Below, piece after piece: positions 1 to 55,892 of a stretch of 55,892 nucleotides of DNA. Under the pieces are notes generated by a model, which was given only the letters and a program-made list of their open reading frames with translations, had not been told where the DNA came from and ran no database searches. The translations under genes were made by a program, and so were the position numbers. The stretch's first letter is position 1. Each line of letters begins with the position of its first letter. Location of the stretch: contig CAKZQS010000043.1 of the NCBI GenBank assembly GCA_937141935.1, positions 89,152-145,043 on the forward strand. Direction: 5' to 3'. The DNA comes from an uncultured Ectothiorhodospiraceae bacterium. Its GTDB lineage: Bacteria; Pseudomonadota; Gammaproteobacteria; Nevskiales; Oceanococcaceae.

Positions 1-1370
1 CGGCCCCTTCGCGTCTGAACGCGGGCGTGGCCTGGCAGCCTACCCCCTGGCTGGACCTGAAGCTCGCGTACATCCGCGGCGACACGCTGGCCGGGCAGGT
101 GCTGCTGCATTCGCTGTGGGGGCGCGAGACCGTTCGCGACCGCGAGCATCAGCTGCCGGTCTGGGAGCCCTTGCTGCCGGCCGCCTATCGCAGCACCCCG
201 CCGCAGGCCACCGCTGCCGCGCGCAAGCAGGCCATCGTCGACGAGCTCTGGCATTGGCGGATCTTCCCGCATGCCATCAGCCTGGACGACGACCAGGTCA
301 CGCTGCGCGTCTCCAGCCGCTGGAGCATCGACGCGCAGGAGAACGCGCTGGCGACGGCCCGAATCGCCCTGTCGCGGCTGCCGGAGGCCGTGCAGTACGC
401 GCGGGTGATCGAGGTGCGCGGCGGGCTGCCGGCCGCCGAGTCCACCTGGGATCGCACGCAGGTCGATGCCCACGCCCGCCGCGAGGCGCCGATCGAGGCG
501 CTGGCGCTGGCGCCCCCGGCGCGGCAGCCGGCGGCGGCGCCCTTGCTGGCCTTCCCGGTCTACTCCTGGCGCATCAACCCGGCCCTGCGCTCGAACATCG
601 GCGGCGCCGGCGGCTTCTTCCTGACCGATTTGCAGGTCAAGCCCGCGGCCACCGTGCAGTTCAGTCCGCGGCTGGCACTGACGGGCGGCCTGGCGCTGCG
701 CGTGTTCGGCAACCTTGACGAGACCATCCAGCTCAGCAGCGGCACGCTGCCGCGGGTGCGCAGCGACATCGAGCGCTATCAGCGCGAAGGCTCCGATCTG
801 TACCTGGAGCGCCTGGAGCTGAACTGGAACACGCAGCTCGCCCGCGCCTGGTACGGGCGCCTGTCGGGCGGCATCTTCGAGGGCATGTACGGCGGCGTGG
901 CGGCCGAGGTGCTCTGGTACCGGCCCGAGCGCAGCTGGGCGCTGGGCCTGAACATCAACCGCGTGCGCCAGCGCGAATTCGAGCAGGGCTTCGGCTTTCG
1001 CGACTACGAGGTCACGACCGGCCACCTGACCGCCTACTGGGATACGCCCTGGAGCGGCGTGCATGTCGAGGCCAGTGCCGGGCGATATCTCGCCGGCGAT
1101 GTGGGGGCCACCCTGCGCCTGGGCCGGCGGTTCGCCAACGGCTTTGAGGTGGGGGGCTTTGTGACCAAGACCGACGTCTCGGCCGAGGAATTCGGCGAGG
1201 GCAGCTTTGACAAGGGCATCTTCTTCCGCGTGCCGTTGACGGTCTTTGACGACTGGGGCCGCCCGGAGAGCGTCGGTATCGACTACCGCTTCCTGAGCCG
1301 CGATGGGGGCCAGAAGGTGGACGACGGCCGCCCGCTCTACCCCACGCTGCGCCGCCGGGGCTGGCAATGA
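1..1370 (+). CDS. yjbH: YjbH-family exopolysaccharide outer-membrane protein (5' end cut by window)
   Basis: The reading frame is open from the window edge (first complete codon at base 3), so the N-terminus is missing; about 455 residues are visible of a family usually near 700. The C-terminal half has alternating aromatic and hydrophobic segments typical of an outer-membrane beta-barrel, and it carries the family-type stretch FGEGSFDKGIFFRVPL (near bases 1190-1240) just after a RFANGFEVGGFVTKTD segment. YjbH/GfcD proteins are outer-membrane components of exopolysaccharide and group 4 capsule export loci. The stop codon overlaps the start of the next lipoprotein gene (ATGA), so the two are translationally coupled. 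A GTG at base 27 is open but internal to the family, so I do not take it as the start. Confidence 0.82.
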   Translation, partial: APSRLNAGVAWQPTPWLDLKLAYIRGDTLAGQVLLHSLWGRETVRDREHQLPVWEPLLPAAYRSTPPQATAAARKQAIVDELWHWRIFPHAISLDDDQVTLRVSSRWSIDAQENALATARIALSRLPEAVQYARVIEVRGGLPAAESTWDRTQVDAHARREAPIEALALAPPARQPAAAPLLAFPVYSWRINPALRSNIGGAGGFFLTDLQVKPAATVQFSPRLALTGGLALRVFGNLDETIQLSSGTLPRVRSDIERYQREGSDLYLERLELNWNTQLARAWYGRLSGGIFEGMYGGVAAEVLWYRPERSWALGLNINRVRQREFEQGFGFRDYEVTTGHLTAYWDTPWSGVHVEASAGRYLAGDVGATLRLGRRFANGFEVGGFVTKTDVSAEEFGEGSFDKGIFFRVPLTVFDDWGRPESVGIDYRFLSRDGGQKVDDGRPLYPTLRRRGWQ

Positions 1371-2095
1371 GGGCCGTCCGGCACGCCCTGCGGGTGGGCG
1401 CGGCGGCGCTGCTGGCGGGCTGCGGCACGCTCGGCGGGGGCGGCGGCGCCGGCCTCGACCGCGAGGCGCTGCCCAGCGGCATCGGCCTGGATGCCTGGAT
1501 GCACGGCGTGGTTACGCGCAGTGCCGAGCTGCCCATCGCGCAGGCCCTGGTGGTGGAAGAGGGTGGCCCGGTGCACCTGTCCTTTCTTGGCGAAGTCGAC
1601 CCCGCCCACGGCGATGCCTGGCGTGGCGCCAGCGGCACCACGCTGCACCTGCGCCATGGGCGCGTGCAGCGCAGCGAGCACTTCGCCGCGCAGCTGCGCG
1701 AGGCGGTGGCCATCGCCGACCCGGTGGCCGACTGGATTGCCGGGCGGGCCGCCCTGCCGCAGCCGGGGGCGCACAGCGTGCGCCTGCTGCGCTATGCCGA
1801 CAGCCCGGTGCACGTGATGGAGCGGCGCACGCTGCGCGATGTCCAGCTGGGCCCGGTGGCGGTGCGCGGCGGCGTGTATTCGGCGGTGCGGCTGCGCGAG
1901 GAGCTGCGCTACGACGGCCTGCGTGGCGCGCAGATGGCGGAGCTGTGGGTCGATGCCGCCAGTCGCGAAGTGCTCTATGTGGCCACCCCGGTGCAGCCGC
2001 GGCAGCCGCCGCTGCGCTACGAAAGCGTGGTGCCCGTGCAGCGCGCCGAGGCCGACCGCCCGGCCGCGCGGGAGCTACCGCCGCTCGTCGACTAG
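1367..2095 (+). CDS. GfcB/YjbF-like exopolysaccharide lipoprotein
   Basis: A 242-residue protein with a short basic N-terminus, a hydrophobic core and a lipobox (LLAGC, Cys19), so it is probably a diacylglyceryl-anchored lipoprotein. A Gly-rich linker follows the cysteine. The region SGTTLHLRHGRVQRS and the late segment ELWVDAASREVLYVATPVQP resemble the GfcB/YjbF lipoprotein family that accompanies YjbH in exopolysaccharide loci. The start is fixed by the ATGA overlap with yjbH. In E. coli yjbEFGH the lipoprotein gene precedes yjbH; here it follows. The last 21 bp overlap the 3' end of the convergent glycosyltransferase gene. The family call is by eye and rests partly on context. Confidence 0.62.
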   Translation: MRAVRHALRVGAAALLAGCGTLGGGGGAGLDREALPSGIGLDAWMHGVVTRSAELPIAQALVVEEGGPVHLSFLGEVDPAHGDAWRGASGTTLHLRHGRVQRSEHFAAQLREAVAIADPVADWIAGRAALPQPGAHSVRLLRYADSPVHVMERRTLRDVQLGPVAVRGGVYSAVRLREELRYDGLRGAQMAELWVDAASREVLYVATPVQPRQPPLRYESVVPVQRAEADRPAARELPPLVD

Positions 2096-3058
2096 GGCCG
2101 CGGCCTTGACGATATACAGCGGCCGGCCCTTGGCCTCGTTGTAGATGCGCCCGATGTACTCGCCGAGCACGCCGATCGCCAGCAGCTGCACGCCGGAGAA
2201 GAACAGCACCACGACGACCAGCGTTGGATAACCCGGCACCGGGTCGCCGAAGAGCAGCGTCTTGGCGATGATGTAGGCCCCGAACAAGAAGGCCACGAAG
2301 GCGGTGCCGACGCCGGCCAGCGTGGCCAGCTTCAGCGGTGCGGTGGAGAAGGCGGCGATGCCGTCGGCCGCCAGGTGCAGCAGCTTGAAGAAGTTGAACT
2401 TGGTCGCGCCACGAGCCCGGGGTTCGCGTTCGTAGTCCAGCAGCACGCGCGGGTAGCCCACCCACTCGAAGATGCCCTTCATGAAGCGGTTCTTCTCGCG
2501 CAGCTCGCGGATGGCCTCGACGGTGCGCCGCGACATCAGCCGGAAGTCGCCGGTGCCGGGGGTCAGGTCCACCGCGGCGTGAATGCGCCGCATCGTCCAG
2601 TAAAAGGCCGCCGAGAAGAAGACCTTGCTGTGCGTCTCGCCCGGCCGCGCGGTGCGCCGCGGCACAACCACGTCATAGCCCTCGTCGGCCAGCTCCCACA
2701 TGCGCGGCAGCAGCTCGGGCGGGTCCTGCAGGTCGGCGTCGATGATCAGAACGCGCTCGCCGCGGCAATGGTCCAGCCCGGCGGTCATGGCCGCCTCCTT
2801 GCCGAAGTTGCGCGACAGCTCCAGCAGGCGGATGCGCGCATCCTGCCGGGCCATCGTGCGCACGCGGCCGGCGCTGCCGTCGCGCGAGCCGTCGTCAACG
2901 AACAGCACCTCGGCGGGCACGTCCAGTTGCTCCAGCACCGCGCTCATGCGCTGCCAAAAAGGCGCCAGGCTGCTCAGCTCATTGAACATCGGCACGATGA
3001 CGCTGAGTACGGGCTCAGGCGCGGAGTTGGCCTGCTGCGGGGGCGCGGTGGGGCTCAC
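2075..3058 (-). CDS. GtrB-like polyprenyl-phosphate glycosyltransferase (GT2)
   Basis: A 327-residue GT-A transferase. Residues about 18-230 form the GT2 domain: SVIVPMFNE, VLFVDDGSRDGS and the metal-binding DAD at about 107-109 followed by LQDPPE. The C-terminus has two membrane helices and ends with the GEYIGRIYNEAKGRP type of tail seen in GtrB/ArnC/DPM1 proteins. Such enzymes transfer a sugar from UDP-sugar to undecaprenyl phosphate at the inner membrane. I take the GTG at 3058 as the start because it makes a GTGA overlap with the upstream gtrA stop; the frame stays open further upstream but there reads as low-complexity Arg/Gly sequence. It is third in the DUF2298-gtrA-gtrB set. The sugar and final acceptor are unknown. 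Confidence 0.87.
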   Translation of the reverse strand: MSPTAPPQQANSAPEPVLSVIVPMFNELSSLAPFWQRMSAVLEQLDVPAEVLFVDDGSRDGSAGRVRTMARQDARIRLLELSRNFGKEAAMTAGLDHCRGERVLIIDADLQDPPELLPRMWELADEGYDVVVPRRTARPGETHSKVFFSAAFYWTMRRIHAAVDLTPGTGDFRLMSRRTVEAIRELREKNRFMKGIFEWVGYPRVLLDYEREPRARGATKFNFFKLLHLAADGIAAFSTAPLKLATLAGVGTAFVAFLFGAYIIAKTLLFGDPVPGYPTLVVVVLFFSGVQLLAIGVLGEYIGRIYNEAKGRPLYIVKAAALVDERR

Positions 3059-3483
3059 GGCGGCGAGTGTCCGGGGCGAAAAACCCAGAACTTTGCCAGC
3101 AAATAATTGCTGGCGAAAGCGCCGCCCGTGGCCAGCAGTTGCGCGGCCAGCCAGTGCCAGCCCAGGGCCAGGCCGGCTGCCATCAGCAAGGCATTGACCA
3201 CGAAGCCCAGCCCGGCACTGGCGGCGAAGCGCACAAAGGCCGGCCAGTCGCTGCGGCTGCCGGCGAAGGTCCAGCGGGCGTGGAGCAGGAAGTTGACCGC
3301 CATGCCGGCCGTCGCGCCCAGCACCGAGCCCACCCAGGCGCCGCGCTCCAGGCCCTCGACCCAGCCCCACAGCAACAGGTAGTGCACCGCGGTGCCCCCC
3401 AGGCTGAGCAGCCCGAAGAGCAGCAGCTGGCGCAGCGTGGCCAGCAGCGGCCGGCGGGCCTTCAGCGGCTCAGGGGCTGCCAC
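3055..3483 (-). CDS. GtrA-family polyprenyl-linked sugar flippase
   Basis: A 142-residue, four-helix membrane protein with the GtrA pattern: a first helix LLLFGLLSLGGTAVHYLLLW, a middle NFLLHARWTF segment, and a final SNYLLAKFWVFR. GtrA proteins are thought to flip undecaprenyl-phosphate-linked sugars across the inner membrane. The GTG start at 3483 overlaps the end of the upstream DUF2298 gene by 22 bp, and the stop overlaps the gtrB-like start (GTGA), so all three genes are probably co-translated. A slightly later non-ATG start cannot be excluded because the first dozen residues are not conserved. Confidence 0.85.
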   Translation of the reverse strand: MAAPEPLKARRPLLATLRQLLLFGLLSLGGTAVHYLLLWGWVEGLERGAWVGSVLGATAGMAVNFLLHARWTFAGSRSDWPAFVRFAASAGLGFVVNALLMAAGLALGWHWLAAQLLATGGAFASNYLLAKFWVFRPGHSPP

Positions 3484-5468
3484 ACGCCCACCGGGCAGTC
3501 GCCCCAGAAGTCGGTGCGGCGAAACTCATAGCCCGACTCCAGCGTGCTGTTGACCGTTTGAAAGCCGGCCAGCCCGCCGCTCTCGCGGCATTCGCGCGCC
3601 GACCAGACGATGAACGCGATGTCGCGAGCCCGCGCCCAGCGCGCCGGGTCCGGCAGCGTGCCGGCATAGAGCGCGTTGATCGCCTCGCGCCGCGCCGCCA
3701 CCTCGCCAAAACCGCCGCGCCAGGTGTACTGGTGGTCCGGCCAGCCCAGGTACACCGGTTTGTGGCCCATCAGCGCGATCGCGCCGGAGTCGTCATAGGC
3801 ACTGGCCTTGACGTTCTCGACCACGATGCCCTGCGGCTGCTCGCGCAGGTACAGGATGACCGACTTCGCCGCATGGTCACGCAGGTAGATGTGGTCGCCG
3901 TGGATGCGGCCGACATCGTCGCCGTGGTGCCGCAGCAACTGGTCAAAGAGCGGCACGGCGGGCACCAACAGCAGCAGGCTGATGGCCATGGCCGGCCAGC
4001 GGCTGCCGCGCGCCGGCGCGGCGAGCAGCGCGGCCAGCGTGCCGATGCTGCCAAAGGCCCAGGTCCAGCTCCACCACTTCAGCGCCGAGTTGGTGCGCTC
4101 GTACTCGTTCACCGACAGGTCGTTGACGTAGAGCAGGCCGTTGAAGCCCAGCAGCAGCAGCGTCAGCAGCGCGATGTAGCCCCCGGTGCCGTGCAGGCGC
4201 TCGCGCGCCAGCGCCAGTGCGCACAGCGCGAACAGCGGCCAGAACTGCAGCACATAGGGCCAGGGTGTGCCGCGGTAGTCCATCGGCACCAGCTGCATGC
4301 CGATGTTAAAGCTGCGGGCCGACAGCCCCTGCAGCTGCGGCAGGAACAGCAACAGGCTGGCCAGGGCACCGCCCGCCATCCAGCCCAGCCGCTGCAGCGC
4401 GGCCGCCGTGTCGCGCTCGACCCACCAGCGCCAGGGCAGCCACAGGCCGGCGACCAGCACCACATGCGGGAACAGCCAGGAGTTGCTGGCCAGCATCAGC
4501 ATCGGCAGCGCGCCTAGCAGCAACAAAGGCCCGCGGTCGGCGGCCAGCGGCGCGCGGCTCAGGTGGTAGAGCAGGGCCAGCAACAGCAGGCACAGGAAAA
4601 AGCCGGACAGCGTCGGGTGGTAGTCGCCCAGAAAGATCTGGTAGGCGAAATACTCCAGCGGCTGCTCCTGCAGGCTGGCGCCGCCCTCGTTGCCAAAGAT
4701 CTTGTAGAACACGCCGCCGTTGAAGCGGGCCTCGGCCGTCAGGCCGATAAAGGCCGGGTTCTCGTCCGGGCCATCCATGGTCTGGTAATGCCAGGGGATG
4801 CTGATCAGGGCGGCGCCGGTGCCGCCCAGGCCCAGCACCAGCGTCAGCAGCGCGGCGCGCGCCGGCCGGCCCAGCAGGCGCAGCCCCAGCCGCCAGCAGG
4901 CAAAGAGCGTGGCGGCCACGAAGAGCACGAAACCGCTCTGGTACAGGATGCCGGGCGGCAGGCCGAGCATCCGCCCCGGCAGGCTCATCAGGTAGTACTG
5001 CAGCGGGTAATAGAAGTCGAACTTGTAGGGCGGCAGCCAGCGGTCGACGGCCGGCAGCCCCTCCGCATAGAGGAAGTTCTGCAAGAAGAGCAGGTTGGTC
5101 AGCTTCTCGGAGGAGGCGTAGAGGCTGGGGAACAGGTAGCGCCACAGCAGCGGGTACACCACCGCCAGGGCCAGCGCCAGCAGCGTGGCCGGTCCGCCCA
5201 CGCGGGCCAGCCAGGCCTGCGGGCTGCTGCGCAGCAGGTCCTGGTTGCAGGCCAGCGCCGCGCCGGCCAGGCCCAGCCAGCCCAGCCACAGCAAGGTCGG
5301 CGACAGCCACAGCTGGTGCTCCAGGAAATACAGCAGGCTGGCGGCGGCCAGCAGCAGCGCCAGCATGCCGCCGGGCAGCTCCGGCAGCAGGCGGCGGGCC
5401 AGCAGGGCAAAAGGGGCCAGCAACAGGGCGGCCGCGGTCAGCAGGGCCAGGACGTACAGCGCGGACAT
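3462..5468 (-). CDS. DUF2298 (YYY-type) multi-pass membrane protein, probable GT-C glycosyltransferase
   Basis: A 668-residue protein with about 12 or more hydrophobic helices. Near residues 120-170 it has the DUF2298 signature: EKLTNLLFLQN, then LPAVDRWLPP and a YYPLQYYLMSLPG segment. Later it has NEYERTNSALKWW and, near the C-terminus, a WRGGFGEVAARREAINALY segment, also DUF2298-like. The family falls among GT-C-like membrane proteins, but its substrates are not established. I chose ATG 5468 over an in-frame TTG at 5537 because a probable -10 (TAGAAT, 5533-5528) puts transcription start near 5521, and because the extra residues are Arg/Gly-rich. Position upstream of gtrA and gtrB suggests it is the transferase that moves the flipped sugar to its final acceptor (inference). 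Confidence 0.74.
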   Translation of the reverse strand: MSALYVLALLTAAALLLAPFALLARRLLPELPGGMLALLLAAASLLYFLEHQLWLSPTLLWLGWLGLAGAALACNQDLLRSSPQAWLARVGGPATLLALALAVVYPLLWRYLFPSLYASSEKLTNLLFLQNFLYAEGLPAVDRWLPPYKFDFYYPLQYYLMSLPGRMLGLPPGILYQSGFVLFVAATLFACWRLGLRLLGRPARAALLTLVLGLGGTGAALISIPWHYQTMDGPDENPAFIGLTAEARFNGGVFYKIFGNEGGASLQEQPLEYFAYQIFLGDYHPTLSGFFLCLLLLALLYHLSRAPLAADRGPLLLLGALPMLMLASNSWLFPHVVLVAGLWLPWRWWVERDTAAALQRLGWMAGGALASLLLFLPQLQGLSARSFNIGMQLVPMDYRGTPWPYVLQFWPLFALCALALARERLHGTGGYIALLTLLLLGFNGLLYVNDLSVNEYERTNSALKWWSWTWAFGSIGTLAALLAAPARGSRWPAMAISLLLLVPAVPLFDQLLRHHGDDVGRIHGDHIYLRDHAAKSVILYLREQPQGIVVENVKASAYDDSGAIALMGHKPVYLGWPDHQYTWRGGFGEVAARREAINALYAGTLPDPARWARARDIAFIVWSARECRESGGLAGFQTVNSTLESGYEFRRTDFWGDCPVGVWQPLSR

Positions 5469-5527
5469 GCGAGCTCTCGTTGAGGTGATTGCCGCCCTTG
5501 GCCCGGGGCCCTCCCGACGGCTTCTCG

Positions 5528-5551
5528 ATTCTAGCAATGGCTTGCTATAAT
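5528..5551. promoter_or_regulatory. Divergent promoters for rpoZ (+) and the DUF2298-gtrAB genes (-)
   Basis: On the plus strand a perfect -10, TATAAT, lies at 5546-5551, about 30 bp before the rpoZ ATG; its -35 is weak (TTCTCG near 5522). On the minus strand an extended -10, TGCTAGAAT, reads from 5536 down to 5528, upstream of the DUF2298 ATG at 5468. The two -10 elements are only about 12 bp apart, so the two polymerases would compete for the same DNA. No other promoter-like sequence is seen in this 114-bp gap. Confidence 0.55.
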
Positions 5552-5582
5552 TAGTGGTTGCCCCTAATGCGTTGGCTCAAAC

Positions 5583-5843
5583 ATGGCCCGAGTGACCGTC
5601 GAGGATTGCCTCGAGAGTATTGATAACCAGTTCGACCTGACCCTGGCCGCCGCCCGCCGCGCCCGGGCGTTGGCTCGTGGCGCCAATGCCCACGTCAACT
5701 GGGAGGCCGACAAGTCGACCGTGGTCGCGCTGCGCGAGATCGCCGACAAGCACGTCGGCATTGAAGTGCTGGAAGAAGAAGAGCTGCCGCCGCTGCCGAC
5801 CATCCGCGTCGACACCAGCAACATCGAGATCGGCACCGACTGA
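5583..5843 (+). CDS. rpoZ: RNA polymerase omega subunit
   Basis: An 86-residue protein starting [11 protein letters not shown] and continuing with [19 protein letters not shown] and a [13 protein letters not shown] helix, the standard RpoZ layout. Omega sits on the C-terminal part of beta-prime and assists RNA polymerase assembly and ppGpp binding. Length is normal for the family (about 80-95), and the acidic tail ([12 protein letters not shown]) is typical. It is followed by spoT, as in most gammaproteobacteria. The usual gmk gene upstream is absent; instead rpoZ is divergent from a glycosylation locus. A TATAAT box lies 31 bp upstream of the ATG. Confidence 0.97.
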
Positions 5844-5912
5844 TCCGGCTGCGCCGCCGGGGCCTGGTCGGGCCCCGCGCTGCGGGTGACTAACGATGCC
5901 GGTGGCCGGGTC

Positions 5913-5940
5913 TTGCCCGCGCCGCCGCTGCGGCTACACT
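5913..5940 (+). promoter_or_regulatory. Candidate spoT promoter immediately before its GTG
   Basis: TTGCCC (5913-5918), a 16-bp spacer and TACACT (5935-5940) form a plausible sigma-70 promoter. The predicted transcription start, about 7 bp after the -10, coincides with the spoT GTG at 5948. No Shine-Dalgarno sequence is visible before that GTG, so this promoter would give a leaderless mRNA. Transcription from the rpoZ promoter could also read through. Confidence 0.4.
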
Positions 5941-5947
5941 CAAAGCC

Positions 5948-8161
5948 GTGGAAATCCCCGTCTTCACCCGCCTCAACGCCAAGATCCGCACCCATCGGAT
6001 CGATCGCGCCTTCGGCATCGACACGCTCTGCGAGCTGCTCGAGAACTACCTGCCGGATGACGAGATCGACCTGGTGCGGCGCGCGCACGATTACGGCGCG
6101 CAGATGCACCAGGGCCAGTACCGCAAGAGCGGCGAGGCCTACATCTACCACCCGCTGGCCGTCGCCCGCATCCTGGCGGACATGCGCCTGGATGCGGTGA
6201 CCATCGCCGCAGCGATCCTGCACGACGTCATCGAGGACACCGAAGCCGCCGCCAGCGAGCTGGAGCAGCGCTTTGGCGCCGATGTGGCGCACATCGTCGA
6301 AGGCGTCAGCAAGCTGGATCGCGCCTCGGACCAGAGCCGCGAGCTGGCCCAGGCCCGCAGCCTGCGCAAGTTGCTGCTGGCGATGACCGACGACATCCGC
6401 GTGATCCTGGTCAAGCTGGCCGACCGGCTGCACAACATGCGCACGCTGGGGGCGATGCCGGCCGCCAAGCGGCGCCGCATCGCCCGCGAAACGCTGGAGA
6501 TCTACGCCCCCATCGCCCAGCGCCTGGGCATCCAGTCGATCCGCACCGAGCTGGAGGACACCGGCTTCTCCAACCTCTACCCGGTGCGCTACCGCGTACT
6601 GCGCCAGTCGGTCGAGAAGATCTCCAGCAAGCGCAAGGATCTGATCCGCGAGGTCGAGAGCCGGCTGGAGAAGGCGCTGGCGCGCGAGGGCATTGGCGCC
6701 GCCGTATTCGGCCGGCGCAAAAACCTGTACAGCACCTACCGCAAGATGCGCAGCAAGCATCTGCACTTCATGGACGTGATGGACCTTTATGGCTTTCGCG
6801 TCATCGTGGAGAGCGACGATGCCTGCTACCGCGCGCTGGGCGTGGTGCACAGCGTCTACCGGCCGCTGCCGCAGGTCTTCGACGATTACATCGCCAACCC
6901 CAAGATCAACGGCTACCAGAGCCTGCACACGACGCTGGTCGGGCCCAAGGGGGTCAAGATCGAGGTGCAGATCCGCACCCGCGAGATGAATCAGGTCGCC
7001 GAGGCCGGGGTGGCGGCGCATTGGCTGTACAAGCTCGATTCCAAGTCCACGCGCCTGATCGCGCCGCAGGCGCGCGCCCGCGACTGGCTCGACAACGTGA
7101 TGGCGCTCAGCGCGCAGTCCGACGGCGCCGAGGACTTCGTCGAGCAGGTGCGCGTGGACCTGTTCCCGGACGAGATCTACGTTTTCACGCCCAAGGGGCA
7201 GATCGTGCGCCTGCCCAAGCGCGCCACCCCGGTGGACTTCGCTTATGCGATCCACACCGAGCTTGGCAACCACTGCGTGGCCGCGCGCGTCGACAACCGC
7301 CTGGCCTCGCTGGCGACGCCGCTGCAAAGCGGGCAAACGGTGGAAATCGTGCGCGCCCGCACGCAGCAGCCCAATGCCGTGTGGCTGAATTCGGTGCGCA
7401 CGGCCAAGGCGCGCAGCGCGATCCTGCACAAGCTGCGCGACCAGCGCGACGACGAAGCGCGCAAGCTGGGCCAGCGCCTGCTGCAGATGGCGCTGCGCAA
7501 GCTGGACGAGGACCTGGCCAACATCGGCGAGGCGCGCCTGCGCGCGGCGCTGCAGGAGCTGCAGGTGCCCGACATGAACGCGCTCTACGAGGAGATCGGC
7601 CGCGGCAAGCGCTTGGCGCAGATCGTGTCCCGGCAACTGGTGGCCGACGGGGGCAGCACGCCGGAGGGCGGTGGCGAGCGCAGCGCGCCGCTGGCCGTCA
7701 CCGGCACCGAAGGCATGGTGCTGGAGTTCGGTCGCTGCTGCCGGCCCATTCCCGGCGACCCCATCCGCGGCAAGCTGTCCAGCGGCCGCGGCATCGTGAT
7801 TCACCGCAGCCGCTGCAACCGCAGCGTGGCGCGCGGCGATGACATGCGCAACGTGGTCGATGTCGTCTGGGCCGAGGAGGTCAGCGGCGAGTACCCGGTC
7901 GAGGTGGTCATCAGCTGCTCGAATCGGCGCGGCATGCTGGCGGCGGTGGCCACGGCGGCGGCCGAGGCCGAGTCCAGCGTCGAGCGGGTCAACATCTACG
8001 ACCGCAGTGGCGAGGTCACCGACTTCCAGGTGCTGTGTTCGGTGCGCAGCCGGGTGCATCTGGCGCGGCTGCTGCGGGCCATGCGCCGCATCCCGGACGT
8101 GATCCGGGTCGAGCGCGGCCCGGTGGAGACGGGTCGACGGCCGGGCGAGGACCCGGCATGA
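5948..8161 (+). CDS. spoT: Bifunctional (p)ppGpp synthetase/hydrolase, SpoT/Rel family
   Basis: A 737-residue RSH protein that makes and degrades (p)ppGpp. The hydrolase domain looks intact: YHPL, HD at 92-93 followed by VIEDT, and [11 protein letters not shown]. The synthetase domain has [15 protein letters not shown] and EVQIRT. TGS (from about [10 protein letters not shown]), helical, zinc-finger-like ([11 protein letters not shown] with a later HRSRC) and C-terminal ACT domains follow. The loop that is usually RxKD in bifunctional enzymes and ExDD in RelA reads VFDD here (residues 310-313), which is unusual for a protein with a complete HD site. The start is GTG at 5948, with no obvious ribosome-binding site. 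It lies between rpoZ and ridA-recG, a common gammaproteobacterial order. Confidence 0.95.
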
Positions 8162-8210
8162 TCGCCGCCTGACGCGCCCCTCGCGGCGCCCGCCAATCGA
8201 GGACACCGCC

Positions 8211-8615
8211 ATGAGCGATGCACGCATCGTGCAAACGGACGCGGCCCCTGCCGCCATCGGCCCCTATTCGCAGGCCGTCTGGGCCGGCGACACGTTGTAT
8301 TGCTCGGGCCAGATCCCGCTGGTGCCCGGCACGCCGCGGCTGGTCGAAAGCGGGGATTTTGCCGAGCACGCGCGCCAGGTCTTTCGCAACCTGCAAGCGG
8401 TGCTCGAAGCCGCCGGGCTGCAACTGGCCGACGTGGTCAAGCTGCAGATCTACCTGCCCGACCTGGGGCAGTTCGCCGCCGTCAATGCGGTGATGGAGGA
8501 GTTTTTCCAGCCGCCCTATCCGGCGCGCGCCGCCGTGGGCGTGGCCCGCCTGCCAAAGGATGCCCAGGTCGAGGTCGACGCCATCGCCGTGCGCCCGGCC
8601 GCCGCCCACGGATGA
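8211..8615 (+). CDS. ridA: RidA-family 2-iminobutanoate/2-iminopropanoate deaminase
   Basis: A 134-residue RidA (YjgF/YER057c/UK114) protein that hydrolyses reactive enamine/imine intermediates of PLP enzymes in the cytoplasm. Family features visible: [13 protein letters not shown] near the N-terminus, LYCSGQIPL, the [10 protein letters not shown] helix, and [19 protein letters not shown] containing the catalytic-site arginine of the PxR motif. The ATG at 8211 has a GAGGA ribosome-binding site. The stop overlaps the recG start (ATGA), so the two are coupled; spoT-ridA-recG is a common gammaproteobacterial neighbourhood. Confidence 0.95.
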
Positions 8616-10642
8616 AGCTGGACGCGTTGCGCGGCATTGGCCCGCGCACGCGTGAGGCGCTGGGCCGGTTGGGCATCGACAGCGTCGAGTCGCTGCTGCT
8701 GCACCTGCCGATGCGTTATGAGGACCGCACGCGGGTGCGCCCGCTTGGCGACATCGCACCCGGCGACAGCGCCCGCTTCTGCGTGCGTATCGACGACAGC
8801 CGGGTCGGCTTTGGCGGCCGTCGCAGCCTGCTGCTGCGCGCCTCGGACGCCAGCGGCAGCGTCGGCCTGCGCCTGTTCCACTTCCGCCGCGAGCAGCAGG
8901 AACGCCTGCGGGTCGGCAGCTGGTGGTTGTGCTGGGGGGAAGTGCGCGAAAGCCGCTGGGGGCTGGAATGCGTGCACCCGCAGATGCAGGCGGTGGCCGG
9001 CCCCGAAACCCTGCCGCCGCTGGGCGACACGCTGACGCCGGTCTATCCCAGCACCGCGGGCCTGCCGCAAAGCCGCTGGCAGAAGCTGCTCGACGCGGCC
9101 CTGCCGCGCGCCGCCGAGCTGTTCCCGGAGCTGCTACCCGCCGCGGTGGCGCCGCCGCTGGCCGCCGCCGCCGCGCTGGCGCAGGTCCACCGCCCGCCCG
9201 CCAGCGCGCCCGAGGTGCTGGAGCACGCCCGCGACCGCCTGGCCTTTGAGGAGTTGCTGGCCCAGCGCCTGGCCGTACGCCGCAGCCGCGCCAAGCTGCA
9301 AACGCGCTCGGCCCCACGCTGCCCGGAGGATGCGGCGAGCGCGGCGGCGCTGGAGGCGGCCTTCGGCTTCGCGCTGACCGGCGCCCAGCGCCGGGTCATC
9401 GGCGAGATCCGCGCCGACCTGGCGCGCCCGCAGCCAATGCTGCGCCTCGTGCAGGGCGATGTCGGCTGCGGCAAGACCGCCGTCGCCGCCGCGGCCGCCG
9501 CCCAGGTCACGGCCGCCGGCCTGCAGGTGGCCCTGATGGCGCCGACCGAGATCCTCGCCCGCCAACACGCCGCCACGCTGGCGCAATGGTTCGCGCCGCT
9601 CGGGGTGTCGGTGGCGCTGCTGGTCGGTGGCGACGGCGCGGCGGCGCGGCGGGCGGCGCTGCAGGCGGCGGCCAGCGGCGAGGCCGCGGTGGTCGTGGGC
9701 ACGCAGGCGCTGTTTCAGGAGCAGGTCGAGTTTGCCGCGCTGGGGCTGGTCATCGTCGACGAGCAGCACCGCTTCGGCGTGGGCCAGCGCCTGGCGCTGC
9801 GCGACAAGCGCAGCGGCGCCGACGGGGCGGCGCACCAGTTGATCATGACGGCCACGCCGATCCCGCGCACGCTGGCGCAAACGCTGTATACGGACCTGGA
9901 TATCTCGCCCATCGACGAGCTGCCGCCCGGGCGCTCGCCGGTCGAAACGGTCGCGCTGCCCCAGTCGCGCCGGGCCAAGGTCATCGAGCGCCTGCACGTG
10001 GTCTGCGCGCAGGGGCGGCAGGCCTACTGGGTCTGCCCGGCGCTGGCCGAGTCCGAGCACGCGACCGCGGCCGAGGACATCGCCGCGCTGTTGCGCGAGC
10101 AGCTGCCCGAGCTGCCGAGCGCGCTGTTGCACGGCCAGTTGCCGGCCGCGGACAAGCGCGCGCTGATCGATGACTTTCGTGGCGGTGCGCTGTCGATCCT
10201 GGTGGCCACCACCGTCATCGAGGTCGGCCTGGATGTGCCGGCCGCCAGCATCATCATCATCGACGAGGCCGAGCGGCTGGGCCTGGCGCAGCTGCACCAG
10301 CTGCGCGGCCGCGTGGGCCGCGGGCGCGAGCAGAGCTATTGCGTGCTGCTGTACAAGCCGCCGCTCAGCGCCACCGCGCAATCCCGGTTGGATGCGCTGT
10401 GCACGCTGCACGACGGCTTCGCGCTGGCCGAAAAGGATCTGGAGCTGCGTGGGCCGGGCGAGCTGCTGGGCACCGCCCAGAGCGGCGAGCAGCGCCTGCG
10501 TTTTGAAAGCGCGCTGCTGGACGGCCGCCTGCTGGGGGCGGTCGAACAGGCCGCCGACGTGATGCTGGCCGAGCCGGCGGCGCCGGTGCCGGCGCTGATC
10601 CGCCGCTGGCTGGGCGAGCGGGCCGAATACGCCAGCGTCTGA
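8612..10642 (+). CDS. recG: ATP-dependent DNA helicase RecG
   Basis: A 676-residue protein, close to the 693 of E. coli RecG. The N-terminal wedge domain begins [21 protein letters not shown] and includes the helix [13 protein letters not shown]. The superfamily 2 helicase core shows Walker A GDVGCGKT (282-289), the DEQH box (383-386) and [14 protein letters not shown]. The C-terminal half has the QLRGRVGRG motif and the [16 protein letters not shown] segment. RecG regresses stalled forks and processes Holliday-like junctions. The start at 8612 is fixed by the ATGA overlap with ridA; the frame is open far upstream but that part is antisense-like sequence within ridA. Confidence 0.97.
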
Positions 10643-10745
10643 GTCCGCCAGCCCGCGCCACGGCCGGCGGCCCCGGCGCCACGGCACCGCGTGGCCCACA
10701 ATACGGCGCCGGCGCGTGGGCCGGGGCCTGTGCAATGCTTCGCCC

Positions 10746-11606
10746 ATGCAGGACCGACTTCGCGCCTATATCGCGCTGACCCGCCTCGACCGCCCTATCG
10801 GCATCTACCTGGTGCTGTGGCCCACGCTGTGGGCGCTGTGGTTTGCCGCCGGCGGGCTGCCGCCCTGGGATGTGCTGCTGGTCTTTGTGCTGGGCACGGT
10901 GCTGATGCGCTCGGCCGGCTGCGCCATCAACGACTATGCCGACCGCGGCTGGGACGGCGACGTGGAGCGCACCCGCGAGCGGCCGCTGGCCACCGGGCGC
11001 ATCCAGCCCTGGGAGGCGGTGGCCGTTTTCGTTGCGCTCAGCCTGCTCGCGCTGCTGCTGGTGCTGCAGCTCAACACGCTGACGATTCTGCTGGCGATCC
11101 CCGCCGCGGCGCTGGCGGCCAGCTATCCCTACGCCAAGCGCTACACCTACCTGCCGCAGGCGCATCTGGGGCTGGCCTTCGCCTGGGGCACGCCCATGGC
11201 CTTCGCCGCGGTCAGCGGCGGCGTGCCGCCGCTGGCCTGGCTGCTGCTGCTGGTCACGACGCTGTGGGCGATTGCCTACGACACCTTCTACGCGATGGTC
11301 GACCGCGAGGACGACCTGAAGGTGGGCATCAAGTCCGCCGCCATCCTGTTCGGGCGCCACGACCGTCTGGTCACGGCGCTGCTGCAGCTCGCGGTGCTGG
11401 CGCTGCTGGCGCTGGCCGGGCTGTGGGCCGGCCGCGGCTGGCCTTATGCGCTGGGGTTGTTGCTGGCGGCGGGGCTGGCCGGCTGGCAGCAGTGGCTGAT
11501 TCGCGCGCGCGGCCGGGCGGAGTGCTTTCGCGCTTTTCTGAACAACCACTGGTTTGGCGCCGCCGTTTTCGCCGGCCTTGCCGCCGACTACGCACTGCGC
11601 GGCTAG
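10746..11606 (+). CDS. ubiA: 4-hydroxybenzoate octaprenyltransferase
   Basis: A 286-residue polytopic prenyltransferase that attaches the polyprenyl tail to 4-hydroxybenzoate in ubiquinone synthesis at the inner membrane. The first Asp-rich motif is NDYADRGWDGDVERT (from residue 62), followed by RPLATG; the second is YDTFYAMVDREDDLKVGIKS. About eight hydrophobic helices fit the UbiA fold. I chose ATG 10746 (MQDRLRAYIALTRLDRPIG), which matches the usual UbiA N-terminus; an in-frame upstream start at 10716 would add ten unconserved residues. It is convergent with comF, 63 bp away, and no clear terminator lies between them. Confidence 0.95.
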   Translation: MQDRLRAYIALTRLDRPIGIYLVLWPTLWALWFAAGGLPPWDVLLVFVLGTVLMRSAGCAINDYADRGWDGDVERTRERPLATGRIQPWEAVAVFVALSLLALLLVLQLNTLTILLAIPAAALAASYPYAKRYTYLPQAHLGLAFAWGTPMAFAAVSGGVPPLAWLLLLVTTLWAIAYDTFYAMVDREDDLKVGIKSAAILFGRHDRLVTALLQLAVLALLALAGLWAGRGWPYALGLLLAAGLAGWQQWLIRARGRAECFRAFLNNHWFGAAVFAGLAADYALRG

Positions 11607-11669
11607 CACGGCCGCCGCCTGCGCCGGTCTGACCCCAAGCCCGACCCCAAATCCGGCCTCAAGCTCGAT

Positions 11670-12446
11670 TCAGTCGCCGGGCGCCGGGGTGCGCAGCAGC
11701 ACGGCGACATCGACCTGGGCGGCGCCGGCCGCCAGCAGCCGCCGGCTGGCGGCGCGCAGCGTGGCGCCGGTGGTCATCACGTCATCCACCAGCAGCAGCC
11801 GGCGCCCGACGACCGCGGGCTCGGCCACGAAGCGGCGCGGGTCGATGCGCTGGCGGGCGGCCCGGTCGCGGCCCCGCTGCGGCGGCGGCAGCCCCTGGCA
11901 GTGCAGCCCGGGGGTGCAGGGCCGGTCCAGGCTGCGGCCCAGCGCGCGCGCCAGCGCCGCCGCCGGGTTCAGGCCGCGCTGGCGCAGGCGTTGCGCGGGC
12001 ATCGGCAGCGGCAGCAGCAGCTCCGCCTCGGCCAGCCAGGGCGCGCTGTGGGGCAGCTGGGCCATCAGCAGGCTCAGGCCGTGCAGTGCGACGGGGTCTT
12101 CGGCGAACTTGGCCGCGCGCAGCCATCCGGCCAGGGGCGGGCGGTAGGCGAGCAGGGCGGCGGCCCGGCGCCAGGGCGGCGGGCGGCGCAGGCACTCGGC
12201 GCACAGCGGCCCCGCGACTTCGGGCAGCGGCAGGCGACATCCCCGACAGCTGTGGCGCAACCAGGGCAGGCCGTCCCAACAGCCGGGGCAGCACAGCACC
12301 TCCCGGCAGCAGTCGCCGCACACCGCGCAATCGGCCAGCCCCCAGGCCGCCAGCCACTTGTCAACCCAGCGCTGCGCTTGTGGTTGACGACTCGGGGCCG
12401 CTGGGCGAGCATCGCCGCCATTGTTCCGCGGATGTCCCGTCACCAT
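11670..12446 (-). CDS. comF: ComF-family phosphoribosyltransferase-like protein
   Basis: About 258 residues with the ComF/GntX plan: an N-terminal Cys-rich zinc-binding region ([21 protein letters not shown]) followed by a phosphoribosyltransferase-like domain ending in [22 protein letters not shown], the PRPP-binding signature. ComF proteins are linked to DNA uptake and use, though their biochemistry is poorly defined. The gene is divergent from bioB, the usual GntX/ComF-bio neighbourhood. The in-frame ATG at 12446 would overlap the bioB ATG (shared CATG), and the BirA-like operator lies inside this reading frame. The true start may be different, but no better ATG or GTG precedes the Cys-rich region. 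Confidence 0.85.
12358..12390. promoter_or_regulatory. BirA (biotin repressor) operator
   Basis: Two inverted half-sites, TTGTCAACC (12358-12366) and GGTTGACGA (12382-12390), are separated by exactly 15 bp. The proteobacterial BirA operator is close to TTGTAAACC-N15-GGTTTACAA, so the match is 8/9 and 7/9, and the halves are 8/9 palindromic with each other. It lies 55 bp upstream of the bioB ATG and within the predicted 5' coding part of comF. A possible -35 (TTGACG, 12384-12389) overlaps the right half-site, so binding of biotinyl-AMP-loaded BirA should repress bioBFD and perhaps comF. Confidence 0.8.
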
Positions 12447-13467
12447 GACCGACCTGTTGCCCTCAAGCACGCCCCGCCACGACTGGACGCGTGACGAGGT
12501 CGCGGCGCTCTACGCGCAGCCCTTCGCCGACCTGCTGTGGCAGGCGCAGAGCGTGCACCGCGCCTGCCACAAGCCGAACACGGTGCAGCTCTCGACGCTG
12601 ATGAACATCAAGACCGGCGGCTGCCCCGAGGACTGCAAGTACTGCTCGCAAAGCGTGCGTTACGACACGGGGCTGGAGCGCGAGTCCCTGGCCACGGTGG
12701 AGGAGGTGCGGCATGCCGCGCGTGTGGCCCGGGATGCCGGCGCCACCCGCTTCTGCATGGGCGCGGCCTGGCGCGGGCCTAAGCCGCGCGACATGGCGGT
12801 GGTCAAGGAGATGATCGGCGCCGTGCGCGAGCTGGGCATGGAGAGCTGCGTCACGCTGGGCCTGCTGGACGAGGCGCAGGCGCGCGAGCTGGCGGCGGCG
12901 GGGCTGGACTACTACAACCACAACATCGATACCTCGCCGGAGTATTACGACAAGGTCATCACCACGCGGACCTTCCAGTCGCGGCTGGACACCTTGGAGC
13001 ACGTGCGCGAGGCCGGCATCAAGGTCTGCTGCGGCGGCATCCTGGGCCTGGGCGAGAGCCGCGAGGACCGCGGCGAGATGCTGCGTACGCTGGCCAACCT
13101 GCCGCAGCACCCCGAGTCGGTGCCGATCAATCAGCTGGTGGCGGTGCCCGGCACCCCCATGGGTGAGCAGACCGGCGTCGACGAGCTCGAATTCGTGCGC
13201 ACCGTGGCCGTGGCCCGGGTGCTGATGCCGCGGGCGGTGGTGCGCCTGTCCGCCGGGCGCGGCGCGATGAGCGACAGCCTGCAGGCCTTGTGCTTCGTGG
13301 CCGGCGCTAACTCCATGTTCTATGGCGACAAGCTGCTGACCACGGGCAACCCGGCCGTGGCCGCCGACCATGCGCTGCTCGATGCGCTGGGCATGCGCGC
13401 CGAGGCGCCCAAGCGGCAGGCCCGCAACGCGCTGGAGGCCGTCGCCGGCGATGCCCTGGCTGGCTGA
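12445..13467 (+). CDS. bioB: Biotin synthase
   Basis: A 340-residue radical SAM enzyme that inserts sulfur into dethiobiotin. The 4Fe-4S ligands are C60, C64 and C67 in CPEDCKYC, preceded by the family segment [15 protein letters not shown]. Later features include [22 protein letters not shown] and the late [10 protein letters not shown] segment containing the 2Fe-2S-ligand arginine region. The ATG at 12445 ([15 protein letters not shown]) gives normal length; an upstream start would run into comF on the other strand. It is first in the bioBFD operon and downstream of the BirA operator. The end overlaps bioF by 17 bp. Confidence 0.97.
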
Positions 13468-14635
13468 GCGCGCCCGCGCCGAGCTGGCGGACATCGCCGC
13501 GGCCGAGCGCACGCGCCTGCGGCAAACGGTCGGCGCCAGCCGCGCCGATGGTCAGGTGCGCTGCGCCGACGGCCAATGGCGGCGCGTGTTCTGCAGCAAT
13601 GACTACCTGGGCTTGGCCGGTGATCCGCGGCTGGCCGCGGCCGCCGCCGGGGCCGACGCCAGCGGCGCGCGGGCCTCGCAGCACGTCTGTGGCTACCACG
13701 CCGAGCAGGCGGCGCTGGAGGCCGAACTGGCCGCGGTGCTGGGCGTGCCGCGCGTGCTGGTGGGCGGCAGCGGCTATGCGCTGAACAGCGGCGCCATTGC
13801 GGTGCTGGCCGGCGCGCAGGACCAGATCTATTCCGACGCGCTCAACCATGCCTCGCTGATCGATGGCTGTCGCCTGAGCCGCGCCCGCGTGCAGCGCTAT
13901 GCGCACGCCGACCTCGCCGATCTGCAAGCGCACATGGATTCCGCAGCCCGGCCGGCCGCAGGCCAACTGATCGTCACCGATGCGCTGTTCAGCATGGATG
14001 GCGACGTGGCCCCGCTGGCCGGCTTGCTCGATCTCGCCCGGCGCCGTGATGCGGCGCTGTATGTGGACGACGCGCATGGCTTTGGCTGGGCCGGCCCCGG
14101 CGGCAGCGGCCACCTGGCGGCCGCGGGCCTGGCCGACGCGCGGGTGGTGCAGCTGGTGACCTTTGGCAAGGCGCTGGGCGGCTACGGCGCGGCGCTGGCC
14201 GGCGAGGCGGACATCATCGAATGGCTGCTGCAGCGCTGCCGCACCACGATGTTTGCCACGGCGCTGCCGCCGGCGGTATGCGCGGCGGCCCGCGCCGCGC
14301 TGCGCATCTGCGCGGGCGAGCCCGAACACGCGGCCCGCCTGCGCGCGCGCATCGCGCTGTTCCGGCGTGAGGCCGCGGCGGCCGGCCTGCGCCTGCTGCC
14401 CTCGCAATCACCGATTCAGGCGCTGCTGCTGGGCGCGGAGTCGCGCGCGCTGGCCTGGCAGCAGGGCCTGTGGCAGCGCGGCTACTGGGTCAATGCGATC
14501 CGCCCGCCCACCGTGCCCGCCGGTACCGCGCGCCTGCGCATCACCCTCAGCGCCGCCCAGGCCGAGGCCGATGTGCGTGGGCTGGTGGCGGCGCTGGCCG
14601 AGCTGCAGGCCGCCGAAACCGCGCTGAGCGCCTGA
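13451..14635 (+). CDS. bioF: 8-amino-7-oxononanoate synthase
   Basis: A 394-residue fold-type I PLP enzyme that condenses pimeloyl-ACP (or -CoA) with L-alanine. Visible features: [13 protein letters not shown] near the N-terminus, [21 protein letters not shown], the aspartate-bearing VDDAHGFGW and the PLP lysine K240 in [11 protein letters not shown]. The Ser/Ala-rich [12 protein letters not shown] segment differs a little from the usual GSGGSR form but keeps the histidine. The ATG at 13451 gives the standard length. It overlaps bioB by 17 bp and is followed 2 bp later by bioD. Confidence 0.95.
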
Positions 14636-14637
14636 GC

Positions 14638-15288
14638 ATGCCCACGCTGTTCATCGGCGGCACCGACACCGGCGTCGGCAAGACCTGGGTCACCGCGGGC
14701 CTGCTGCGCCAGCTGCGCGGCGCCGGCCTGCGCGCGGCGGGTTACAAGCCGGTGGCCGCGGGCTGCGAGCACGACGCCGAGGGCTGGCGCAACGAGGACG
14801 CGCTGGCGCTGCAGGCGGCCGGCGAGCCCGGTCTGGCCTACGCGCAGATCAACCCCTGCGCGCTGCCCGAGCCGCTGGCGCCGCATATCGCGGCGGCGCG
14901 CGCCGGCATGGCGATCGACCTGCCGGCGCTGGCCAAGGGCGCGCGGGCGCTGGCGGCGCAGCATGACTGGCTGCTGGTCGAGGGCGCCGGCGGCCTGCGC
15001 GTGCCGCTGGCGGCGGGCGTCGACGCGCTGGACTGGGTGGCGGAGCAGGGCTGGCCGGTGCTGCTGGTCGTGGGCATGCGCCTGGGCTGCCTGAACCATG
15101 CGCTGCTGTCGGCCGAGGTTCTGAGCGCGCGCGGGCTTCGCTGGACCTGGCTCGCAAACCCCCTGCCGCCACGCCAGCCGGCGCTGGAAGAGAACCTGCA
15201 AACTTTGCAAGAATGGATGCCAGGGTCGTGTCTGCGGCTCGACCAGCAGGACTGGCTGGCGCAGTTGCAGGCCTTCGCCGGGGAATGA
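14638..15288 (+). CDS. bioD: ATP-dependent dethiobiotin synthetase
   Basis: A 216-residue P-loop enzyme that forms the ureido ring of dethiobiotin from diaminopelargonate, CO2 and ATP. The nucleotide-binding motif GTDTGVGKT is at residues 8-16, YKPVAAGCE follows, and VEGAGGLRVPLAAG is the second family motif. The start at 14638 immediately follows the bioF stop. It ends the bioBFD cluster; bioA, bioC and bioH are not in this window. Confidence 0.96.
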   Translation: MPTLFIGGTDTGVGKTWVTAGLLRQLRGAGLRAAGYKPVAAGCEHDAEGWRNEDALALQAAGEPGLAYAQINPCALPEPLAPHIAAARAGMAIDLPALAKGARALAAQHDWLLVEGAGGLRVPLAAGVDALDWVAEQGWPVLLVVGMRLGCLNHALLSAEVLSARGLRWTWLANPLPPRQPALEENLQTLQEWMPGSCLRLDQQDWLAQLQAFAGE

Positions 15289-15314
15289 TTCTGGCCCGAG
15301 GGACGTATTCGGGC

Positions 15315-15320
15315 TAAAAT
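15315..15320 (+). promoter_or_regulatory. Possible -10 element for the cytochrome oxidase operon
   Basis: TAAAAT lies in the 121-bp gap between bioD and coxB, 89 bp before the coxB ATG. The -35 region is poor (TGGCCC at the right distance), so this is only a candidate. Nothing else in the gap resembles a regulator site I can name. Confidence 0.3.
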
Positions 15321-15409
15321 TGTCGGGCTTCGCTGGTGGCTTGGGGGACTGTGGTGGCAACACCGCGCCGAGTACTGCCTGCGTCCCGAACCCGGAGTTG
15401 ATCGACGAC

Positions 15410-16633
15410 ATGGAAAAAGCAAAGTTCCAGGCCGCCGCGGCCGCCCTGTTGGCTGCAATGGCCGGTGTGGCGCAGGCCTCGCCCTATAACCTCCCCAAAG
15501 GTGTCACCGAGCTGACGCAGGAGGTCTACGGCCTGCACATGCTGATCTTCTGGATCGTGTGTGGCATCGGCGTGGTGGTCTTCGGCGCGATGATCTATTC
15601 GATCTTCGCCCATCGCAAAAGCCGCCACCCCAAGCCGGCGGACTTCCACGAGAGCATCCCGGTCGAGATCGCCTGGACGGTTATCCCCTTCATCATCCTG
15701 ATCGGCATGGCCATCCCGGCCGCCGGCACGCTGATCAAGATGGAGGACACCGAGAACTCGGAGTTCACCATCAAGGTGACCGGCTACCAGTGGAAGTGGC
15801 AATACGAGTACATCGATCAGGACATCGATTTCTTCTCGACGCTGTCCACCGACTCCAACGAGGCCCGGCAGCTGGGCTCGGGCGTCGACGTGTACAAGGT
15901 CGACAACTACCTGCTCGACGTGGACAAGCCGCTGGTGCTGCCGGTGGGCGCCAAGGTGCGCCTGCTGCTGACCTCGAACGACGTCATCCACGCCTGGTGG
16001 GTGCCCGAGGTGACCGGCAAGAAGGACGCGATCCCCGGCTACATCAACAAGATGTGGATCCAGATCGAGGAGCCGGGCGTGTACCGCGGCCAGTGCGCCG
16101 AGCTCTGCGGCCGCGACCACGGCTTCATGCCGATCGTCGTCGAGGCCCTGCCGCGTGAGGAATTCGAGGCCTGGGTGGCCGAACAGGGCGGGCGCATGCC
16201 GGGCGAGGACGCCGGCCCGCCGCAAATGGCCAGCGCGGCCCGCGTGGCCGCCGCCGATATCGGTGTGGCCAGCGAGGCCGGCATGTCGGATGCGGGTGCC
16301 GGGGCCTCCGAGCCCGTCGGCGACGCGCCGGCCGCGGACCAGGCCAGCCTGATGGAGCAGGGCGAGACGGTTTACGGCAACTACTGCAGCGCCTGCCACC
16401 AGGCCAATGGGCAGGGCATGGCCGCGGCCAACTTCCCGGCGCTGGTGGATTCGCCGATCGTTACCGGCCCCGCCGACGCGCAGATCCAGCAGATCCTCCA
16501 GGGCAAGGGCGCCATGCCGGCCTTTGGCTACCTGAGCGATATGGATATCGCCTCGGTGATCACCTACACGCGTAATTCCTGGGGCAACGACGCCGGCGTG
16601 GTGACGCCGGCCGACGTCGCCGCCCAACGCTAA
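15410..16633 (+). CDS. coxB: Cytochrome c oxidase subunit II with fused cytochrome c domain (caa3-type)
   Basis: A 407-residue exported membrane protein. A signal peptide (about 1-23, ending VAQA) is followed by two helices, a [12 protein letters not shown] aromatic stretch for electron entry, and the CuA site: H194 in the VIHAWW segment, then C229, C233, H237 and M240 in [12 protein letters not shown]. After an Ala/Gly-rich linker, a C-terminal c-type cytochrome domain has the heme site CSACH (326-330) and a candidate axial Met369 in GAMPAFGYL. The fusion marks a caa3-type oxidase. The ATG at 15410 is preceded by CCGGAG; the frame is open 90 bp upstream but lacks a signal-like sequence there. 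First gene of the oxidase operon. Confidence 0.96.
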
Positions 16634-16671
16634 GTCGCCGATTCCATCGGATCGGAAGCAGGAGAATATTG

Positions 16672-18318
16672 ATGAGCCACGCTGCCACCCACGACGAGCA
16701 CCACGATCACGGCCCCGAGGCCGGGATCATGCGCTGGATCAAGACGACCAACCACAAGGACCTGGGCACGCTGTACCTGTGGTTCTCGATGATCATGTTC
16801 TTCATTGGCGGCCTGATGTCGCTGGTGATCCGCGCCGAGCTCTTCGAGCCGGGCCTGCAGTTCGTGCAGCCCGAGTTCTTCAACCAGATGACCACGATGC
16901 ATGCGCTGGTCATGATTTTTGGCGGCGTGATGCCGGCCTTCGTCGGCCTGGCCAACTGGATGATCCCGATGATGGTCGGCTGCTCCGACCTGGCGCTGCC
17001 ACGGGTGAACAACTGGGGTTTCTGGATCCTGCCCTTCGCCTTTGGCCTGCTGCTGTCCACGCTGTTCATGGACGGCGGCGCGCCGGCCGCGGGCTGGACG
17101 ATGTACCCGCCGCTGGTGCTGCAGACGGGCGATGCCTTTCCCTTCCTGATCTTCGCGATCCACCTGATGGGCATCAGCTCGATCACCGGCGCCATCAACG
17201 TCATCGTGACGATTCTGAACATGCGCGCGCCGCAGATGACGCTGCTGAAGATGCCGCTCTTCGTCTGGTCCTGGCTGATCACCGCCTACCTGCTGCTGGC
17301 CGTGATGCCGGTGCTGGCCGGTGCCGTGACCATGCTGCTGACCGACAAGTACTTCGGCACCAGCTTCTTCACCGCGGCCGGCGGCGGCGACCCGGTGATG
17401 TTCCAGCACATCTTCTGGTTCTTCGGCCACCCCGAGGTGTACATCCTGATCCTGCCGGCCTTCGGCATCGTGTCCACGATCATCCCGACCTTCGCCCGCA
17501 AGCGGCTGTTCGGCTATGACTCGATGGTCTACGCGATGGCCTCGATCGCCTTTTTGTCCTTCATCGTCTGGGCCCACCACATGTTCACCGTGGGCATGCC
17601 GCTGGCTGCCGAGCTGTTCTTCATGTTCGCGACGATGCTGATCGCGGTGCCCACCGGGGTGAAGGTGTTCAACTGGATCGCGACGATGTGGCGCGGCTCG
17701 ATGACCTTCGAGACGCCGATGCTGTTCGCGCTGGGCTTCGTGTTCCTGTTCACGATCGGCGGCTTTTCCGGCCTGATGCTGGCCATCGCCCCGGTCGACT
17801 TCCAGTACCACGACAGCTACTTCGTCGTGGCGCACTTCCACTATGTGCTGGTGCCGGGCGCGGTGTTCTCGATCATCGCCGCCATCTACTACTGGATTCC
17901 GAAGTGGACCGGGCACATGTACAACGAGCGCCTGGGTCAGATCCACTTCTGGCTGTCGGCGATCTTCATCAACGTCACCTTCTTCCCGCAGCACTTCGCG
18001 GGCCTGGCCGGCATGCCGCGCCGGATCCCCGACTACGCGACGCAGTTCACCGACTGGAACGTGATCTCCTCGGTTGGCGCCTTCGTCTACTTCGTGGTGC
18101 AGTTCGTCTGGGCCTACAACATGATCGTCAACTGCATCATGAAGAAGGGCGAGCCGGCGACCTCGCGCGTCTGGGAAGGCGCCCACGGCCTGGAGTGGAC
18201 CGTGCCCTCGCCGGCGCCGTACCACACCTTTGAAGAGCCGCCGGTGCTGGACGAGTCCGAGGTGCAGGGCGCCCACGCCGATGAGCACCAGCACGAAGTG
18301 CAGGGCAAGCCGGCCTGA
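16672..18318 (+). CDS. coxA: Cytochrome c oxidase subunit I
   Basis: A 548-residue, 12-helix heme-copper oxidase catalytic subunit. The segment [18 protein letters not shown] is at the N-terminus. The CuB site and tyrosine cross-link lie in [13 protein letters not shown] (H253, Tyr257), with the D-channel glutamate (E255) of A1-type enzymes, then the HH pair in WAHHMFTVG, and the heme ligands in HFHYVLV. It reduces O2 to water with proton pumping. ATG 16672 is used because GGAGAAT sits 6 bp upstream; a TTG one codon earlier is also in frame. It is followed within 3 bp by a 42-codon gene. Confidence 0.97.
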
Positions 18319-18320
18319 GC

Positions 18321-18449
18321 ATGAGCGAGCAGCCCGGCAAGGTTTCGCCCCACGACCCGCAGGTCGCCCGGCGCAATGTGCGCCTGGCCCTGCTGCTCGG
18401 CGGCGTGGCGCTGGCCTTTTTTGTCGCCTTTTTCGTGGCCATGGCATGA
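18321..18449 (+). CDS. Small single-helix cytochrome oxidase assembly protein (42 aa)
   Basis: A 42-codon gene, [19 protein letters not shown], followed by one hydrophobic helix ([19 protein letters not shown]) and a stop. It starts 3 bp after coxA, and its TGA overlaps the ctaG ATG (ATGA). A small membrane protein with this polar N-terminus plus helix pattern is commonly annotated between coxA and ctaG in beta- and gammaproteobacteria as a cytochrome oxidase small assembly protein. Function is unproven; the identification rests on position, size and topology. Confidence 0.72.
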
Positions 18450-19039
18450 GCGAGCCGCGCACGCAATCGGCCCCGGCTGAGGCGCCTGCTGGGGCGCCGG
18501 CCAAGCCGCGCCGGCTGGTGCGCGGCGGCCAGCTGCTGCTGGTGGCCGTGGCGATGTTCGGCTTTGGTTATGCGCTGGTGCCGCTGTACGGCTTTATCTG
18601 CGACATCACCGGGCTCAACGGCACCAACCGGGGCCTGAAGCTTGAGGCCCAGGTGGACGAGGCGGTCGACAGCACGCGCACGGTGCGGGTGGAGTTTCTG
18701 ACCACGGTCAACAACAACCTGCCCTGGGAGTTTTCGGCCAGCCAGTCCAGCCTCGAGGTGCACCCCGGCCAGTTCCACACGGTGACCTTCGAGGCCCGCA
18801 ACCTGGCCGAGCGCGATTATCTGGCCCAGGCCACGCCCAGCGTGGTGCCCTGGAACGCCGCCCAATACGTGCGCAAGACCGAATGCTTCTGCTTCTCGCC
18901 GCAGGACTTCGCCAGCGGCGAGCACAAGATCATGCCCGTGCGTTTTCTGATCGACCCGGCGCTGCCGCCGGAGGTCGAGACGATCACGCTCTCCTATACC
19001 TTTTTCGATGCGACCGGCCTGGCCCGGTCGGACATCTAG
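18446..19039 (+). CDS. ctaG: Cytochrome c oxidase assembly protein CtaG/Cox11
   Basis: A 197-residue copper chaperone that delivers Cu to the CuB site of subunit I. One N-terminal helix ([20 protein letters not shown]) anchors a periplasmic beta-domain. The Cu-binding motif CFCFSPQ has C147 and C149, and the family segment [12 protein letters not shown] with its cysteine is present. The C-terminus [10 protein letters not shown] is normal. The start at 18446 is set by overlap with the small upstream gene and gives the usual length. It sits between coxA and coxC, the standard position. Confidence 0.95.
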
Positions 19040-19064
19040 CCGCGCGACTTTCGGAGAAACCCTG

Positions 19065-19934
19065 ATGGCTTCCCAATCCGGTTCCTATTTCGTCCCCGCC
19101 CCCACGGCCTGGCCCTTCTACCTGACCGTGGGCCTGGCGGTGATGCTCTATGGCGTGGCCGAGTACCTCAACGGCAATGGCGTCGGCAGCGCGCCGATCG
19201 TCATTGGCGCCGCCATCGCGATCTATTTCATCTTCGTCTGGTATCGCGGCATCATCCAGGAGAGCGAGTCCGGCAAGTACTCGGCGCAGGTGGATCGCAC
19301 CTACCGCTGGGGCATGAGTTGGTTCATTTTCTCCGAGGTGATGTTCTTCGCTGCCTTCTTCGGCGCGCTGTTCTATGCCCGCGCGCTGAGCCTGGAATGG
19401 CTGAGCGGCTCCGGCGACGGCGTGCTCACCAATGCCTACCTCTGGGCCGGCTTCGAGAAGGAATGGCCGAGCAACGGCCCGGCGGCCATGGGCGGCGATT
19501 TCGAAATCATCCCGCCCTGGGGTGTGCCCTTCCTGAACACGCTGATCCTGCTGACCTCCGGCGTGACGCTGACCTTCGCCCACCACGGCCTGCGCGAGGG
19601 CGCGCCGCGGGGCCGCGTGGTGGCCTGGATGTGGGCGACCGTGGCGCTGGGCTGCATCTTCCTGTTCTTCCAGGCCGAGGAATACGTGCTGGCCTACCAG
19701 GAGCTGAACCTGACGCTGGAATCGGGCATCTATGGCTCGACCTTCTTCATGCTCACCGGCTTCCACGGCATGCACGTGACGCTGGGCACGCTGATGCTGC
19801 TGATCATCACGCTGCGGCTGATGAAGGGCCACTTCAAGCCCGACTCGCACTTCGGTTTTGAGGGCGTGGCCTGGTACTGGCACTTCGTCGACGTGGTCTG
19901 GCTGGGCCTGTTCGTCTTCGTTTACATCCTGTAG
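19065..19934 (+). CDS. coxC: Cytochrome c oxidase subunit III
   Basis: A 289-residue, seven-helix subunit of the aa3/caa3 oxidase. Visible family features: SYFVPAPTAWPF at the N-terminus, WFIFSEVMFFAAFFGALFYAR, PFLNTLILLTSGVTLTFAHH, and TGFHGMHVTLGT, then a C-terminal YWHFVDVVWLGLFVFVYIL. ATG 19065 has CGGAGAA upstream. It is the last gene before a strong intrinsic terminator, so the structural oxidase genes form one transcription unit. Confidence 0.96.
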   Translation: MASQSGSYFVPAPTAWPFYLTVGLAVMLYGVAEYLNGNGVGSAPIVIGAAIAIYFIFVWYRGIIQESESGKYSAQVDRTYRWGMSWFIFSEVMFFAAFFGALFYARALSLEWLSGSGDGVLTNAYLWAGFEKEWPSNGPAAMGGDFEIIPPWGVPFLNTLILLTSGVTLTFAHHGLREGAPRGRVVAWMWATVALGCIFLFFQAEEYVLAYQELNLTLESGIYGSTFFMLTGFHGMHVTLGTLMLLIITLRLMKGHFKPDSHFGFEGVAWYWHFVDVVWLGLFVFVYIL

Positions 19935-19956
19935 ACGCGACGGCCAAAAACACGAA

Positions 19957-19983
19957 GGGGGGCGATGGCGCCCCCCTTTTTTT
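19957..19983 (+). terminator. Intrinsic terminator after coxC
   Basis: A perfect 8-bp GC stem (GGGGGGCG at 19957-19964, CGCCCCCC at 19969-19976), an ATGG loop and a run of seven T (19977-19983), beginning 22 bp after the coxC stop. This is a textbook rho-independent terminator for the cox operon. Confidence 0.92.
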
Positions 19984-20002
19984 GTGTGCCCCTCGCGCCC
20001 CG

Positions 20003-20212
20003 CTAGGGCACGACGCCGTGCGGTTCGATCCAGCCGAAGCGATAGGCCACAACGAGAAACACGATGATGCTGATGGACAGCCCCACCCGAACGGCGAGCG
20101 CATTGACCGTGCGCTTCTTCGGGCCGTTGTCCTGCATCAGAAAGTACATGGCGAAGCCCATGGCGGTAATGACGCCAAACAGGGCGATGACGATGATGGT
20201 TTTGGCGAGCAT
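20003..20212 (-). CDS. DUF2909 twin-transmembrane protein
   Basis: A 69-residue protein with two hydrophobic helices separated by a short polar loop (DNGPKKRTVNALAVR), ending FGWIEPHGVVP. DUF2909/twin-transmembrane proteins are regularly found between coxC and SURF1 genes, and this gene is in that exact place, on the opposite strand. The stop is TAG at 20003-20005. Its ATG (20212) directly abuts the surf1 ATG (20213) as CATATG, so any promoter and ribosome-binding site must lie inside the surf1 coding sequence. Function is unknown, probably related to oxidase assembly. Confidence 0.78.
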   Translation of the reverse strand: MLAKTIIVIALFGVITAMGFAMYFLMQDNGPKKRTVNALAVRVGLSISIIVFLVVAYRFGWIEPHGVVP

Positions 20213-20932
20213 ATGCGGCAAGGCTGGCTGAAGAACTGGCGACCCCACCCGGCCGTCGTCCTTTTGGCGCTGGCGGGCATGGGCGTTTGTACCATGCTCA
20301 GCGCCTGGCAGTACCAGCGCGGGCAGGCCAAGGCTGCCATTGAGGACGCGCGCGTGGCCGCTGGCGCGCAGCCGGCCCGCGCCGTCGCCGCGCTGGGAAC
20401 CGCGCTGCCCCTGGGCGAGCGGCTGCGGCTGCAAGGGCGCTGGGAGCCGCGCACGCTGCTGCTGGACAACCAGACGGCGCAGGGCCGCCCGGGCGCGCAT
20501 GTGTGGACGCTGTTCCGCCTGGAGTCGGGGCAGGCCCTGCTGGTCGACCGGGGCTGGACGCCGCTGCCGGGAGACCGTCAGGCGCCGGTCCGCCTGGAGC
20601 CGCCGCGGGCCGCGGCGCCGGTGGGCCTGCTGCGCGATTTGCCCACCGCCGCGCTGGCGCCGCCGCCGCAGTGCCCGCAGGCCCCGCTGCCGCGGCTGAA
20701 CTACCCCAGCATTGACGATCTGCGCTGCACGCTGGGCGAGGCCACGCTGCTGCCGGCGCTGCTGCTGCTCGACGCGCAGGCGCCCGGCGCCTACCGCCGC
20801 GCCTGGCAGCGCTTCGAAATTCCGCCCTCGCGCCACTATGGCTACGCCGTGCAGTGGGCCGCGCTGGCACTGACGATTGCCTTTCTGTTCCTGCGGTTCA
20901 ACCGCCGTCCTGCCGAGACCGCCGATGACTGA
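20213..20932 (+). CDS. SURF1-family cytochrome oxidase biogenesis protein
   Basis: A 239-residue inner-membrane protein with helices at both ends: an N-terminal helix ending SAWQYQRGQ and a C-terminal helix after HYGYAVQWAALALTIAFLF. Between them lie SURF1 motifs: LRLQGRW, LDNQTAQGRPGAHVWTLF and LLVDRGWTPLP. SURF1 proteins help heme a insertion into subunit I. The ATG at 20213 abuts the divergent DUF2909 start codon. The 3' end overlaps the next gene by 8 bp. Confidence 0.9.
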   Translation: MRQGWLKNWRPHPAVVLLALAGMGVCTMLSAWQYQRGQAKAAIEDARVAAGAQPARAVAALGTALPLGERLRLQGRWEPRTLLLDNQTAQGRPGAHVWTLFRLESGQALLVDRGWTPLPGDRQAPVRLEPPRAAAPVGLLRDLPTAALAPPPQCPQAPLPRLNYPSIDDLRCTLGEATLLPALLLLDAQAPGAYRRAWQRFEIPPSRHYGYAVQWAALALTIAFLFLRFNRRPAETADD

Positions 20933-21521
20933 TACCGACGCCCGCCGCCGCGGCCGCCGCCGGCTGCTGCTGATTGCCGCGATCTTCTTTACCCCGATGC
21001 TGCTGGCCTGGCTGGTGTACTTCGGCCCGCAGGACCTGCGCCCGGAGGGGCGCACGAACTATGGCGAGCTGCAGCAGCCGGTCGCGCCGCTGGAGCTGGC
21101 GCTGCGCGACGTGCAGGATGCGGCGCTGGCCGAGCCCTGGGATGGCAAGTGGACGCTGCTGCAGGTGCTGCCGGCCGATTGCGACGCCGCCTGCGCGGCG
21201 CGCGTGGTCGAGATGCGCCAGCTGCGCAAGTCGCTGCATCGCCGCCGTACCCGGGTGCAGCGCCTGGTGGTGCTGCCGGATGCCGCCACGGCCCAGGAGC
21301 TTGCGGCGCAATGGGGCGCCGAGCAGCCCTTCCTGCGCTATGCGGTGCTGCCGGCCAGCGACCATGCCGCGCTGGCCGCGCGCATCAATCAGGGTGACGC
21401 CGGCGCCGTGGCCCTGATCGACCCCTTGGGCAACTACGTGCTGCGCTATGCGGGCGAGGCCGACCTGCGCGGCATGTACAAGGACATCAAGCGCCTGCTC
21501 AAGCTCTCCAACATTGGTTGA
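20925..21521 (+). CDS. Sco-like, oxidase-associated thioredoxin-fold protein
   Basis: A 198-residue protein with a basic N-terminus, one helix (LLLIAAIFFTPMLLAWLVYF) and a periplasmic domain. A CxxxC motif (C86 to C90, in PADCDAACAARVVEMRQLR) is in the place of the Cu-binding CxxxC of Sco proteins, after a beta strand (WTLLQVLP), and the C-terminal VALIDPLGNYVLRY matches the DP-G strand of that fold. The Sco histidine is uncertain: H147 is the only nearby candidate and is closer to the cysteines than usual. It lies between SURF1 and ctaA, where pseudomonads have a hypothetical oxidase-associated gene. A role in CuA copper delivery is inference. Confidence 0.7.
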   Translation: MTDTDARRRGRRRLLLIAAIFFTPMLLAWLVYFGPQDLRPEGRTNYGELQQPVAPLELALRDVQDAALAEPWDGKWTLLQVLPADCDAACAARVVEMRQLRKSLHRRRTRVQRLVVLPDAATAQELAAQWGAEQPFLRYAVLPASDHAALAARINQGDAGAVALIDPLGNYVLRYAGEADLRGMYKDIKRLLKLSNIG

Positions 21522-21525
21522 ACGC

Positions 21526-22545
21526 ATGACCAAGACCGAAAGCTTTTTTGCCTTCACCGCCCGTGCCACCTGGCTGCTCTGCGCCGGCGTGGTGGTGTTG
21601 GGGGCCTATGTCCGGCTGACCGATGCCGGCCTGGGCTGCCCGGACTGGCCCGGCTGTTATGGCGAGATCCTGGTGCCGACCGACCACGCGGCCGCCAACG
21701 CCGCCTACCCGGAGCGGCCGCTGGAGACGGGCAAGGCCTGGCGCGAGATGATCCACCGCTATTTCGCCAGCGGCGTGGGCCTGGGCATCCTGCTGCTGCT
21801 GGTCAGCGGCTGGCGCCAGCGGCTGGCGCCACGCGGCTTTCTGCTCGGGCTGTTTGCGCTGGTGTGTTTTCAGGGCCTGCTGGGGGCCTGGACGGTGACC
21901 TGGCAACTCAAGCCGCTGGCGGTCAGTGCGCACCTGCTGGGCGGGATGGCCACGCTGGGCCTGCTGAGCTGGTTGAATCTAGGCTACCTGGCGCGCAAGC
22001 CCGCGCCGCCGGCGCCTGCGCGCATGCCCGCCTTCGCCGCGGTCGCGCTGCTGGTGCTGTTCGGCCAGATCTTTTTGGGCGGCTGGACCAGCAGCAACTA
22101 TGCGGCGCTGGCCTGCCCGGACTTCCCCACCTGCCATGCGCAGTGGTGGCCCGAGGCCGATTTCGCCGAGGCCTTCGTGCTCTGGCGCGGGCTGGAGCAG
22201 AACTACGAATACGGCGTGCTCGACTCGCCGGCCCGCATCGCCATCCACCTGACCCACCGCCTCGGCGCCATCGTGGCCACCCTGGTGCTGGGCGCGCTGG
22301 CCTGGGCGCTGTGGCGGGCCGCCGGCTGGCGCCGTTGGGGCGCGGCCCTGGGGGCCGCCCTGCTGGCCCAGGTGCTGATCGGCATCAGCACCGTGGAGCT
22401 GGGCCTGCCGCTGGCCGTGGCCACGGCGCATAACGCCGGGGCCGCCGTACTCATCGTTCTGCTCTTTGGGCTGAACGCGCGGCTGCGCGGTGCCAGCGCC
22501 GCTGCGAGTCCGGGCGCGCGCTTGCGCGGAGGCGCCGATGGCTGA
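21526..22545 (+). CDS. ctaA: Heme A synthase
   Basis: A 339-residue, eight-helix membrane enzyme of the COX15/CtaA family that oxidises the C8 methyl of heme O to give heme A. Family landmarks: GAYVRLTDAGLGCPDWPGCYG near the N-terminus, EMIHRYFASGVG (heme-ligand His), a SAHLLGGMATLG helix, and the second-half repeats HLTHRLGAIVATLVLG and TAHNAGAAVLIV. The ATG at 21526 follows the previous stop by 4 bp. It precedes ctaB, with which it overlaps by 8 bp. Confidence 0.94.
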   Translation: MTKTESFFAFTARATWLLCAGVVVLGAYVRLTDAGLGCPDWPGCYGEILVPTDHAAANAAYPERPLETGKAWREMIHRYFASGVGLGILLLLVSGWRQRLAPRGFLLGLFALVCFQGLLGAWTVTWQLKPLAVSAHLLGGMATLGLLSWLNLGYLARKPAPPAPARMPAFAAVALLVLFGQIFLGGWTSSNYAALACPDFPTCHAQWWPEADFAEAFVLWRGLEQNYEYGVLDSPARIAIHLTHRLGAIVATLVLGALAWALWRAAGWRRWGAALGAALLAQVLIGISTVELGLPLAVATAHNAGAAVLIVLLFGLNARLRGASAAASPGARLRGGADG

Positions 22546-23425
22546 CACTCTCGCCGCCATGAATGCCCGCTCCACCCTGCGCGAATACTGGGAACTGACC
22601 AAGCCGCGCGTCGTGATGCTGCTGGTGTTCACGGCCCTGATCGGCATGTTCCTGGCCACGCCGGAGCTGGTGCCGCTGCCGCTGCTGCTGGCGGCCAGCG
22701 CGGGCATCTGGCTCTGCGCGGCGGCCGCCGCCGTCATCAACCAGTGGGCCGACCGCGAGATCGATGCGCGCATGGCCCGCACGCGCAATCGGCCGCTGCC
22801 GACCGGTAGCGTCGGCACACCACAGGCGCTGGGTTTCGCCGCCCTGCTGTGCCTGCTGGGCGCCGCGCTGCTGGCGGTCTACGTGAACTGGCTGACGATG
22901 TGGCTGACGCTGGCCTCGCTGGTGGGTTATGCGCTGATTTACACGGTGTTCCTGAAGCGGGCGACGCCGCAGAACATCGTGATCGGCGGTGCCGCCGGCG
23001 CCGCCCCGCCGCTGCTGGGCTGGGTCGCCGTAACCGGCCAGGTCGAGGCCGAGGCGCTGATCCTGTTCCTGATCATCTTCGCCTGGACGCCGCCGCACTT
23101 CTGGGCGCTGGCGCTGGACCGCGAGAAGGAATACGCCCAGGCCGGCATCCCCATGCTGCCGGTCACCCACGGCGCGCAGTTCACCCGGCTGCACATCCTG
23201 CTGTACACGGCGATTCTCTTCGCCGTCAGTCTGCTGCCGCTGGGCATCGGCATGAGCGGCTGGATCTACGGCCTGATCGCCCTGCCGCTGGGCCTGCTGT
23301 ACTTCGTCAAGACCTGGCAGCTGTACCGCCGACCCTCGCGCGAACTACCCGGCTGGTTATTCACCTACAGCATCGTGTACCTGATGGTGATTTTCGCCGC
23401 GCTGCTGCTGGATCATTATCTGTAG
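22538..23425 (+). CDS. ctaB: Protoheme IX farnesyltransferase (heme O synthase)
   Basis: A 295-residue polytopic prenyltransferase that converts heme b to heme O, the substrate of CtaA. It has LTKPRVVMLLVFTALIG, the first Asp motif NQWADREIDARMARTRNRPL, the YTVFLKRATPQNIVIGG loop with GAAPPLLGW, and WTPPHFWALAL. ATG 22538 has a strong GGAGG ribosome-binding site and gives normal length. It ends the oxidase maturation genes. The usual sco/senC gene is not found after it. Confidence 0.95.
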   Translation: MADTLAAMNARSTLREYWELTKPRVVMLLVFTALIGMFLATPELVPLPLLLAASAGIWLCAAAAAVINQWADREIDARMARTRNRPLPTGSVGTPQALGFAALLCLLGAALLAVYVNWLTMWLTLASLVGYALIYTVFLKRATPQNIVIGGAAGAAPPLLGWVAVTGQVEAEALILFLIIFAWTPPHFWALALDREKEYAQAGIPMLPVTHGAQFTRLHILLYTAILFAVSLLPLGIGMSGWIYGLIALPLGLLYFVKTWQLYRRPSRELPGWLFTYSIVYLMVIFAALLLDHYL

Positions 23426-23443
23426 CCAGCCTTCGCGCCGTGC

Positions 23444-24322
23444 CTAATCCTTTGGCGGGCGCGGTATCAGCACGGGCGTGCGGGCCTTGTAGGCCTCGTA
23501 GTCCTCCTGGCCGCCCCATTTTTCGTCGGCGCGCTCTTCCAGCATCGGAATGCCGCTGACGCGGATCAGCAGGAAGGCGACGAACAGCGGTGACAGCCAG
23601 CCCAGCCATTGCCAGCCGGCGAAGGTGGGCGTGGCGATCAGCGCGATGCCGGTCCACAGCGTGATCTCGCCAAAGTAGTTGGGGTGGCGCGACCAGCGCC
23701 ACAGCCCGACGTCCACGAAGCGGTTCTTGTTCTCCGGCGTCGCGTTGAAGGCCGACTTCTGGCCGTCGGCGACCGCCTCGATGACAAAGCCGGCAATCCA
23801 CACCGCCAGGCCCAGCGCGGCGAGGGCGCCAAAGGGCTCGCTGCCGGCCTGGCTGATGGCGATCAGCGCGGCGTACAGCGTCAGCACCACCCACAGCCCC
23901 TGCAGCGTCCAGGTCATGGCGAAGCGCAGTGGTTTGGTCTTGATCTCGTCGAAGCGGCCGTCCTTGCCGCTGGCGCGAATGCGGCGGAACAGGAACTGCC
24001 CCAAGCGCCCGGCCCAGGCGCTGACCAGCACGGCCAGCAGCAGCGTGCGCGTGTCCATGCCCTCGGCCAGACGGGTACCGGCGGCGATCCAGATCACCGT
24101 CAGGTAGGTCAGGCTGCCGGTCAGGTCGAAATAGTGCTCGCTCTGGCTCAGGTAGGAGGGCACGAAAACGGCCCACTGCACGCCCAGCGCCAGCAGGGCC
24201 AGTGCCGGCAGCAGCGGCAGACCGGCCAGCGTGCGGCTGCCGTCGTCGGCCAGCCAGGCCAGCCCCAGCGCGATGGCGGTGGCGATCAGGATGATGGCGA
24301 GGTGCTTGAGCGCGTCGGGCAT
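23444..24322 (-). CDS. DUF1295 (steroid 5-alpha-reductase/ICMT-like) membrane protein
   Basis: A 292-residue, multi-helix membrane protein. The C-terminal part has the DUF1295 signature GLWRWSRHPNYFGEITLWTG and a final IPMLEERADEKWGGQEDYEA segment with an RTPVLIPRPPK tail; NAD(P)H or SAM binding is expected for the wider superfamily, but substrates of DUF1295 proteins are unknown. The start chosen is ATG 24322 (MPDALKHLAI), since the upstream TTG would add only six residues. It converges on ctaB, 18 bp away, and no operon partner is seen. Confidence 0.86.
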   Translation of the reverse strand: MPDALKHLAIILIATAIALGLAWLADDGSRTLAGLPLLPALALLALGVQWAVFVPSYLSQSEHYFDLTGSLTYLTVIWIAAGTRLAEGMDTRTLLLAVLVSAWAGRLGQFLFRRIRASGKDGRFDEIKTKPLRFAMTWTLQGLWVVLTLYAALIAISQAGSEPFGALAALGLAVWIAGFVIEAVADGQKSAFNATPENKNRFVDVGLWRWSRHPNYFGEITLWTGIALIATPTFAGWQWLGWLSPLFVAFLLIRVSGIPMLEERADEKWGGQEDYEAYKARTPVLIPRPPKD

Positions 24323-24422
24323 GGAGCGTCCGCAGGGCAAATCCGGACTTGCAGCCTACGTCATTGGCCCGGTGCTGCCGAGCGCTGTGGGCGCAACGTC
24401 ATCGCGCGGGGCCACCCTGAAG

Positions 24423-24478
24423 GCGCCGTATCGGTGGCGCCCTATCCCTAGTGCCATATCGGTGGTGCCATATCGCTG
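24423..24478. repeat. Four tandem 14-bp repeats
   Basis: Four head-to-tail 14-bp units without gaps: GCGCCGTATCGGTG, GCGCCCTATCCCTA, GTGCCATATCGGTG and GTGCCATATCGCTG. The consensus is G(C/T)GCC-N-TATC(C/G)(C/G)T(A/G). They lie in the 250-bp gap between the DUF1295 gene and rpoH, in no likely reading frame. The flanks do not continue the pattern. Confidence 0.75.
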
Positions 24479-24499
24479 GCCCGGCCCGGTGGCCTAATG

Positions 24500-24528
24500 A
24501 ACAACGCCCGCGCGGGGCGGGCGTTGTT
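24500..24528 (-). terminator. Hairpin terminator downstream of rpoH
   Basis: A perfect 12-bp inverted repeat, AACAACGCCCGC (24500-24511) and GCGGGCGTTGTT (24517-24528), with a 5-nt loop, lies 44 bp past the rpoH stop. A long U-tract is missing on both strands, so it may be a weak terminator or an mRNA 3'-end stabiliser. Confidence 0.6.
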
Positions 24529-24572
24529 GGGTTTGCTTGGTGCTGGCCTGCCGGCGGCCGGCGGCGACCGGC

Positions 24573-25445
24573 TTAGGCGGCTTCCAGCGCCTTGCGGATC
24601 TTCTTCATCGCGGCCGCTTCGATCTGGCGGATGCGCTCGGCCGAGACGCCATATTCGTTGGCCAGTTCCTGCAGGCCGGTCTTGGTGTCGCGGTACATCC
24701 AGCGGCGGCGGATGATGTCCTGCGAGCGCTCATCCAGGGCGGATACGGCCTGCTGCATCGTCTGCATCTGCCGCTCTTCCCATTCGGCCTCCTCGACGGC
24801 GCCGGCCGGGTCCTGGCCCTCGGCCGCGAGGTATTCCTCGGGGGCGTAGGGGGCATCCTCGGAGTCGCCACTGCCGCCCAGGCTGGTGAAGTCGATGTCT
24901 TGGCCGGACAGCCGGCGCTCCATCTGCAGCACGGTTTCCGGCTTGACGTCGAGGTCGCGGGCCACGGCCTCCACCTCGGCCAGGTTCATCCAGCCCAGGC
25001 GCTTTTTCTTGCTGCGCAGGTTAAAGAACAGCTTGCGTTGCGCCTTGGTGGTCGCGATCTTGACGATGCGCCAGTTGCGCAGGATGAACTCGTGGATTTC
25101 GGCCTTGATCCAGTGCACCGCAAAGCTGATCAGGCGCACGCCCACCTCGGGGTCGAAGCGCTTGACCGCCTTCATCAGGCCGATGTTGCCTTCCTGCACC
25201 AGGTCGGCCAGCGGCAGGCCGTAGCCCATGTAGCCGCGGGCGATGTGCACCACATGGCGCAAATTGGCCAGGATCAGCGATTGCGCCGCCTGCAGGTCTT
25301 CCTGCTCATGCAGCTCGCGCGCCAGGCGTTGCTCGTCCTCGCTCGTCAGAACCGGCACGCGGTTCACGTAGGCGATATAAGCATCCAGGCTGCCCGCCAG
25401 CGGGGCCGGCATCTGGGCGTTGTGCAAGGTGATGGCGGTATTCAT
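24573..25445 (-). CDS. rpoH: RNA polymerase heat-shock sigma factor (sigma-32)
   Basis: A 290-residue sigma-70-family factor. Region 2 has [21 protein letters not shown] and [23 protein letters not shown], the RpoH box QRKLFFNLR is at 136-144, and region 4 ends with [20 protein letters not shown]. It directs transcription of chaperone and protease genes. ATG 25445 is preferred over the in-frame ATG at 25460 because GGGAGA lies 8 bp upstream of the former. The gene follows ftsX on the same strand, the conserved ftsYEX-rpoH order, but has its own promoter overlapped by a CIRCE element. Confidence 0.97.
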
Positions 25446-25466
25446 CGCAGAATCTCCCATGCGGCT

Positions 25467-25496
25467 AATTTAGCACTCTCACACCGAGAGTGCCAA
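25467..25496 (-). promoter_or_regulatory. rpoH promoter overlapped by a CIRCE (HrcA) operator
   Basis: Reading the plus strand, TTAGCACTC (25470-25478), nine bases, and GAGTGCCAA (25488-25496) match CIRCE (TTAGCACTC-N9-GAGTGCTAA) at 17 of 18 arm positions. On the minus strand the same DNA contains a sigma-70 promoter: -35 TTGGCA (25496-25491), an 18-bp spacer, and extended -10 TGCTAAATT (25475-25467), 22 bp from the rpoH ATG. HrcA bound here would block the promoter. CIRCE is known mainly at groESL and dnaK operons. Confidence 0.88.
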
Positions 25497-25538
25497 CTGC
25501 GCGTCTGACACCCGCCTTTGGGGGAAGTTCCGCCCTTT

Positions 25539-26417
25539 TCAAGCCCGGCCGTCGCCGCGGCGCATCTGCTCCAGTTGCCAGCCCACGACCAGCGCCGTGG
25601 TGCCGCCGGCGAGCAGCGGCGCGGCAAAAAAGAGCGCCAGCAGGGCCCCGGCACCGACCTGCGGCGCCGCCACCGCCACCCCCAGGGCCTGCTGGATGGC
25701 CGCCAGCGGCGTGGCCAGTGCCTGCGCACCCAGCGTCAGCAACAGCGCCGCCAGCGCGGCCGCCAGCACGCCCAGCAGCACACTGTGGACCAGGTGCGGG
25801 CGCAGGATGAAGCCGTCGTTGGCGCCCAGCAGCGTCAGCACCGTAATCGTGGGTCGTTCCTGGGCCATGCGCCCGGCCACGCTGCCGGCGACGATGGCCA
25901 GGCCGGCCGCGACCAGCACCAGCGTCAGGCCCAGGCCGATGCGCCGCAGGCTGCGGTACAGCGCCTGGCTACGCTCCAGCTCGGCGCGGTCCCACCACAG
26001 GCTGGCCACGCCGGGCAGTCGCTCCCAGCCCTCGACCCGCGCGGCGCTGGCCGCGGCCTCCAGGCCGGCCGGCAGCTGCACCGTCAGCGTGGGCGGCAGC
26101 TCCAGGCCTTGCAGGCCCGGCGCATCGGGTTCCAGACCCAGAAATTCGGCGAAGGCCTGCCGCGCGGCCGCGGCGTCGAGGAACTCGCTGGCCTGCAGCG
26201 GGCCATCGGCGCGCAGCCGGCGCTCGATGGCGGCGGCGTCCTCGCCCGGCTCCAGGAACAGCACCACGCTGCCACTGCCGCGGGCGTCCAGCGCGCTGCC
26301 CAGCGCGTCGTGCAGCAGCCACAGCCAGGCCGGCAGCGCCAGCGCGCTGGCGACCACCAGCACGCTGACCACGTCGCCCAGCACCCGCGTGCGGCGCCGG
26401 CTCCAGCGCGCCATCAT
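25539..26417 (-). CDS. ftsX: Cell division permease FtsX
   Basis: A 292-residue membrane protein with the FtsX layout: an N-terminal cytoplasmic segment, TM1 (VVSVLVVASALALPAWLWLL), a periplasmic domain of about 130 residues, then three helices, with GANDGFILRPHLVHSVLLG between TM2 and TM3. FtsEX activates peptidoglycan hydrolases at the septum. Two adjacent ATG codons start the gene; the first overlaps the ftsE stop (ATGA). The C-terminus is short and basic (MRRGDGRA). Confidence 0.92.
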   Translation of the reverse strand: MMARWSRRRTRVLGDVVSVLVVASALALPAWLWLLHDALGSALDARGSGSVVLFLEPGEDAAAIERRLRADGPLQASEFLDAAAARQAFAEFLGLEPDAPGLQGLELPPTLTVQLPAGLEAAASAARVEGWERLPGVASLWWDRAELERSQALYRSLRRIGLGLTLVLVAAGLAIVAGSVAGRMAQERPTITVLTLLGANDGFILRPHLVHSVLLGVLAAALAALLLTLGAQALATPLAAIQQALGVAVAAPQVGAGALLALFFAAPLLAGGTTALVVGWQLEQMRRGDGRA

Positions 26418-27124
26418 GGCGGCCCCACCGCTCCGGGTTGCTCGGGCGCGCCGGGCCGCTCCACGACGATGCGCCGCTCGCGGATGACCCAGCGCCGCGC
26501 CGGGTGGGTCGCAATCAGCGACTCGTCATGGCTGGCCACGATCAGGCTGACGCCACGGGCATTGATCTGCCGGAACAGGTCCAGGATGTCGCGGGCCAGC
26601 GCGGGGTCGAGGTTGCCGGTGGGCTCGTCGGCCAGCACCAGGCGCGGGCCGGCCACCAGCGCGCGGGCAATCGCCACGCGGGCCGCTTCGCCGCCGGAGA
26701 GGTGGGCCGGGTGGCTCTCACCGCGCCCCTCCAGGCCGACCCGGCGCAGCGCCGAGGCCACGCGGCGGGCCTTGTCGGCCGGGTTCAGGCCGCCACGGAT
26801 GTCCAGGCTGAGCTGCACGTTGGCGGCCACGCTGCGATCCATCAGCAGCATCGGGTCCTGGAAGATCAGGCCCAGGTGGCGGCGGTAGAAGGGCATGTCC
26901 TGCGGCGGCAGCGCGGTGATGTCGCGGCCGTTGACATGCAGCTGACCATGCGAGGGCCGCTCGATGCCGGCGATCAGCCGCAGCAGCGTGCTTTTGCCGG
27001 AGCCCGAGGGGCCGGTGAGCCAGACAAACTCGCCCTCGTCCAGCTGGGCGCAAACCTGGTCCAGCACGCGCTCGCCCGGGGGGTAGCGCTTGCTGACCGC
27101 GGTCAGCTGGACCAGCTCGGGCAT
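26414..27124 (-). CDS. ftsE: Cell division ATP-binding protein FtsE
   Basis: A 236-residue ABC ATPase with Walker A GPSGSGKST (38-46), the Q-loop GLIFQDPML, signature LSGGEAARVAIARAL, Walker B LVLADEPTGNLDP and the switch His in VASHDESL. Partner of FtsX in the division complex. The ATG at 27124 (MPELVQLTAVSKRYP) gives the standard length; a longer frame upstream is antisense sequence inside ftsY. It starts 3 bp downstream of the ftsY stop and overlaps ftsX by 4 bp. Confidence 0.95.
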   Translation of the reverse strand: MPELVQLTAVSKRYPPGERVLDQVCAQLDEGEFVWLTGPSGSGKSTLLRLIAGIERPSHGQLHVNGRDITALPPQDMPFYRRHLGLIFQDPMLLMDRSVAANVQLSLDIRGGLNPADKARRVASALRRVGLEGRGESHPAHLSGGEAARVAIARALVAGPRLVLADEPTGNLDPALARDILDLFRQINARGVSLIVASHDESLIATHPARRWVIRERRIVVERPGAPEQPGAVGPP

Positions 27125-27126
27125 GC

Positions 27127-28068
27127 TTAGCTCGGCGCCGTGCCGAGCAGCGCATCCACGAAGGCCTCGGCCTCGAACACGCCCAGATCCTCGAGCTGCT
27201 CGCCGACGCCGATGTAGCGGATCGGCAGCGCCAGGCGTTCGGCGATGGCGAACACGGTGCCGCCGCGCGCGGTGCCATCGAGCTTGGTGATGGCCAGGCC
27301 CGTCAGGCCCACGGCCTCGTGGAACTGCACCGCCTGGTGCAGCGCGTTGTGCCCGGCGGTGGCATCGACCACCAGCAACACCTCGTGCGGGGCGTAGGCC
27401 TCCTGCTTTTGCAGCACGCGCTTGATCTTGCGCAGCTCGTCCATCAGGCCGGCCTGCGTGTGCAGGCGGCCGGCCGTGTCGGCCAGCAGCACGTCGGCGC
27501 CACGGGCGCGCGCGGCCGAGAAGGCATCGAAGACCACCGAGGCGGCATCGGCGTTCTGGCCCTGCTCGATGATCTGCACGCCCCCGCGCTCGGCCCACTG
27601 GGCGAGCTGGCGCACGGCGCCGGCGCGGTAGGTGTCGCCGGCGGCCACGTAGACCTGGCGCCCCTCGGCGCCCAGCTTGGCGGCGATCTTGCCCAGCGTG
27701 GTCGTCTTGCCCACGCCGTTGACGCCGACGCCCATCAGCACGAAGGGCTTGATGAACTCCGGGAACTCCAGCGGCGCCTCGCAGGGCTTGAGCATGTCGA
27801 TCAGCGTGCGCCGCAGCAGCGCGCGCAGCTGGTCGGCGCGCTTGATGCGGCCCGCGTTGACCTCGCGCCGCAGCGTGTCGGTGATCTTGCTGGCCGCGGC
27901 GACGCCGAGGTCGGCGGTCAGCAGCAGGTCCTCGAAATCGTCCAGCGCGGCGGCGTCGATCTGCTGGCCGGGCAGCAGGTTGCCCAGGTCGTAGGTCAGC
28001 CAGGAGTCGCCGCGGTTGATCTTGGCGCGCATGCGCCCGATGAAGCCGGGCGCGGATTCAGCCGTCAT
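27127..28068 (-). CDS. ftsY: Signal recognition particle receptor FtsY
   Basis: A 313-residue SRP-type GTPase. It has an N domain (about 1-95) and a G domain with P-loop GVNGVGKTT (115-123), DTYRAGAVRQL, DTAGRLHTQ and the TKLDGTARGG guanine-specificity segment, and an IGVGEQLEDLGVF C-terminus. It lacks the long acidic A domain of E. coli FtsY, as do many short FtsY proteins. FtsY docks ribosome-nascent chain-SRP complexes at the membrane translocon. First gene of ftsY-ftsE-ftsX, with a promoter candidate overlapping the preceding stop codon. Confidence 0.96.
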   Translation of the reverse strand: MTAESAPGFIGRMRAKINRGDSWLTYDLGNLLPGQQIDAAALDDFEDLLLTADLGVAAASKITDTLRREVNAGRIKRADQLRALLRRTLIDMLKPCEAPLEFPEFIKPFVLMGVGVNGVGKTTTLGKIAAKLGAEGRQVYVAAGDTYRAGAVRQLAQWAERGGVQIIEQGQNADAASVVFDAFSAARARGADVLLADTAGRLHTQAGLMDELRKIKRVLQKQEAYAPHEVLLVVDATAGHNALHQAVQFHEAVGLTGLAITKLDGTARGGTVFAIAERLALPIRYIGVGEQLEDLGVFEAEAFVDALLGTAPS

Positions 28069-28095
28069 GGCAGCGGGTGGGGAAAGCGTGGGCCG

Positions 28096-28124
28096 ATTCT
28101 AGCCACCGGCGGCGGCCGCGTCAG
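28096..28124 (-). promoter_or_regulatory. ftsYEX promoter
   Basis: On the minus strand CTGACG (-35, 28124-28119), a 17-bp spacer and TAGAAT (-10, 28101-28096) lie 27 bp before the ftsY ATG at 28068. The -10 overlaps the TAG stop codon of the upstream DedA/LssY gene. Both boxes match consensus at 4-5 of 6 positions. Confidence 0.55.
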
Positions 28125-29973
28125 AGCCGTTGATCAGCCGCACATGGCTCTGCGGGGTCTCGCGCCGTGCCAGCCCCGCCAGGCCATGGCCCTCGGGCAG
28201 CTGCTCCCAGTCGGCCAGCGCGGTCGCCGGCAGGCGCAGCAGCCCCAGCAGGGTCATGCGCCGCAGGCGCCCGTAGTGCCCCAGGCGGAGCCCGGATTCG
28301 GTCTCCAGCGGGGGCTCCCACAGCCGCAGGATCTCGTAGCCGCGGCGCCAGACCTGCGCCGGCGGCTCGCCGTTCAGCATCACCGGCGCGGGGGGCAGGC
28401 GGTCCAGCGCCGTCTCCGCCAGCCAGGGGCGGATGTCGGCCGGGGACCAGGGCGGCAGCCGCTGCCAGCCGCGCGCCTGTAGCGCCGGCGCCACCGGGCC
28501 CACCCAGATCAGATTCAGCCGGTCCGGGCGCTCGTCCAGCAGCAGCTGCGGTGGCGGGGGCGCCGGGGCCGGACGATCGACGGGCACGAACACCAGGCAG
28601 AGCAGGCCGATGACGATATGCGGCCACAGCGGCACCGGCGGCGCGCGCCGCGCCAGGTGGCGGCGGTAGCCCAGCGTGACCAGGCTGGCCCAGGCGCCGG
28701 CCAGCGCCAGCACCAGCATGCCGCGGTCGGGCAGCACATCCCCGCGCAGCAACAAGGCCCCGGCCACCAGCGCGGCCACCGTGGCCAGCACCCAATACAG
28801 CCACAGGCGCATGCGCCGACGGCGGCGGGTGGCGTAGAGGCCGGCCAGCAGGAAGGCCAGCCCGGCCGCGCTGCCCACCTCGACCAGGCTGACGGCGTCC
28901 GGGGCGTAGCCGCTAAGCTGCGCGGGGGCGGCGAGGGCGACGGCACCCAGGCCGGCAAACAGGGCCGCGCCGCCGAGCAAGCCCGCCAGCAGGTGGGCGG
29001 CCTCGCGCACGCGGTTCTGCAGCAGGAAGGTCAGGCCCAGGCCCACCGTCAGCGCGCAGATCATCGCCGTGTCGGTCAGCCGCAGCAGGTTGTGCGCCGC
29101 GCGCTCGAGCAGCGGGCTGCGCAGGCTGGCGAGCTGGTCCAGCAGCGTCAGGTTCCAGCCGGCCGGCATCGGCCCCACGCTGGTGATGCGCAGCAGCCCC
29201 TCGAGCAGCAGCGCCAGCAGCAACAGCAGCAGCAGCACGGCCAGCAGCACCGGCGTTTCCGGCTGATCGCGGTCGGCCAGCGCCGGGCCCAGCCGGCCCA
29301 GCCGGCGGTGCCGGTGCGACCAGTCGATGATGCGCAGCAGCGTGGGTTCGGCGTAGACCTGGCCCAGCGACAGCAAGGTGGCAAACAGCCGCCAGACCAG
29401 ATAGCCCAGGCCGAGCAGCACGGCCAGCAGCAAGGCCAGGCGGCCGAGCACCTCGGCCAGCAGCTGGAAGGTGGCGCCGAGCAGCATGCCGGGCAGCGCA
29501 TAGGCCACCGCCCAGATCAGGCCGGCGATCAAGGCCATTGGCACATAGCGGCGCCAGGGGTAGCCGGCCGCCCCGGCGACCGCCGGCACGAAGGGCCGCA
29601 GCGGGCCGATCAGCCGGCCCAGCACAATGCCCAGCGCGCCGCGGCGGGCGAAGAACTGCTCGGCATGCGGCAGCAACTGCCAGCGCCCGGTCAGCCGCGG
29701 CAAGCCGCCGGCCCAGCGGCGGCCGATGGCATAGCTGCAGATGTCCCCGGCGGCGGCGCCCAGGGCGGCACTGATAATGACGGCCCAGGGATCCAGCAGG
29801 CCATTGGCGGCCAGCACACCGGCGGCGAACATCAGCACCGAGCCCGGGATCACCAGGCCGACCAGCAGCAAACCTTCGATGCCGGCGGCCAGCGCCAGCA
29901 CCAGCAGGGCCAGGCCCGGGTTCTGGCCGATCCAGTCCAGCCAGCCGTTCAGCCAGGCCGGAACCCCGTTCAC
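28099..29973 (-). CDS. DedA-family membrane protein with C-terminal LssY-type domain
   Basis: A 624-residue protein. Residues about 1-210 form a DedA/SNARE-associated domain: [39 protein letters not shown] and [19 protein letters not shown]. Further helices resembling a PAP2-like region follow (about 230-450), then a soluble C-terminal domain (LNLIWVGPV, the [12 protein letters not shown] end) resembling LssY. DedA proteins are implicated in undecaprenyl-phosphate or phospholipid transport across the inner membrane. GTG 29973 overlaps the hemL stop (GTGA), so it is translated with the thiD-thiE-hemL operon, an unexpected partner. The C-terminal assignment is by eye. Confidence 0.8.
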
Positions 29974-31268
29974 GCAGTCAGTTCAGCCAGCGTCTCGCGG
30001 GCGGCGGCCAGCGTCTGCGCGATCTCGGCCGGCCCGTGGCGGACCGACAGAAAGCCGGCCTCGTAGGCACTGGGCGCCAGGTACACGCCGCGCTCCAGCA
30101 TGCCGTGGAAGATCCGCGGGAACAGCGCGGCATCGGCCTGCTGTACCTCGGCGAGGTTGCGCGGCAGGGACTCCAGCCCGAAATACAGGCCGAACATCGA
30201 GCCATGCGCGCAGCCGGCGAAGGGCAGGCCGGCGTCGGCGGCCGCCTGCCGCCAGCCCTCGACCAGCTCGTGGGTCCTGGCCGCCAGCTGCGCCCAGGGG
30301 TCGGTCTCGTGCAGCGTGCGCAGCGTGGCCAGGCCGGCGGCCATGGCCAGCGGGTTCCCGGACAGCGTGCCGGCCTGGTACACCGGCCCCTCGGGCGCGA
30401 GCCGGGCCATGATCTCGGCGCGGCCGCCAAAGGCGCCGACGGGCAGGCCGCCGCCAACGATCTTGCCCAGCGTCGTCAGGTCGGGCTGGATGTCGTACAG
30501 CCCCTGCGCGCCCTGCGGGCCGACGCGAAAGCCGCTCATGACCTCGTCGAAGATCAGCACCGCGCCGCTGCGGTCGCAGAGCTGGCGCAGCGTGGCCAGA
30601 AACTCGCGCTCCGGTGCGATGCAGTTCATGTTGCCGGCAATCGGCTCGACGATGACGGCGGCCAGCGCGTCGCCATGTTCGGCGAACACCGCCTCGACGG
30701 CGGCGCTGTCGTTGTAGGGGGCGGTCAGCGTGTGCTGCGTGGCGCTGGCCGGAACACCCGGCGAGGTCGGCACGCCGAAGGTCAGCGCCCCGCTGCCGGC
30801 CTTGACCAGGAAGGCGTCGCCGTGGCCGTGGTAGCAGCCCTCGAACTTGAGCACGGCATCCCGGCCCGTGTAGCCGCGCGCCAGGCGCAGCGCACTCATC
30901 GTCGCCTCGGTGCCGGAGTTGACCATGCGCACCCGCTCCAGCGAGGGCAGCAGCATGCACAGCAGCTCGGCCATCTCGGCCTCCAGCGCCGTCGGCGCGC
31001 CGTAGCTGATGCCGCGCTCCAGCTGCGCCCGCAGCGCTTCCAGCACCGTCGGGTGCTGATGGCCCAGGATCATCGGCCCCCAGGAGCCGATGTAATCGAT
31101 GTAGGCATGGCCGTCGGCGTCGCGAATCCAGGCGCCGTCGGCCGATTCGATGAAGCGCGGCGTGCCGCCCACGGCGCCGAAGGCGCGGACCGGGCTGTTG
31201 ACGCCGCCGGGGATGCGTTCGCCGGCGCGGGCGAACAGGGCTTCAGAGCGGGGGATCGGCTGAGTCAT
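29970..31268 (-). CDS. hemL: Glutamate-1-semialdehyde 2,1-aminomutase
   Basis: A 432-residue fold-type I PLP enzyme that makes 5-aminolevulinate in the C5 tetrapyrrole pathway. Landmarks: [78 protein letters not shown] and the PLP lysine in [20 protein letters not shown] 31268 is within the thiE coding sequence (26-bp overlap) and gives the normal length. It sits between thiE and a DedA gene in a minus-strand operon; thi-hemL adjacency is common in gammaproteobacteria. Confidence 0.96.
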
Positions 31269-31908
31269 GCGCCCATGATCGCACAAGCGCCGCCAGCGCC
31301 CGGGCCGGGTCGGGGGCCTGCCAGACGGCCCCGCTGACCGCCGCGAGGCGGGCGCCGGCGGCCTGGACCTGCGCCAGATGCCTGGCCTGAATGCCGCCGA
31401 TGGCGCAGATCGGCAGCGTGCCGGTGGCGCAGGCGGCACGCAATGTCGGCAGCGAGGCCCGTGGTGCCGCGGGCTTGGTGGCCGAGGGGTAGAGCGCGCC
31501 CATCGAGGCGTAATCGGCCCCCTCGCGCGCCGCCTGCCGCAGCAGGGCCAGCGCGGCATGGCAGGTGCGCCCGATCAGCGCGTCGGGGCCCAGAGCCGCG
31601 CGGGCGCGTGCCGGGGCGCCGTCGCCCTGACCCAGGTGCACGCCGGCGGCGCCGACCCGGGCGGCCAGCGCGATGTCGTCGTTGATGATCAGCGGCACCC
31701 CGGCCTGCGCGCACAGCGGCAACAGCCGCTCGGCCTGGCGCCGGCGGGCGGCCGCGTCGGCCTTGCTGCGCAGCTGCAGCAGCGCCGGGCCGGCCGCCAG
31801 CAGCGCGGGCAGGCGCGCCTCCCACTGCGCCTCCGGCAGGTCCTGGGGCCCGAGCAGCAGGTAGAGCCCCCGCGGTACGGCCGCTGTGGGCACGGTGGCG
31901 GCGCTCAC
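31243..31908 (-). CDS. thiE: Thiamine-phosphate synthase
   Basis: A 221-residue TIM-barrel enzyme that joins HMP-pyrophosphate and HET-phosphate. Motifs: LLQLRSKAD near the N-terminus, [25 protein letters not shown] with the pyrophosphate and Mg sites, [13 protein letters not shown], and PICAIGGI. The GTG at 31908 overlaps the thiD stop (GTGA) and precedes a barrel strand ([12 protein letters not shown]). It overlaps hemL by 26 bp. The frame is open far upstream but there it is antisense-like sequence in thiD. Confidence 0.93.
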
Positions 31909-32711
31909 GGCGCGGTGGGCGCGGAGGGCGGCGCGGAGGGCGGCGCTGGAGGGCGCCGCAGGATCAGCGGCGGGGTGGAGGCCGCCAGCCAGGCCTGCAG
32001 CTGGGCCAGGGCGAGCGCACAGGCCCGGGGCAGCGGGGCGCCGCCGGCCAGGGCCGCGGCGACCAGCGTGGCCAGCGTGCAGCCGCTGCCGCGAAACTCG
32101 CCCGCCCGCCGGCTGTAGCGGTAGCGCACATCCAGCCCCGGGCCCTCGAGCCAGGCCCCCGGGGGCGCATCGGTGTGCAGGCGCGGTGCCGGCGCCCCGG
32201 CGCACAGCGCGGCCAGCTCGCGCCATTCCGCGCCATTGGGCAGCAGGACCGTGGCCAGCGGCGCCAGCGCGGCATAGTCGGCCGCCCGCCCCAGCGCGCC
32301 GCCGGAGCTGCTGCGCAGCACCGGGTCGACGACGATGGGCAGGGTCGGGTCCGCCGCACGCAGCGTCTGCAGCAGGTCCAGGACTACGGGGCACGCCGGC
32401 CCCGGGCCCAGCGCGCCGATCTTCACCGCGGCCGGCCGGCTGTGCGCCAGCAGCTCGGCCTGCTCGGCCAGCAGGCGCGCGTCCACGGCCTCGGCCCGCC
32501 GCCATTGCCCGCTGGCCTGTGCGGTCAGCACGGTGGCCAGCAGACGCGGCTGCCAGCCCAGAGCCCCCAGCGTTGCCAGGTCGGCGCCCAGCCCGGCCTC
32601 GCCCGAGGGGTCCAGGCCGCCGATCAGCAGCAGCGCGCGACCGTCTGCGCGGCTGAGATCCGTGCTGCTTTGCAACAAATCCTGTGAAATCCGCACTTTG
32701 CTGTTATGCAC
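31905..32711 (-). CDS. thiD: Hydroxymethylpyrimidine/phosphomethylpyrimidine kinase
   Basis: A ribokinase-family protein of up to 268 residues that phosphorylates HMP in thiamine synthesis. It shows ALLLIGGLDPSGEAGLGADL, the PIVVDPVLRSSSGG segment, VLLPNGAEW and the anion-hole FRGSGCTLATLVAAALAGG. The C-terminus is Pro/Ala-rich. The GTG at 32711 is the farthest start and adds about 25 residues before the conserved part; GTG 32696 or a later start is possible. No TPP riboswitch-like sequence is visible upstream. First gene of thiD-thiE-hemL-dedA. Confidence 0.88.
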   Translation of the reverse strand: MHNSKVRISQDLLQSSTDLSRADGRALLLIGGLDPSGEAGLGADLATLGALGWQPRLLATVLTAQASGQWRRAEAVDARLLAEQAELLAHSRPAAVKIGALGPGPACPVVLDLLQTLRAADPTLPIVVDPVLRSSSGGALGRAADYAALAPLATVLLPNGAEWRELAALCAGAPAPRLHTDAPPGAWLEGPGLDVRYRYSRRAGEFRGSGCTLATLVAAALAGGAPLPRACALALAQLQAWLAASTPPLILRRPPAPPSAPPSAPTAP

Positions 32712-32914
32712 AATGACCAGGCTGCGAGGACGAAGGCCGCACGCGCTGTCAAGCCCCGCCGGGGACCCGCGGGGGCAGCGCTAAGTGCTTGAAAAACCGT
32801 GCTAATGACAAAACGGTGACATCCTGTTCAGTTGCCGTCAAGGCTTGTGTTTCCGGGCTTTGTCGGGCCTTTCCGGGCGATCTCCACAGAGTTATCCACA
32901 GCCCCTGTGCAGAA
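32704..32914. promoter_or_regulatory. DnaA-box-like sites upstream of thiD
   Basis: Two perfect DnaA boxes of the TTATNCACA form lie on the plus strand, TTATGCACA (32704-32712) and TTATCCACA (32892-32900); an inverted copy with one mismatch, TGTGCAGAA, is at 32906-32914. The first overlaps the GTG taken as the thiD start. The sites fall in AT-richer DNA than their surroundings. Whether DnaA binds is untested. Confidence 0.45.
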
Positions 32915-33121
32915 CCCGTATTTTCCCCTAAAGCGCAATCACTTGGCGCCACTTCTTGGCTTTGTTTCTGCGTTGCGGGGCCGGGCAAATACCCTGTAAG
33001 ACGGCGCTGACAACGGGGCGGCCGTTGGCGGCGAAGCGGCGGTGGCCGGGCCGTATCGGGGCAGGGGCTGGGCGGGTTCATGGGATACGCCGGACGGTTA
33101 CGCGAGCCTGGGGCCGCGGGC
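32715..33121. other. Non-coding intergenic region between thiD and the TSP3 lipoprotein gene
   Basis: About 400 bp with no convincing gene. It is AT-richer than the rest of the window from about 32780 to 33000 and contains a GC inverted repeat near 32751-32776 (GCCCCGCCGGGG and its partner), the DnaA-like sites and a T-rich stretch at 32950-32980. Open frames here have proline/arginine-rich translations without homology I recognise. A small RNA is possible, but I see no specific signature. Confidence 0.5.
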
Positions 33122-33149
33122 AAAAAAAACCCCCGCCGAGGCGGGGGTT
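33122..33149 (-). terminator. Intrinsic terminator downstream of the TSP3 lipoprotein gene
   Basis: On the minus strand a GC stem (CCCCCGCC paired with GGCGGGGG, extended by AA/TT) is followed by a run of eight T (33129-33122), 19 bp past the stop codon at 33168. It ends the ompA-like/lipoprotein transcript. Confidence 0.92.
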
Positions 33150-33167
33150 CTTGCCAAAGCATAGCGC

Positions 33168-34022
33168 TTACTCGGCTGCGGGCTCATCCGGCGGCGGCGC
33201 CGAGGCGTCGGCGCAGGCGTCGTAGACGCGCAGCGTTTCGGTCTCGCCGACGAAGCCGCCGATATTGGCGTCCAGTACCGTGGCACTGGTGCCAATGCGC
33301 ACGGCATTGAAGGGCTGGCTGGCCACAAAGCCGACAGCCGCCCGGCCACTGTTGCCAGTGAGGCCCAGGACATCAAGCATTGCCCCGACATCGGTGGACT
33401 CCACAACGGTGTTGTCGAGCAGCGTCGTGACCGTCACCGATTCCAGCAGCGCAAGGTTGATGTCGCCACCGACGAATTCGACATCGAAGGCCGCCAGGTC
33501 CCCGGCACCAAGATTGCCGATGTTCTCGATGGTGATATCGACGTCCGCTTCGGCGGCTGCGCCCAGCAGGGGATCCAGCGCCGCCAATGCTGTGGTCAGG
33601 CTGGCGAAGGTATCCGGATTGCCGTCTGCCGCGTTGTCCGGGTCCTCGACGTTGCAGGTCGTGGTGCCGAAGGTATTGGTCAGAATCGGGTCCAGAATCA
33701 GACCCAGGCCGCAGAGGTTGCCGCTGGCCGCGCCCGGCACCGCGGTGCCGCTGCGCTGCTGTGTGCAGACGAAGCCATCCGGGATGTCGCTGGGCAGCTG
33801 GTCGAGGCTGCAGCCGTTGGCATCCACCGGCGTCCCCTCCGGTGTGCCCGGGCACAGATCGTTGCCGTCCAGCACGCCATCGCCATCGGTATCGATGGGT
33901 TCGACGGGACCGCCGCCGCCCCCACCGCCGCCGCCGCCGGGGAAGCCCCCGTTGGCTTCACAGCCGGCGAAGAGGGCGATCGCGGAAGCCGCGATCGCCA
34001 TTTTCCAAGTTGTCTCAGTCAC
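33168..34022 (-). CDS. Lipoprotein with thrombospondin type 3 repeat, function unknown
   Basis: A 284-residue exported protein: lipobox FAGC (Cys21), a ten-glycine run (about 29-38), then a thrombospondin type 3 calcium-binding repeat DTDGDGVLDGNDLCPGTPEG with VDANGC. The remainder is acidic, beta-rich sequence, with DGNPDTFASL and a late AVRIGTSATVLDANIGG, of unknown family. GTG 34022 is chosen because AAGGAGAAC stands 6-7 bp before it; ATG 34001 is the alternative. It lies 30 bp downstream of the OmpA-like gene, which has the same repeat, so the pair is probably co-expressed at the cell envelope. Confidence 0.75.
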   Translation of the reverse strand: MTETTWKMAIAASAIALFAGCEANGGFPGGGGGGGGGGPVEPIDTDGDGVLDGNDLCPGTPEGTPVDANGCSLDQLPSDIPDGFVCTQQRSGTAVPGAASGNLCGLGLILDPILTNTFGTTTCNVEDPDNAADGNPDTFASLTTALAALDPLLGAAAEADVDITIENIGNLGAGDLAAFDVEFVGGDINLALLESVTVTTLLDNTVVESTDVGAMLDVLGLTGNSGRAAVGFVASQPFNAVRIGTSATVLDANIGGFVGETETLRVYDACADASAPPPDEPAAE

Positions 34023-34052
34023 GGTTCGTTCTCCTTGTGGTGTGGCGCAGCC

Positions 34053-35129
34053 TTAGTTCTGGATGCGCAGTTCCACGCGGCGGTTGAGTTCGCGACCCTC
34101 TTCGGTGTCGTTGGTGGCACGCGGCTCGGACTCGCCGTAGCCGACGGCCGTCAGGCGCTCGGCCGACACGCCCTGGTCAATCAGGTACTGGCGCACGGAC
34201 TCGGCCCGCTTCTGCGACAGCTGCTGGTTGTAGGCATCGCTGCCCAGCGAGTCGGTATGGCCGGCCACTTCGACCAGCATCTCCGGGTAGCGCATCAGCA
34301 CTTCGGCCGCGTCGTCGAGGATGGTCTCGGCGTTGGGCTGCAGGCGGGCGCTGTCGAACTCGAAGGTCACGCCGTCCAGGGCGACCACATCACCCAGCGG
34401 GCAGCCTTCGCCGTCGACACGGGTGCCGGCCGGGGTGTTCGGGCAGTTGTCCTTCTCGTCGACGATGCCGTCGCCGTCGCTGTCACGCAGGCCGGAGTCC
34501 TTCTCGACTTCGACCACCTTGACCTTCTCGACCACCTTCTCGACGACCTTGGCCTCGCCAAACAGCGGGAACTCGACGCCGATGTTGCCCTTGTACTCCT
34601 CGTCGTAGGCCGACTCGAAGTTGTCGTACACATAGCGCAGGTCCAGGCGCAGCTTCATGCCGTATTCGTTCAGCGGCCCGGTCACCATGCCGATGCCGGC
34701 GTTGGCGTAGAAGTCGTAGTCGTCGCGGTCATCCGGGAAGACGTCGTTGTAGGCGCCACCGGCCCCCAGCAGCACGTAGGGGGTGAAGCTCTGCCGATCG
34801 CCGAAGGCGTAGATCAGGTCCAGGCCCAGGCCGTAACGGTAGAAATCGGTGCCGTTGTCCTCACCGGTCTCGTAGAGGTCGTTGAACAGCGACAGCTCGA
34901 AACCCAGGCCGTGCGGCTTCATCTGGCCGACGGCGAACTGAAAGCCATAGCCGTCGTCGATGTCGGTGACGATGCCCTCATCGGCATTGTCCGCATCGCG
35001 GGCGTCGTCGGCGATGATGTAGCTGCCCATGACGCTGAAGTAGACGGCCTTGTCCTCGTCCTGAGCCAGGGCCGGCGTCGAGCAGGCGAGGGCCAGAGCC
35101 GCCGCCGAGGTGAGTTTCCAGTGCTGCAT
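34053..35129 (-). CDS. OmpA/OprF-like outer-membrane protein with TSP3 calcium-binding repeat
   Basis: A 358-residue protein. Signal peptide (about 1-20, ending PALA), an acidic N-terminal beta-barrel (about 21-200), a short Lys/Glu/Val-rich linker (EKVVEKVKVVEVEKD), a TSP3 repeat (DSDGDGIVDEKDNCPNTPAG), then a C-terminal OmpA peptidoglycan-binding domain: VTFEFDSARLQPN, VAGHTDSLGSDAYNQQLSQKR and a NRRVELRI ending. It likely ties the outer membrane to peptidoglycan. ATG 35129 has GGGAG 8 bp upstream; a longer in-frame start at 35234 lacks a signal peptide. The promoter should lie in the 134-bp gap to the M13 peptidase gene, but no strong match is seen. Confidence 0.93.
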   Translation of the reverse strand: MQHWKLTSAAALALACSTPALAQDEDKAVYFSVMGSYIIADDARDADNADEGIVTDIDDGYGFQFAVGQMKPHGLGFELSLFNDLYETGEDNGTDFYRYGLGLDLIYAFGDRQSFTPYVLLGAGGAYNDVFPDDRDDYDFYANAGIGMVTGPLNEYGMKLRLDLRYVYDNFESAYDEEYKGNIGVEFPLFGEAKVVEKVVEKVKVVEVEKDSGLRDSDGDGIVDEKDNCPNTPAGTRVDGEGCPLGDVVALDGVTFEFDSARLQPNAETILDDAAEVLMRYPEMLVEVAGHTDSLGSDAYNQQLSQKRAESVRQYLIDQGVSAERLTAVGYGESEPRATNDTEEGRELNRRVELRIQN

Positions 35130-35263
35130 TGTGTACTCCCTTAAGTCCTTAAAGAGAAAAGCGCGGATAGGCCGCGTCAAGGTTTTGTTAATACCATTGT
35201 GCGGCGTCGAATGAGTGACAGCAAGCGCACCCATGGGCGCTCGCGGCCCAGCCAGCGCGGTTT

Positions 35264-37339
35264 TTACCAGATGGTGACGCGCTCGGCGGGCGAGCGGTAC
35301 ATGGGATCATCTTTTTCGATCTCAAACGCTTCGTAAAAACCCGGGATGTGCACAACCACGCCATTGACGCGGAATTCGCTGGGCGAGTGCGGGTCGGCCT
35401 TCAGGCGCTTGACCAGTTCGGGTTCGCGGTACAGCCGGCGCCATACCTGCGCCCAGCCGGCAAAGAAGCGCTGCGGGCCGGTCAGGCCCTCGATCACCGG
35501 TGCCGGCTCGCCGCCGAGTGATTGCTTCCAGGCCTTGTAAGCGATTGATAAACCACCGATATCGCCGATGTTCTCGCCGATGGTCAGCTCGCCGTTGACG
35601 TGTTGGCCCGGCAGCGCCTCAAAGCCGCTGTACTGCTCGATCAGCACGCGCGTTTGTTCGTCAAAACGGCGCCGGTCTTCGTCCGTCCACCAATTTCGCA
35701 GGTTGCCATCGCCGTCGTAGCGGCTGCCCTGGTCGTCGAAACCATGACCAATTTCATGGCCTATGACGGCGCCAATTGCCCCGTAATTGGCGGCATCGTC
35801 CGCATTCACATTAAAAAAGGGCGGCTGCAGGATGGCGGCGGGAAACACGATCTCATTGGCCGGCGGGTTGTAATAGGCGTTCACCGTCTGCGGGCTCATG
35901 AACCACTCGTCCGGGTCCGCCGGCTGGCCGATTTTGCCCACCTGCCAGGCATGCTCGTAGAGCGCGGCCCGGCGCATGTTGCCGTAGAGGTCGCCCGGGC
36001 GAACCTCCAGCGCGCTGTAGTCGCGGAAGGTCTCGGGGTGGCCGATCTTGGGCCGGAACTTGGACAGCTTGTCCAGGGCCTGCGCTTTGGTCTGCTCGCC
36101 CATCCAGTCCAGCTGGCGGATCGAATCGCCATAGGCGGCGACCAGGTTGTCGATCATGGTCTCCATGCGCCGGGCCGCCTCGGCCGGGTAGTGGCGCGCC
36201 ACGTATTCCTCGCCGAGCAGCTCGCCCGCGGCCGTTTCCACCGCGCCAATGCCCCGCTTCCAGCGCGGCTCTTTTTCATCGGTGCCGGACAGCGTACGGC
36301 CGTAGAAGTCGAAGTGCGTGTCGACGAAGTTCGGGCCGAGGTAGGCCGCATAGGCCTCGGTGGTGCGCAGGCGCAGGTATTCGCGCAGCGTGTCCAGCTC
36401 GGCGCCGCCGAGGATGTCGCCCAGCGCGGCGAAGAAGCTGGGCTGGCGCACGACCACGTCGTTTTCCGGCACGCCGGCCGCGGCCAGCGCCGCCCACAGG
36501 TCCAGCTGCGGCGCCGCCAGCGCCGAGACCTCTTCCGGCGCGTGTTTGTTATAGGCCTTGACGGCATCGCGCGTGGCCACCTTGGTCCATTGCGCCTGGG
36601 CCAGCTGGGTCTCCAGCGCAATGATGGCGGCGGCCGCCTGGCGCGGCTCGGGCGTGCCGATCAGCGTCAGCATGCGCGTGATGTAGTCGCGGTAGGCGCG
36701 GCGCACCTGGGTGAACTGCGCCGAATCCTCCAGGTAATAGTCGCGATCCGGCAGGCCCAGGCCGGCCTGGCTCAGGTACAGGATGTTGTTGTCCGGGTCC
36801 TTGGCATCGCGGGTCACGAAGCCGCCGAGCGGCGTTTCCACCCCCAGCTTGGTCAGCCGGCCCAGCACGCGGGGCAGGTCGGCGATGTCACCCAGCGCCG
36901 CGTCGATGTAGCGCAGGTCGGCATCCAGCGGCCGGCCGCCGAGGCGCTCGACCGTCTGCGTGTCCATGAAGCTGGCGTAAAGGTCACCCAGCTGCTGCGC
37001 GCGGCTGCCCGGCGCGGCCCGCTCGGCGGCGGCCTCCTGCAGGATCGTGCGCAGCTGCGCCAGCGCCCGGTCCTGCAGCTCGGAGAAGGCGCCGTAGTTG
37101 CTGCGGTCCGCCGGGATCTGCGTGCGCGCCAGCCAAGCGCCGTTGATATGGCGGTAGAAGTCGGCGCCCGGCGCGACGCTGCGATCAAAGTTGTCGATGG
37201 CGATGCCGCTGGGGCCCACCGGGGCCTGGGCGGCCGCGGGCGTGAGCATTGGCGCGGCCAGCAAGGCCGCGCTCAGCAGGGCCGGGCTCAGCAGAGCAGG
37301 CATTCGCGGCGTGTGCGAACGAGAGCGGGAAGGGGACAT
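35264..37339 (-). CDS. M13-family zinc metallopeptidase (PepO/neprilysin-like)
   Basis: A 691-residue exported endopeptidase. An N-terminal signal-like sequence (about 1-38, ending PAAAQ) is followed by the M13 N-domain (IDNFDRSVAPGADFYRHINGAW) and the C-terminal catalytic domain: NAYYNPPANEIVFPAAIL, zinc motif HEIGH (H528, E529, H532) in GHEIGHGFDDQG, and GENIGDIGG with the third ligand E589. It ends with a conserved tryptophan. ATG 37339 has GGAG 6 bp upstream, so it is preferred over ATG 37351. These enzymes cleave short peptides in the periplasm. It is 76 bp downstream of the RND pump gene and may be co-transcribed. Confidence 0.93.
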   Translation of the reverse strand: MSPSRSRSHTPRMPALLSPALLSAALLAAPMLTPAAAQAPVGPSGIAIDNFDRSVAPGADFYRHINGAWLARTQIPADRSNYGAFSELQDRALAQLRTILQEAAAERAAPGSRAQQLGDLYASFMDTQTVERLGGRPLDADLRYIDAALGDIADLPRVLGRLTKLGVETPLGGFVTRDAKDPDNNILYLSQAGLGLPDRDYYLEDSAQFTQVRRAYRDYITRMLTLIGTPEPRQAAAAIIALETQLAQAQWTKVATRDAVKAYNKHAPEEVSALAAPQLDLWAALAAAGVPENDVVVRQPSFFAALGDILGGAELDTLREYLRLRTTEAYAAYLGPNFVDTHFDFYGRTLSGTDEKEPRWKRGIGAVETAAGELLGEEYVARHYPAEAARRMETMIDNLVAAYGDSIRQLDWMGEQTKAQALDKLSKFRPKIGHPETFRDYSALEVRPGDLYGNMRRAALYEHAWQVGKIGQPADPDEWFMSPQTVNAYYNPPANEIVFPAAILQPPFFNVNADDAANYGAIGAVIGHEIGHGFDDQGSRYDGDGNLRNWWTDEDRRRFDEQTRVLIEQYSGFEALPGQHVNGELTIGENIGDIGGLSIAYKAWKQSLGGEPAPVIEGLTGPQRFFAGWAQVWRRLYREPELVKRLKADPHSPSEFRVNGVVVHIPGFYEAFEIEKDDPMYRSPAERVTIW

Positions 37340-37415
37340 GGCGTACTCCATACAGGCAGGGGGACCGCGGCGGGCGCCCGCGGCACCAGGGGAGCCGCAG
37401 GCGCCCGCCACGCAA

Positions 37416-40400
37416 TCAGGCGCCGCGGACGGGCTCGGCCGAGGGCAGTGGGGGGTCGGCCGGCGGCAGCGTCGCCTCAGGCGCGGTTTCGGCCGGCCGG
37501 CGCAAGAAGAGGTAGAGCAGCGGCGGGATGATGGCCAGCGTCAGCAACGCCGACAGCGACAGCCCGCCCAGCACCACGCTGCCCAGGCCGCGGTAGAGCT
37601 CCGAGCCGGCCCCGGGGAACAGCACCAGCGGCGCCATGCCGAAGAGCGAGGTCAGCGTGGACATGAAGATCGGCCGGATGCGGTTGCGCACCGACTCCAG
37701 GATGGCCTCGCGCGGCTCCAGGTTTTCCTGGCGCAGGTGGTGCAGCGCCTGGTGCACCAGCAGGATCGCGTTGTTGACCACGATGCCAATCAGGATTACG
37801 AAGCCCAGCAGCGTCAGCATGTCGAACTTCTGCGCCTCCTCCGTCACGCTGATCGTCAGGTTGATGCCCAGCATCGCGCCGGCGGTGGCCAGCGGCACCG
37901 ACAGCAGGATGATCAGCGGGTAGAAGAAGCTCTCGAAGAGCACGGCCATCACCAGGTAGACGATGACCAGGGCTACCAGCAGCTGCCACTGCATGGCCTC
38001 CCAGGTCTGGTTCAGCTTGTCGGCCGTGCCGGACAGCCGCAGGCGCACGCCCGGCGGCAGGCCGGCCTCACGCATCGGCGCCATGACCTCGCTTTGCAGC
38101 TTGTCCATCGCCTCTTCCAGCGGGTACTCGGCCGCCGGGCGCACCTGCAGCGTGATCGTGCGCAGGCGCTCGCGGTGGCGGATCTCGGTGGGGCCCTGGG
38201 TCAGCTCGACGGCGGCCAGGTCGCCCACCGTGGTCAGCGCGCCCTCGGCGGTCAGCACCGGCAGGCTGCTGATGTCCTGCGTGCGGGCCAGGCCCAGCGG
38301 GTCGCCCATCAGGGTCAGGTCCACGCGATCCGAGCCGACGGTGATCTCGGCCACGCGCACGCCGTCATTCCAGGTGTCCACGGTCAGCGCCAGCTCGCGC
38401 GCGCTGATGCCGGCGTCGGCCAGCTGCTGCCGGTCCGGGTACAGGCGCAGCTCCGGGGCGCCCAGCTCCAGGCCGGGCTGCGGGCTGATCTGGTTGCCGG
38501 CGTCCATCGGGAAGGCGCCCATCATGCGCCCCATCGTTTGCTGCGCGACGCGCAGCAGCGTCTCCAGGTCGGGGCCGGAGATATCCAGGTCGATGGCGCG
38601 GCCGCCGCCGATGCCGCGGCCAAAGATCGAGGGCTGCAGCATGAAGCCGAAGGTGCCCGGCTCCTTGAACACCGGCCCCTGCATCGGACCCAGCAGGTCC
38701 TGGGCGCGATCGCCCTCGACCGCCGAGGCGCCCAGAAAGGTGCGGTTGCGGGTGGCCACGAAGAAGAACTGGTCGATCTTGGGCGGCTCGTCCGCGGCCG
38801 CCTCGGGGCCGGTCTCGCTGGCCCACAGCGGCTTCAAGTCGCCCTCGACCTGCTCGGCAATCGAGGTCGTGGTGTCCAGGTTGTAGCCCGGCGGCGGCAT
38901 GATGATGCCGAAGATCAGGTTGCGATTGCCCTCGGGCAGGTATTCCAGCTTGGGCAGCATCGCCACGGTGATGGTGGCGCAGATGCCGCAGACCACCAGC
39001 ACCACGATGCCGGCCCGCGCCCGGCCGCTGGTGGCCCAGGCGGCGTAGTTGTTCAGACCGCGGTACACGGCCCGGGCGCAGGGGTCGATGAGCGGGATGC
39101 GGCGCTGGGCGTGCCGCTCCAGGTCGCCGCGCAGCCACTTCAGGCTCAGCGCCGGGATCACCGTCACGGCCACCAGCAGCGACAGCACCACCGCCACCGA
39201 GATGGCCACGGCGATATCACGGAAGAGCTGGCCGACCTCGAGATCCAGCACCAGGATCGGGATGAAGACCATCACCGTGGTCAGCGCCGAGACCAGCACG
39301 GCGCCCCAGACCTGCGAGGCGCCCTCGTAGGCCGCACGCGCCAGCGGCAGGCCCTGCTGGCGCAGGCGATAGATGTTCTCCAGCACGACGATCGCGGCAT
39401 CGACCACCATGCCCACGGCGAAGGCCAGGCCGGCCAGCGAGATCACATTGATCGAGCGGCCCAGCGCCGCCATCGCCACGAAGGCGCCGATGACCGACAC
39501 CGGGATGGCCACGCTGACGATGCCGGTGGCGCCGAAGGAGCGCAGGAACAGCATCAGGATCATCGCCGCCAGCGCGCCGCCCACCCAGATGTTCTGCTGC
39601 ACCAGCGCAATGGCCGAGTCGATGTAGATGGTCTCGTCGTAGACCTGCTTGAGCTGCAGGCCCTCGCGCGGCAGCGCGCCGGCGTTGAGCTCCGCGACGG
39701 CCTCGCGCAGGCCGCGCATGGTTTCGATGACATTGGCGCCGGTCTCGCGCACGGCGTTGATGGCGATCGAGGGGTTGGCCAGGTTGCGGATGCGGGCGCC
39801 CGGCTCGGTGTAGGCGAAGCGCAGCTCGGCCACATCGCCGACGGTGACCCGCGTGCGCCGGCCGCTGACCGGGTCCACATAGGATTTGAGCAGCACGGCG
39901 CGCACGGACTCGGGGTCGGCCAGCTCGCCCTCGGTGCGCACCACGTAGCGGCGCTTGCCCTCGTCCAGGTCGCCGGCCGAGGCCGAAACATTGGCCGCGC
40001 GCAGCGCCGCCAGCGTTTCGCCGATGCCCAGGCCGAAGCTGGCCATGCGGTAGGGGTCCAGGATGACCTGCAGCTCGCGCTCGGTGCCGCCGTAGACGTT
40101 GACCAGGCCCACGCCGGCCACGCGTTCGAAGCGCTCGGCGATCACATCCTCGGCGAACTCGCCGTAGGTGTGGATGGGCTTGGTGTTGCCCGGCTTGCGC
40201 GTCAGGATGAACCAGGCGATGGGGTTGTCATCGGCCCCGGCCGTCTGCAGCGCCGGCTCCAGGGCCTCGTCGGGGTAGTCGCTCACGCGGTCCAGGCGGT
40301 TGGCCACCAGCAGCAGCGCCTTGTCCATGTCGGTGCCAACGGCGAACTCCAGGCGCACGTTGCCGGAGCTGTCGGTGGAGGAGGAGGACAGCTCTTCCAG

Positions 40401-40628
40401 CCCTTCCAGGCCGGCCAGCACCTCCTCCTGGCGATTGACGATCTCGCGCTCGATCTCGGCCGGCGCGGCGCCCGGCCAGAAGGTGGAGACATTGATCACC
40501 GGCCGGTCCACGTCCGGCGCCAGCTGCACCGGGATCGCGCGCAGCGCGATGACGCCGAAGAGCACGATCATCAGGGTCATCGCCACCACGGCGATGGGGC
40601 GCTCGATGGCCAGGCGGATCAGATTCAT
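37416..40628 (-). CDS. RND efflux transporter permease
   Basis: A 1070-residue, 12-helix RND pump. The N-terminus is MNLIRLAIERPIAVVAMTL, the first porter domain follows, then helix 4 has GLAFAVGMVVDAAIVVLENI with one proton-relay aspartate, and helix 10 has GFVILIGIVVNNAILLVHQ, the class without the AcrB-type lysine. The C-terminus ends after LLYLFLRRP. Substrate cannot be read from sequence. It starts 10 bp after the adaptor gene stop. No outer-membrane channel gene is present, so the pump must borrow one or work without it. Confidence 0.95.
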   Translation of the reverse strand: MNLIRLAIERPIAVVAMTLMIVLFGVIALRAIPVQLAPDVDRPVINVSTFWPGAAPAEIEREIVNRQEEVLAGLEGLEELSSSSTDSSGNVRLEFAVGTDMDKALLLVANRLDRVSDYPDEALEPALQTAGADDNPIAWFILTRKPGNTKPIHTYGEFAEDVIAERFERVAGVGLVNVYGGTERELQVILDPYRMASFGLGIGETLAALRAANVSASAGDLDEGKRRYVVRTEGELADPESVRAVLLKSYVDPVSGRRTRVTVGDVAELRFAYTEPGARIRNLANPSIAINAVRETGANVIETMRGLREAVAELNAGALPREGLQLKQVYDETIYIDSAIALVQQNIWVGGALAAMILMLFLRSFGATGIVSVAIPVSVIGAFVAMAALGRSINVISLAGLAFAVGMVVDAAIVVLENIYRLRQQGLPLARAAYEGASQVWGAVLVSALTTVMVFIPILVLDLEVGQLFRDIAVAISVAVVLSLLVAVTVIPALSLKWLRGDLERHAQRRIPLIDPCARAVYRGLNNYAAWATSGRARAGIVVLVVCGICATITVAMLPKLEYLPEGNRNLIFGIIMPPPGYNLDTTTSIAEQVEGDLKPLWASETGPEAAADEPPKIDQFFFVATRNRTFLGASAVEGDRAQDLLGPMQGPVFKEPGTFGFMLQPSIFGRGIGGGRAIDLDISGPDLETLLRVAQQTMGRMMGAFPMDAGNQISPQPGLELGAPELRLYPDRQQLADAGISARELALTVDTWNDGVRVAEITVGSDRVDLTLMGDPLGLARTQDISSLPVLTAEGALTTVGDLAAVELTQGPTEIRHRERLRTITLQVRPAAEYPLEEAMDKLQSEVMAPMREAGLPPGVRLRLSGTADKLNQTWEAMQWQLLVALVIVYLVMAVLFESFFYPLIILLSVPLATAGAMLGINLTISVTEEAQKFDMLTLLGFVILIGIVVNNAILLVHQALHHLRQENLEPREAILESVRNRIRPIFMSTLTSLFGMAPLVLFPGAGSELYRGLGSVVLGGLSLSALLTLAIIPPLLYLFLRRPAETAPEATLPPADPPLPSAEPVRGA

Positions 40629-40638
40629 GGGGTGGCCC

Positions 40639-41727
40639 TCAGCCGGCGCCGGGGTAGCGGATCGGTTGCCCGGGGCGCAGGCGCTCGTTGCCGCGCACGA
40701 CGACCAGTTCGCCGGCCTCGAGCCCGTCAATTACCACCAGGCGGCTGCCCACGGCGGCGCCCAGCGACACCGGGCGGCGCTGCGCGCTGCCGTTGTCGGC
40801 CACGAAGACCACGGGGCCGTCCAGCGTGCGCACAACGGCATCCTTGTGCACGCTGAGCCGCGTGTCCTCGTTGGCGGCGCGCACCAGCACCTCGACCGGC
40901 GCATAAGGCAGCAGCGTCGGGCCGTCGCCATTCGGGCGCAGGCGCAGCGTGCGGCTGCGCGCATTGGGGTTTTCGGTGGGCAGCAGCGCGTAGACCTGCG
41001 CCTCGCCCTGCTCGCCGGAGTCACCGAACCAGCTCAGGCTCTCCGGCAGGCCGTCGACCGCCACGGCCGAGGGCACGGCCACCTCGATCCACAGCGACTG
41101 GGCGCCCACCATTTCGACCACCGGCTCGCCGCGGTTGACGTAGGCCCCGAGGTTGGTGCGCTGCGCGGTGATGACGCCGGCAAAGGGCGCCTGGACGCTG
41201 ACAAAGCCGTTGTCGGTGCGGGCCCGTTCCAGGTCCACGCGAGCCTTCATGCGCCGGGCGCGGGCGGCCTCGGCCTCCTGCTCACGCTGCTCGATGGTGG
41301 CCTCGTCGATGGCGCGGGTCTGCCGCAGCTTGCGGGCGCGGTCGCGCTGGGCCAGCGCCAGGGCCAGCTCGGCGTCGGCCTGGGCCAGCAGCGCCTCGGC
41401 CTCGGCCAGGTTCGCGCGCTGGGTCAGGCCATCCAGCCGCAGCAGCACATCGCCGGTTTCGACCCGGGTGCCGACCGGCAGCGGCCCCTCGACCACGGTG
41501 CCCAGCGTGCGCGCGGCGATTGGCCCGGCCTGCTCGGGCACCACCTGGCCCACGGCGCGCAGCTCGCGCTGGCCGGGTTCGGTGCGTACGGCGTCCACCT
41601 GCACCAGTGCCGCGGGGGGCTGGGCAAGGCCGGGTGTGGCCACGAGGCCACAGAGCAGCGCAAGCGCCGCGTAGCGAGATCTGGCAGTCAAGATGTGTCC
41701 CTTTCCCCGTTGTGCGCCCAAACTCAC
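40639..41727 (-). CDS. RND efflux periplasmic adaptor (membrane fusion protein)
   Basis: A 362-residue adaptor with an N-terminal signal (YAALALLCGLVATPGLAQ), a lipoyl half-domain (PIAARTLGTVVEGPLPVGTR), an alpha-hairpin rich in Ala/Glu/Arg (about 100-160), the second lipoyl half (VQAPFAGVITAQRTNLGAYV), a beta-barrel and a C-terminal membrane-proximal domain. The GTG at 41727 makes a GTGA overlap with the acyltransferase stop; a TTG at 41691, preceded by AAAGGGA, would give a more typical signal peptide. It is coupled to the RND permease downstream. Confidence 0.9.
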   Translation of the reverse strand: MSLGAQRGKGHILTARSRYAALALLCGLVATPGLAQPPAALVQVDAVRTEPGQRELRAVGQVVPEQAGPIAARTLGTVVEGPLPVGTRVETGDVLLRLDGLTQRANLAEAEALLAQADAELALALAQRDRARKLRQTRAIDEATIEQREQEAEAARARRMKARVDLERARTDNGFVSVQAPFAGVITAQRTNLGAYVNRGEPVVEMVGAQSLWIEVAVPSAVAVDGLPESLSWFGDSGEQGEAQVYALLPTENPNARSRTLRLRPNGDGPTLLPYAPVEVLVRAANEDTRLSVHKDAVVRTLDGPVVFVADNGSAQRRPVSLGAAVGSRLVVIDGLEAGELVVVRGNERLRPGQPIRYPGAG

Positions 41728-43148
41728 GCGCCGGCTTGGACCGCGGCGCGCGGCTTTTTGTTCGCCTGACCGATGCCGGCCATCAGCTCCAGCTCGGTCA
41801 GCGCGTCCTCCAGGTAATCCAGCAGCCGCTGCACGCTGGGCAGCGTCTTGCGGCAGGCCGTGATGCCGAACTCCATCGAGTCGGTATAGCTGAGCACCGT
41901 GATGTTCAGCGCCTGGCCGTCGAGCAGCAGCGAGATCGGGTACATGCCGCCGATGTGCAGCCCGTTCCAGTACAGCGGCTTGCGCGGACCCGGCACGTTG
42001 GAGATAACCACGTTATAAGGCGGCCGACGCTCGCCCTTCAGGCCCAGCAGCTGGCCGAGCACCATGGGCGAGGTCAGCGCCAGCGAGTAGTTGGTGATCT
42101 CCTCGCGGCTCATCTGCCGCAGCCGCTCCTTGCCGGCCTTCATCGAGTCCTGGATGACCTCGAAGCGCCGGCCCGGGTCGCCGATATTGGTGGCCAGGCT
42201 GCACAGCATGAAGCCGATGGCATTGCCGCCGGAGTCGTCATCGGCCGGGCGGATCGACACCGGCACGTTGGCAATCAGCGGCTCGCTGGGCAGCGCATGG
42301 TTGCTGATCAGGTAGGCCCGCAGCGCGGCGGCGGACATCGCCATCACCACGTCGTTGACGGTGCCGTCCAGCGCCTGCGCGATCTTTTTGATGCGCGGCA
42401 GCGAATAGCTTTGCAGGGCCACGCGGCGCGAGCCGGTAATGGCGCGGTTGAGCATCGAGCGCGGCGCCTGGTAGGGCATGATTTCGTGCTCGGAACGGCG
42501 CGAGGCGCGGTACTGGCTGCGAAAGGCCTTGAGCACCGCCGGCACCGTGGCCGCCTGCTGGCGCAGCAGGCTGACGCCCGGCGCGATGGTGCCACCGCCG
42601 CGGCGCAAACGGTGCGCCGTCAGGTGTTCGCGGTGTTCGGCCCAGGGCGGCGGCATGTCGGTCAGCGTGGCGTCCTCGCTGAAGGCGCTCATCGCCAGCT
42701 TCATCGCCGCCACGCCATCAACCACCGAGTGGTGAATCTTGGTGTACACGGCAAAGCGGTTGCCCTCGACGCCCTCGATCAGGTGCGCCTCCCACAGCGG
42801 CCGGTGCCGATCCAGCAGCGTGCTGTGCAGCCGCGACACCAGGGCCAGCAGCTCGCGGATGCGGCCCGGCGCCGGCAGCGCCGAGTGGCGGAAGTGGTAG
42901 TCCAGGTCGAAGTCGGTGTCTTCGATCCAGCTGAAGTTGCCGGTGCTGGAATAGGGCTGCTTGAGCCGCTGATTGAAGGGGCGTTTGACCAGGGTGCCGC
43001 GGCGGAACTGCTCGGCCAGCTCGTGCAGCAGGTGCGGGTCGGCGCCCTCCGGCAGTTCGAAGAGCTGCAGCCCGCCCACGTGCATCGGGCGCTCGCGGTT
43101 TTCCAGCATCAGCCAGGCGGCGTCGGTAATCGGTAGTTTTTTGGGCAT
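41724..43148 (-). CDS. Wax ester synthase/diacylglycerol acyltransferase (WS/DGAT)
   Basis: A 474-residue acyltransferase of the bacterial WS/DGAT family that esterifies fatty alcohols or diacylglycerol with acyl-CoA. It has the N-terminal LPITDAAWLMLENRERPMHV, the active-site HHxxxDG motif HHSVVDG (H139-G145), TVNDVVMAMSAAALRAYL, and SNVPGPRKPLYWNG in the C-terminal half. ATG 43148 has GGGGGAG upstream; the upstream frame is open but lacks the family start. It is the first gene of an operon with an RND adaptor and pump, an unusual association. The 5' leader contains an inverted repeat. Confidence 0.92.
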   Translation of the reverse strand: MPKKLPITDAAWLMLENRERPMHVGGLQLFELPEGADPHLLHELAEQFRRGTLVKRPFNQRLKQPYSSTGNFSWIEDTDFDLDYHFRHSALPAPGRIRELLALVSRLHSTLLDRHRPLWEAHLIEGVEGNRFAVYTKIHHSVVDGVAAMKLAMSAFSEDATLTDMPPPWAEHREHLTAHRLRRGGGTIAPGVSLLRQQAATVPAVLKAFRSQYRASRRSEHEIMPYQAPRSMLNRAITGSRRVALQSYSLPRIKKIAQALDGTVNDVVMAMSAAALRAYLISNHALPSEPLIANVPVSIRPADDDSGGNAIGFMLCSLATNIGDPGRRFEVIQDSMKAGKERLRQMSREEITNYSLALTSPMVLGQLLGLKGERRPPYNVVISNVPGPRKPLYWNGLHIGGMYPISLLLDGQALNITVLSYTDSMEFGITACRKTLPSVQRLLDYLEDALTELELMAGIGQANKKPRAAVQAGA

Positions 43149-43158
43149 TGCTCCCCCT

Positions 43159-43195
43159 CGAGATCGGACCGGCCCGGTCGTTCGCGACGATCTCG
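43159..43195. promoter_or_regulatory. Inverted repeat in the leader of the WS/DGAT gene
   Basis: CGAGATCG (43159-43166) and CGATCTCG (43188-43195) are perfect 8-bp inverted arms 21 bp apart, with a smaller GACCG/CGGTC palindrome inside (43167-43179). In the transcript they would form a stem ending just before the GGGGGAG ribosome-binding site. A minus-strand -10-like GATAAT reads from 43202 to 43197. It could be an operator or a translational control hairpin; no regulator is identified. Confidence 0.5.
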
Positions 43196-43245
43196 CATTA
43201 TCGCCGGATTGCGCAAACAGGGGAGGGGGGCGGGCGGCGCAGGCC

Positions 43246-43402
43246 TGCAGCCCAAAGGCCATGGATCAGCGAGACGTCACGCCGAAGCGCCCCTTGGCAC
43301 AGGGATGTGCCAACGCTGCGCCGCAGGCGCAGGCGGAGCCTTCCGCGGAGATGTGCCGCGGAAGGCGTGCAGCCCAAAGGCCAGGGACGGCCTTTGGGCT
43401 GC
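43246..43402. repeat. Array of hairpins with a 16-bp direct repeat
   Basis: Consecutive perfect inverted repeats: TTGGCACA/TGTGCCAA (43294-43313), TGCGCC/GGCGCA (43317-43331), GCCTTCCGCGG/CCGCGGAAGGC (43338-43366) and GCAGCCCAAAGGCC/GGCCTTTGGGCTGC (43369-43402). The 16-mer TGCAGCCCAAAGGCCA occurs at 43246-43261 and again at 43368-43383. The block fills the gap between the WS/DGAT start and the sufT stop and has no credible gene. It resembles a REP/MITE-type palindromic element more than a simple terminator: no T-run follows. Confidence 0.7.
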
Positions 43403-43410
43403 CATCGAAC

Positions 43411-43965
43411 TCAGTAATACATCCCAGTCTGCAGCCGCGCCGCCTCACTCATCATCGACTGATTCCACGGCGGGTCGAAGACCAGCTCGACCGAGGTGTC
43501 GGTGACGGTGGGGATCTGTTCGAGCTTGTGCCTGACGTCGGCCACCAGCACATCGCCCATGCCGCAGCCCGGTGCGGTTAGCGTCATCTCCACGCTGACG
43601 CGGCGCTGGTCGTGACCCAGCGGCTCGACTAGGCAGCGATAGACCAGCCCCAGCTCGACGATGTCGATGGGGATTTCGGGGTCGTAACAGGTCTTCAGCT
43701 GCGCCCAGACCAGGCGCTCGACTTCATCCTCGTCGGCGCCCTCCGGCAGCGTGATCGGCGGCGGCGTGGGCTTGCCCAGGGCATCGGCGTCCTCGCCGTT
43801 GACCCGGAACAGCCGGCCCTCGATGTAGATCGTGAAGCTGCCGCCCAGGGCCTGGGTGATGCCACATTGGGTCTCGGCCGGAATGCGGACCTTCTGCCCG
43901 TCCGGGACCAGGACCGCGATGATCTCGCGGTTCAGCTTGACGATTTCGGTATCGGCGTTGAGCAT
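43411..43965 (-). CDS. sufT: SufT-like Fe-S assembly protein (DUF59/MIP18 domain)
   Basis: A 184-residue protein with an N-terminal part (VRIPAETQCGITQALGGSFTIYIEG) and a C-terminal MIP18/DUF59 domain: LKTCYDPEIPIDIVELGLVY and LTAPGCGMGDVLVADVRHKL with the conserved cysteine. This is the plan of SufT, an Fe-S cluster assembly accessory factor. It ends WNQSMMSEAARLQTGMYY. No other suf or isc gene is nearby. The start at ATG 43965 is 11 bp from the divergent hypothetical gene on the plus strand, and a minus-strand -10-like TACAAT reads from 44003 to 43998. Confidence 0.88.
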   Translation of the reverse strand: MLNADTEIVKLNREIIAVLVPDGQKVRIPAETQCGITQALGGSFTIYIEGRLFRVNGEDADALGKPTPPPITLPEGADEDEVERLVWAQLKTCYDPEIPIDIVELGLVYRCLVEPLGHDQRRVSVEMTLTAPGCGMGDVLVADVRHKLEQIPTVTDTSVELVFDPPWNQSMMSEAARLQTGMYY

Positions 43966-43976
43966 TGCGCTCCAGT

Positions 43977-44843
43977 ATGCGAATTCTGCGCCGCCCTATT
44001 GTATTCGCGATGCTGCTGGTGGCGGCGACCGCGCTTGCGCAGGCCGCGGCGGCGACGTCCTCCGCGGCCCCAGAGGCTTCCGGCCCGGGCGCGCCGGCAC
44101 CGCCGCCCACCCAGGTCCTGGCCCCCTTGCCCAGTGCGGCGGCCCAGGCGCTGCTGGGGCCCGGCGAGGCGGCCTGCGACTTTGACGCGCTGGCCGGCCT
44201 GGAGTTCGCTTTCCCGCAACTCGACGCAACGCTGCGCGGCGGCGGCTATGTGCTGTGGCGGCTGGAGCCCAGCCTGCTGGCCGACCCCCTGCCGCCCAGC
44301 TACGCCGGCCGACGCGGCAAGCTGGAGGGCGGCTGGTTCTGGGCCCAGGGCGAGCGCTGGCTGGTGGGCGTGCTGGATGACTGCGGCGCCGTCTACGCGA
44401 TGGACACCAGCGAGGCCTCGGCCGAGGGGCCGTTGCTGAACCTGGCCTCAGTGGGGCGCATCTATTACCTGCGCCACCTGCGCTTCGCCCGCGGCCTGGT
44501 CGGCTCGCAGCTGCGTGTGGCGCCGCAGCTGGAGCCCAATCACCGCCTGTACGCGCCCGCCGGCGGCAGCGTGGACCGCCTGGCGCCGGGCGAGTTGCTG
44601 GAGGTGCTGGGCGTGCACACGCCGCGCTATGGCCACACCAAGGGCCTGGGTGGCTTCTACCTGGAGGTGCGCAACGCGCGCGGCCAGCAGGGGTTGGTGA
44701 AGTTTCACCATGACTACCTGCAGGGGCCGCAGGGCGAGCCGCTGTGGTCCCTGGCCCTGCGACCCGCCAGCGTATTGCCCGGCCCCGCGCCCCTGCCGGC
44801 GGCCGCGCCCCTGCCGGCCCGCGCCGCTCAGCTCGCCGAGTAG
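43977..44843 (+). CDS. Secreted protein of unknown function
   Basis: A 288-residue protein with a signal peptide (about 1-26, MRILRRPIVFAMLLVAATALAQ) and an Ala/Pro-rich linker, then a domain with ACDFDALAGLEFAFPQLDAT, WFWAQGERWLVGVLDDCGAVYAM and repeated Gly/Pro turns. I do not recognise a family. ATG 43977 is chosen for the signal peptide; a TTG at 43965 would overlap the sufT start. The last 16 bp overlap the 3' end of the convergent cyclase gene. The C-terminal 25 residues are low-complexity Pro/Ala. Confidence 0.62.
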   Translation: MRILRRPIVFAMLLVAATALAQAAAATSSAAPEASGPGAPAPPPTQVLAPLPSAAAQALLGPGEAACDFDALAGLEFAFPQLDATLRGGGYVLWRLEPSLLADPLPPSYAGRRGKLEGGWFWAQGERWLVGVLDDCGAVYAMDTSEASAEGPLLNLASVGRIYYLRHLRFARGLVGSQLRVAPQLEPNHRLYAPAGGSVDRLAPGELLEVLGVHTPRYGHTKGLGGFYLEVRNARGQQGLVKFHHDYLQGPQGEPLWSLALRPASVLPGPAPLPAAAPLPARAAQLAE

Positions 44844-46099
44844 GCGCAGACCTCGGGGCCAAAGCCCTTCAGCGCCAGCTGGCGCTCGGTCAGCTGTTCC
44901 CCGGCGCGCGGGGCATCGACCAGAATTTCGCCGGAGCCGGCCGACTCGCACAGGCGGGCGGCCAGGTTCACGGTGGCGCCGACGGCCACATACTCCAGCC
45001 GCAGCGCGCCGATCACGCCCAGCGTCACCGGGCCGGTGGCCACGCCCACGGCCAGGCCGATCGGCGCCTCCTCCTCGCTCCAGGCCCGCAGCAGCGGCGC
45101 GCACTCCTGCTGCAGGTCGCGCGCCAGCAGCAGCGCGCAGGCGGCCGTGTCGACCACCGGCAGCGGCGCGCCGACCAGCATCATCACCCCATCGCCGGCG
45201 TAGTCCTTGATCGTGGCGCCGTGGCGCTCGCAGCAGCGGCCGACCACCGCGTAGAACTGCCGCAGCAGGTCCAGGATCTGGTCCGAGCGCAGCGTGCGGC
45301 AGCGCCGGGTAAAGCCGCGGATGTCGCACAGCACCACGGTGATCTCGCGGGTTTCGCGGCCCACGGCGTCCAGGCCCTGGGCGCGCACCATGCCGGCCAC
45401 CGCCGGCGACAGGAAGCGGCCCAGAAACTCGCTGCGGCGGCCCTGTTCGACGTGATATTGCACCGCGCCCACCAGCAGGATCATCGCCCCGAGCACGGTG
45501 ACGAAGGGCGCCCAGTCGATCGGCAGCATCAGCCCGGCCAGCATCACCGGCAGTGCGATGATCACGGCGATCAGCCGCTTGCGCTCGGCGGCGTCGGGCT
45601 TGCGGTTCAGCAGCAGCAGCATCGCCGCGCCGCCGCAGAGCATCGAAAAATCCAGCGGCAGGCTGAACAGGTAGAACCAGCCCGGGCTGACCACGGCATC
45701 AAGGCTGATGCCGCCCACGAAGTACTGCGCGCGTTCGGCCGGGAACAGCAGGGACAACAGCAGGTACACGCCGACGCAGAGCTGGGCCACGCGCACCAGC
45801 CGGTCCCCAAAACGGGTGTTCAGCTCGGCGCGGCCGGGGATGGTGCGGCGCAGTCGCGCCACCCACTCATAGGCCAGGCCCAGCGCCAGCGCATCGGCCA
45901 GCGGTACCAGCCAGCCGCCCGCGCCGATGGCGGCATCGGGGCTCAGGAAGAAGAAGGTATTGCCGGCGATCGACAGGCCGGTGGCCAGCAAGGCGAAGGA
46001 CAGCGCGCGGCTGGTCGGCGTTTTCGGGTCGGCGAGGATGAAAGCCACGCCCATCGCGGCCGTCACCAACGCGGCCAGGTAGGCATGGTGCATCGGCAT
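44828..46099 (-). CDS. Membrane-anchored class III nucleotide cyclase
   Basis: A 423-residue protein. Six or seven helices fill residues about 1-212, in no sensor family I can name. A class III cyclase domain (about 222-420) follows: LCDIRGF with metal Asp D259, the DYAGDGVMML loop with D303, and VNLAARL with N378 and R382. By eye alignment the positions that are normally Lys (purine contact) and Asp/Thr read D299 and V371, so the base preference is doubtful. cAMP synthesis is the default guess. The start is ATG 46099 with GCGGGGG upstream. No partner effector gene is adjacent. Confidence 0.82.
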   Translation of the reverse strand: MPMHHAYLAALVTAAMGVAFILADPKTPTSRALSFALLATGLSIAGNTFFFLSPDAAIGAGGWLVPLADALALGLAYEWVARLRRTIPGRAELNTRFGDRLVRVAQLCVGVYLLLSLLFPAERAQYFVGGISLDAVVSPGWFYLFSLPLDFSMLCGGAAMLLLLNRKPDAAERKRLIAVIIALPVMLAGLMLPIDWAPFVTVLGAMILLVGAVQYHVEQGRRSEFLGRFLSPAVAGMVRAQGLDAVGRETREITVVLCDIRGFTRRCRTLRSDQILDLLRQFYAVVGRCCERHGATIKDYAGDGVMMLVGAPLPVVDTAACALLLARDLQQECAPLLRAWSEEEAPIGLAVGVATGPVTLGVIGALRLEYVAVGATVNLAARLCESAGSGEILVDAPRAGEQLTERQLALKGFGPEVCAYSAS

Positions 46100-46202
46100 C
46101 CCCCGCGAAATTACGCCCCCATTCTGCCAAAGCCGCGGCCGGGGTCCATAGCGGGCCGGCGCGCCAGGGCGCGCCGCGCCGCCACGGCTCGTTAACCAGG
46201 CC

Positions 46203-46312
46203 GGCCTGGGCTCGGCTGGGCCTCGGTCTCGGTAGGGCCCGGGGCTCTGCTGAGCCTGGACCTGGGCCTGGGGCCTGGACCTGGACCTGGGCCTCGGCTG
46301 GGTCTGGGCTTC
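46203..46312. repeat. Degenerate hexanucleotide repeat (GGNCCT-type)
   Basis: About 110 bp built from 6-bp units such as CTGGGC, CTCGGT, GGACCT and GGGCCT, including tandem GGACCTGGACCT. It begins directly after the rhomboid stop codon (46311 on the minus strand). Read in another minus-strand frame it would encode a Pro/Gly/Arg-rich tail. Such tracts can expand by slippage. Confidence 0.7.
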
Positions 46313-46970
46313 AGTCCGGTGGCGGCTGCAGCGGTCGCGGGCGCAGTTCGCCGCCGAAGTACCAGGCGGCCAGCACCACCAGGCCGCAGGCCATGCCGCC
46401 CAGGTGGGCGAAGTGGGCGATGCCGGTGCTGGCGCCGCTCCAGCCCAGGCTCAGCTCGATCAGCGCATAGAGCAGCACGAAGACCGGCGCCGGCAGCGGG
46501 ATCGGCGGGATCAGCAGCGTGATCCGGGCCTTGGGGAAGAGAATGGCGAAGGCCGGCAGCAGGGCCATCACGCCGCCGGAGATGCCGATGGTCGGGCGGT
46601 GCTCGCCCTCCAGCGACATCGCCACCAGCTGCGACAGCCCGGCGCCGACGATGCACAGCAACAGGTAAAAGGCCATGCGTCGCGAACCGATGGCCCACTC
46701 GACCGGGCGGCCGAACATCCACAGCCCGAACAGGTTCAGGAACAGGTGCAGCCCGCCGCCATGCAGCAGCGCATAACTCAGCAGCTGCCAGGGCGCGAAC
46801 TCCGGCCAGCCGGCGGCGCGGCGCGGGTCGCCCGGGTCCAGTCCGGGCCACAGGGCCAGGTGGCGGATCAGGGTCTCCTGGCCGCCGCCGAACTGCTGCA
46901 GCACGAACATCAGCAGCACCAGGCCGATGGCGCCATGGGTCACAGGGGCCGGGGGCAGGCGCGTGCTCAT
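46311..46970 (-). CDS. Rhomboid-family intramembrane serine protease
   Basis: A 219-residue, six-helix membrane protein. LLHGGGLHLFLNLFGLWMFGRPVE carries the HxxxxxN region, GISGGVMALL the catalytic serine, and IAHFAHLGGMACG the catalytic histidine, so the Ser-His dyad is complete. These enzymes cut transmembrane segments of substrate proteins. The ATG overlaps the upstream phosphatase stop (ATGA), making it the last gene of a three-gene operon. A hexanucleotide repeat starts at its stop codon. Confidence 0.9.
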   Translation of the reverse strand: MSTRLPPAPVTHGAIGLVLLMFVLQQFGGGQETLIRHLALWPGLDPGDPRRAAGWPEFAPWQLLSYALLHGGGLHLFLNLFGLWMFGRPVEWAIGSRRMAFYLLLCIVGAGLSQLVAMSLEGEHRPTIGISGGVMALLPAFAILFPKARITLLIPPIPLPAPVFVLLYALIELSLGWSGASTGIAHFAHLGGMACGLVVLAAWYFGGELRPRPLQPPPD

Positions 46971-47473
46971 GCCGGCAACTCGCGCACCGGCTGCAGGCCC
47001 AGCACCTGCGCCCGCTGCGGTGCCAGCGGCTGCCGGGCGTCCAGCGCCAGCCGGGCGAGCATGCAGGTGGGGTAGAGCTTGGGTTCGGGCAGCGCCAGCG
47101 GCGGCTGCGCGAGATGGCGCAGCAGCTGCAGCATGCCGGGGTTATGGCCGATCAGCAGCAGGCGGCCTTCGCGCTGCAGCCGCGGCGCCAGCGCGGCCAG
47201 CAGGTCCGGTAGCGCGGCCTCGTAAACCTGTGGCTCGTAGTCCACCGGCGGCGCCACGGGCCAGGTGCCCAGCAGGCCCTCCAGGGTTTCGCGGGTGCGC
47301 CGCGCCGGCGAGCACAGCACGCGGTCCGGCAGCCAGCCCTGGGCCGCCATGTGCCGGCCCATGCGGGGGGCGGATTCGCGGCCGCGGGCGTTCAGCGGCC
47401 GCTCCAGGTCGCTGCGCACGTCGGCCGGCCAGTCGCTCTTGGCGTGGCGCAGCAGCCACAGTTCGGTGGGCAC
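46967..47473 (-). CDS. sixA: SixA-like histidine phosphatase
   Basis: A 168-residue single-domain member of the histidine phosphatase superfamily. RHG-type active site LLRHAKSDW with the phosphohistidine H10, CSPARRTRETL and the late GHNPGM motif. SixA removes phosphate from histidine phosphotransfer proteins; which partner it has here is unknown. The start is GTG 47473, 7 bp after the upstream gene. It overlaps the rhomboid gene by 4 bp. Confidence 0.85.
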   Translation of the reverse strand: MPTELWLLRHAKSDWPADVRSDLERPLNARGRESAPRMGRHMAAQGWLPDRVLCSPARRTRETLEGLLGTWPVAPPVDYEPQVYEAALPDLLAALAPRLQREGRLLLIGHNPGMLQLLRHLAQPPLALPEPKLYPTCMLARLALDARQPLAPQRAQVLGLQPVRELPA

Positions 47474-47480
47474 GCGCGCC

Positions 47481-47918
47481 TCAGGCCGTCCCGGCTTCCA
47501 GGCGCGCCGCCCAGGGCTCGACGCCGCGGTGGAAATCGCGCTCCAGCTGGCGCGCGATCAGCCCGCCCAGCAGCGGAATCCGGCACTCGAAGCGGATCAC
47601 ATAGTGCATCTGCGTGCCCTCGCCCTGGGGGCTCAGCGCGATACGCCCGTGGTGGTTGCGCAGGGGGCTGCCGCGGGTGATCGTGTATTCGATCAGGCTG
47701 TCCGGCTCGTGGGTGATCGTGGTCTCTTCCAGGCTGATCGGCCCCACGCTGATGCGGCGTACCGAGCCCACGCCATTGGGCGCGTCCTCGCCCTCGCGGA
47801 TGCGCTGCGTGCGCCCCGGCCAGATCTGGCCAAAGGTTTCGTGATCGGCCATCGCGGCGAAAACGGCGGCCGGCGGCGCACGAAAGTGCCGCTCCAGCGT
47901 GATCTGGTGCTGGGACAT
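47481..47918 (-). CDS. SRPBCC-family protein
   Basis: A 145-residue protein of the START/Bet v1-like fold: ERHFRAPPAAVFAAMADHETF, a central GSVRRISVGPISLEETTITHE, and a C-terminal helix GLIARQLERDFHRGVEPWAARL. SRPBCC proteins bind hydrophobic ligands in a cavity; the ligand cannot be inferred. ATG 47918 gives the normal length; the open frame upstream is not conserved. It is the first gene of an operon with SixA and rhomboid, divergent from tesB. Confidence 0.8.
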   Translation of the reverse strand: MSQHQITLERHFRAPPAAVFAAMADHETFGQIWPGRTQRIREGEDAPNGVGSVRRISVGPISLEETTITHEPDSLIEYTITRGSPLRNHHGRIALSPQGEGTQMHYVIRFECRIPLLGGLIARQLERDFHRGVEPWAARLEAGTA

Positions 47919-48018
47919 GGGGTGCTCGGGACAAGGATGGCCCCCGAGTGTACTGCCCCCGGCGGCTCGGGCCGCGGCGGCGCTATGCTTGCCCGCTGTT
48001 TGTGCCCCGGATGCGCCC

Positions 48019-48891
48019 ATGACCAACCCGGTTCTTGCCGACCTCGTCAGCCTGCTCGATATCGAGCGCATCGATGACAACCTGTTTCGCGGCCAGTCGC
48101 GCGACCTGGGCGGCAAGAGCGTCTTTGGCGGCCAGGTGCTGGGCCAGGCGCTGGTCGCGGCGCAGCGCACGGTGGCCAACGGCGCGGCGCACTCGCTGCA
48201 TGCCTATTTTGTGCGCGCCGGCCGCATGGACGCGCCGATCGTCTATGAGGTCGAGCGCATCCGCGACGGCCGCAGCTTTGCCGTGCGCCGGGTGCACGCC
48301 ATCCAGTTCGGCCGGCCAATCTTTTCGATGATCACCTCCTTCCAGGGCCCCGAGCCCGGCCTGGAGCACGCGGCCACGATGCCCGACGTGCCGCCACCGG
48401 AAGAGCTGCGCAGCCAGTCGGAATGGCGCGCGCAATGGGCGGCCGACTGCGCGCCGGAGATCCGCGAGCGCTTCATGCGCCAGCTGGCCATCGACTTCCG
48501 CCCGGTGGCGCCGATGAACCCCTTCCACCCGGAGGCGCGCGAGCCGCAGCAATACATCTGGTTTCGCGCCGACGGCCGGCTCGGCGACGACCCGCTGCAG
48601 CACCAGGCGGTGCTGACCTATGCCTCGGACTTCAATCTGCTGGCCACCGCGATGCGCCCGCATGCGGTCAGCTTCATGCAGCGGCACATGGTGGTGGCCA
48701 GCCTGGACCACGCGCTGTGGCTGCACCGCCCCTTCCGGGCCGATGAATGGCTGCTCTATGCGATGGATGCGCCCACGGCGCAGGGCGCGCGTGGCCTGTC
48801 GCGCGGGCAGATTTTCCGTACCGACGGCACGCTGGTGGCCAGCACGGCGCAGGAAAGCCTGATGCGGGACACCCGGCTGGCGGCCGACTAG
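48019..48891 (+). CDS. tesB: Acyl-CoA thioesterase II
   Basis: A 290-residue double hot-dog thioesterase that hydrolyses acyl-CoAs. Landmarks: FRGQSRDLGGKSVFGGQVLGQAL, HSLHAYFVRAGRMDAPIVYEVERIRDGRSF, and in the second half YASDFNLLATAMRPH, ASLDHALWLHRPFRADEW and GLSRGQIF. Start ATG 48019; a TATGCT at 47984-47989 is a possible -10, with a poor -35. It is divergent from the SRPBCC-SixA-rhomboid operon, and 64 bp upstream of the AarF-like gene. Confidence 0.94.
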   Translation: MTNPVLADLVSLLDIERIDDNLFRGQSRDLGGKSVFGGQVLGQALVAAQRTVANGAAHSLHAYFVRAGRMDAPIVYEVERIRDGRSFAVRRVHAIQFGRPIFSMITSFQGPEPGLEHAATMPDVPPPEELRSQSEWRAQWAADCAPEIRERFMRQLAIDFRPVAPMNPFHPEAREPQQYIWFRADGRLGDDPLQHQAVLTYASDFNLLATAMRPHAVSFMQRHMVVASLDHALWLHRPFRADEWLLYAMDAPTAQGARGLSRGQIFRTDGTLVASTAQESLMRDTRLAAD

Positions 48892-48903
48892 GCGGCGCGC
48901 TCG

Positions 48904-48944
48904 TATAATCCGCGCCTGCGCCGCCACCCCCGCGGCGCTTTTTT
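48904..48944 (+). terminator. Promoter -10 followed at once by a terminator-like hairpin
   Basis: A perfect TATAAT (48904-48909) lies in the gap after tesB; nine bases later comes a perfect 7-bp stem GCGCCGC/GCGGCGC (48918-48924, 48932-48938) with a 7-nt loop and six T (48939-48944). The hairpin would end tesB transcription, or sit at the very 5' end of a transcript started from the TATAAT. The AarF-like ATG is 12 bp after the T-run. Confidence 0.65.
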
Positions 48945-48955
48945 CGGACCTGACT

Positions 48956-50242
48956 ATGTTGCAACGCACGAAATCCCTGCGGCTGCTGCGCGATACCGTG
49001 ACCAGCAGCCTGCGCCTGGGCCAGACGGCCGGCGTCGTTGGCCGCACCGGCGTGGCCTGGCTGCTCGGCGAGCGCCCGCCGACCCCGGAGCTGCTGCGGC
49101 AGACCTTCGAGCGGCTGGGCAGCACCTACATCAAGCTCGGCCAGTTCGTCGCCAGCGCGCCCTCGCTGTTCCCGCGCGAGTACGTCGACGCCTTCCAGGG
49201 CTGCCTGGACGCGGCGCCGCCGATCCCCTACGCGACGGTCGAGGCGATCCTGCGCGAGGAGTTCGACCGCCCGCTGGAGCATATCTACCGCCACATCGAC
49301 CCCGAGCCGATGGCCACCGCCTCCATCGCCCAGGTGCACGCGGCCACGCTGACGGGTGGCGAGGACGTGGTGATCAAGGTGCAAAAGCCGGGCGTGCGCA
49401 CGGTGCTGGCCACCGACTTCAACGTGCTCTACCTGGCGATGCGGGTGCTGGAGAAGCTGGTGCCGGCGGTGACCCGCGCCTCGGCCTCGGAGATCGTCGG
49501 CGACGTGCAGGCCACGATGCTCAAGGAATGCGACTTTCTGGCCGAGGCGGCCAACATCGAGGCCTTTCGCCAGTTTCTGGCCGACACCGGCAACGATTTC
49601 GCGCGCGCGCCCAAGGTCTACCACGAGGCCACGACCCGCCGCGTGCTGACGATGGAGCGCTTCTACGGCGTGCCCTTCACCGACCTCGACAGCATCCGCC
49701 GCTACTCGCCGCAGCCCGAGTGGACGCTGATCAACGCGCTGAACACCTGGATGGACTCGCTGCTGCGCTGCCAGTTCTTCCACGCCGACGTGCACGCCGG
49801 CAACCTGATGGTGCTGGAAGACGGCCGCGTGGGCTTCATCGACTTCGGCATTGTCGGCCGCATCCGCAAGCAGACCTGGCAGGCCATCATCGACTTCATG
49901 GCCGCCCGGGCCGCCGATGATTACCAGACGATGGCGCAGTGCCTGGTAACGATTGGCGTGACCTCGCACGATGTCTCGGTCGAGGATCTGGCCCGCGACA
50001 TCCGCCGCCTGGTGCGCACCGCGCAGGGCGTGCTCGACGGCGCGATGCCGGCCGAAGTCGAGTTCGATGACGCCGAGCAATTCATGCTGGCCATCGTCGA
50101 CCTGGGCCGCAAGCACGGCATCCGCTTCCCCAAGGAGTTCGCGCTGCTGCTCAAGCAGCTGCTGTACTTCGACCGCTACATCCAGCTGCTGGCGCCGGAC
50201 CTCTCGCCCTTCGACGACCACCGCATCCAGCTGATTCACTGA
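48956..50242 (+). CDS. AarF/ABC1/UbiB-family atypical kinase
   Basis: A 428-residue member of the ABC1/UbiB family. It has the KxGQ motif in the LGSTYIKLGQFVASAPSLFP segment, an Ala-rich loop ATASIAQVHAA, the VVIKVQKPG lysine, HADVHAGNLMV and the DFG motif in FIDFGIVGR. It lacks the long C-terminus and helices of UbiB itself, so it is more likely an AarF-type relative than the ubiquinone-pathway protein. These proteins bind ATP and act on lipid metabolism; the exact role is unclear. Confidence 0.9.
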   Translation: MLQRTKSLRLLRDTVTSSLRLGQTAGVVGRTGVAWLLGERPPTPELLRQTFERLGSTYIKLGQFVASAPSLFPREYVDAFQGCLDAAPPIPYATVEAILREEFDRPLEHIYRHIDPEPMATASIAQVHAATLTGGEDVVIKVQKPGVRTVLATDFNVLYLAMRVLEKLVPAVTRASASEIVGDVQATMLKECDFLAEAANIEAFRQFLADTGNDFARAPKVYHEATTRRVLTMERFYGVPFTDLDSIRRYSPQPEWTLINALNTWMDSLLRCQFFHADVHAGNLMVLEDGRVGFIDFGIVGRIRKQTWQAIIDFMAARAADDYQTMAQCLVTIGVTSHDVSVEDLARDIRRLVRTAQGVLDGAMPAEVEFDDAEQFMLAIVDLGRKHGIRFPKEFALLLKQLLYFDRYIQLLAPDLSPFDDHRIQLIH

Positions 50243-50284
50243 CGCGGCCGCGCCGCGGCCCGGCCGGCGGGCCGGCGGCGCCGC

Positions 50285-51169
50285 TCAGAGGCAGCTGTCC
50301 TCGCCGCTGGCGTCCTGCAGCACCAGGCTGCGGTCTTCGCTGAGGTCGAAATCGGCGCTGCAGAAGAAGACCAGCGTCTCGTCCAGCGCCGGGTCGTCGT
50401 CGCCGCAGCTCAGCGCCACCCGGTAGCCGCCGCCGGGCACCCGCGACAGCGCCCATTCGCGGTCGCTGGTGGTGCTGGTCAGCTCGCGGGCGTGCACCAC
50501 CCGCAGCGGGTCGTTGCTGCCGCCGTCCACATCGTCCAGCAGCGCGTTGCGCCCGGCGTAGAGGTACAGCCGCGGCAGGCGGTCGGAGAGCCCGCTGCAC
50601 TGGTCGGAAAGGATTTCCGGTGCGGTCAGCGTCAGCGTCAGCCCGTAACTGTCGCTGGTGCGGCCCGCGCGCAGCCGGCCGGTGAAGAGCTGGGTGCTGG
50701 GCGCATCCTCGGCCGGTGCCGGCAGGCTGGCGAAACTGGCCAGGTGCAGCGTGACCTGCGCCGTGTCGTCCTCGCGCACGGCCACGCTCAGGTTGGTGGC
50801 GGCCGGCGTGGTGTTGGTGCTGCGTAGGGCCACGCCCTCGCCATCGCCATCGGCGTCGTACAGGCTGGCCGCCGGGTCGATGCGCAGCGCCAGCGCGGTG
50901 TAGTCGCCATCGCGCAGCTCGGTGCCATCCAGCAGGCGCGTCGGGGCCAGGCCGTCGGCGTCGATGCGCAGCTCGCGGTCCAGGCTCACGCGCTCGACGT
51001 TGCCATCGCTGTGCGTCAGCTCCACGCCATCGAGCTTCAGCGTCAGCACGCCATCCGGGCCCGGGGCGTCGGCCTGCAGGTCGAGCGTCATCTGGCCTTC
51101 GCAGGCGGCGAGCAGCAGGCAGGCGGTCAGTGTCGGCAGGGCGGTTGCGCCGATGGAGCGAAAGCGCAT
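50285..51169 (-). CDS. DUF4382-like lipoprotein of unknown function
   Basis: A 294-residue protein with lipobox LAAC (Cys23). The first part has a beta-rich pattern (MTLDLQADAPGPDGVLTLKL, then LDGTELRDGDYTALALRID) reminiscent of DUF4382 domains, and the rest is acidic with four more cysteines. It ends SGEDSCL. I do not recognise a firm family. It is convergent with the AarF-like gene and divergent from mtnB. A GC-rich palindrome (GGCCCG/CGGGCC, 50257-50273) lies in the short gap after the AarF-like gene. Confidence 0.68.
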   Translation of the reverse strand: MRFRSIGATALPTLTACLLLAACEGQMTLDLQADAPGPDGVLTLKLDGVELTHSDGNVERVSLDRELRIDADGLAPTRLLDGTELRDGDYTALALRIDPAASLYDADGDGEGVALRSTNTTPAATNLSVAVREDDTAQVTLHLASFASLPAPAEDAPSTQLFTGRLRAGRTSDSYGLTLTLTAPEILSDQCSGLSDRLPRLYLYAGRNALLDDVDGGSNDPLRVVHARELTSTTSDREWALSRVPGGGYRVALSCGDDDPALDETLVFFCSADFDLSEDRSLVLQDASGEDSCL

Positions 51170-51186
51170 GGCAGGCGGGTCTCGAT

Positions 51187-51195
51187 TGCTAGAAT
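51187..51195 (+). promoter_or_regulatory. Extended -10 of the mtnBDC promoter
   Basis: TGCTAGAAT (51187-51195) lies 22 bp before the mtnB GTG, between the two divergent genes. The same TTGCTAGAATC string occurs in the minus-strand promoter at 5537-5527. No good -35 is seen, as is common with extended -10 promoters. Confidence 0.5.
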
Positions 51196-51216
51196 CCGCA
51201 GTCTATTGCAGCAGGG

Positions 51217-51837
51217 GTGGCGCCGTTGGCACAGGCCGCATTGGCCGCACAACTCATCGAGGCCGGTCGGCGGCTGGATGCCCGCAACTGGGTGCCCGGC
51301 GGCGGCGGCAATTTCTCCGCGCGCGTCGACGCCGAGCAGGCCCTGTTGACCGCGTCCGGCTGCCACAAGGGGCGCCTGTCCGAGGGCGATTTCCTGCTGG
51401 TGGATCTGCAGGGCCAGCCGCGCAGCCCGGGCCGCGCCGCGTCGGCGGAGACGCTGCTGCATTGCGAGCGCCTGCGCGCGCTGCCCGAGGCCGGCTGCGT
51501 GCTGCACACGCACTCGCCGGCCTGCACCGTGCTCGGCCGCCGCACCATCGGCGACACGCTGTGGCTGGCCGGTTACGAAATGCTCAAGGGCCTGAGCGCC
51601 GGGCCGGCCGACCACGCTGGCCAGGTGGCGATCCCGATATTCGAGAACGACCAGGACATCACGCGTCTGGCCGCGCAGGTGGCCGAGCGCCACGCGCGCG
51701 AGCCCATCGCCCATGGCTACCTGATCCGCGGCCACGGCCTGTATGCCTGGGGCCGTGATGTCGAGGCCGCGGTGCGCCACGTCGAGGCGCTGGAATTTTT
51801 GCTGCACTGTCATTTGCTGGAAGAGATGCTGCCATGA
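51217..51837 (+). CDS. mtnB: Methylthioribulose-1-phosphate dehydratase
   Basis: A 206-residue class II aldolase-fold enzyme of the methionine salvage pathway. WVPGGGGNFSAR replaces the usual ATSGNFS-type segment, and zinc ligands are in LHTHSPACTVLGRR and HGYLIRGHGLYAWG. It dehydrates 5-methylthioribulose-1-phosphate to diketomethylthiopentyl-1-phosphate. The start is GTG 51217, with AGCAGG close upstream. The stop overlaps mtnD (ATGA); mtnB-mtnD-mtnC form one coupled operon. Confidence 0.93.
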   Translation: MAPLAQAALAAQLIEAGRRLDARNWVPGGGGNFSARVDAEQALLTASGCHKGRLSEGDFLLVDLQGQPRSPGRAASAETLLHCERLRALPEAGCVLHTHSPACTVLGRRTIGDTLWLAGYEMLKGLSAGPADHAGQVAIPIFENDQDITRLAAQVAERHAREPIAHGYLIRGHGLYAWGRDVEAAVRHVEALEFLLHCHLLEEMLP

Positions 51838-52397
51838 GCCTGTTGACCGTCTACGCCGATGGCGACCCACCCGCCGCGCTGCGCGAGCTGCGTGACCCCG
51901 AGGCCATTGCGGCCGAGCTGGCCAAGATCGATGTCGATTACCGCGTCTGGCCGGTCGACGCGGGCATTCAGGCCGGCGCCGCGCCCGAGGCCGTGCTGGA
52001 GGCTTATGCCGAGCCCATCGCGCGGCTGCGCGAGGAATACGGCTTTGGTTCCGTGGACGTGGTCAGCCTGGACCCGGACAACCCGGCGCGCGAGCAGGCG
52101 CGGCAGAAGTTTTTGCAGGAGCACACCCACGCCGATTTCGAGATGCGCTTCTTTGTCGCCGGGGGCGGGCAGTTCTATATCCGCTCCGGCGGCCAGGTCT
52201 ATGTGCTGCTGTGCATGGCCGGCGACCTGATCAGCGTGCCGGCCGGCACCACGCATTGGTTCGACATGAGCGAGCGGCCCTCCTTCGTGGCCCTGCGCTT
52301 CTTCACCCGCGAGGACGGCTGGGTGGCCGAGTTCACCGGCGACCGCATCGCCGAGCGTTACCCGGCGATGCAGCCACTGGGCGAGGCGCGCGGATGA
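51834..52397 (+). CDS. mtnD: Acireductone dioxygenase
   Basis: A 187-residue cupin that oxidises acireductone in methionine salvage. The metal ligands appear in EHTHADFEMRFF (two His and one Glu) and the fourth in AGTTHWFDM. The segment VLLCMAGDLISVPAG is typical. With Fe the enzyme gives the keto acid precursor of methionine and formate; with Ni it gives an off-pathway product with CO. Both ends overlap neighbouring genes as ATGA. Confidence 0.95.
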   Translation: MSLLTVYADGDPPAALRELRDPEAIAAELAKIDVDYRVWPVDAGIQAGAAPEAVLEAYAEPIARLREEYGFGSVDVVSLDPDNPAREQARQKFLQEHTHADFEMRFFVAGGGQFYIRSGGQVYVLLCMAGDLISVPAGTTHWFDMSERPSFVALRFFTREDGWVAEFTGDRIAERYPAMQPLGEARG

Positions 52398-53077
52398 GCC
52401 AGCGCACGGTGCTGACCGACATCGAGGGCACGACCTCCAGCATCGCCTTCGTGCACGAGGTGTTGTTCCCCTATGCGCGCCGGGCCCTGCCGGATTTCTT
52501 GCGTGAGCAGGCCGACCGCCCCGAGGTGCGCGCCGAGCTGAATGCCACGGCCATCGAGGCCGGCTGCGACCCATCCAACCTGCCGCTGCTGCAGGCGACG
52601 CTGCTGTCGTGGATGGAGGCCGACCGCAAGGTCACGCCGCTCAAGGCCCTGCAGGGCATGATCTGGCGCGAGGGTTATGCCCGCGGCGCGCTGCAAAGCC
52701 ATGTTTACCCGGATGCGGTGGCCGGGCTGCGCCGCTGGCATGCGCAGGGCCACCCGCTGGCGGTGTATTCCTCGGGCTCGGTCGAGGCGCAAAAGCAGCT
52801 CTTTGGGCATACCCAGGAGGGCGACCTGCGCGCGCTGTTCGGCCACTGGTTCGACACCCGGGTCGGCGGCAAGCGCGAGGCCGGCAGCTACGCGGCCATC
52901 GCCGAAAAGCTCGCGCAGGACCCCGCCGACATCCTGTTTTTGTCCGATGTGGCCGAGGAGCTGGACGCCGCGGCCGACGCCGGCCTGGGCACGACCCAGC
53001 TGCTGCGGCCGGAGGATGGCACCCAGCCGGCGCCCGGCCACCCGCAGGTGGCCCGCTTCGACGAGGTTCGGCCCTAG
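52394..53077 (+). CDS. mtnC: Enolase-phosphatase E1
   Basis: A 227-residue HAD-superfamily enzyme that enolises and dephosphorylates the mtnB product to acireductone. Motif I is the family-specific LTDIEGTTSSIAFV, followed by VYSSGSVEAQKQLFG and FLSDVAEELDAAADAG. The start at 52394 is set by the ATGA overlap with mtnD. It completes the aerobic mtnB-C-D segment; mtnA, mtnK/mtnN and the final transaminase are not here. It converges with murI. Confidence 0.95.
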   Translation: MSQRTVLTDIEGTTSSIAFVHEVLFPYARRALPDFLREQADRPEVRAELNATAIEAGCDPSNLPLLQATLLSWMEADRKVTPLKALQGMIWREGYARGALQSHVYPDAVAGLRRWHAQGHPLAVYSSGSVEAQKQLFGHTQEGDLRALFGHWFDTRVGGKREAGSYAAIAEKLAQDPADILFLSDVAEELDAAADAGLGTTQLLRPEDGTQPAPGHPQVARFDEVRP

Positions 53078-53142
53078 TTCGCGCGCACGCCCTGCCAGCC
53101 GCGCGCGGCGGTCCGGGCCATGAGCGGCTTGTGCGTGCCGAG

Positions 53143-54096
53143 CTAGTCCGGCGGCGGCGAGGCGGCCCGAGCGGGCGCGCTGCTGGCGCCGGGCGTCGCG
53201 GATGACGCGGGCGGCTGGCCGGCCCAGTCTCGCGCGCTGACCTCCAGCGCCGCCTGCGGCGCCAGGCCCAGCAGCGCGCGGGCGCGCGTGGCGAACAGCG
53301 TCACATCGCCGCTGGTCGACAGCCGCGGCGCGCAGGGCGCGGCCTCGGCCAGGGCCGCGCGTTGCGTGGCCGGCAGCACGCGCAGCACCTGCGCAGCCAC
53401 GGCGGGGGCCGGGTCGATGACCTCGACCCGCGGCCCGGCCAGTGCGCGGATCGTGTCCAGTGCGAAGGGGTAATGGGTGCAGCCCAGCACCAGCACGTCG
53501 GCGCCCGCCCGCACCATCGGCGGCACGATGCCGGCCAGCAGCGCGGCCACCGCCGCCTCGTCGCGGGCCTCGATGGCATCGACCAGCCCGGTGCAGGGAT
53601 CGGAGAGGATTTGCAGCTCGGGCGCGTAGCGGGCGCGGGTCTGCGCCAGCAGCTCGCCGGCCAGCGTCGCCGGCGTGGCCAGCAGGCCGACGATGCCGCT
53701 GCGGCTGCGCTGCGCCGCCGGCTTGATGGCCGGTTCCATGCCCACGAAAGGCGTACCGGGCTGCTGGGCGCGCAGCCAGTGCAGCGCCGCCGCCGAGGCG
53801 GTGTTGCAGGCCAGCACCAGCGTGCCGCAGCCCTGGGCCTGCAGGGCCGCACTGATGGCGGCGCAATAGCCCCGCAGCTCGATGACCGGGCGCGGGCCCC
53901 AGGGCACGCGGGCCTGGTCGGCGTGGTAGTGCACGGGCAGGCCCGGCGCCAGCGCGCGCAAGGCCCGCAGGACCGACAAGCCGCCCAGCCCCGAGTCGAA
54001 CAGGCCGACGGCGGGCCCTGTCGCGGACCCCGTGCCCGCCCGGGGCCGATCCCCGGCGGCAGGCGCGGGCTCAGGCGGCGAGTGCGGCCCAGTCAT
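53143..54096 (-). CDS. murI: Glutamate racemase
   Basis: A 317-residue racemase that supplies D-glutamate for peptidoglycan. FDSGLGGLSVLRAL, the first catalytic cysteine in LACNTASAAAL, and the second in LGCTHYPFALD are all present. There is a long Pro/Ala/Ser-rich C-terminal tail after WAGQPPASS. ATG 54096 is used, in the coding end of cysQ (26-bp overlap); an ATG at 54117 is also in frame. It is co-directional with and downstream of cysQ. Confidence 0.93.
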   Translation of the reverse strand: MTGPHSPPEPAPAAGDRPRAGTGSATGPAVGLFDSGLGGLSVLRALRALAPGLPVHYHADQARVPWGPRPVIELRGYCAAISAALQAQGCGTLVLACNTASAAALHWLRAQQPGTPFVGMEPAIKPAAQRSRSGIVGLLATPATLAGELLAQTRARYAPELQILSDPCTGLVDAIEARDEAAVAALLAGIVPPMVRAGADVLVLGCTHYPFALDTIRALAGPRVEVIDPAPAVAAQVLRVLPATQRAALAEAAPCAPRLSTSGDVTLFATRARALLGLAPQAALEVSARDWAGQPPASSATPGASSAPARAASPPPD

Positions 54097-54853
54097 GTTC
54101 GGCGACGCCGGCGGCAATGAACCAGGGGTTCAGGATGTCCGCCTTGGCGTTGTAGCGCAGCGGGCTGCCATCGGTGCGCAGCACCACGCCGCCCGCGGCC
54201 TCCAGCACGCATTGGCCGGCGGCGGTGTCCCACTCGCTGGTTGGGCCCAGACGCGGGTAGACATCGGCCGCGCCCTCGGCGATGCGGCAGAACTTCAGGC
54301 TGGAGCCTGCAGCGATGGGTTCGTGTGCCGGGCAGCGGGCCAGGAAGGTTTCGACCTCCGGGCTGCGGTGGCTGCGGCTGACCAGGATGCGCCAGACCGG
54401 CGGCAGCGCCGCCGTCTGGATCGCTTCGCGGTGGCCGTCCACCTCGCGCCAGGCGCCTTCGCCGACGCGGCCGGCCCAGCTGGCGCCGCCCAGCGCTGGC
54501 GCGTGCACCACGGCCGCGGTGGCGCGGCCGTTTTCGATCAGCGCGATGTTCACGGTGAACTCGCCGTTGCGCTTCAAGAACTCCTTGGTGCCGTCCAGCG
54601 GGTCGACCAGGAAGTAGCGCGACCAGCCGCCGCGGGTGGCGTAATCCGGCATGCCGCCTTCCTCGGACAGCAGCGGCAGCTCCGGCGCCAGCGCGGCCAG
54701 GCCGTCGCGAATGACCCGATGCGCGGCCAGGTCGGCAGCCGTCAGCGGCGAGTCGTCGGCCTTGGTCTGCACCGTTTCCGGGCGGTCGTAATGCTCGAGG
54801 ATCGCCGCGCCGGCACGGCGGGCGATGGCGAGCAGGTCGTCGAGGTCAATCAT
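54071..54853 (-). CDS. cysQ: 3'(2'),5'-bisphosphate nucleotidase CysQ
   Basis: A 260-residue Mg-dependent phosphatase of the inositol monophosphatase superfamily that recycles 3'-phosphoadenosine 5'-phosphate from sulfate assimilation. LLSEEGG, the metal-binding VDPLDGTKEF, RHPN-like ISRSHRSPE equivalents (VSRSHRSPEVETFL) and SEWDTAAGQCVLEAAGG are visible. Start ATG 54853. It is divergent from the YrfG-like gene, with 49 bp between their starts. Confidence 0.93.
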   Translation of the reverse strand: MIDLDDLLAIARRAGAAILEHYDRPETVQTKADDSPLTAADLAAHRVIRDGLAALAPELPLLSEEGGMPDYATRGGWSRYFLVDPLDGTKEFLKRNGEFTVNIALIENGRATAAVVHAPALGGASWAGRVGEGAWREVDGHREAIQTAALPPVWRILVSRSHRSPEVETFLARCPAHEPIAAGSSLKFCRIAEGAADVYPRLGPTSEWDTAAGQCVLEAAGGVVLRTDGSPLRYNAKADILNPWFIAAGVAEHDWAALAA

Positions 54854-54902
54854 CGGGCGAGAGCCTGGCGGGCGAAGCAGCGGCGCAAGCTACCATAGCC
54901 GC

Positions 54903-55592
54903 ATGAGCGAGCGCCCGACCCCCGACGGCCTGGACTGGGACCGTATCGATGCCGTGCTCTGCGACATGGACGGCACGCTGCTGGACCTGCGTTTCGACCA
55001 GCACTTCTGGGTCGAGGCGGTGCCGGCCGCCTGGGGCGCGCATCGCGGCATGGCCCTGGCCGAGGCGCAACAGGAGCTGCGGCCGCTGTTTGCACGCCAC
55101 AGCGGCACGCTGAACTGGTACTGCCTGGATTTCTGGACCCGCACGCTGGGCCTGGACGTGCGCGCGCTGAAACGCGACCTGGCCCACGGCATTGGCTACC
55201 TGCCGGGTATCGAGGCCGTGCTGGCCCGCCTGGCGCGCAGCGGCCGGGCCCGGCTGCTGGTGACCAATGCCCACCCGGATGTGCTGGCCATCAAGAACGA
55301 GCGCACCGGCCTGCTGGCGCATTTCGACAGCGCCTGGAGCACGCATGACTTCGGTGCGCCCAAGGAAGACCCGGAGTTTTGGCAGCGCTTTGCCCGGCGC
55401 AGCGGCGTGAACCTGGAACGCGCGCTGCTGCTGGATGATTCGGTGCCCGTGCTCGACGGCGCGCTGGGCGGCGGTGTGGGGCAGGTGGTGGGCATCTTGC
55501 GCCCCTCGACCGAACACCCGCCGCGCCCGGCCAGCGGCCGTTACCACGAGGTCCACAGCCTCGCCGAGCTGGACTGGGGCGACCTGGACTAG
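54903..55592 (+). CDS. yrfG: GMP/IMP 5'-nucleotidase, YrfG-type HAD phosphatase
   Basis: A 229-residue HAD phosphatase. Motif I is CDMDGTLLDLRFDQHFW, motif II LVTNAHPDVLAIK, the lysine in DFGAPKEDPEFW, and motif IV LLDDSVPVLDGALG. This fits the YrfG purine nucleotidase family. A TACCAT (54891-54896) only 6 bp upstream of the ATG is a possible -10, which would make the message leaderless; no ribosome-binding site is visible. It is divergent from cysQ. Confidence 0.86.
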   Translation: MSERPTPDGLDWDRIDAVLCDMDGTLLDLRFDQHFWVEAVPAAWGAHRGMALAEAQQELRPLFARHSGTLNWYCLDFWTRTLGLDVRALKRDLAHGIGYLPGIEAVLARLARSGRARLLVTNAHPDVLAIKNERTGLLAHFDSAWSTHDFGAPKEDPEFWQRFARRSGVNLERALLLDDSVPVLDGALGGGVGQVVGILRPSTEHPPRPASGRYHEVHSLAELDWGDLD

Positions 55593-55606
55593 AGGGACGC
55601 GGACCG

Positions 55607-55662
55607 GGGGGCTGAAGCCCCCGCCAGTCCGGCGCGGCCCGCAGGCTGTGAACCGCGGGCCG
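55607..55662. repeat. Two hairpins between convergent genes
   Basis: GGGGGCT/AGCCCCC (55607-55622) with a 2-nt loop and CGGCCCGC/GCGGGCCG (55635-55662) with a 12-nt loop. They lie between the YrfG-like stop and the convergent partial gene and may end both transcripts, though no T-run follows. Confidence 0.5.
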
Positions 55663-55670
55663 CCGGCGGC

Positions 55671-55892
55671 TTAATCCTGAGATTCGCCCGGGTTGGCGCC
55701 CTCGGGCTGGCCGCCCTGCGCGAAGGCCGCCAGCGCGGCGCGCGCCTCATCGGCGTCGGCCGCCGCGACGGCCAGGCGTTCGGCGAAATGCGAGCGGCCC
55801 ACGCCGGCCGTGTGCGCGACGTTGGCGAGCGATACGCCGGGGGTCGACAGCTCACGGGCGAAGGCGCCGGCCAGTTCGCGCAACGCGGCGTC
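55671..55892 (-). CDS. C-terminus of a polyketide-synthase-like protein (cut by window edge)
   Basis: Only 73 C-terminal residues are present; the frame is open to the right edge. The segment SLANVAHTAGVGRSHFAERLAV, with DADEARAALAAFAQGG after it, resembles the region that follows the ketosynthase in type I polyketide synthases (typically YTLQxGRxxFxxRLAV). Here the protein stops soon after it, with a Gln/Gly/Glu/Asp-rich tail. Whether a ketosynthase precedes it cannot be seen in this window. Confidence 0.45.
   Translation of the reverse strand, partial: DAALRELAGAFARELSTPGVSLANVAHTAGVGRSHFAERLAVAAADADEARAALAAFAQGGQPEGANPGESQD

What the first reader, a model, noticed from the sequence alone, without database searches (positions are those of the whole stretch)
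25467..25496. CIRCE operator over the rpoH promoter: HrcA may control the heat-shock sigma factor
A 17/18 match to CIRCE overlaps a good sigma-70 promoter whose extended -10 is 22 bp from the rpoH start. CIRCE is normally at groESL and dnaK operons. Here the repressor that senses GroEL availability would directly set sigma-32 synthesis, joining the two heat-shock circuits in one hierarchy.
Basis: partly seen in the sequence, partly recalled or inferred. Interest (0 to 1): 0.62.

Follow-up and report, generated by a model that had tools for sequence, protein, structure and literature searches.

The report
HrcA operator overlapping the rpoH promoter
The DNA switch that normally lets bacteria sense whether they have enough GroEL chaperone also sits on the promoter of the master heat-shock sigma factor here, and the same wiring turns up in most sampled families of this class that keep the repressor HrcA, although E. 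coli lacks that repressor.

Summary
Window 25470-25496 holds a CIRCE with 17 of 18 consensus bases, coinciding with an extended -10 sigma-70-type promoter of rpoH. The genome has hrcA and two CIRCE sites with up to 3 mismatches, at rpoH and groESL.

It is no local oddity. In a class-wide sample of nearly one genome per family, 79 of 86 rpoH loci of hrcA-bearing genomes have it, against 8 of 32 where no hrcA was found; controls gave none. It is absent at 22 loci from elsewhere in the phylum.

At rpoH the operator spans -35 to -10; at groES it follows the -10. A full-consensus sigma-E promoter lies 7 nt upstream of CIRCE, shared by the two family members examined.

Best reading: HrcA represses rpoH and groESL, GroEL shortage relieves both, and sigma-E adds an envelope-stress input. 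Binding and expression are untested. CIRCE at rpoH was predicted in Geobacter sulfurreducens in 2004 (PMC545781); breadth, register and sigma-E pairing are the fresher points.

The parts
25470..25496 (-). CIRCE operator, TTGGCACTC-N9-GAGTGCTAA, 17 of 18 consensus bases
   Evidence: the only site in the window, 0 in 100 shuffles; conserved in relatives
25491..25496 (-). -35 of the sigma-70-type promoter (TTGGCA), inside the left CIRCE arm
25467..25475 (-). extended -10 (TGCTAAATT; hexamer 25472-25467); its first six bases lie in the right CIRCE arm
   Evidence: at 87 class-wide sites T at the last hexamer position in 81
25504..25531 (-). sigma-E-type promoter GGAACTT-N16-TCAGA; predicted start about 25497, at the edge of CIRCE
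   Evidence: 10 of 10 scored letters, 1 of 5000 shuffles; aligned in 5 genomes; rpoE in the genome
25516..25543 (-). sigma-32-like match CTTGAAA-N13-CCCCAA overlapping the sigma-E promoter; not found in G065 or G066, so doubtful
   Evidence: 12 of 13, 0 of 5000 shuffles
25454..25458 (-). Shine-Dalgarno-like GGGAG for the ATG at 25445
   Evidence: read in the sequence; GGGAGA also in G065 and G066
24573..25445 (-). rpoH, heat-shock sigma factor (longest ORF runs to 25460)
25539..26417 (-). ftsX, the upstream gene
   Evidence: TIGR00439, 110.7 bits, best hit, below the cut-off of 255
26414..27127 (-). ftsE
   Evidence: TIGR02673, 233.6 bits, best hit, below the cut-off of 264.85
27127..28068 (-). 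ftsY
   Evidence: TIGR00064, 322.9 bits, above the cut-off of 260.7

Best explanation
The element is the HrcA operator of rpoH. In unstressed cells HrcA, kept active by free GroEL, binds CIRCE and covers the whole -35 to -10 region, so sigma-70 polymerase cannot start rpoH transcription. When misfolded protein occupies GroEL, HrcA loses activity; rpoH and groESL are derepressed together, and the extra sigma-32 drives the rest of the regulon, including groESL and dnaK from sigma-32-like promoters. Rising GroEL re-activates HrcA and closes the loop. A sigma-E promoter whose start point falls at the edge of CIRCE adds an envelope-stress input, and HrcA bound at CIRCE may hinder it too. Shown by sequence: operator, promoter overlap, hrcA, rpoE, conservation, association with hrcA. 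Inferred: binding, repression, GroEL sensing (recalled general knowledge of HrcA), gating of sigma-E.
For: Operator and promoter at one place. hrcA in the genome, TIGR00331 250.5 bits over its cut-off of 197.2. Just two CIRCE sites with up to 3 mismatches in 3.57 Mb, 0 in the reversed-pattern control, at rpoH and upstream of groES-groEL. Class sample: 79 of 86 rpoH loci of hrcA-bearing genomes against 8 of 32 of the others; no match with up to 3 mismatches at any of the 118 loci in the reversed-pattern or the shuffled control (Fisher 2e-12). Order sample: 57 of 65 against 1 of 17; of the 8 misses G007 and G010 have 4 mismatches and G031 and G032 have perfect arms with an 8-base spacer. The eight second RpoH-like genes of the order have no site. 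Bases outside the operator that complete a -10 are conserved at rpoH (T in 81 of 87) and not at groES (3 of 28).
Against: No binding, transcript or expression data. Four hrcA-bearing genomes of the order (G061-G063, G068) have no recognisable site at rpoH, and of the 7 misses in the class sample only G196 has an 8-base-spacer variant, so the link is dispensable. Three near-complete class genomes (G100, G211, G158) keep the site although no hrcA was found; promoter function alone may preserve much of it. The own HrcA scores lower against PF01628 (165.7 bits) than the others of the order except a partial copy (G009) and a contig-end fragment (G057). Relatedness makes the Fisher values too small, most of all in the order sample.
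Confidence: 0.82

Rival explanations
1. The palindrome is kept only as promoter sequence: TTGGCA and TGCTAAATT are a -35 and an extended -10 that happen to resemble CIRCE, and HrcA does not act there.
For: Both hexamers fall in or on the arms; three near-complete genomes without detected hrcA keep the site; at some diverged loci only the right arm with its -10 remains (G114 and G139 without hrcA, G120 with hrcA).
Against: A promoter does not need the inner arm bases CTC and GAG, which are 93 to 100% conserved at 87 sites, though those sites were preselected at up to 3 mismatches. The site goes with hrcA. The second RpoH-like genes lack it.
Confidence: 0.07
2. HrcA binds, but rpoH is governed mainly by other means (sigma-E, translation, protein stability), so the operator only sets the basal level. 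This does not exclude the best explanation.
For: A full-consensus sigma-E promoter lies next to the operator and is shared by G065 and G066 of the family; order loci without the site often have one (14 of 23 score 9 or 10 of 10, against 2 of 115 shuffles, although 2 of the 14, G010 and G031, overlap CIRCE variants). Chaperone control of sigma-32 activity and stability is general knowledge (recalled).
Against: Strong conservation of the operator in hrcA-bearing genomes. Most CIRCE-bearing loci score below 9 for sigma-E (75 of 87 in the class, 52 of 58 in the order). No Rfam RNA family matches 24900-25700 up to E 1, and the 121 nt from 25460 fold no better than shuffles (z 0.37), so no thermometer is evident.
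Confidence: 0.3
3. rpoH is positively autoregulated by sigma-32 through CTTGAAA-N13-CCCCAA, with HrcA as a brake.
For: 12 of 13 consensus in this genome, 0 of 5000 shuffles; 16 of 58 order loci score 11 or more against 0 of 290 shuffles.
Against: Not present in the congener G065 or in G066, where the overlapping sigma-E promoter is; only 3 of 87 in the class sample (0.9% of shuffles).
Confidence: 0.15

Closest known systems
CIRCE upstream of rpoH in Geobacter sulfurreducens (PMC545781, text and Table 8; passages read)
   Same: A perfect CIRCE at -51 from the rpoH start, predicted together with sites at groESL and hrcA-grpE-dnaK-dnaJ
   Different: A delta-proteobacterium (as named there), the only one of those studied with the site at rpoH; no promoter register or sigma-E promoter described in the passages read. 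Here a different lineage, and no CIRCE at the dnaK operon
HrcA/CIRCE control of groESL
   Same: Same operator and, by inference, same repressor; also present in this genome at G000:C42:6502-6528
   Different: At groES the operator follows a TATNAT -10; at rpoH it spans -35 to -10
Escherichia coli rpoH regulation (recalled: several sigma-70 promoters, a sigma-E promoter P3, an mRNA thermometer, chaperone-controlled stability)
   Same: ftsY-ftsE-ftsX-rpoH gene order (E. coli side recalled) and a sigma-E promoter
   Different: E. coli gave no HrcA match with PF01628 (control); here HrcA is expected to act at transcription, and the predicted sigma-70 leader is only about 15 nt

Membership tests
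HrcA/CIRCE regulon | Inverted repeat TTAGCACTC-N9-GAGTGCTAA near a promoter | tested here: met
   17 of 18, overlapping the promoter
HrcA/CIRCE regulon | hrcA in the same genome | tested here: met
HrcA/CIRCE regulon | groESL under CIRCE in the same genome | tested here: met
   site with 2 mismatches, upstream of groES-groEL
HrcA/CIRCE regulon | Site conserved at the same gene in relatives that have hrcA | tested here: met
   57 of 65 loci, 79 of 86 loci
HrcA/CIRCE regulon | HrcA binds and represses, relieved by heat | not testable with these tools
   needs gel shift, deletion and expression data
Sigma-E (RpoE) promoter | GGAACTT-N16-TCNNA (consensus recalled) and an rpoE gene | tested here: met
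rpoH mRNA thermometer | Structured 5' region or Rfam match | tested here: inconclusive
   no Rfam match to E 1; z-score 0.37

The most novel reading that the evidence does not exclude
HrcA control of rpoH is the ancestral wiring of the heat-shock response in this whole class (GTDB Gammaproteobacteria, which takes in the beta-proteobacteria; the class name is inferred from the named RpoH relatives). The E. coli type of control is what remained in lineages that lost hrcA. At rpoH the operator took a fixed register over the core promoter, and in several families it also sits at the start point of a sigma-E promoter, so that one operator gates both the cytosolic and the envelope stress inputs.
Probability: 0.55. 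Interest if true: 0.62.

Novelty: new member of a known kind. Interest (0 to 1): 0.45.

Why it matters
General accounts (recalled) treat the sigma-32 circuit and the HrcA circuit as alternatives, or as parallel branches meeting at groESL. If HrcA sets sigma-32 synthesis in most hrcA-bearing families of this class, then GroEL availability controls the top of the cascade there, and the E. coli layout is a poor default for them. The prediction is cheap to test, and natural losses of hrcA give ready comparisons.

Tried and rejected
Chance palindrome: rejected. No hrcA: rejected. Site private to this genome: rejected. CIRCE at the own hrcA-grpE-dnaK-dnaJ operon: none with up to 5 mismatches in the 19 kb around it (the pattern is its own reverse complement, so one strand suffices). 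Upstream of hrcA in relatives: read for 30 of the 66 hrcA-bearing genomes of the order, the best-scoring ones; 1 of 30 (G002) had a site with up to 3 mismatches, the other 29 had 6 or more. A conserved sigma-32 promoter at rpoH: looked strong in this genome, then lost to the overlapping sigma-E promoter that near relatives share. RNA thermometer: no sign. In the phylum sample (118 of 120 genomes with rpoH) I examined 22 loci of 21 families outside the class and 23 further loci inside it: 0 of 22 and 3 of 23 have the site; hrcA was not looked up in either set.

Literature: ten searches. Nine concerned CIRCE or HrcA with rpoH or sigma-32, one the HrcA regulon in RegPrecise work. Of the eight papers that I opened by term search, only PMC545781 reports CIRCE at rpoH. 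Most listed papers were seen as listings only; 46 hold both HrcA and rpoH, 40 of them listed. In PMC5343134, PMC3223726 and PMC3840689 the term searches found no HrcA; PMC1978210 only cites Permina and Gelfand; the passages seen of PMC10490939, PMC10696704 and PMC3135505 say nothing on CIRCE at rpoH. [quoted passage not shown] it may already report such sites. I also recall, without having read it here, a 2007 paper by Ueki and Lovley on RpoH of Geobacter sulfurreducens that may treat HrcA at rpoH. I therefore make no claim that the breadth is absent from print.

Full report
What was checked. The window holds one CIRCE match with up to 3 mismatches, at 25470-25496 with 1 mismatch, and none in 100 shuffles. 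Read in the rpoH direction it is TTGGCACTC-N9-GAGTGCTAA. The only sigma-70-like promoter found in 25200-26700 is TTGGCA-18-TAAATT with an upstream TG, 25496-25467. So the -35 is the first six bases of CIRCE, and the -10 begins with its last three. The gene downstream is rpoH by TIGR02392 and NF005143, both above cut-off. The ATG at 25445, with GGGAG before it, is the likelier start; the ATG at 25460 is in frame and would lie at or near the predicted transcript start. The predicted sigma-70 leader is then about 15 nt (from; inference). Upstream genes are ftsX, ftsE and ftsY on the same strand; ftsX and ftsE score below the NCBIfam cut-offs but are the best hits.

The rest of the circuit in this genome. 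The assembly is 3.57 Mb in 52 contigs, 98.29% complete. It has one hrcA in the order hrcA-grpE-dnaK-dnaJ. The whole genome has two CIRCE sites with up to 3 mismatches and none for the reversed pattern. The second, with 2 mismatches, lies upstream of groES and groEL, just after a sigma-32-like CTTGAAA-N13-CCCCAA (read in the sequence). The dnaK operon has no CIRCE; a CTTGAAA motif lies upstream of dnaK (read by eye). rpoE is present, 289.5 bits over its cut-off.

Order sample. Of 85 genomes, 81 have rpoH at E 1e-60 and 66 have hrcA. I read upstream of 82 primary loci (one genome has two) and 8 second RpoH-like genes. CIRCE with up to 3 mismatches: 57 of 65 loci in hrcA-bearing genomes, 1 of 17 in the others (G011, 79% complete), 0 of 8 second genes (best 7 to 9 mismatches). 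Among the 8 misses with hrcA, G007 and G010 have 4 mismatches, and G031 and G032 have perfect arms with an 8-base spacer; G061-G063 and G068 have nothing recognisable. In the own family the three genomes with rpoH (G000, G065, G066) all have the site; the fourth, G067, gave neither rpoH nor hrcA but has one CIRCE, not examined further.

Class sample. 134 genomes drawn evenly, one per family except two of the own family; 117 have rpoH at E 1e-100 and 95 have hrcA. Of 118 rpoH loci read, 79 of 86 in hrcA-bearing genomes have the site (44 perfect) and 8 of 32 in the rest. With up to 3 mismatches the reversed-pattern and shuffled controls gave 0 of 118 each; with 4 mismatches each gave 1. Of the 8, four genomes are 62 to 85% complete; G177 has an hrcA fragment at a contig end; G100, G211 and G158 are 97 to 99% complete and gave no hrcA in either search. 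These three speak against a strict tie. Of the 7 misses with hrcA, G196 has an 8-base-spacer variant with 3 mismatches, G120 keeps the right arm only, one is a second rpoH locus of G115, and four (G097, G109, G155, G204) show nothing. Outside the class but in the phylum, 0 of 22 loci (21 families) have the site; of 23 further same-class loci in that sample 3 have it. hrcA was not looked up in those 45 genomes. E. coli gave no PF01628 match (control).

Two registers. At 87 class-wide rpoH sites the bases after the right arm complete a -10: T at the sixth hexamer position in 81 of 87, against 3 of 28 at groES sites (Fisher 1.6e-16). At groES the operator instead follows a TATNAT: T at -4 in 25 of 28 against 15 of 87. 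groES loci were read for 30 loci only, the best-scoring of the class sample (131 of 134 genomes have one); 28 of the 30 had the site, one of them in a genome without detected hrcA (G152). The left-arm change A to G at position 3, seen here and in 23 of 87 rpoH sites in all (2 of 28 at groES, p 0.035), brings the -35 closer to TTGACA. So operator and core promoter at rpoH are one element, in line with repression by exclusion of polymerase.

A sigma-E promoter beside it. GGAACTT-N16-TCAGA lies at 25531-25504, 7 nt upstream of CIRCE; 1 of 5000 shuffles reached its score. It aligns with GGAACTT or TGAACTT and a matching -10 in G065 (same genus), G066 (same family), G001 and G002 (other families), 3 to 10 nt upstream of CIRCE. 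In the class sample 9 of 87 CIRCE-bearing loci (this genome and G065 among them) have a perfect one against 0 of 435 shuffles, 8 of the 9 within 3 to 15 nt of CIRCE. It is a minority feature: 75 of 87 class loci and 52 of 58 order loci with CIRCE score below 9 of 10. Among order loci without CIRCE, 6 of 23 are perfect (0 of 115 shuffles) and 14 of 23 score 9 or 10 (2 of 115); two of the 14 (G010, G031) overlap CIRCE variants and should not be counted as independent. A sigma-32-like match in the same place is not shared by G065 or G066 and is the weaker reading here, though 16 of 58 order loci have one somewhere upstream.

Mechanism. Shown: the parts, their overlap, their conservation and their association with hrcA. 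Inferred: HrcA binds when GroEL is free and lets go when GroEL is occupied (general knowledge of HrcA, recalled), so rpoH and groESL rise together; sigma-32 then acts on groESL, dnaK and the rest; GroEL closes the loop. The sigma-E start would fall at about 25497, at the operator's edge, so HrcA may limit that promoter as well; this is a guess.

What is known. PMC545781 lists CIRCE at -51 of rpoH in Geobacter sulfurreducens and states that groESL is the only constant HrcA target in the delta-proteobacteria it studied (passages read). The present data suggest that in this class rpoH is close to a constant target as well. I rate it a new member of a known kind, with an unusually wide distribution and a sigma-E pairing as the less familiar features.

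Noticed in passing
L015 2900-2926 and 2934-2960: Catenovulum sp. 2E275 has two CIRCE-like sites in tandem upstream of rpoH (0 and 1 mismatch).
   Followed up: no
   Followed up: no
G031 and G032 (L158, L292), upstream of rpoH: Two genomes of one genus have perfect CIRCE arms with an 8-base instead of a 9-base spacer at rpoH.
   Followed up: partly
family f4 genomes, e.g. L293 985-1011: A recurrent second site with arms TTAGCACTC and GGCTGCTAA, 2 mismatches, in many of the listed f4 genomes (list cut short); in G011 it lies upstream of a groEL motif on the opposite strand.
   Followed up: partly
G100 (L277), G211 (L231), G158 (L200): Near-complete genomes without detected hrcA that still carry CIRCE at rpoH.
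   Followed up: partly
25445-25472: The predicted sigma-70 start falls on or near the in-frame ATG at 25460, so a leaderless start at 25460 cannot be excluded; G065 has the same in-frame pair of ATGs.
   Followed up: no
23444-24340: ORF beside ctaB (22490-23425) with no NCBIfam match.
   Followed up: no
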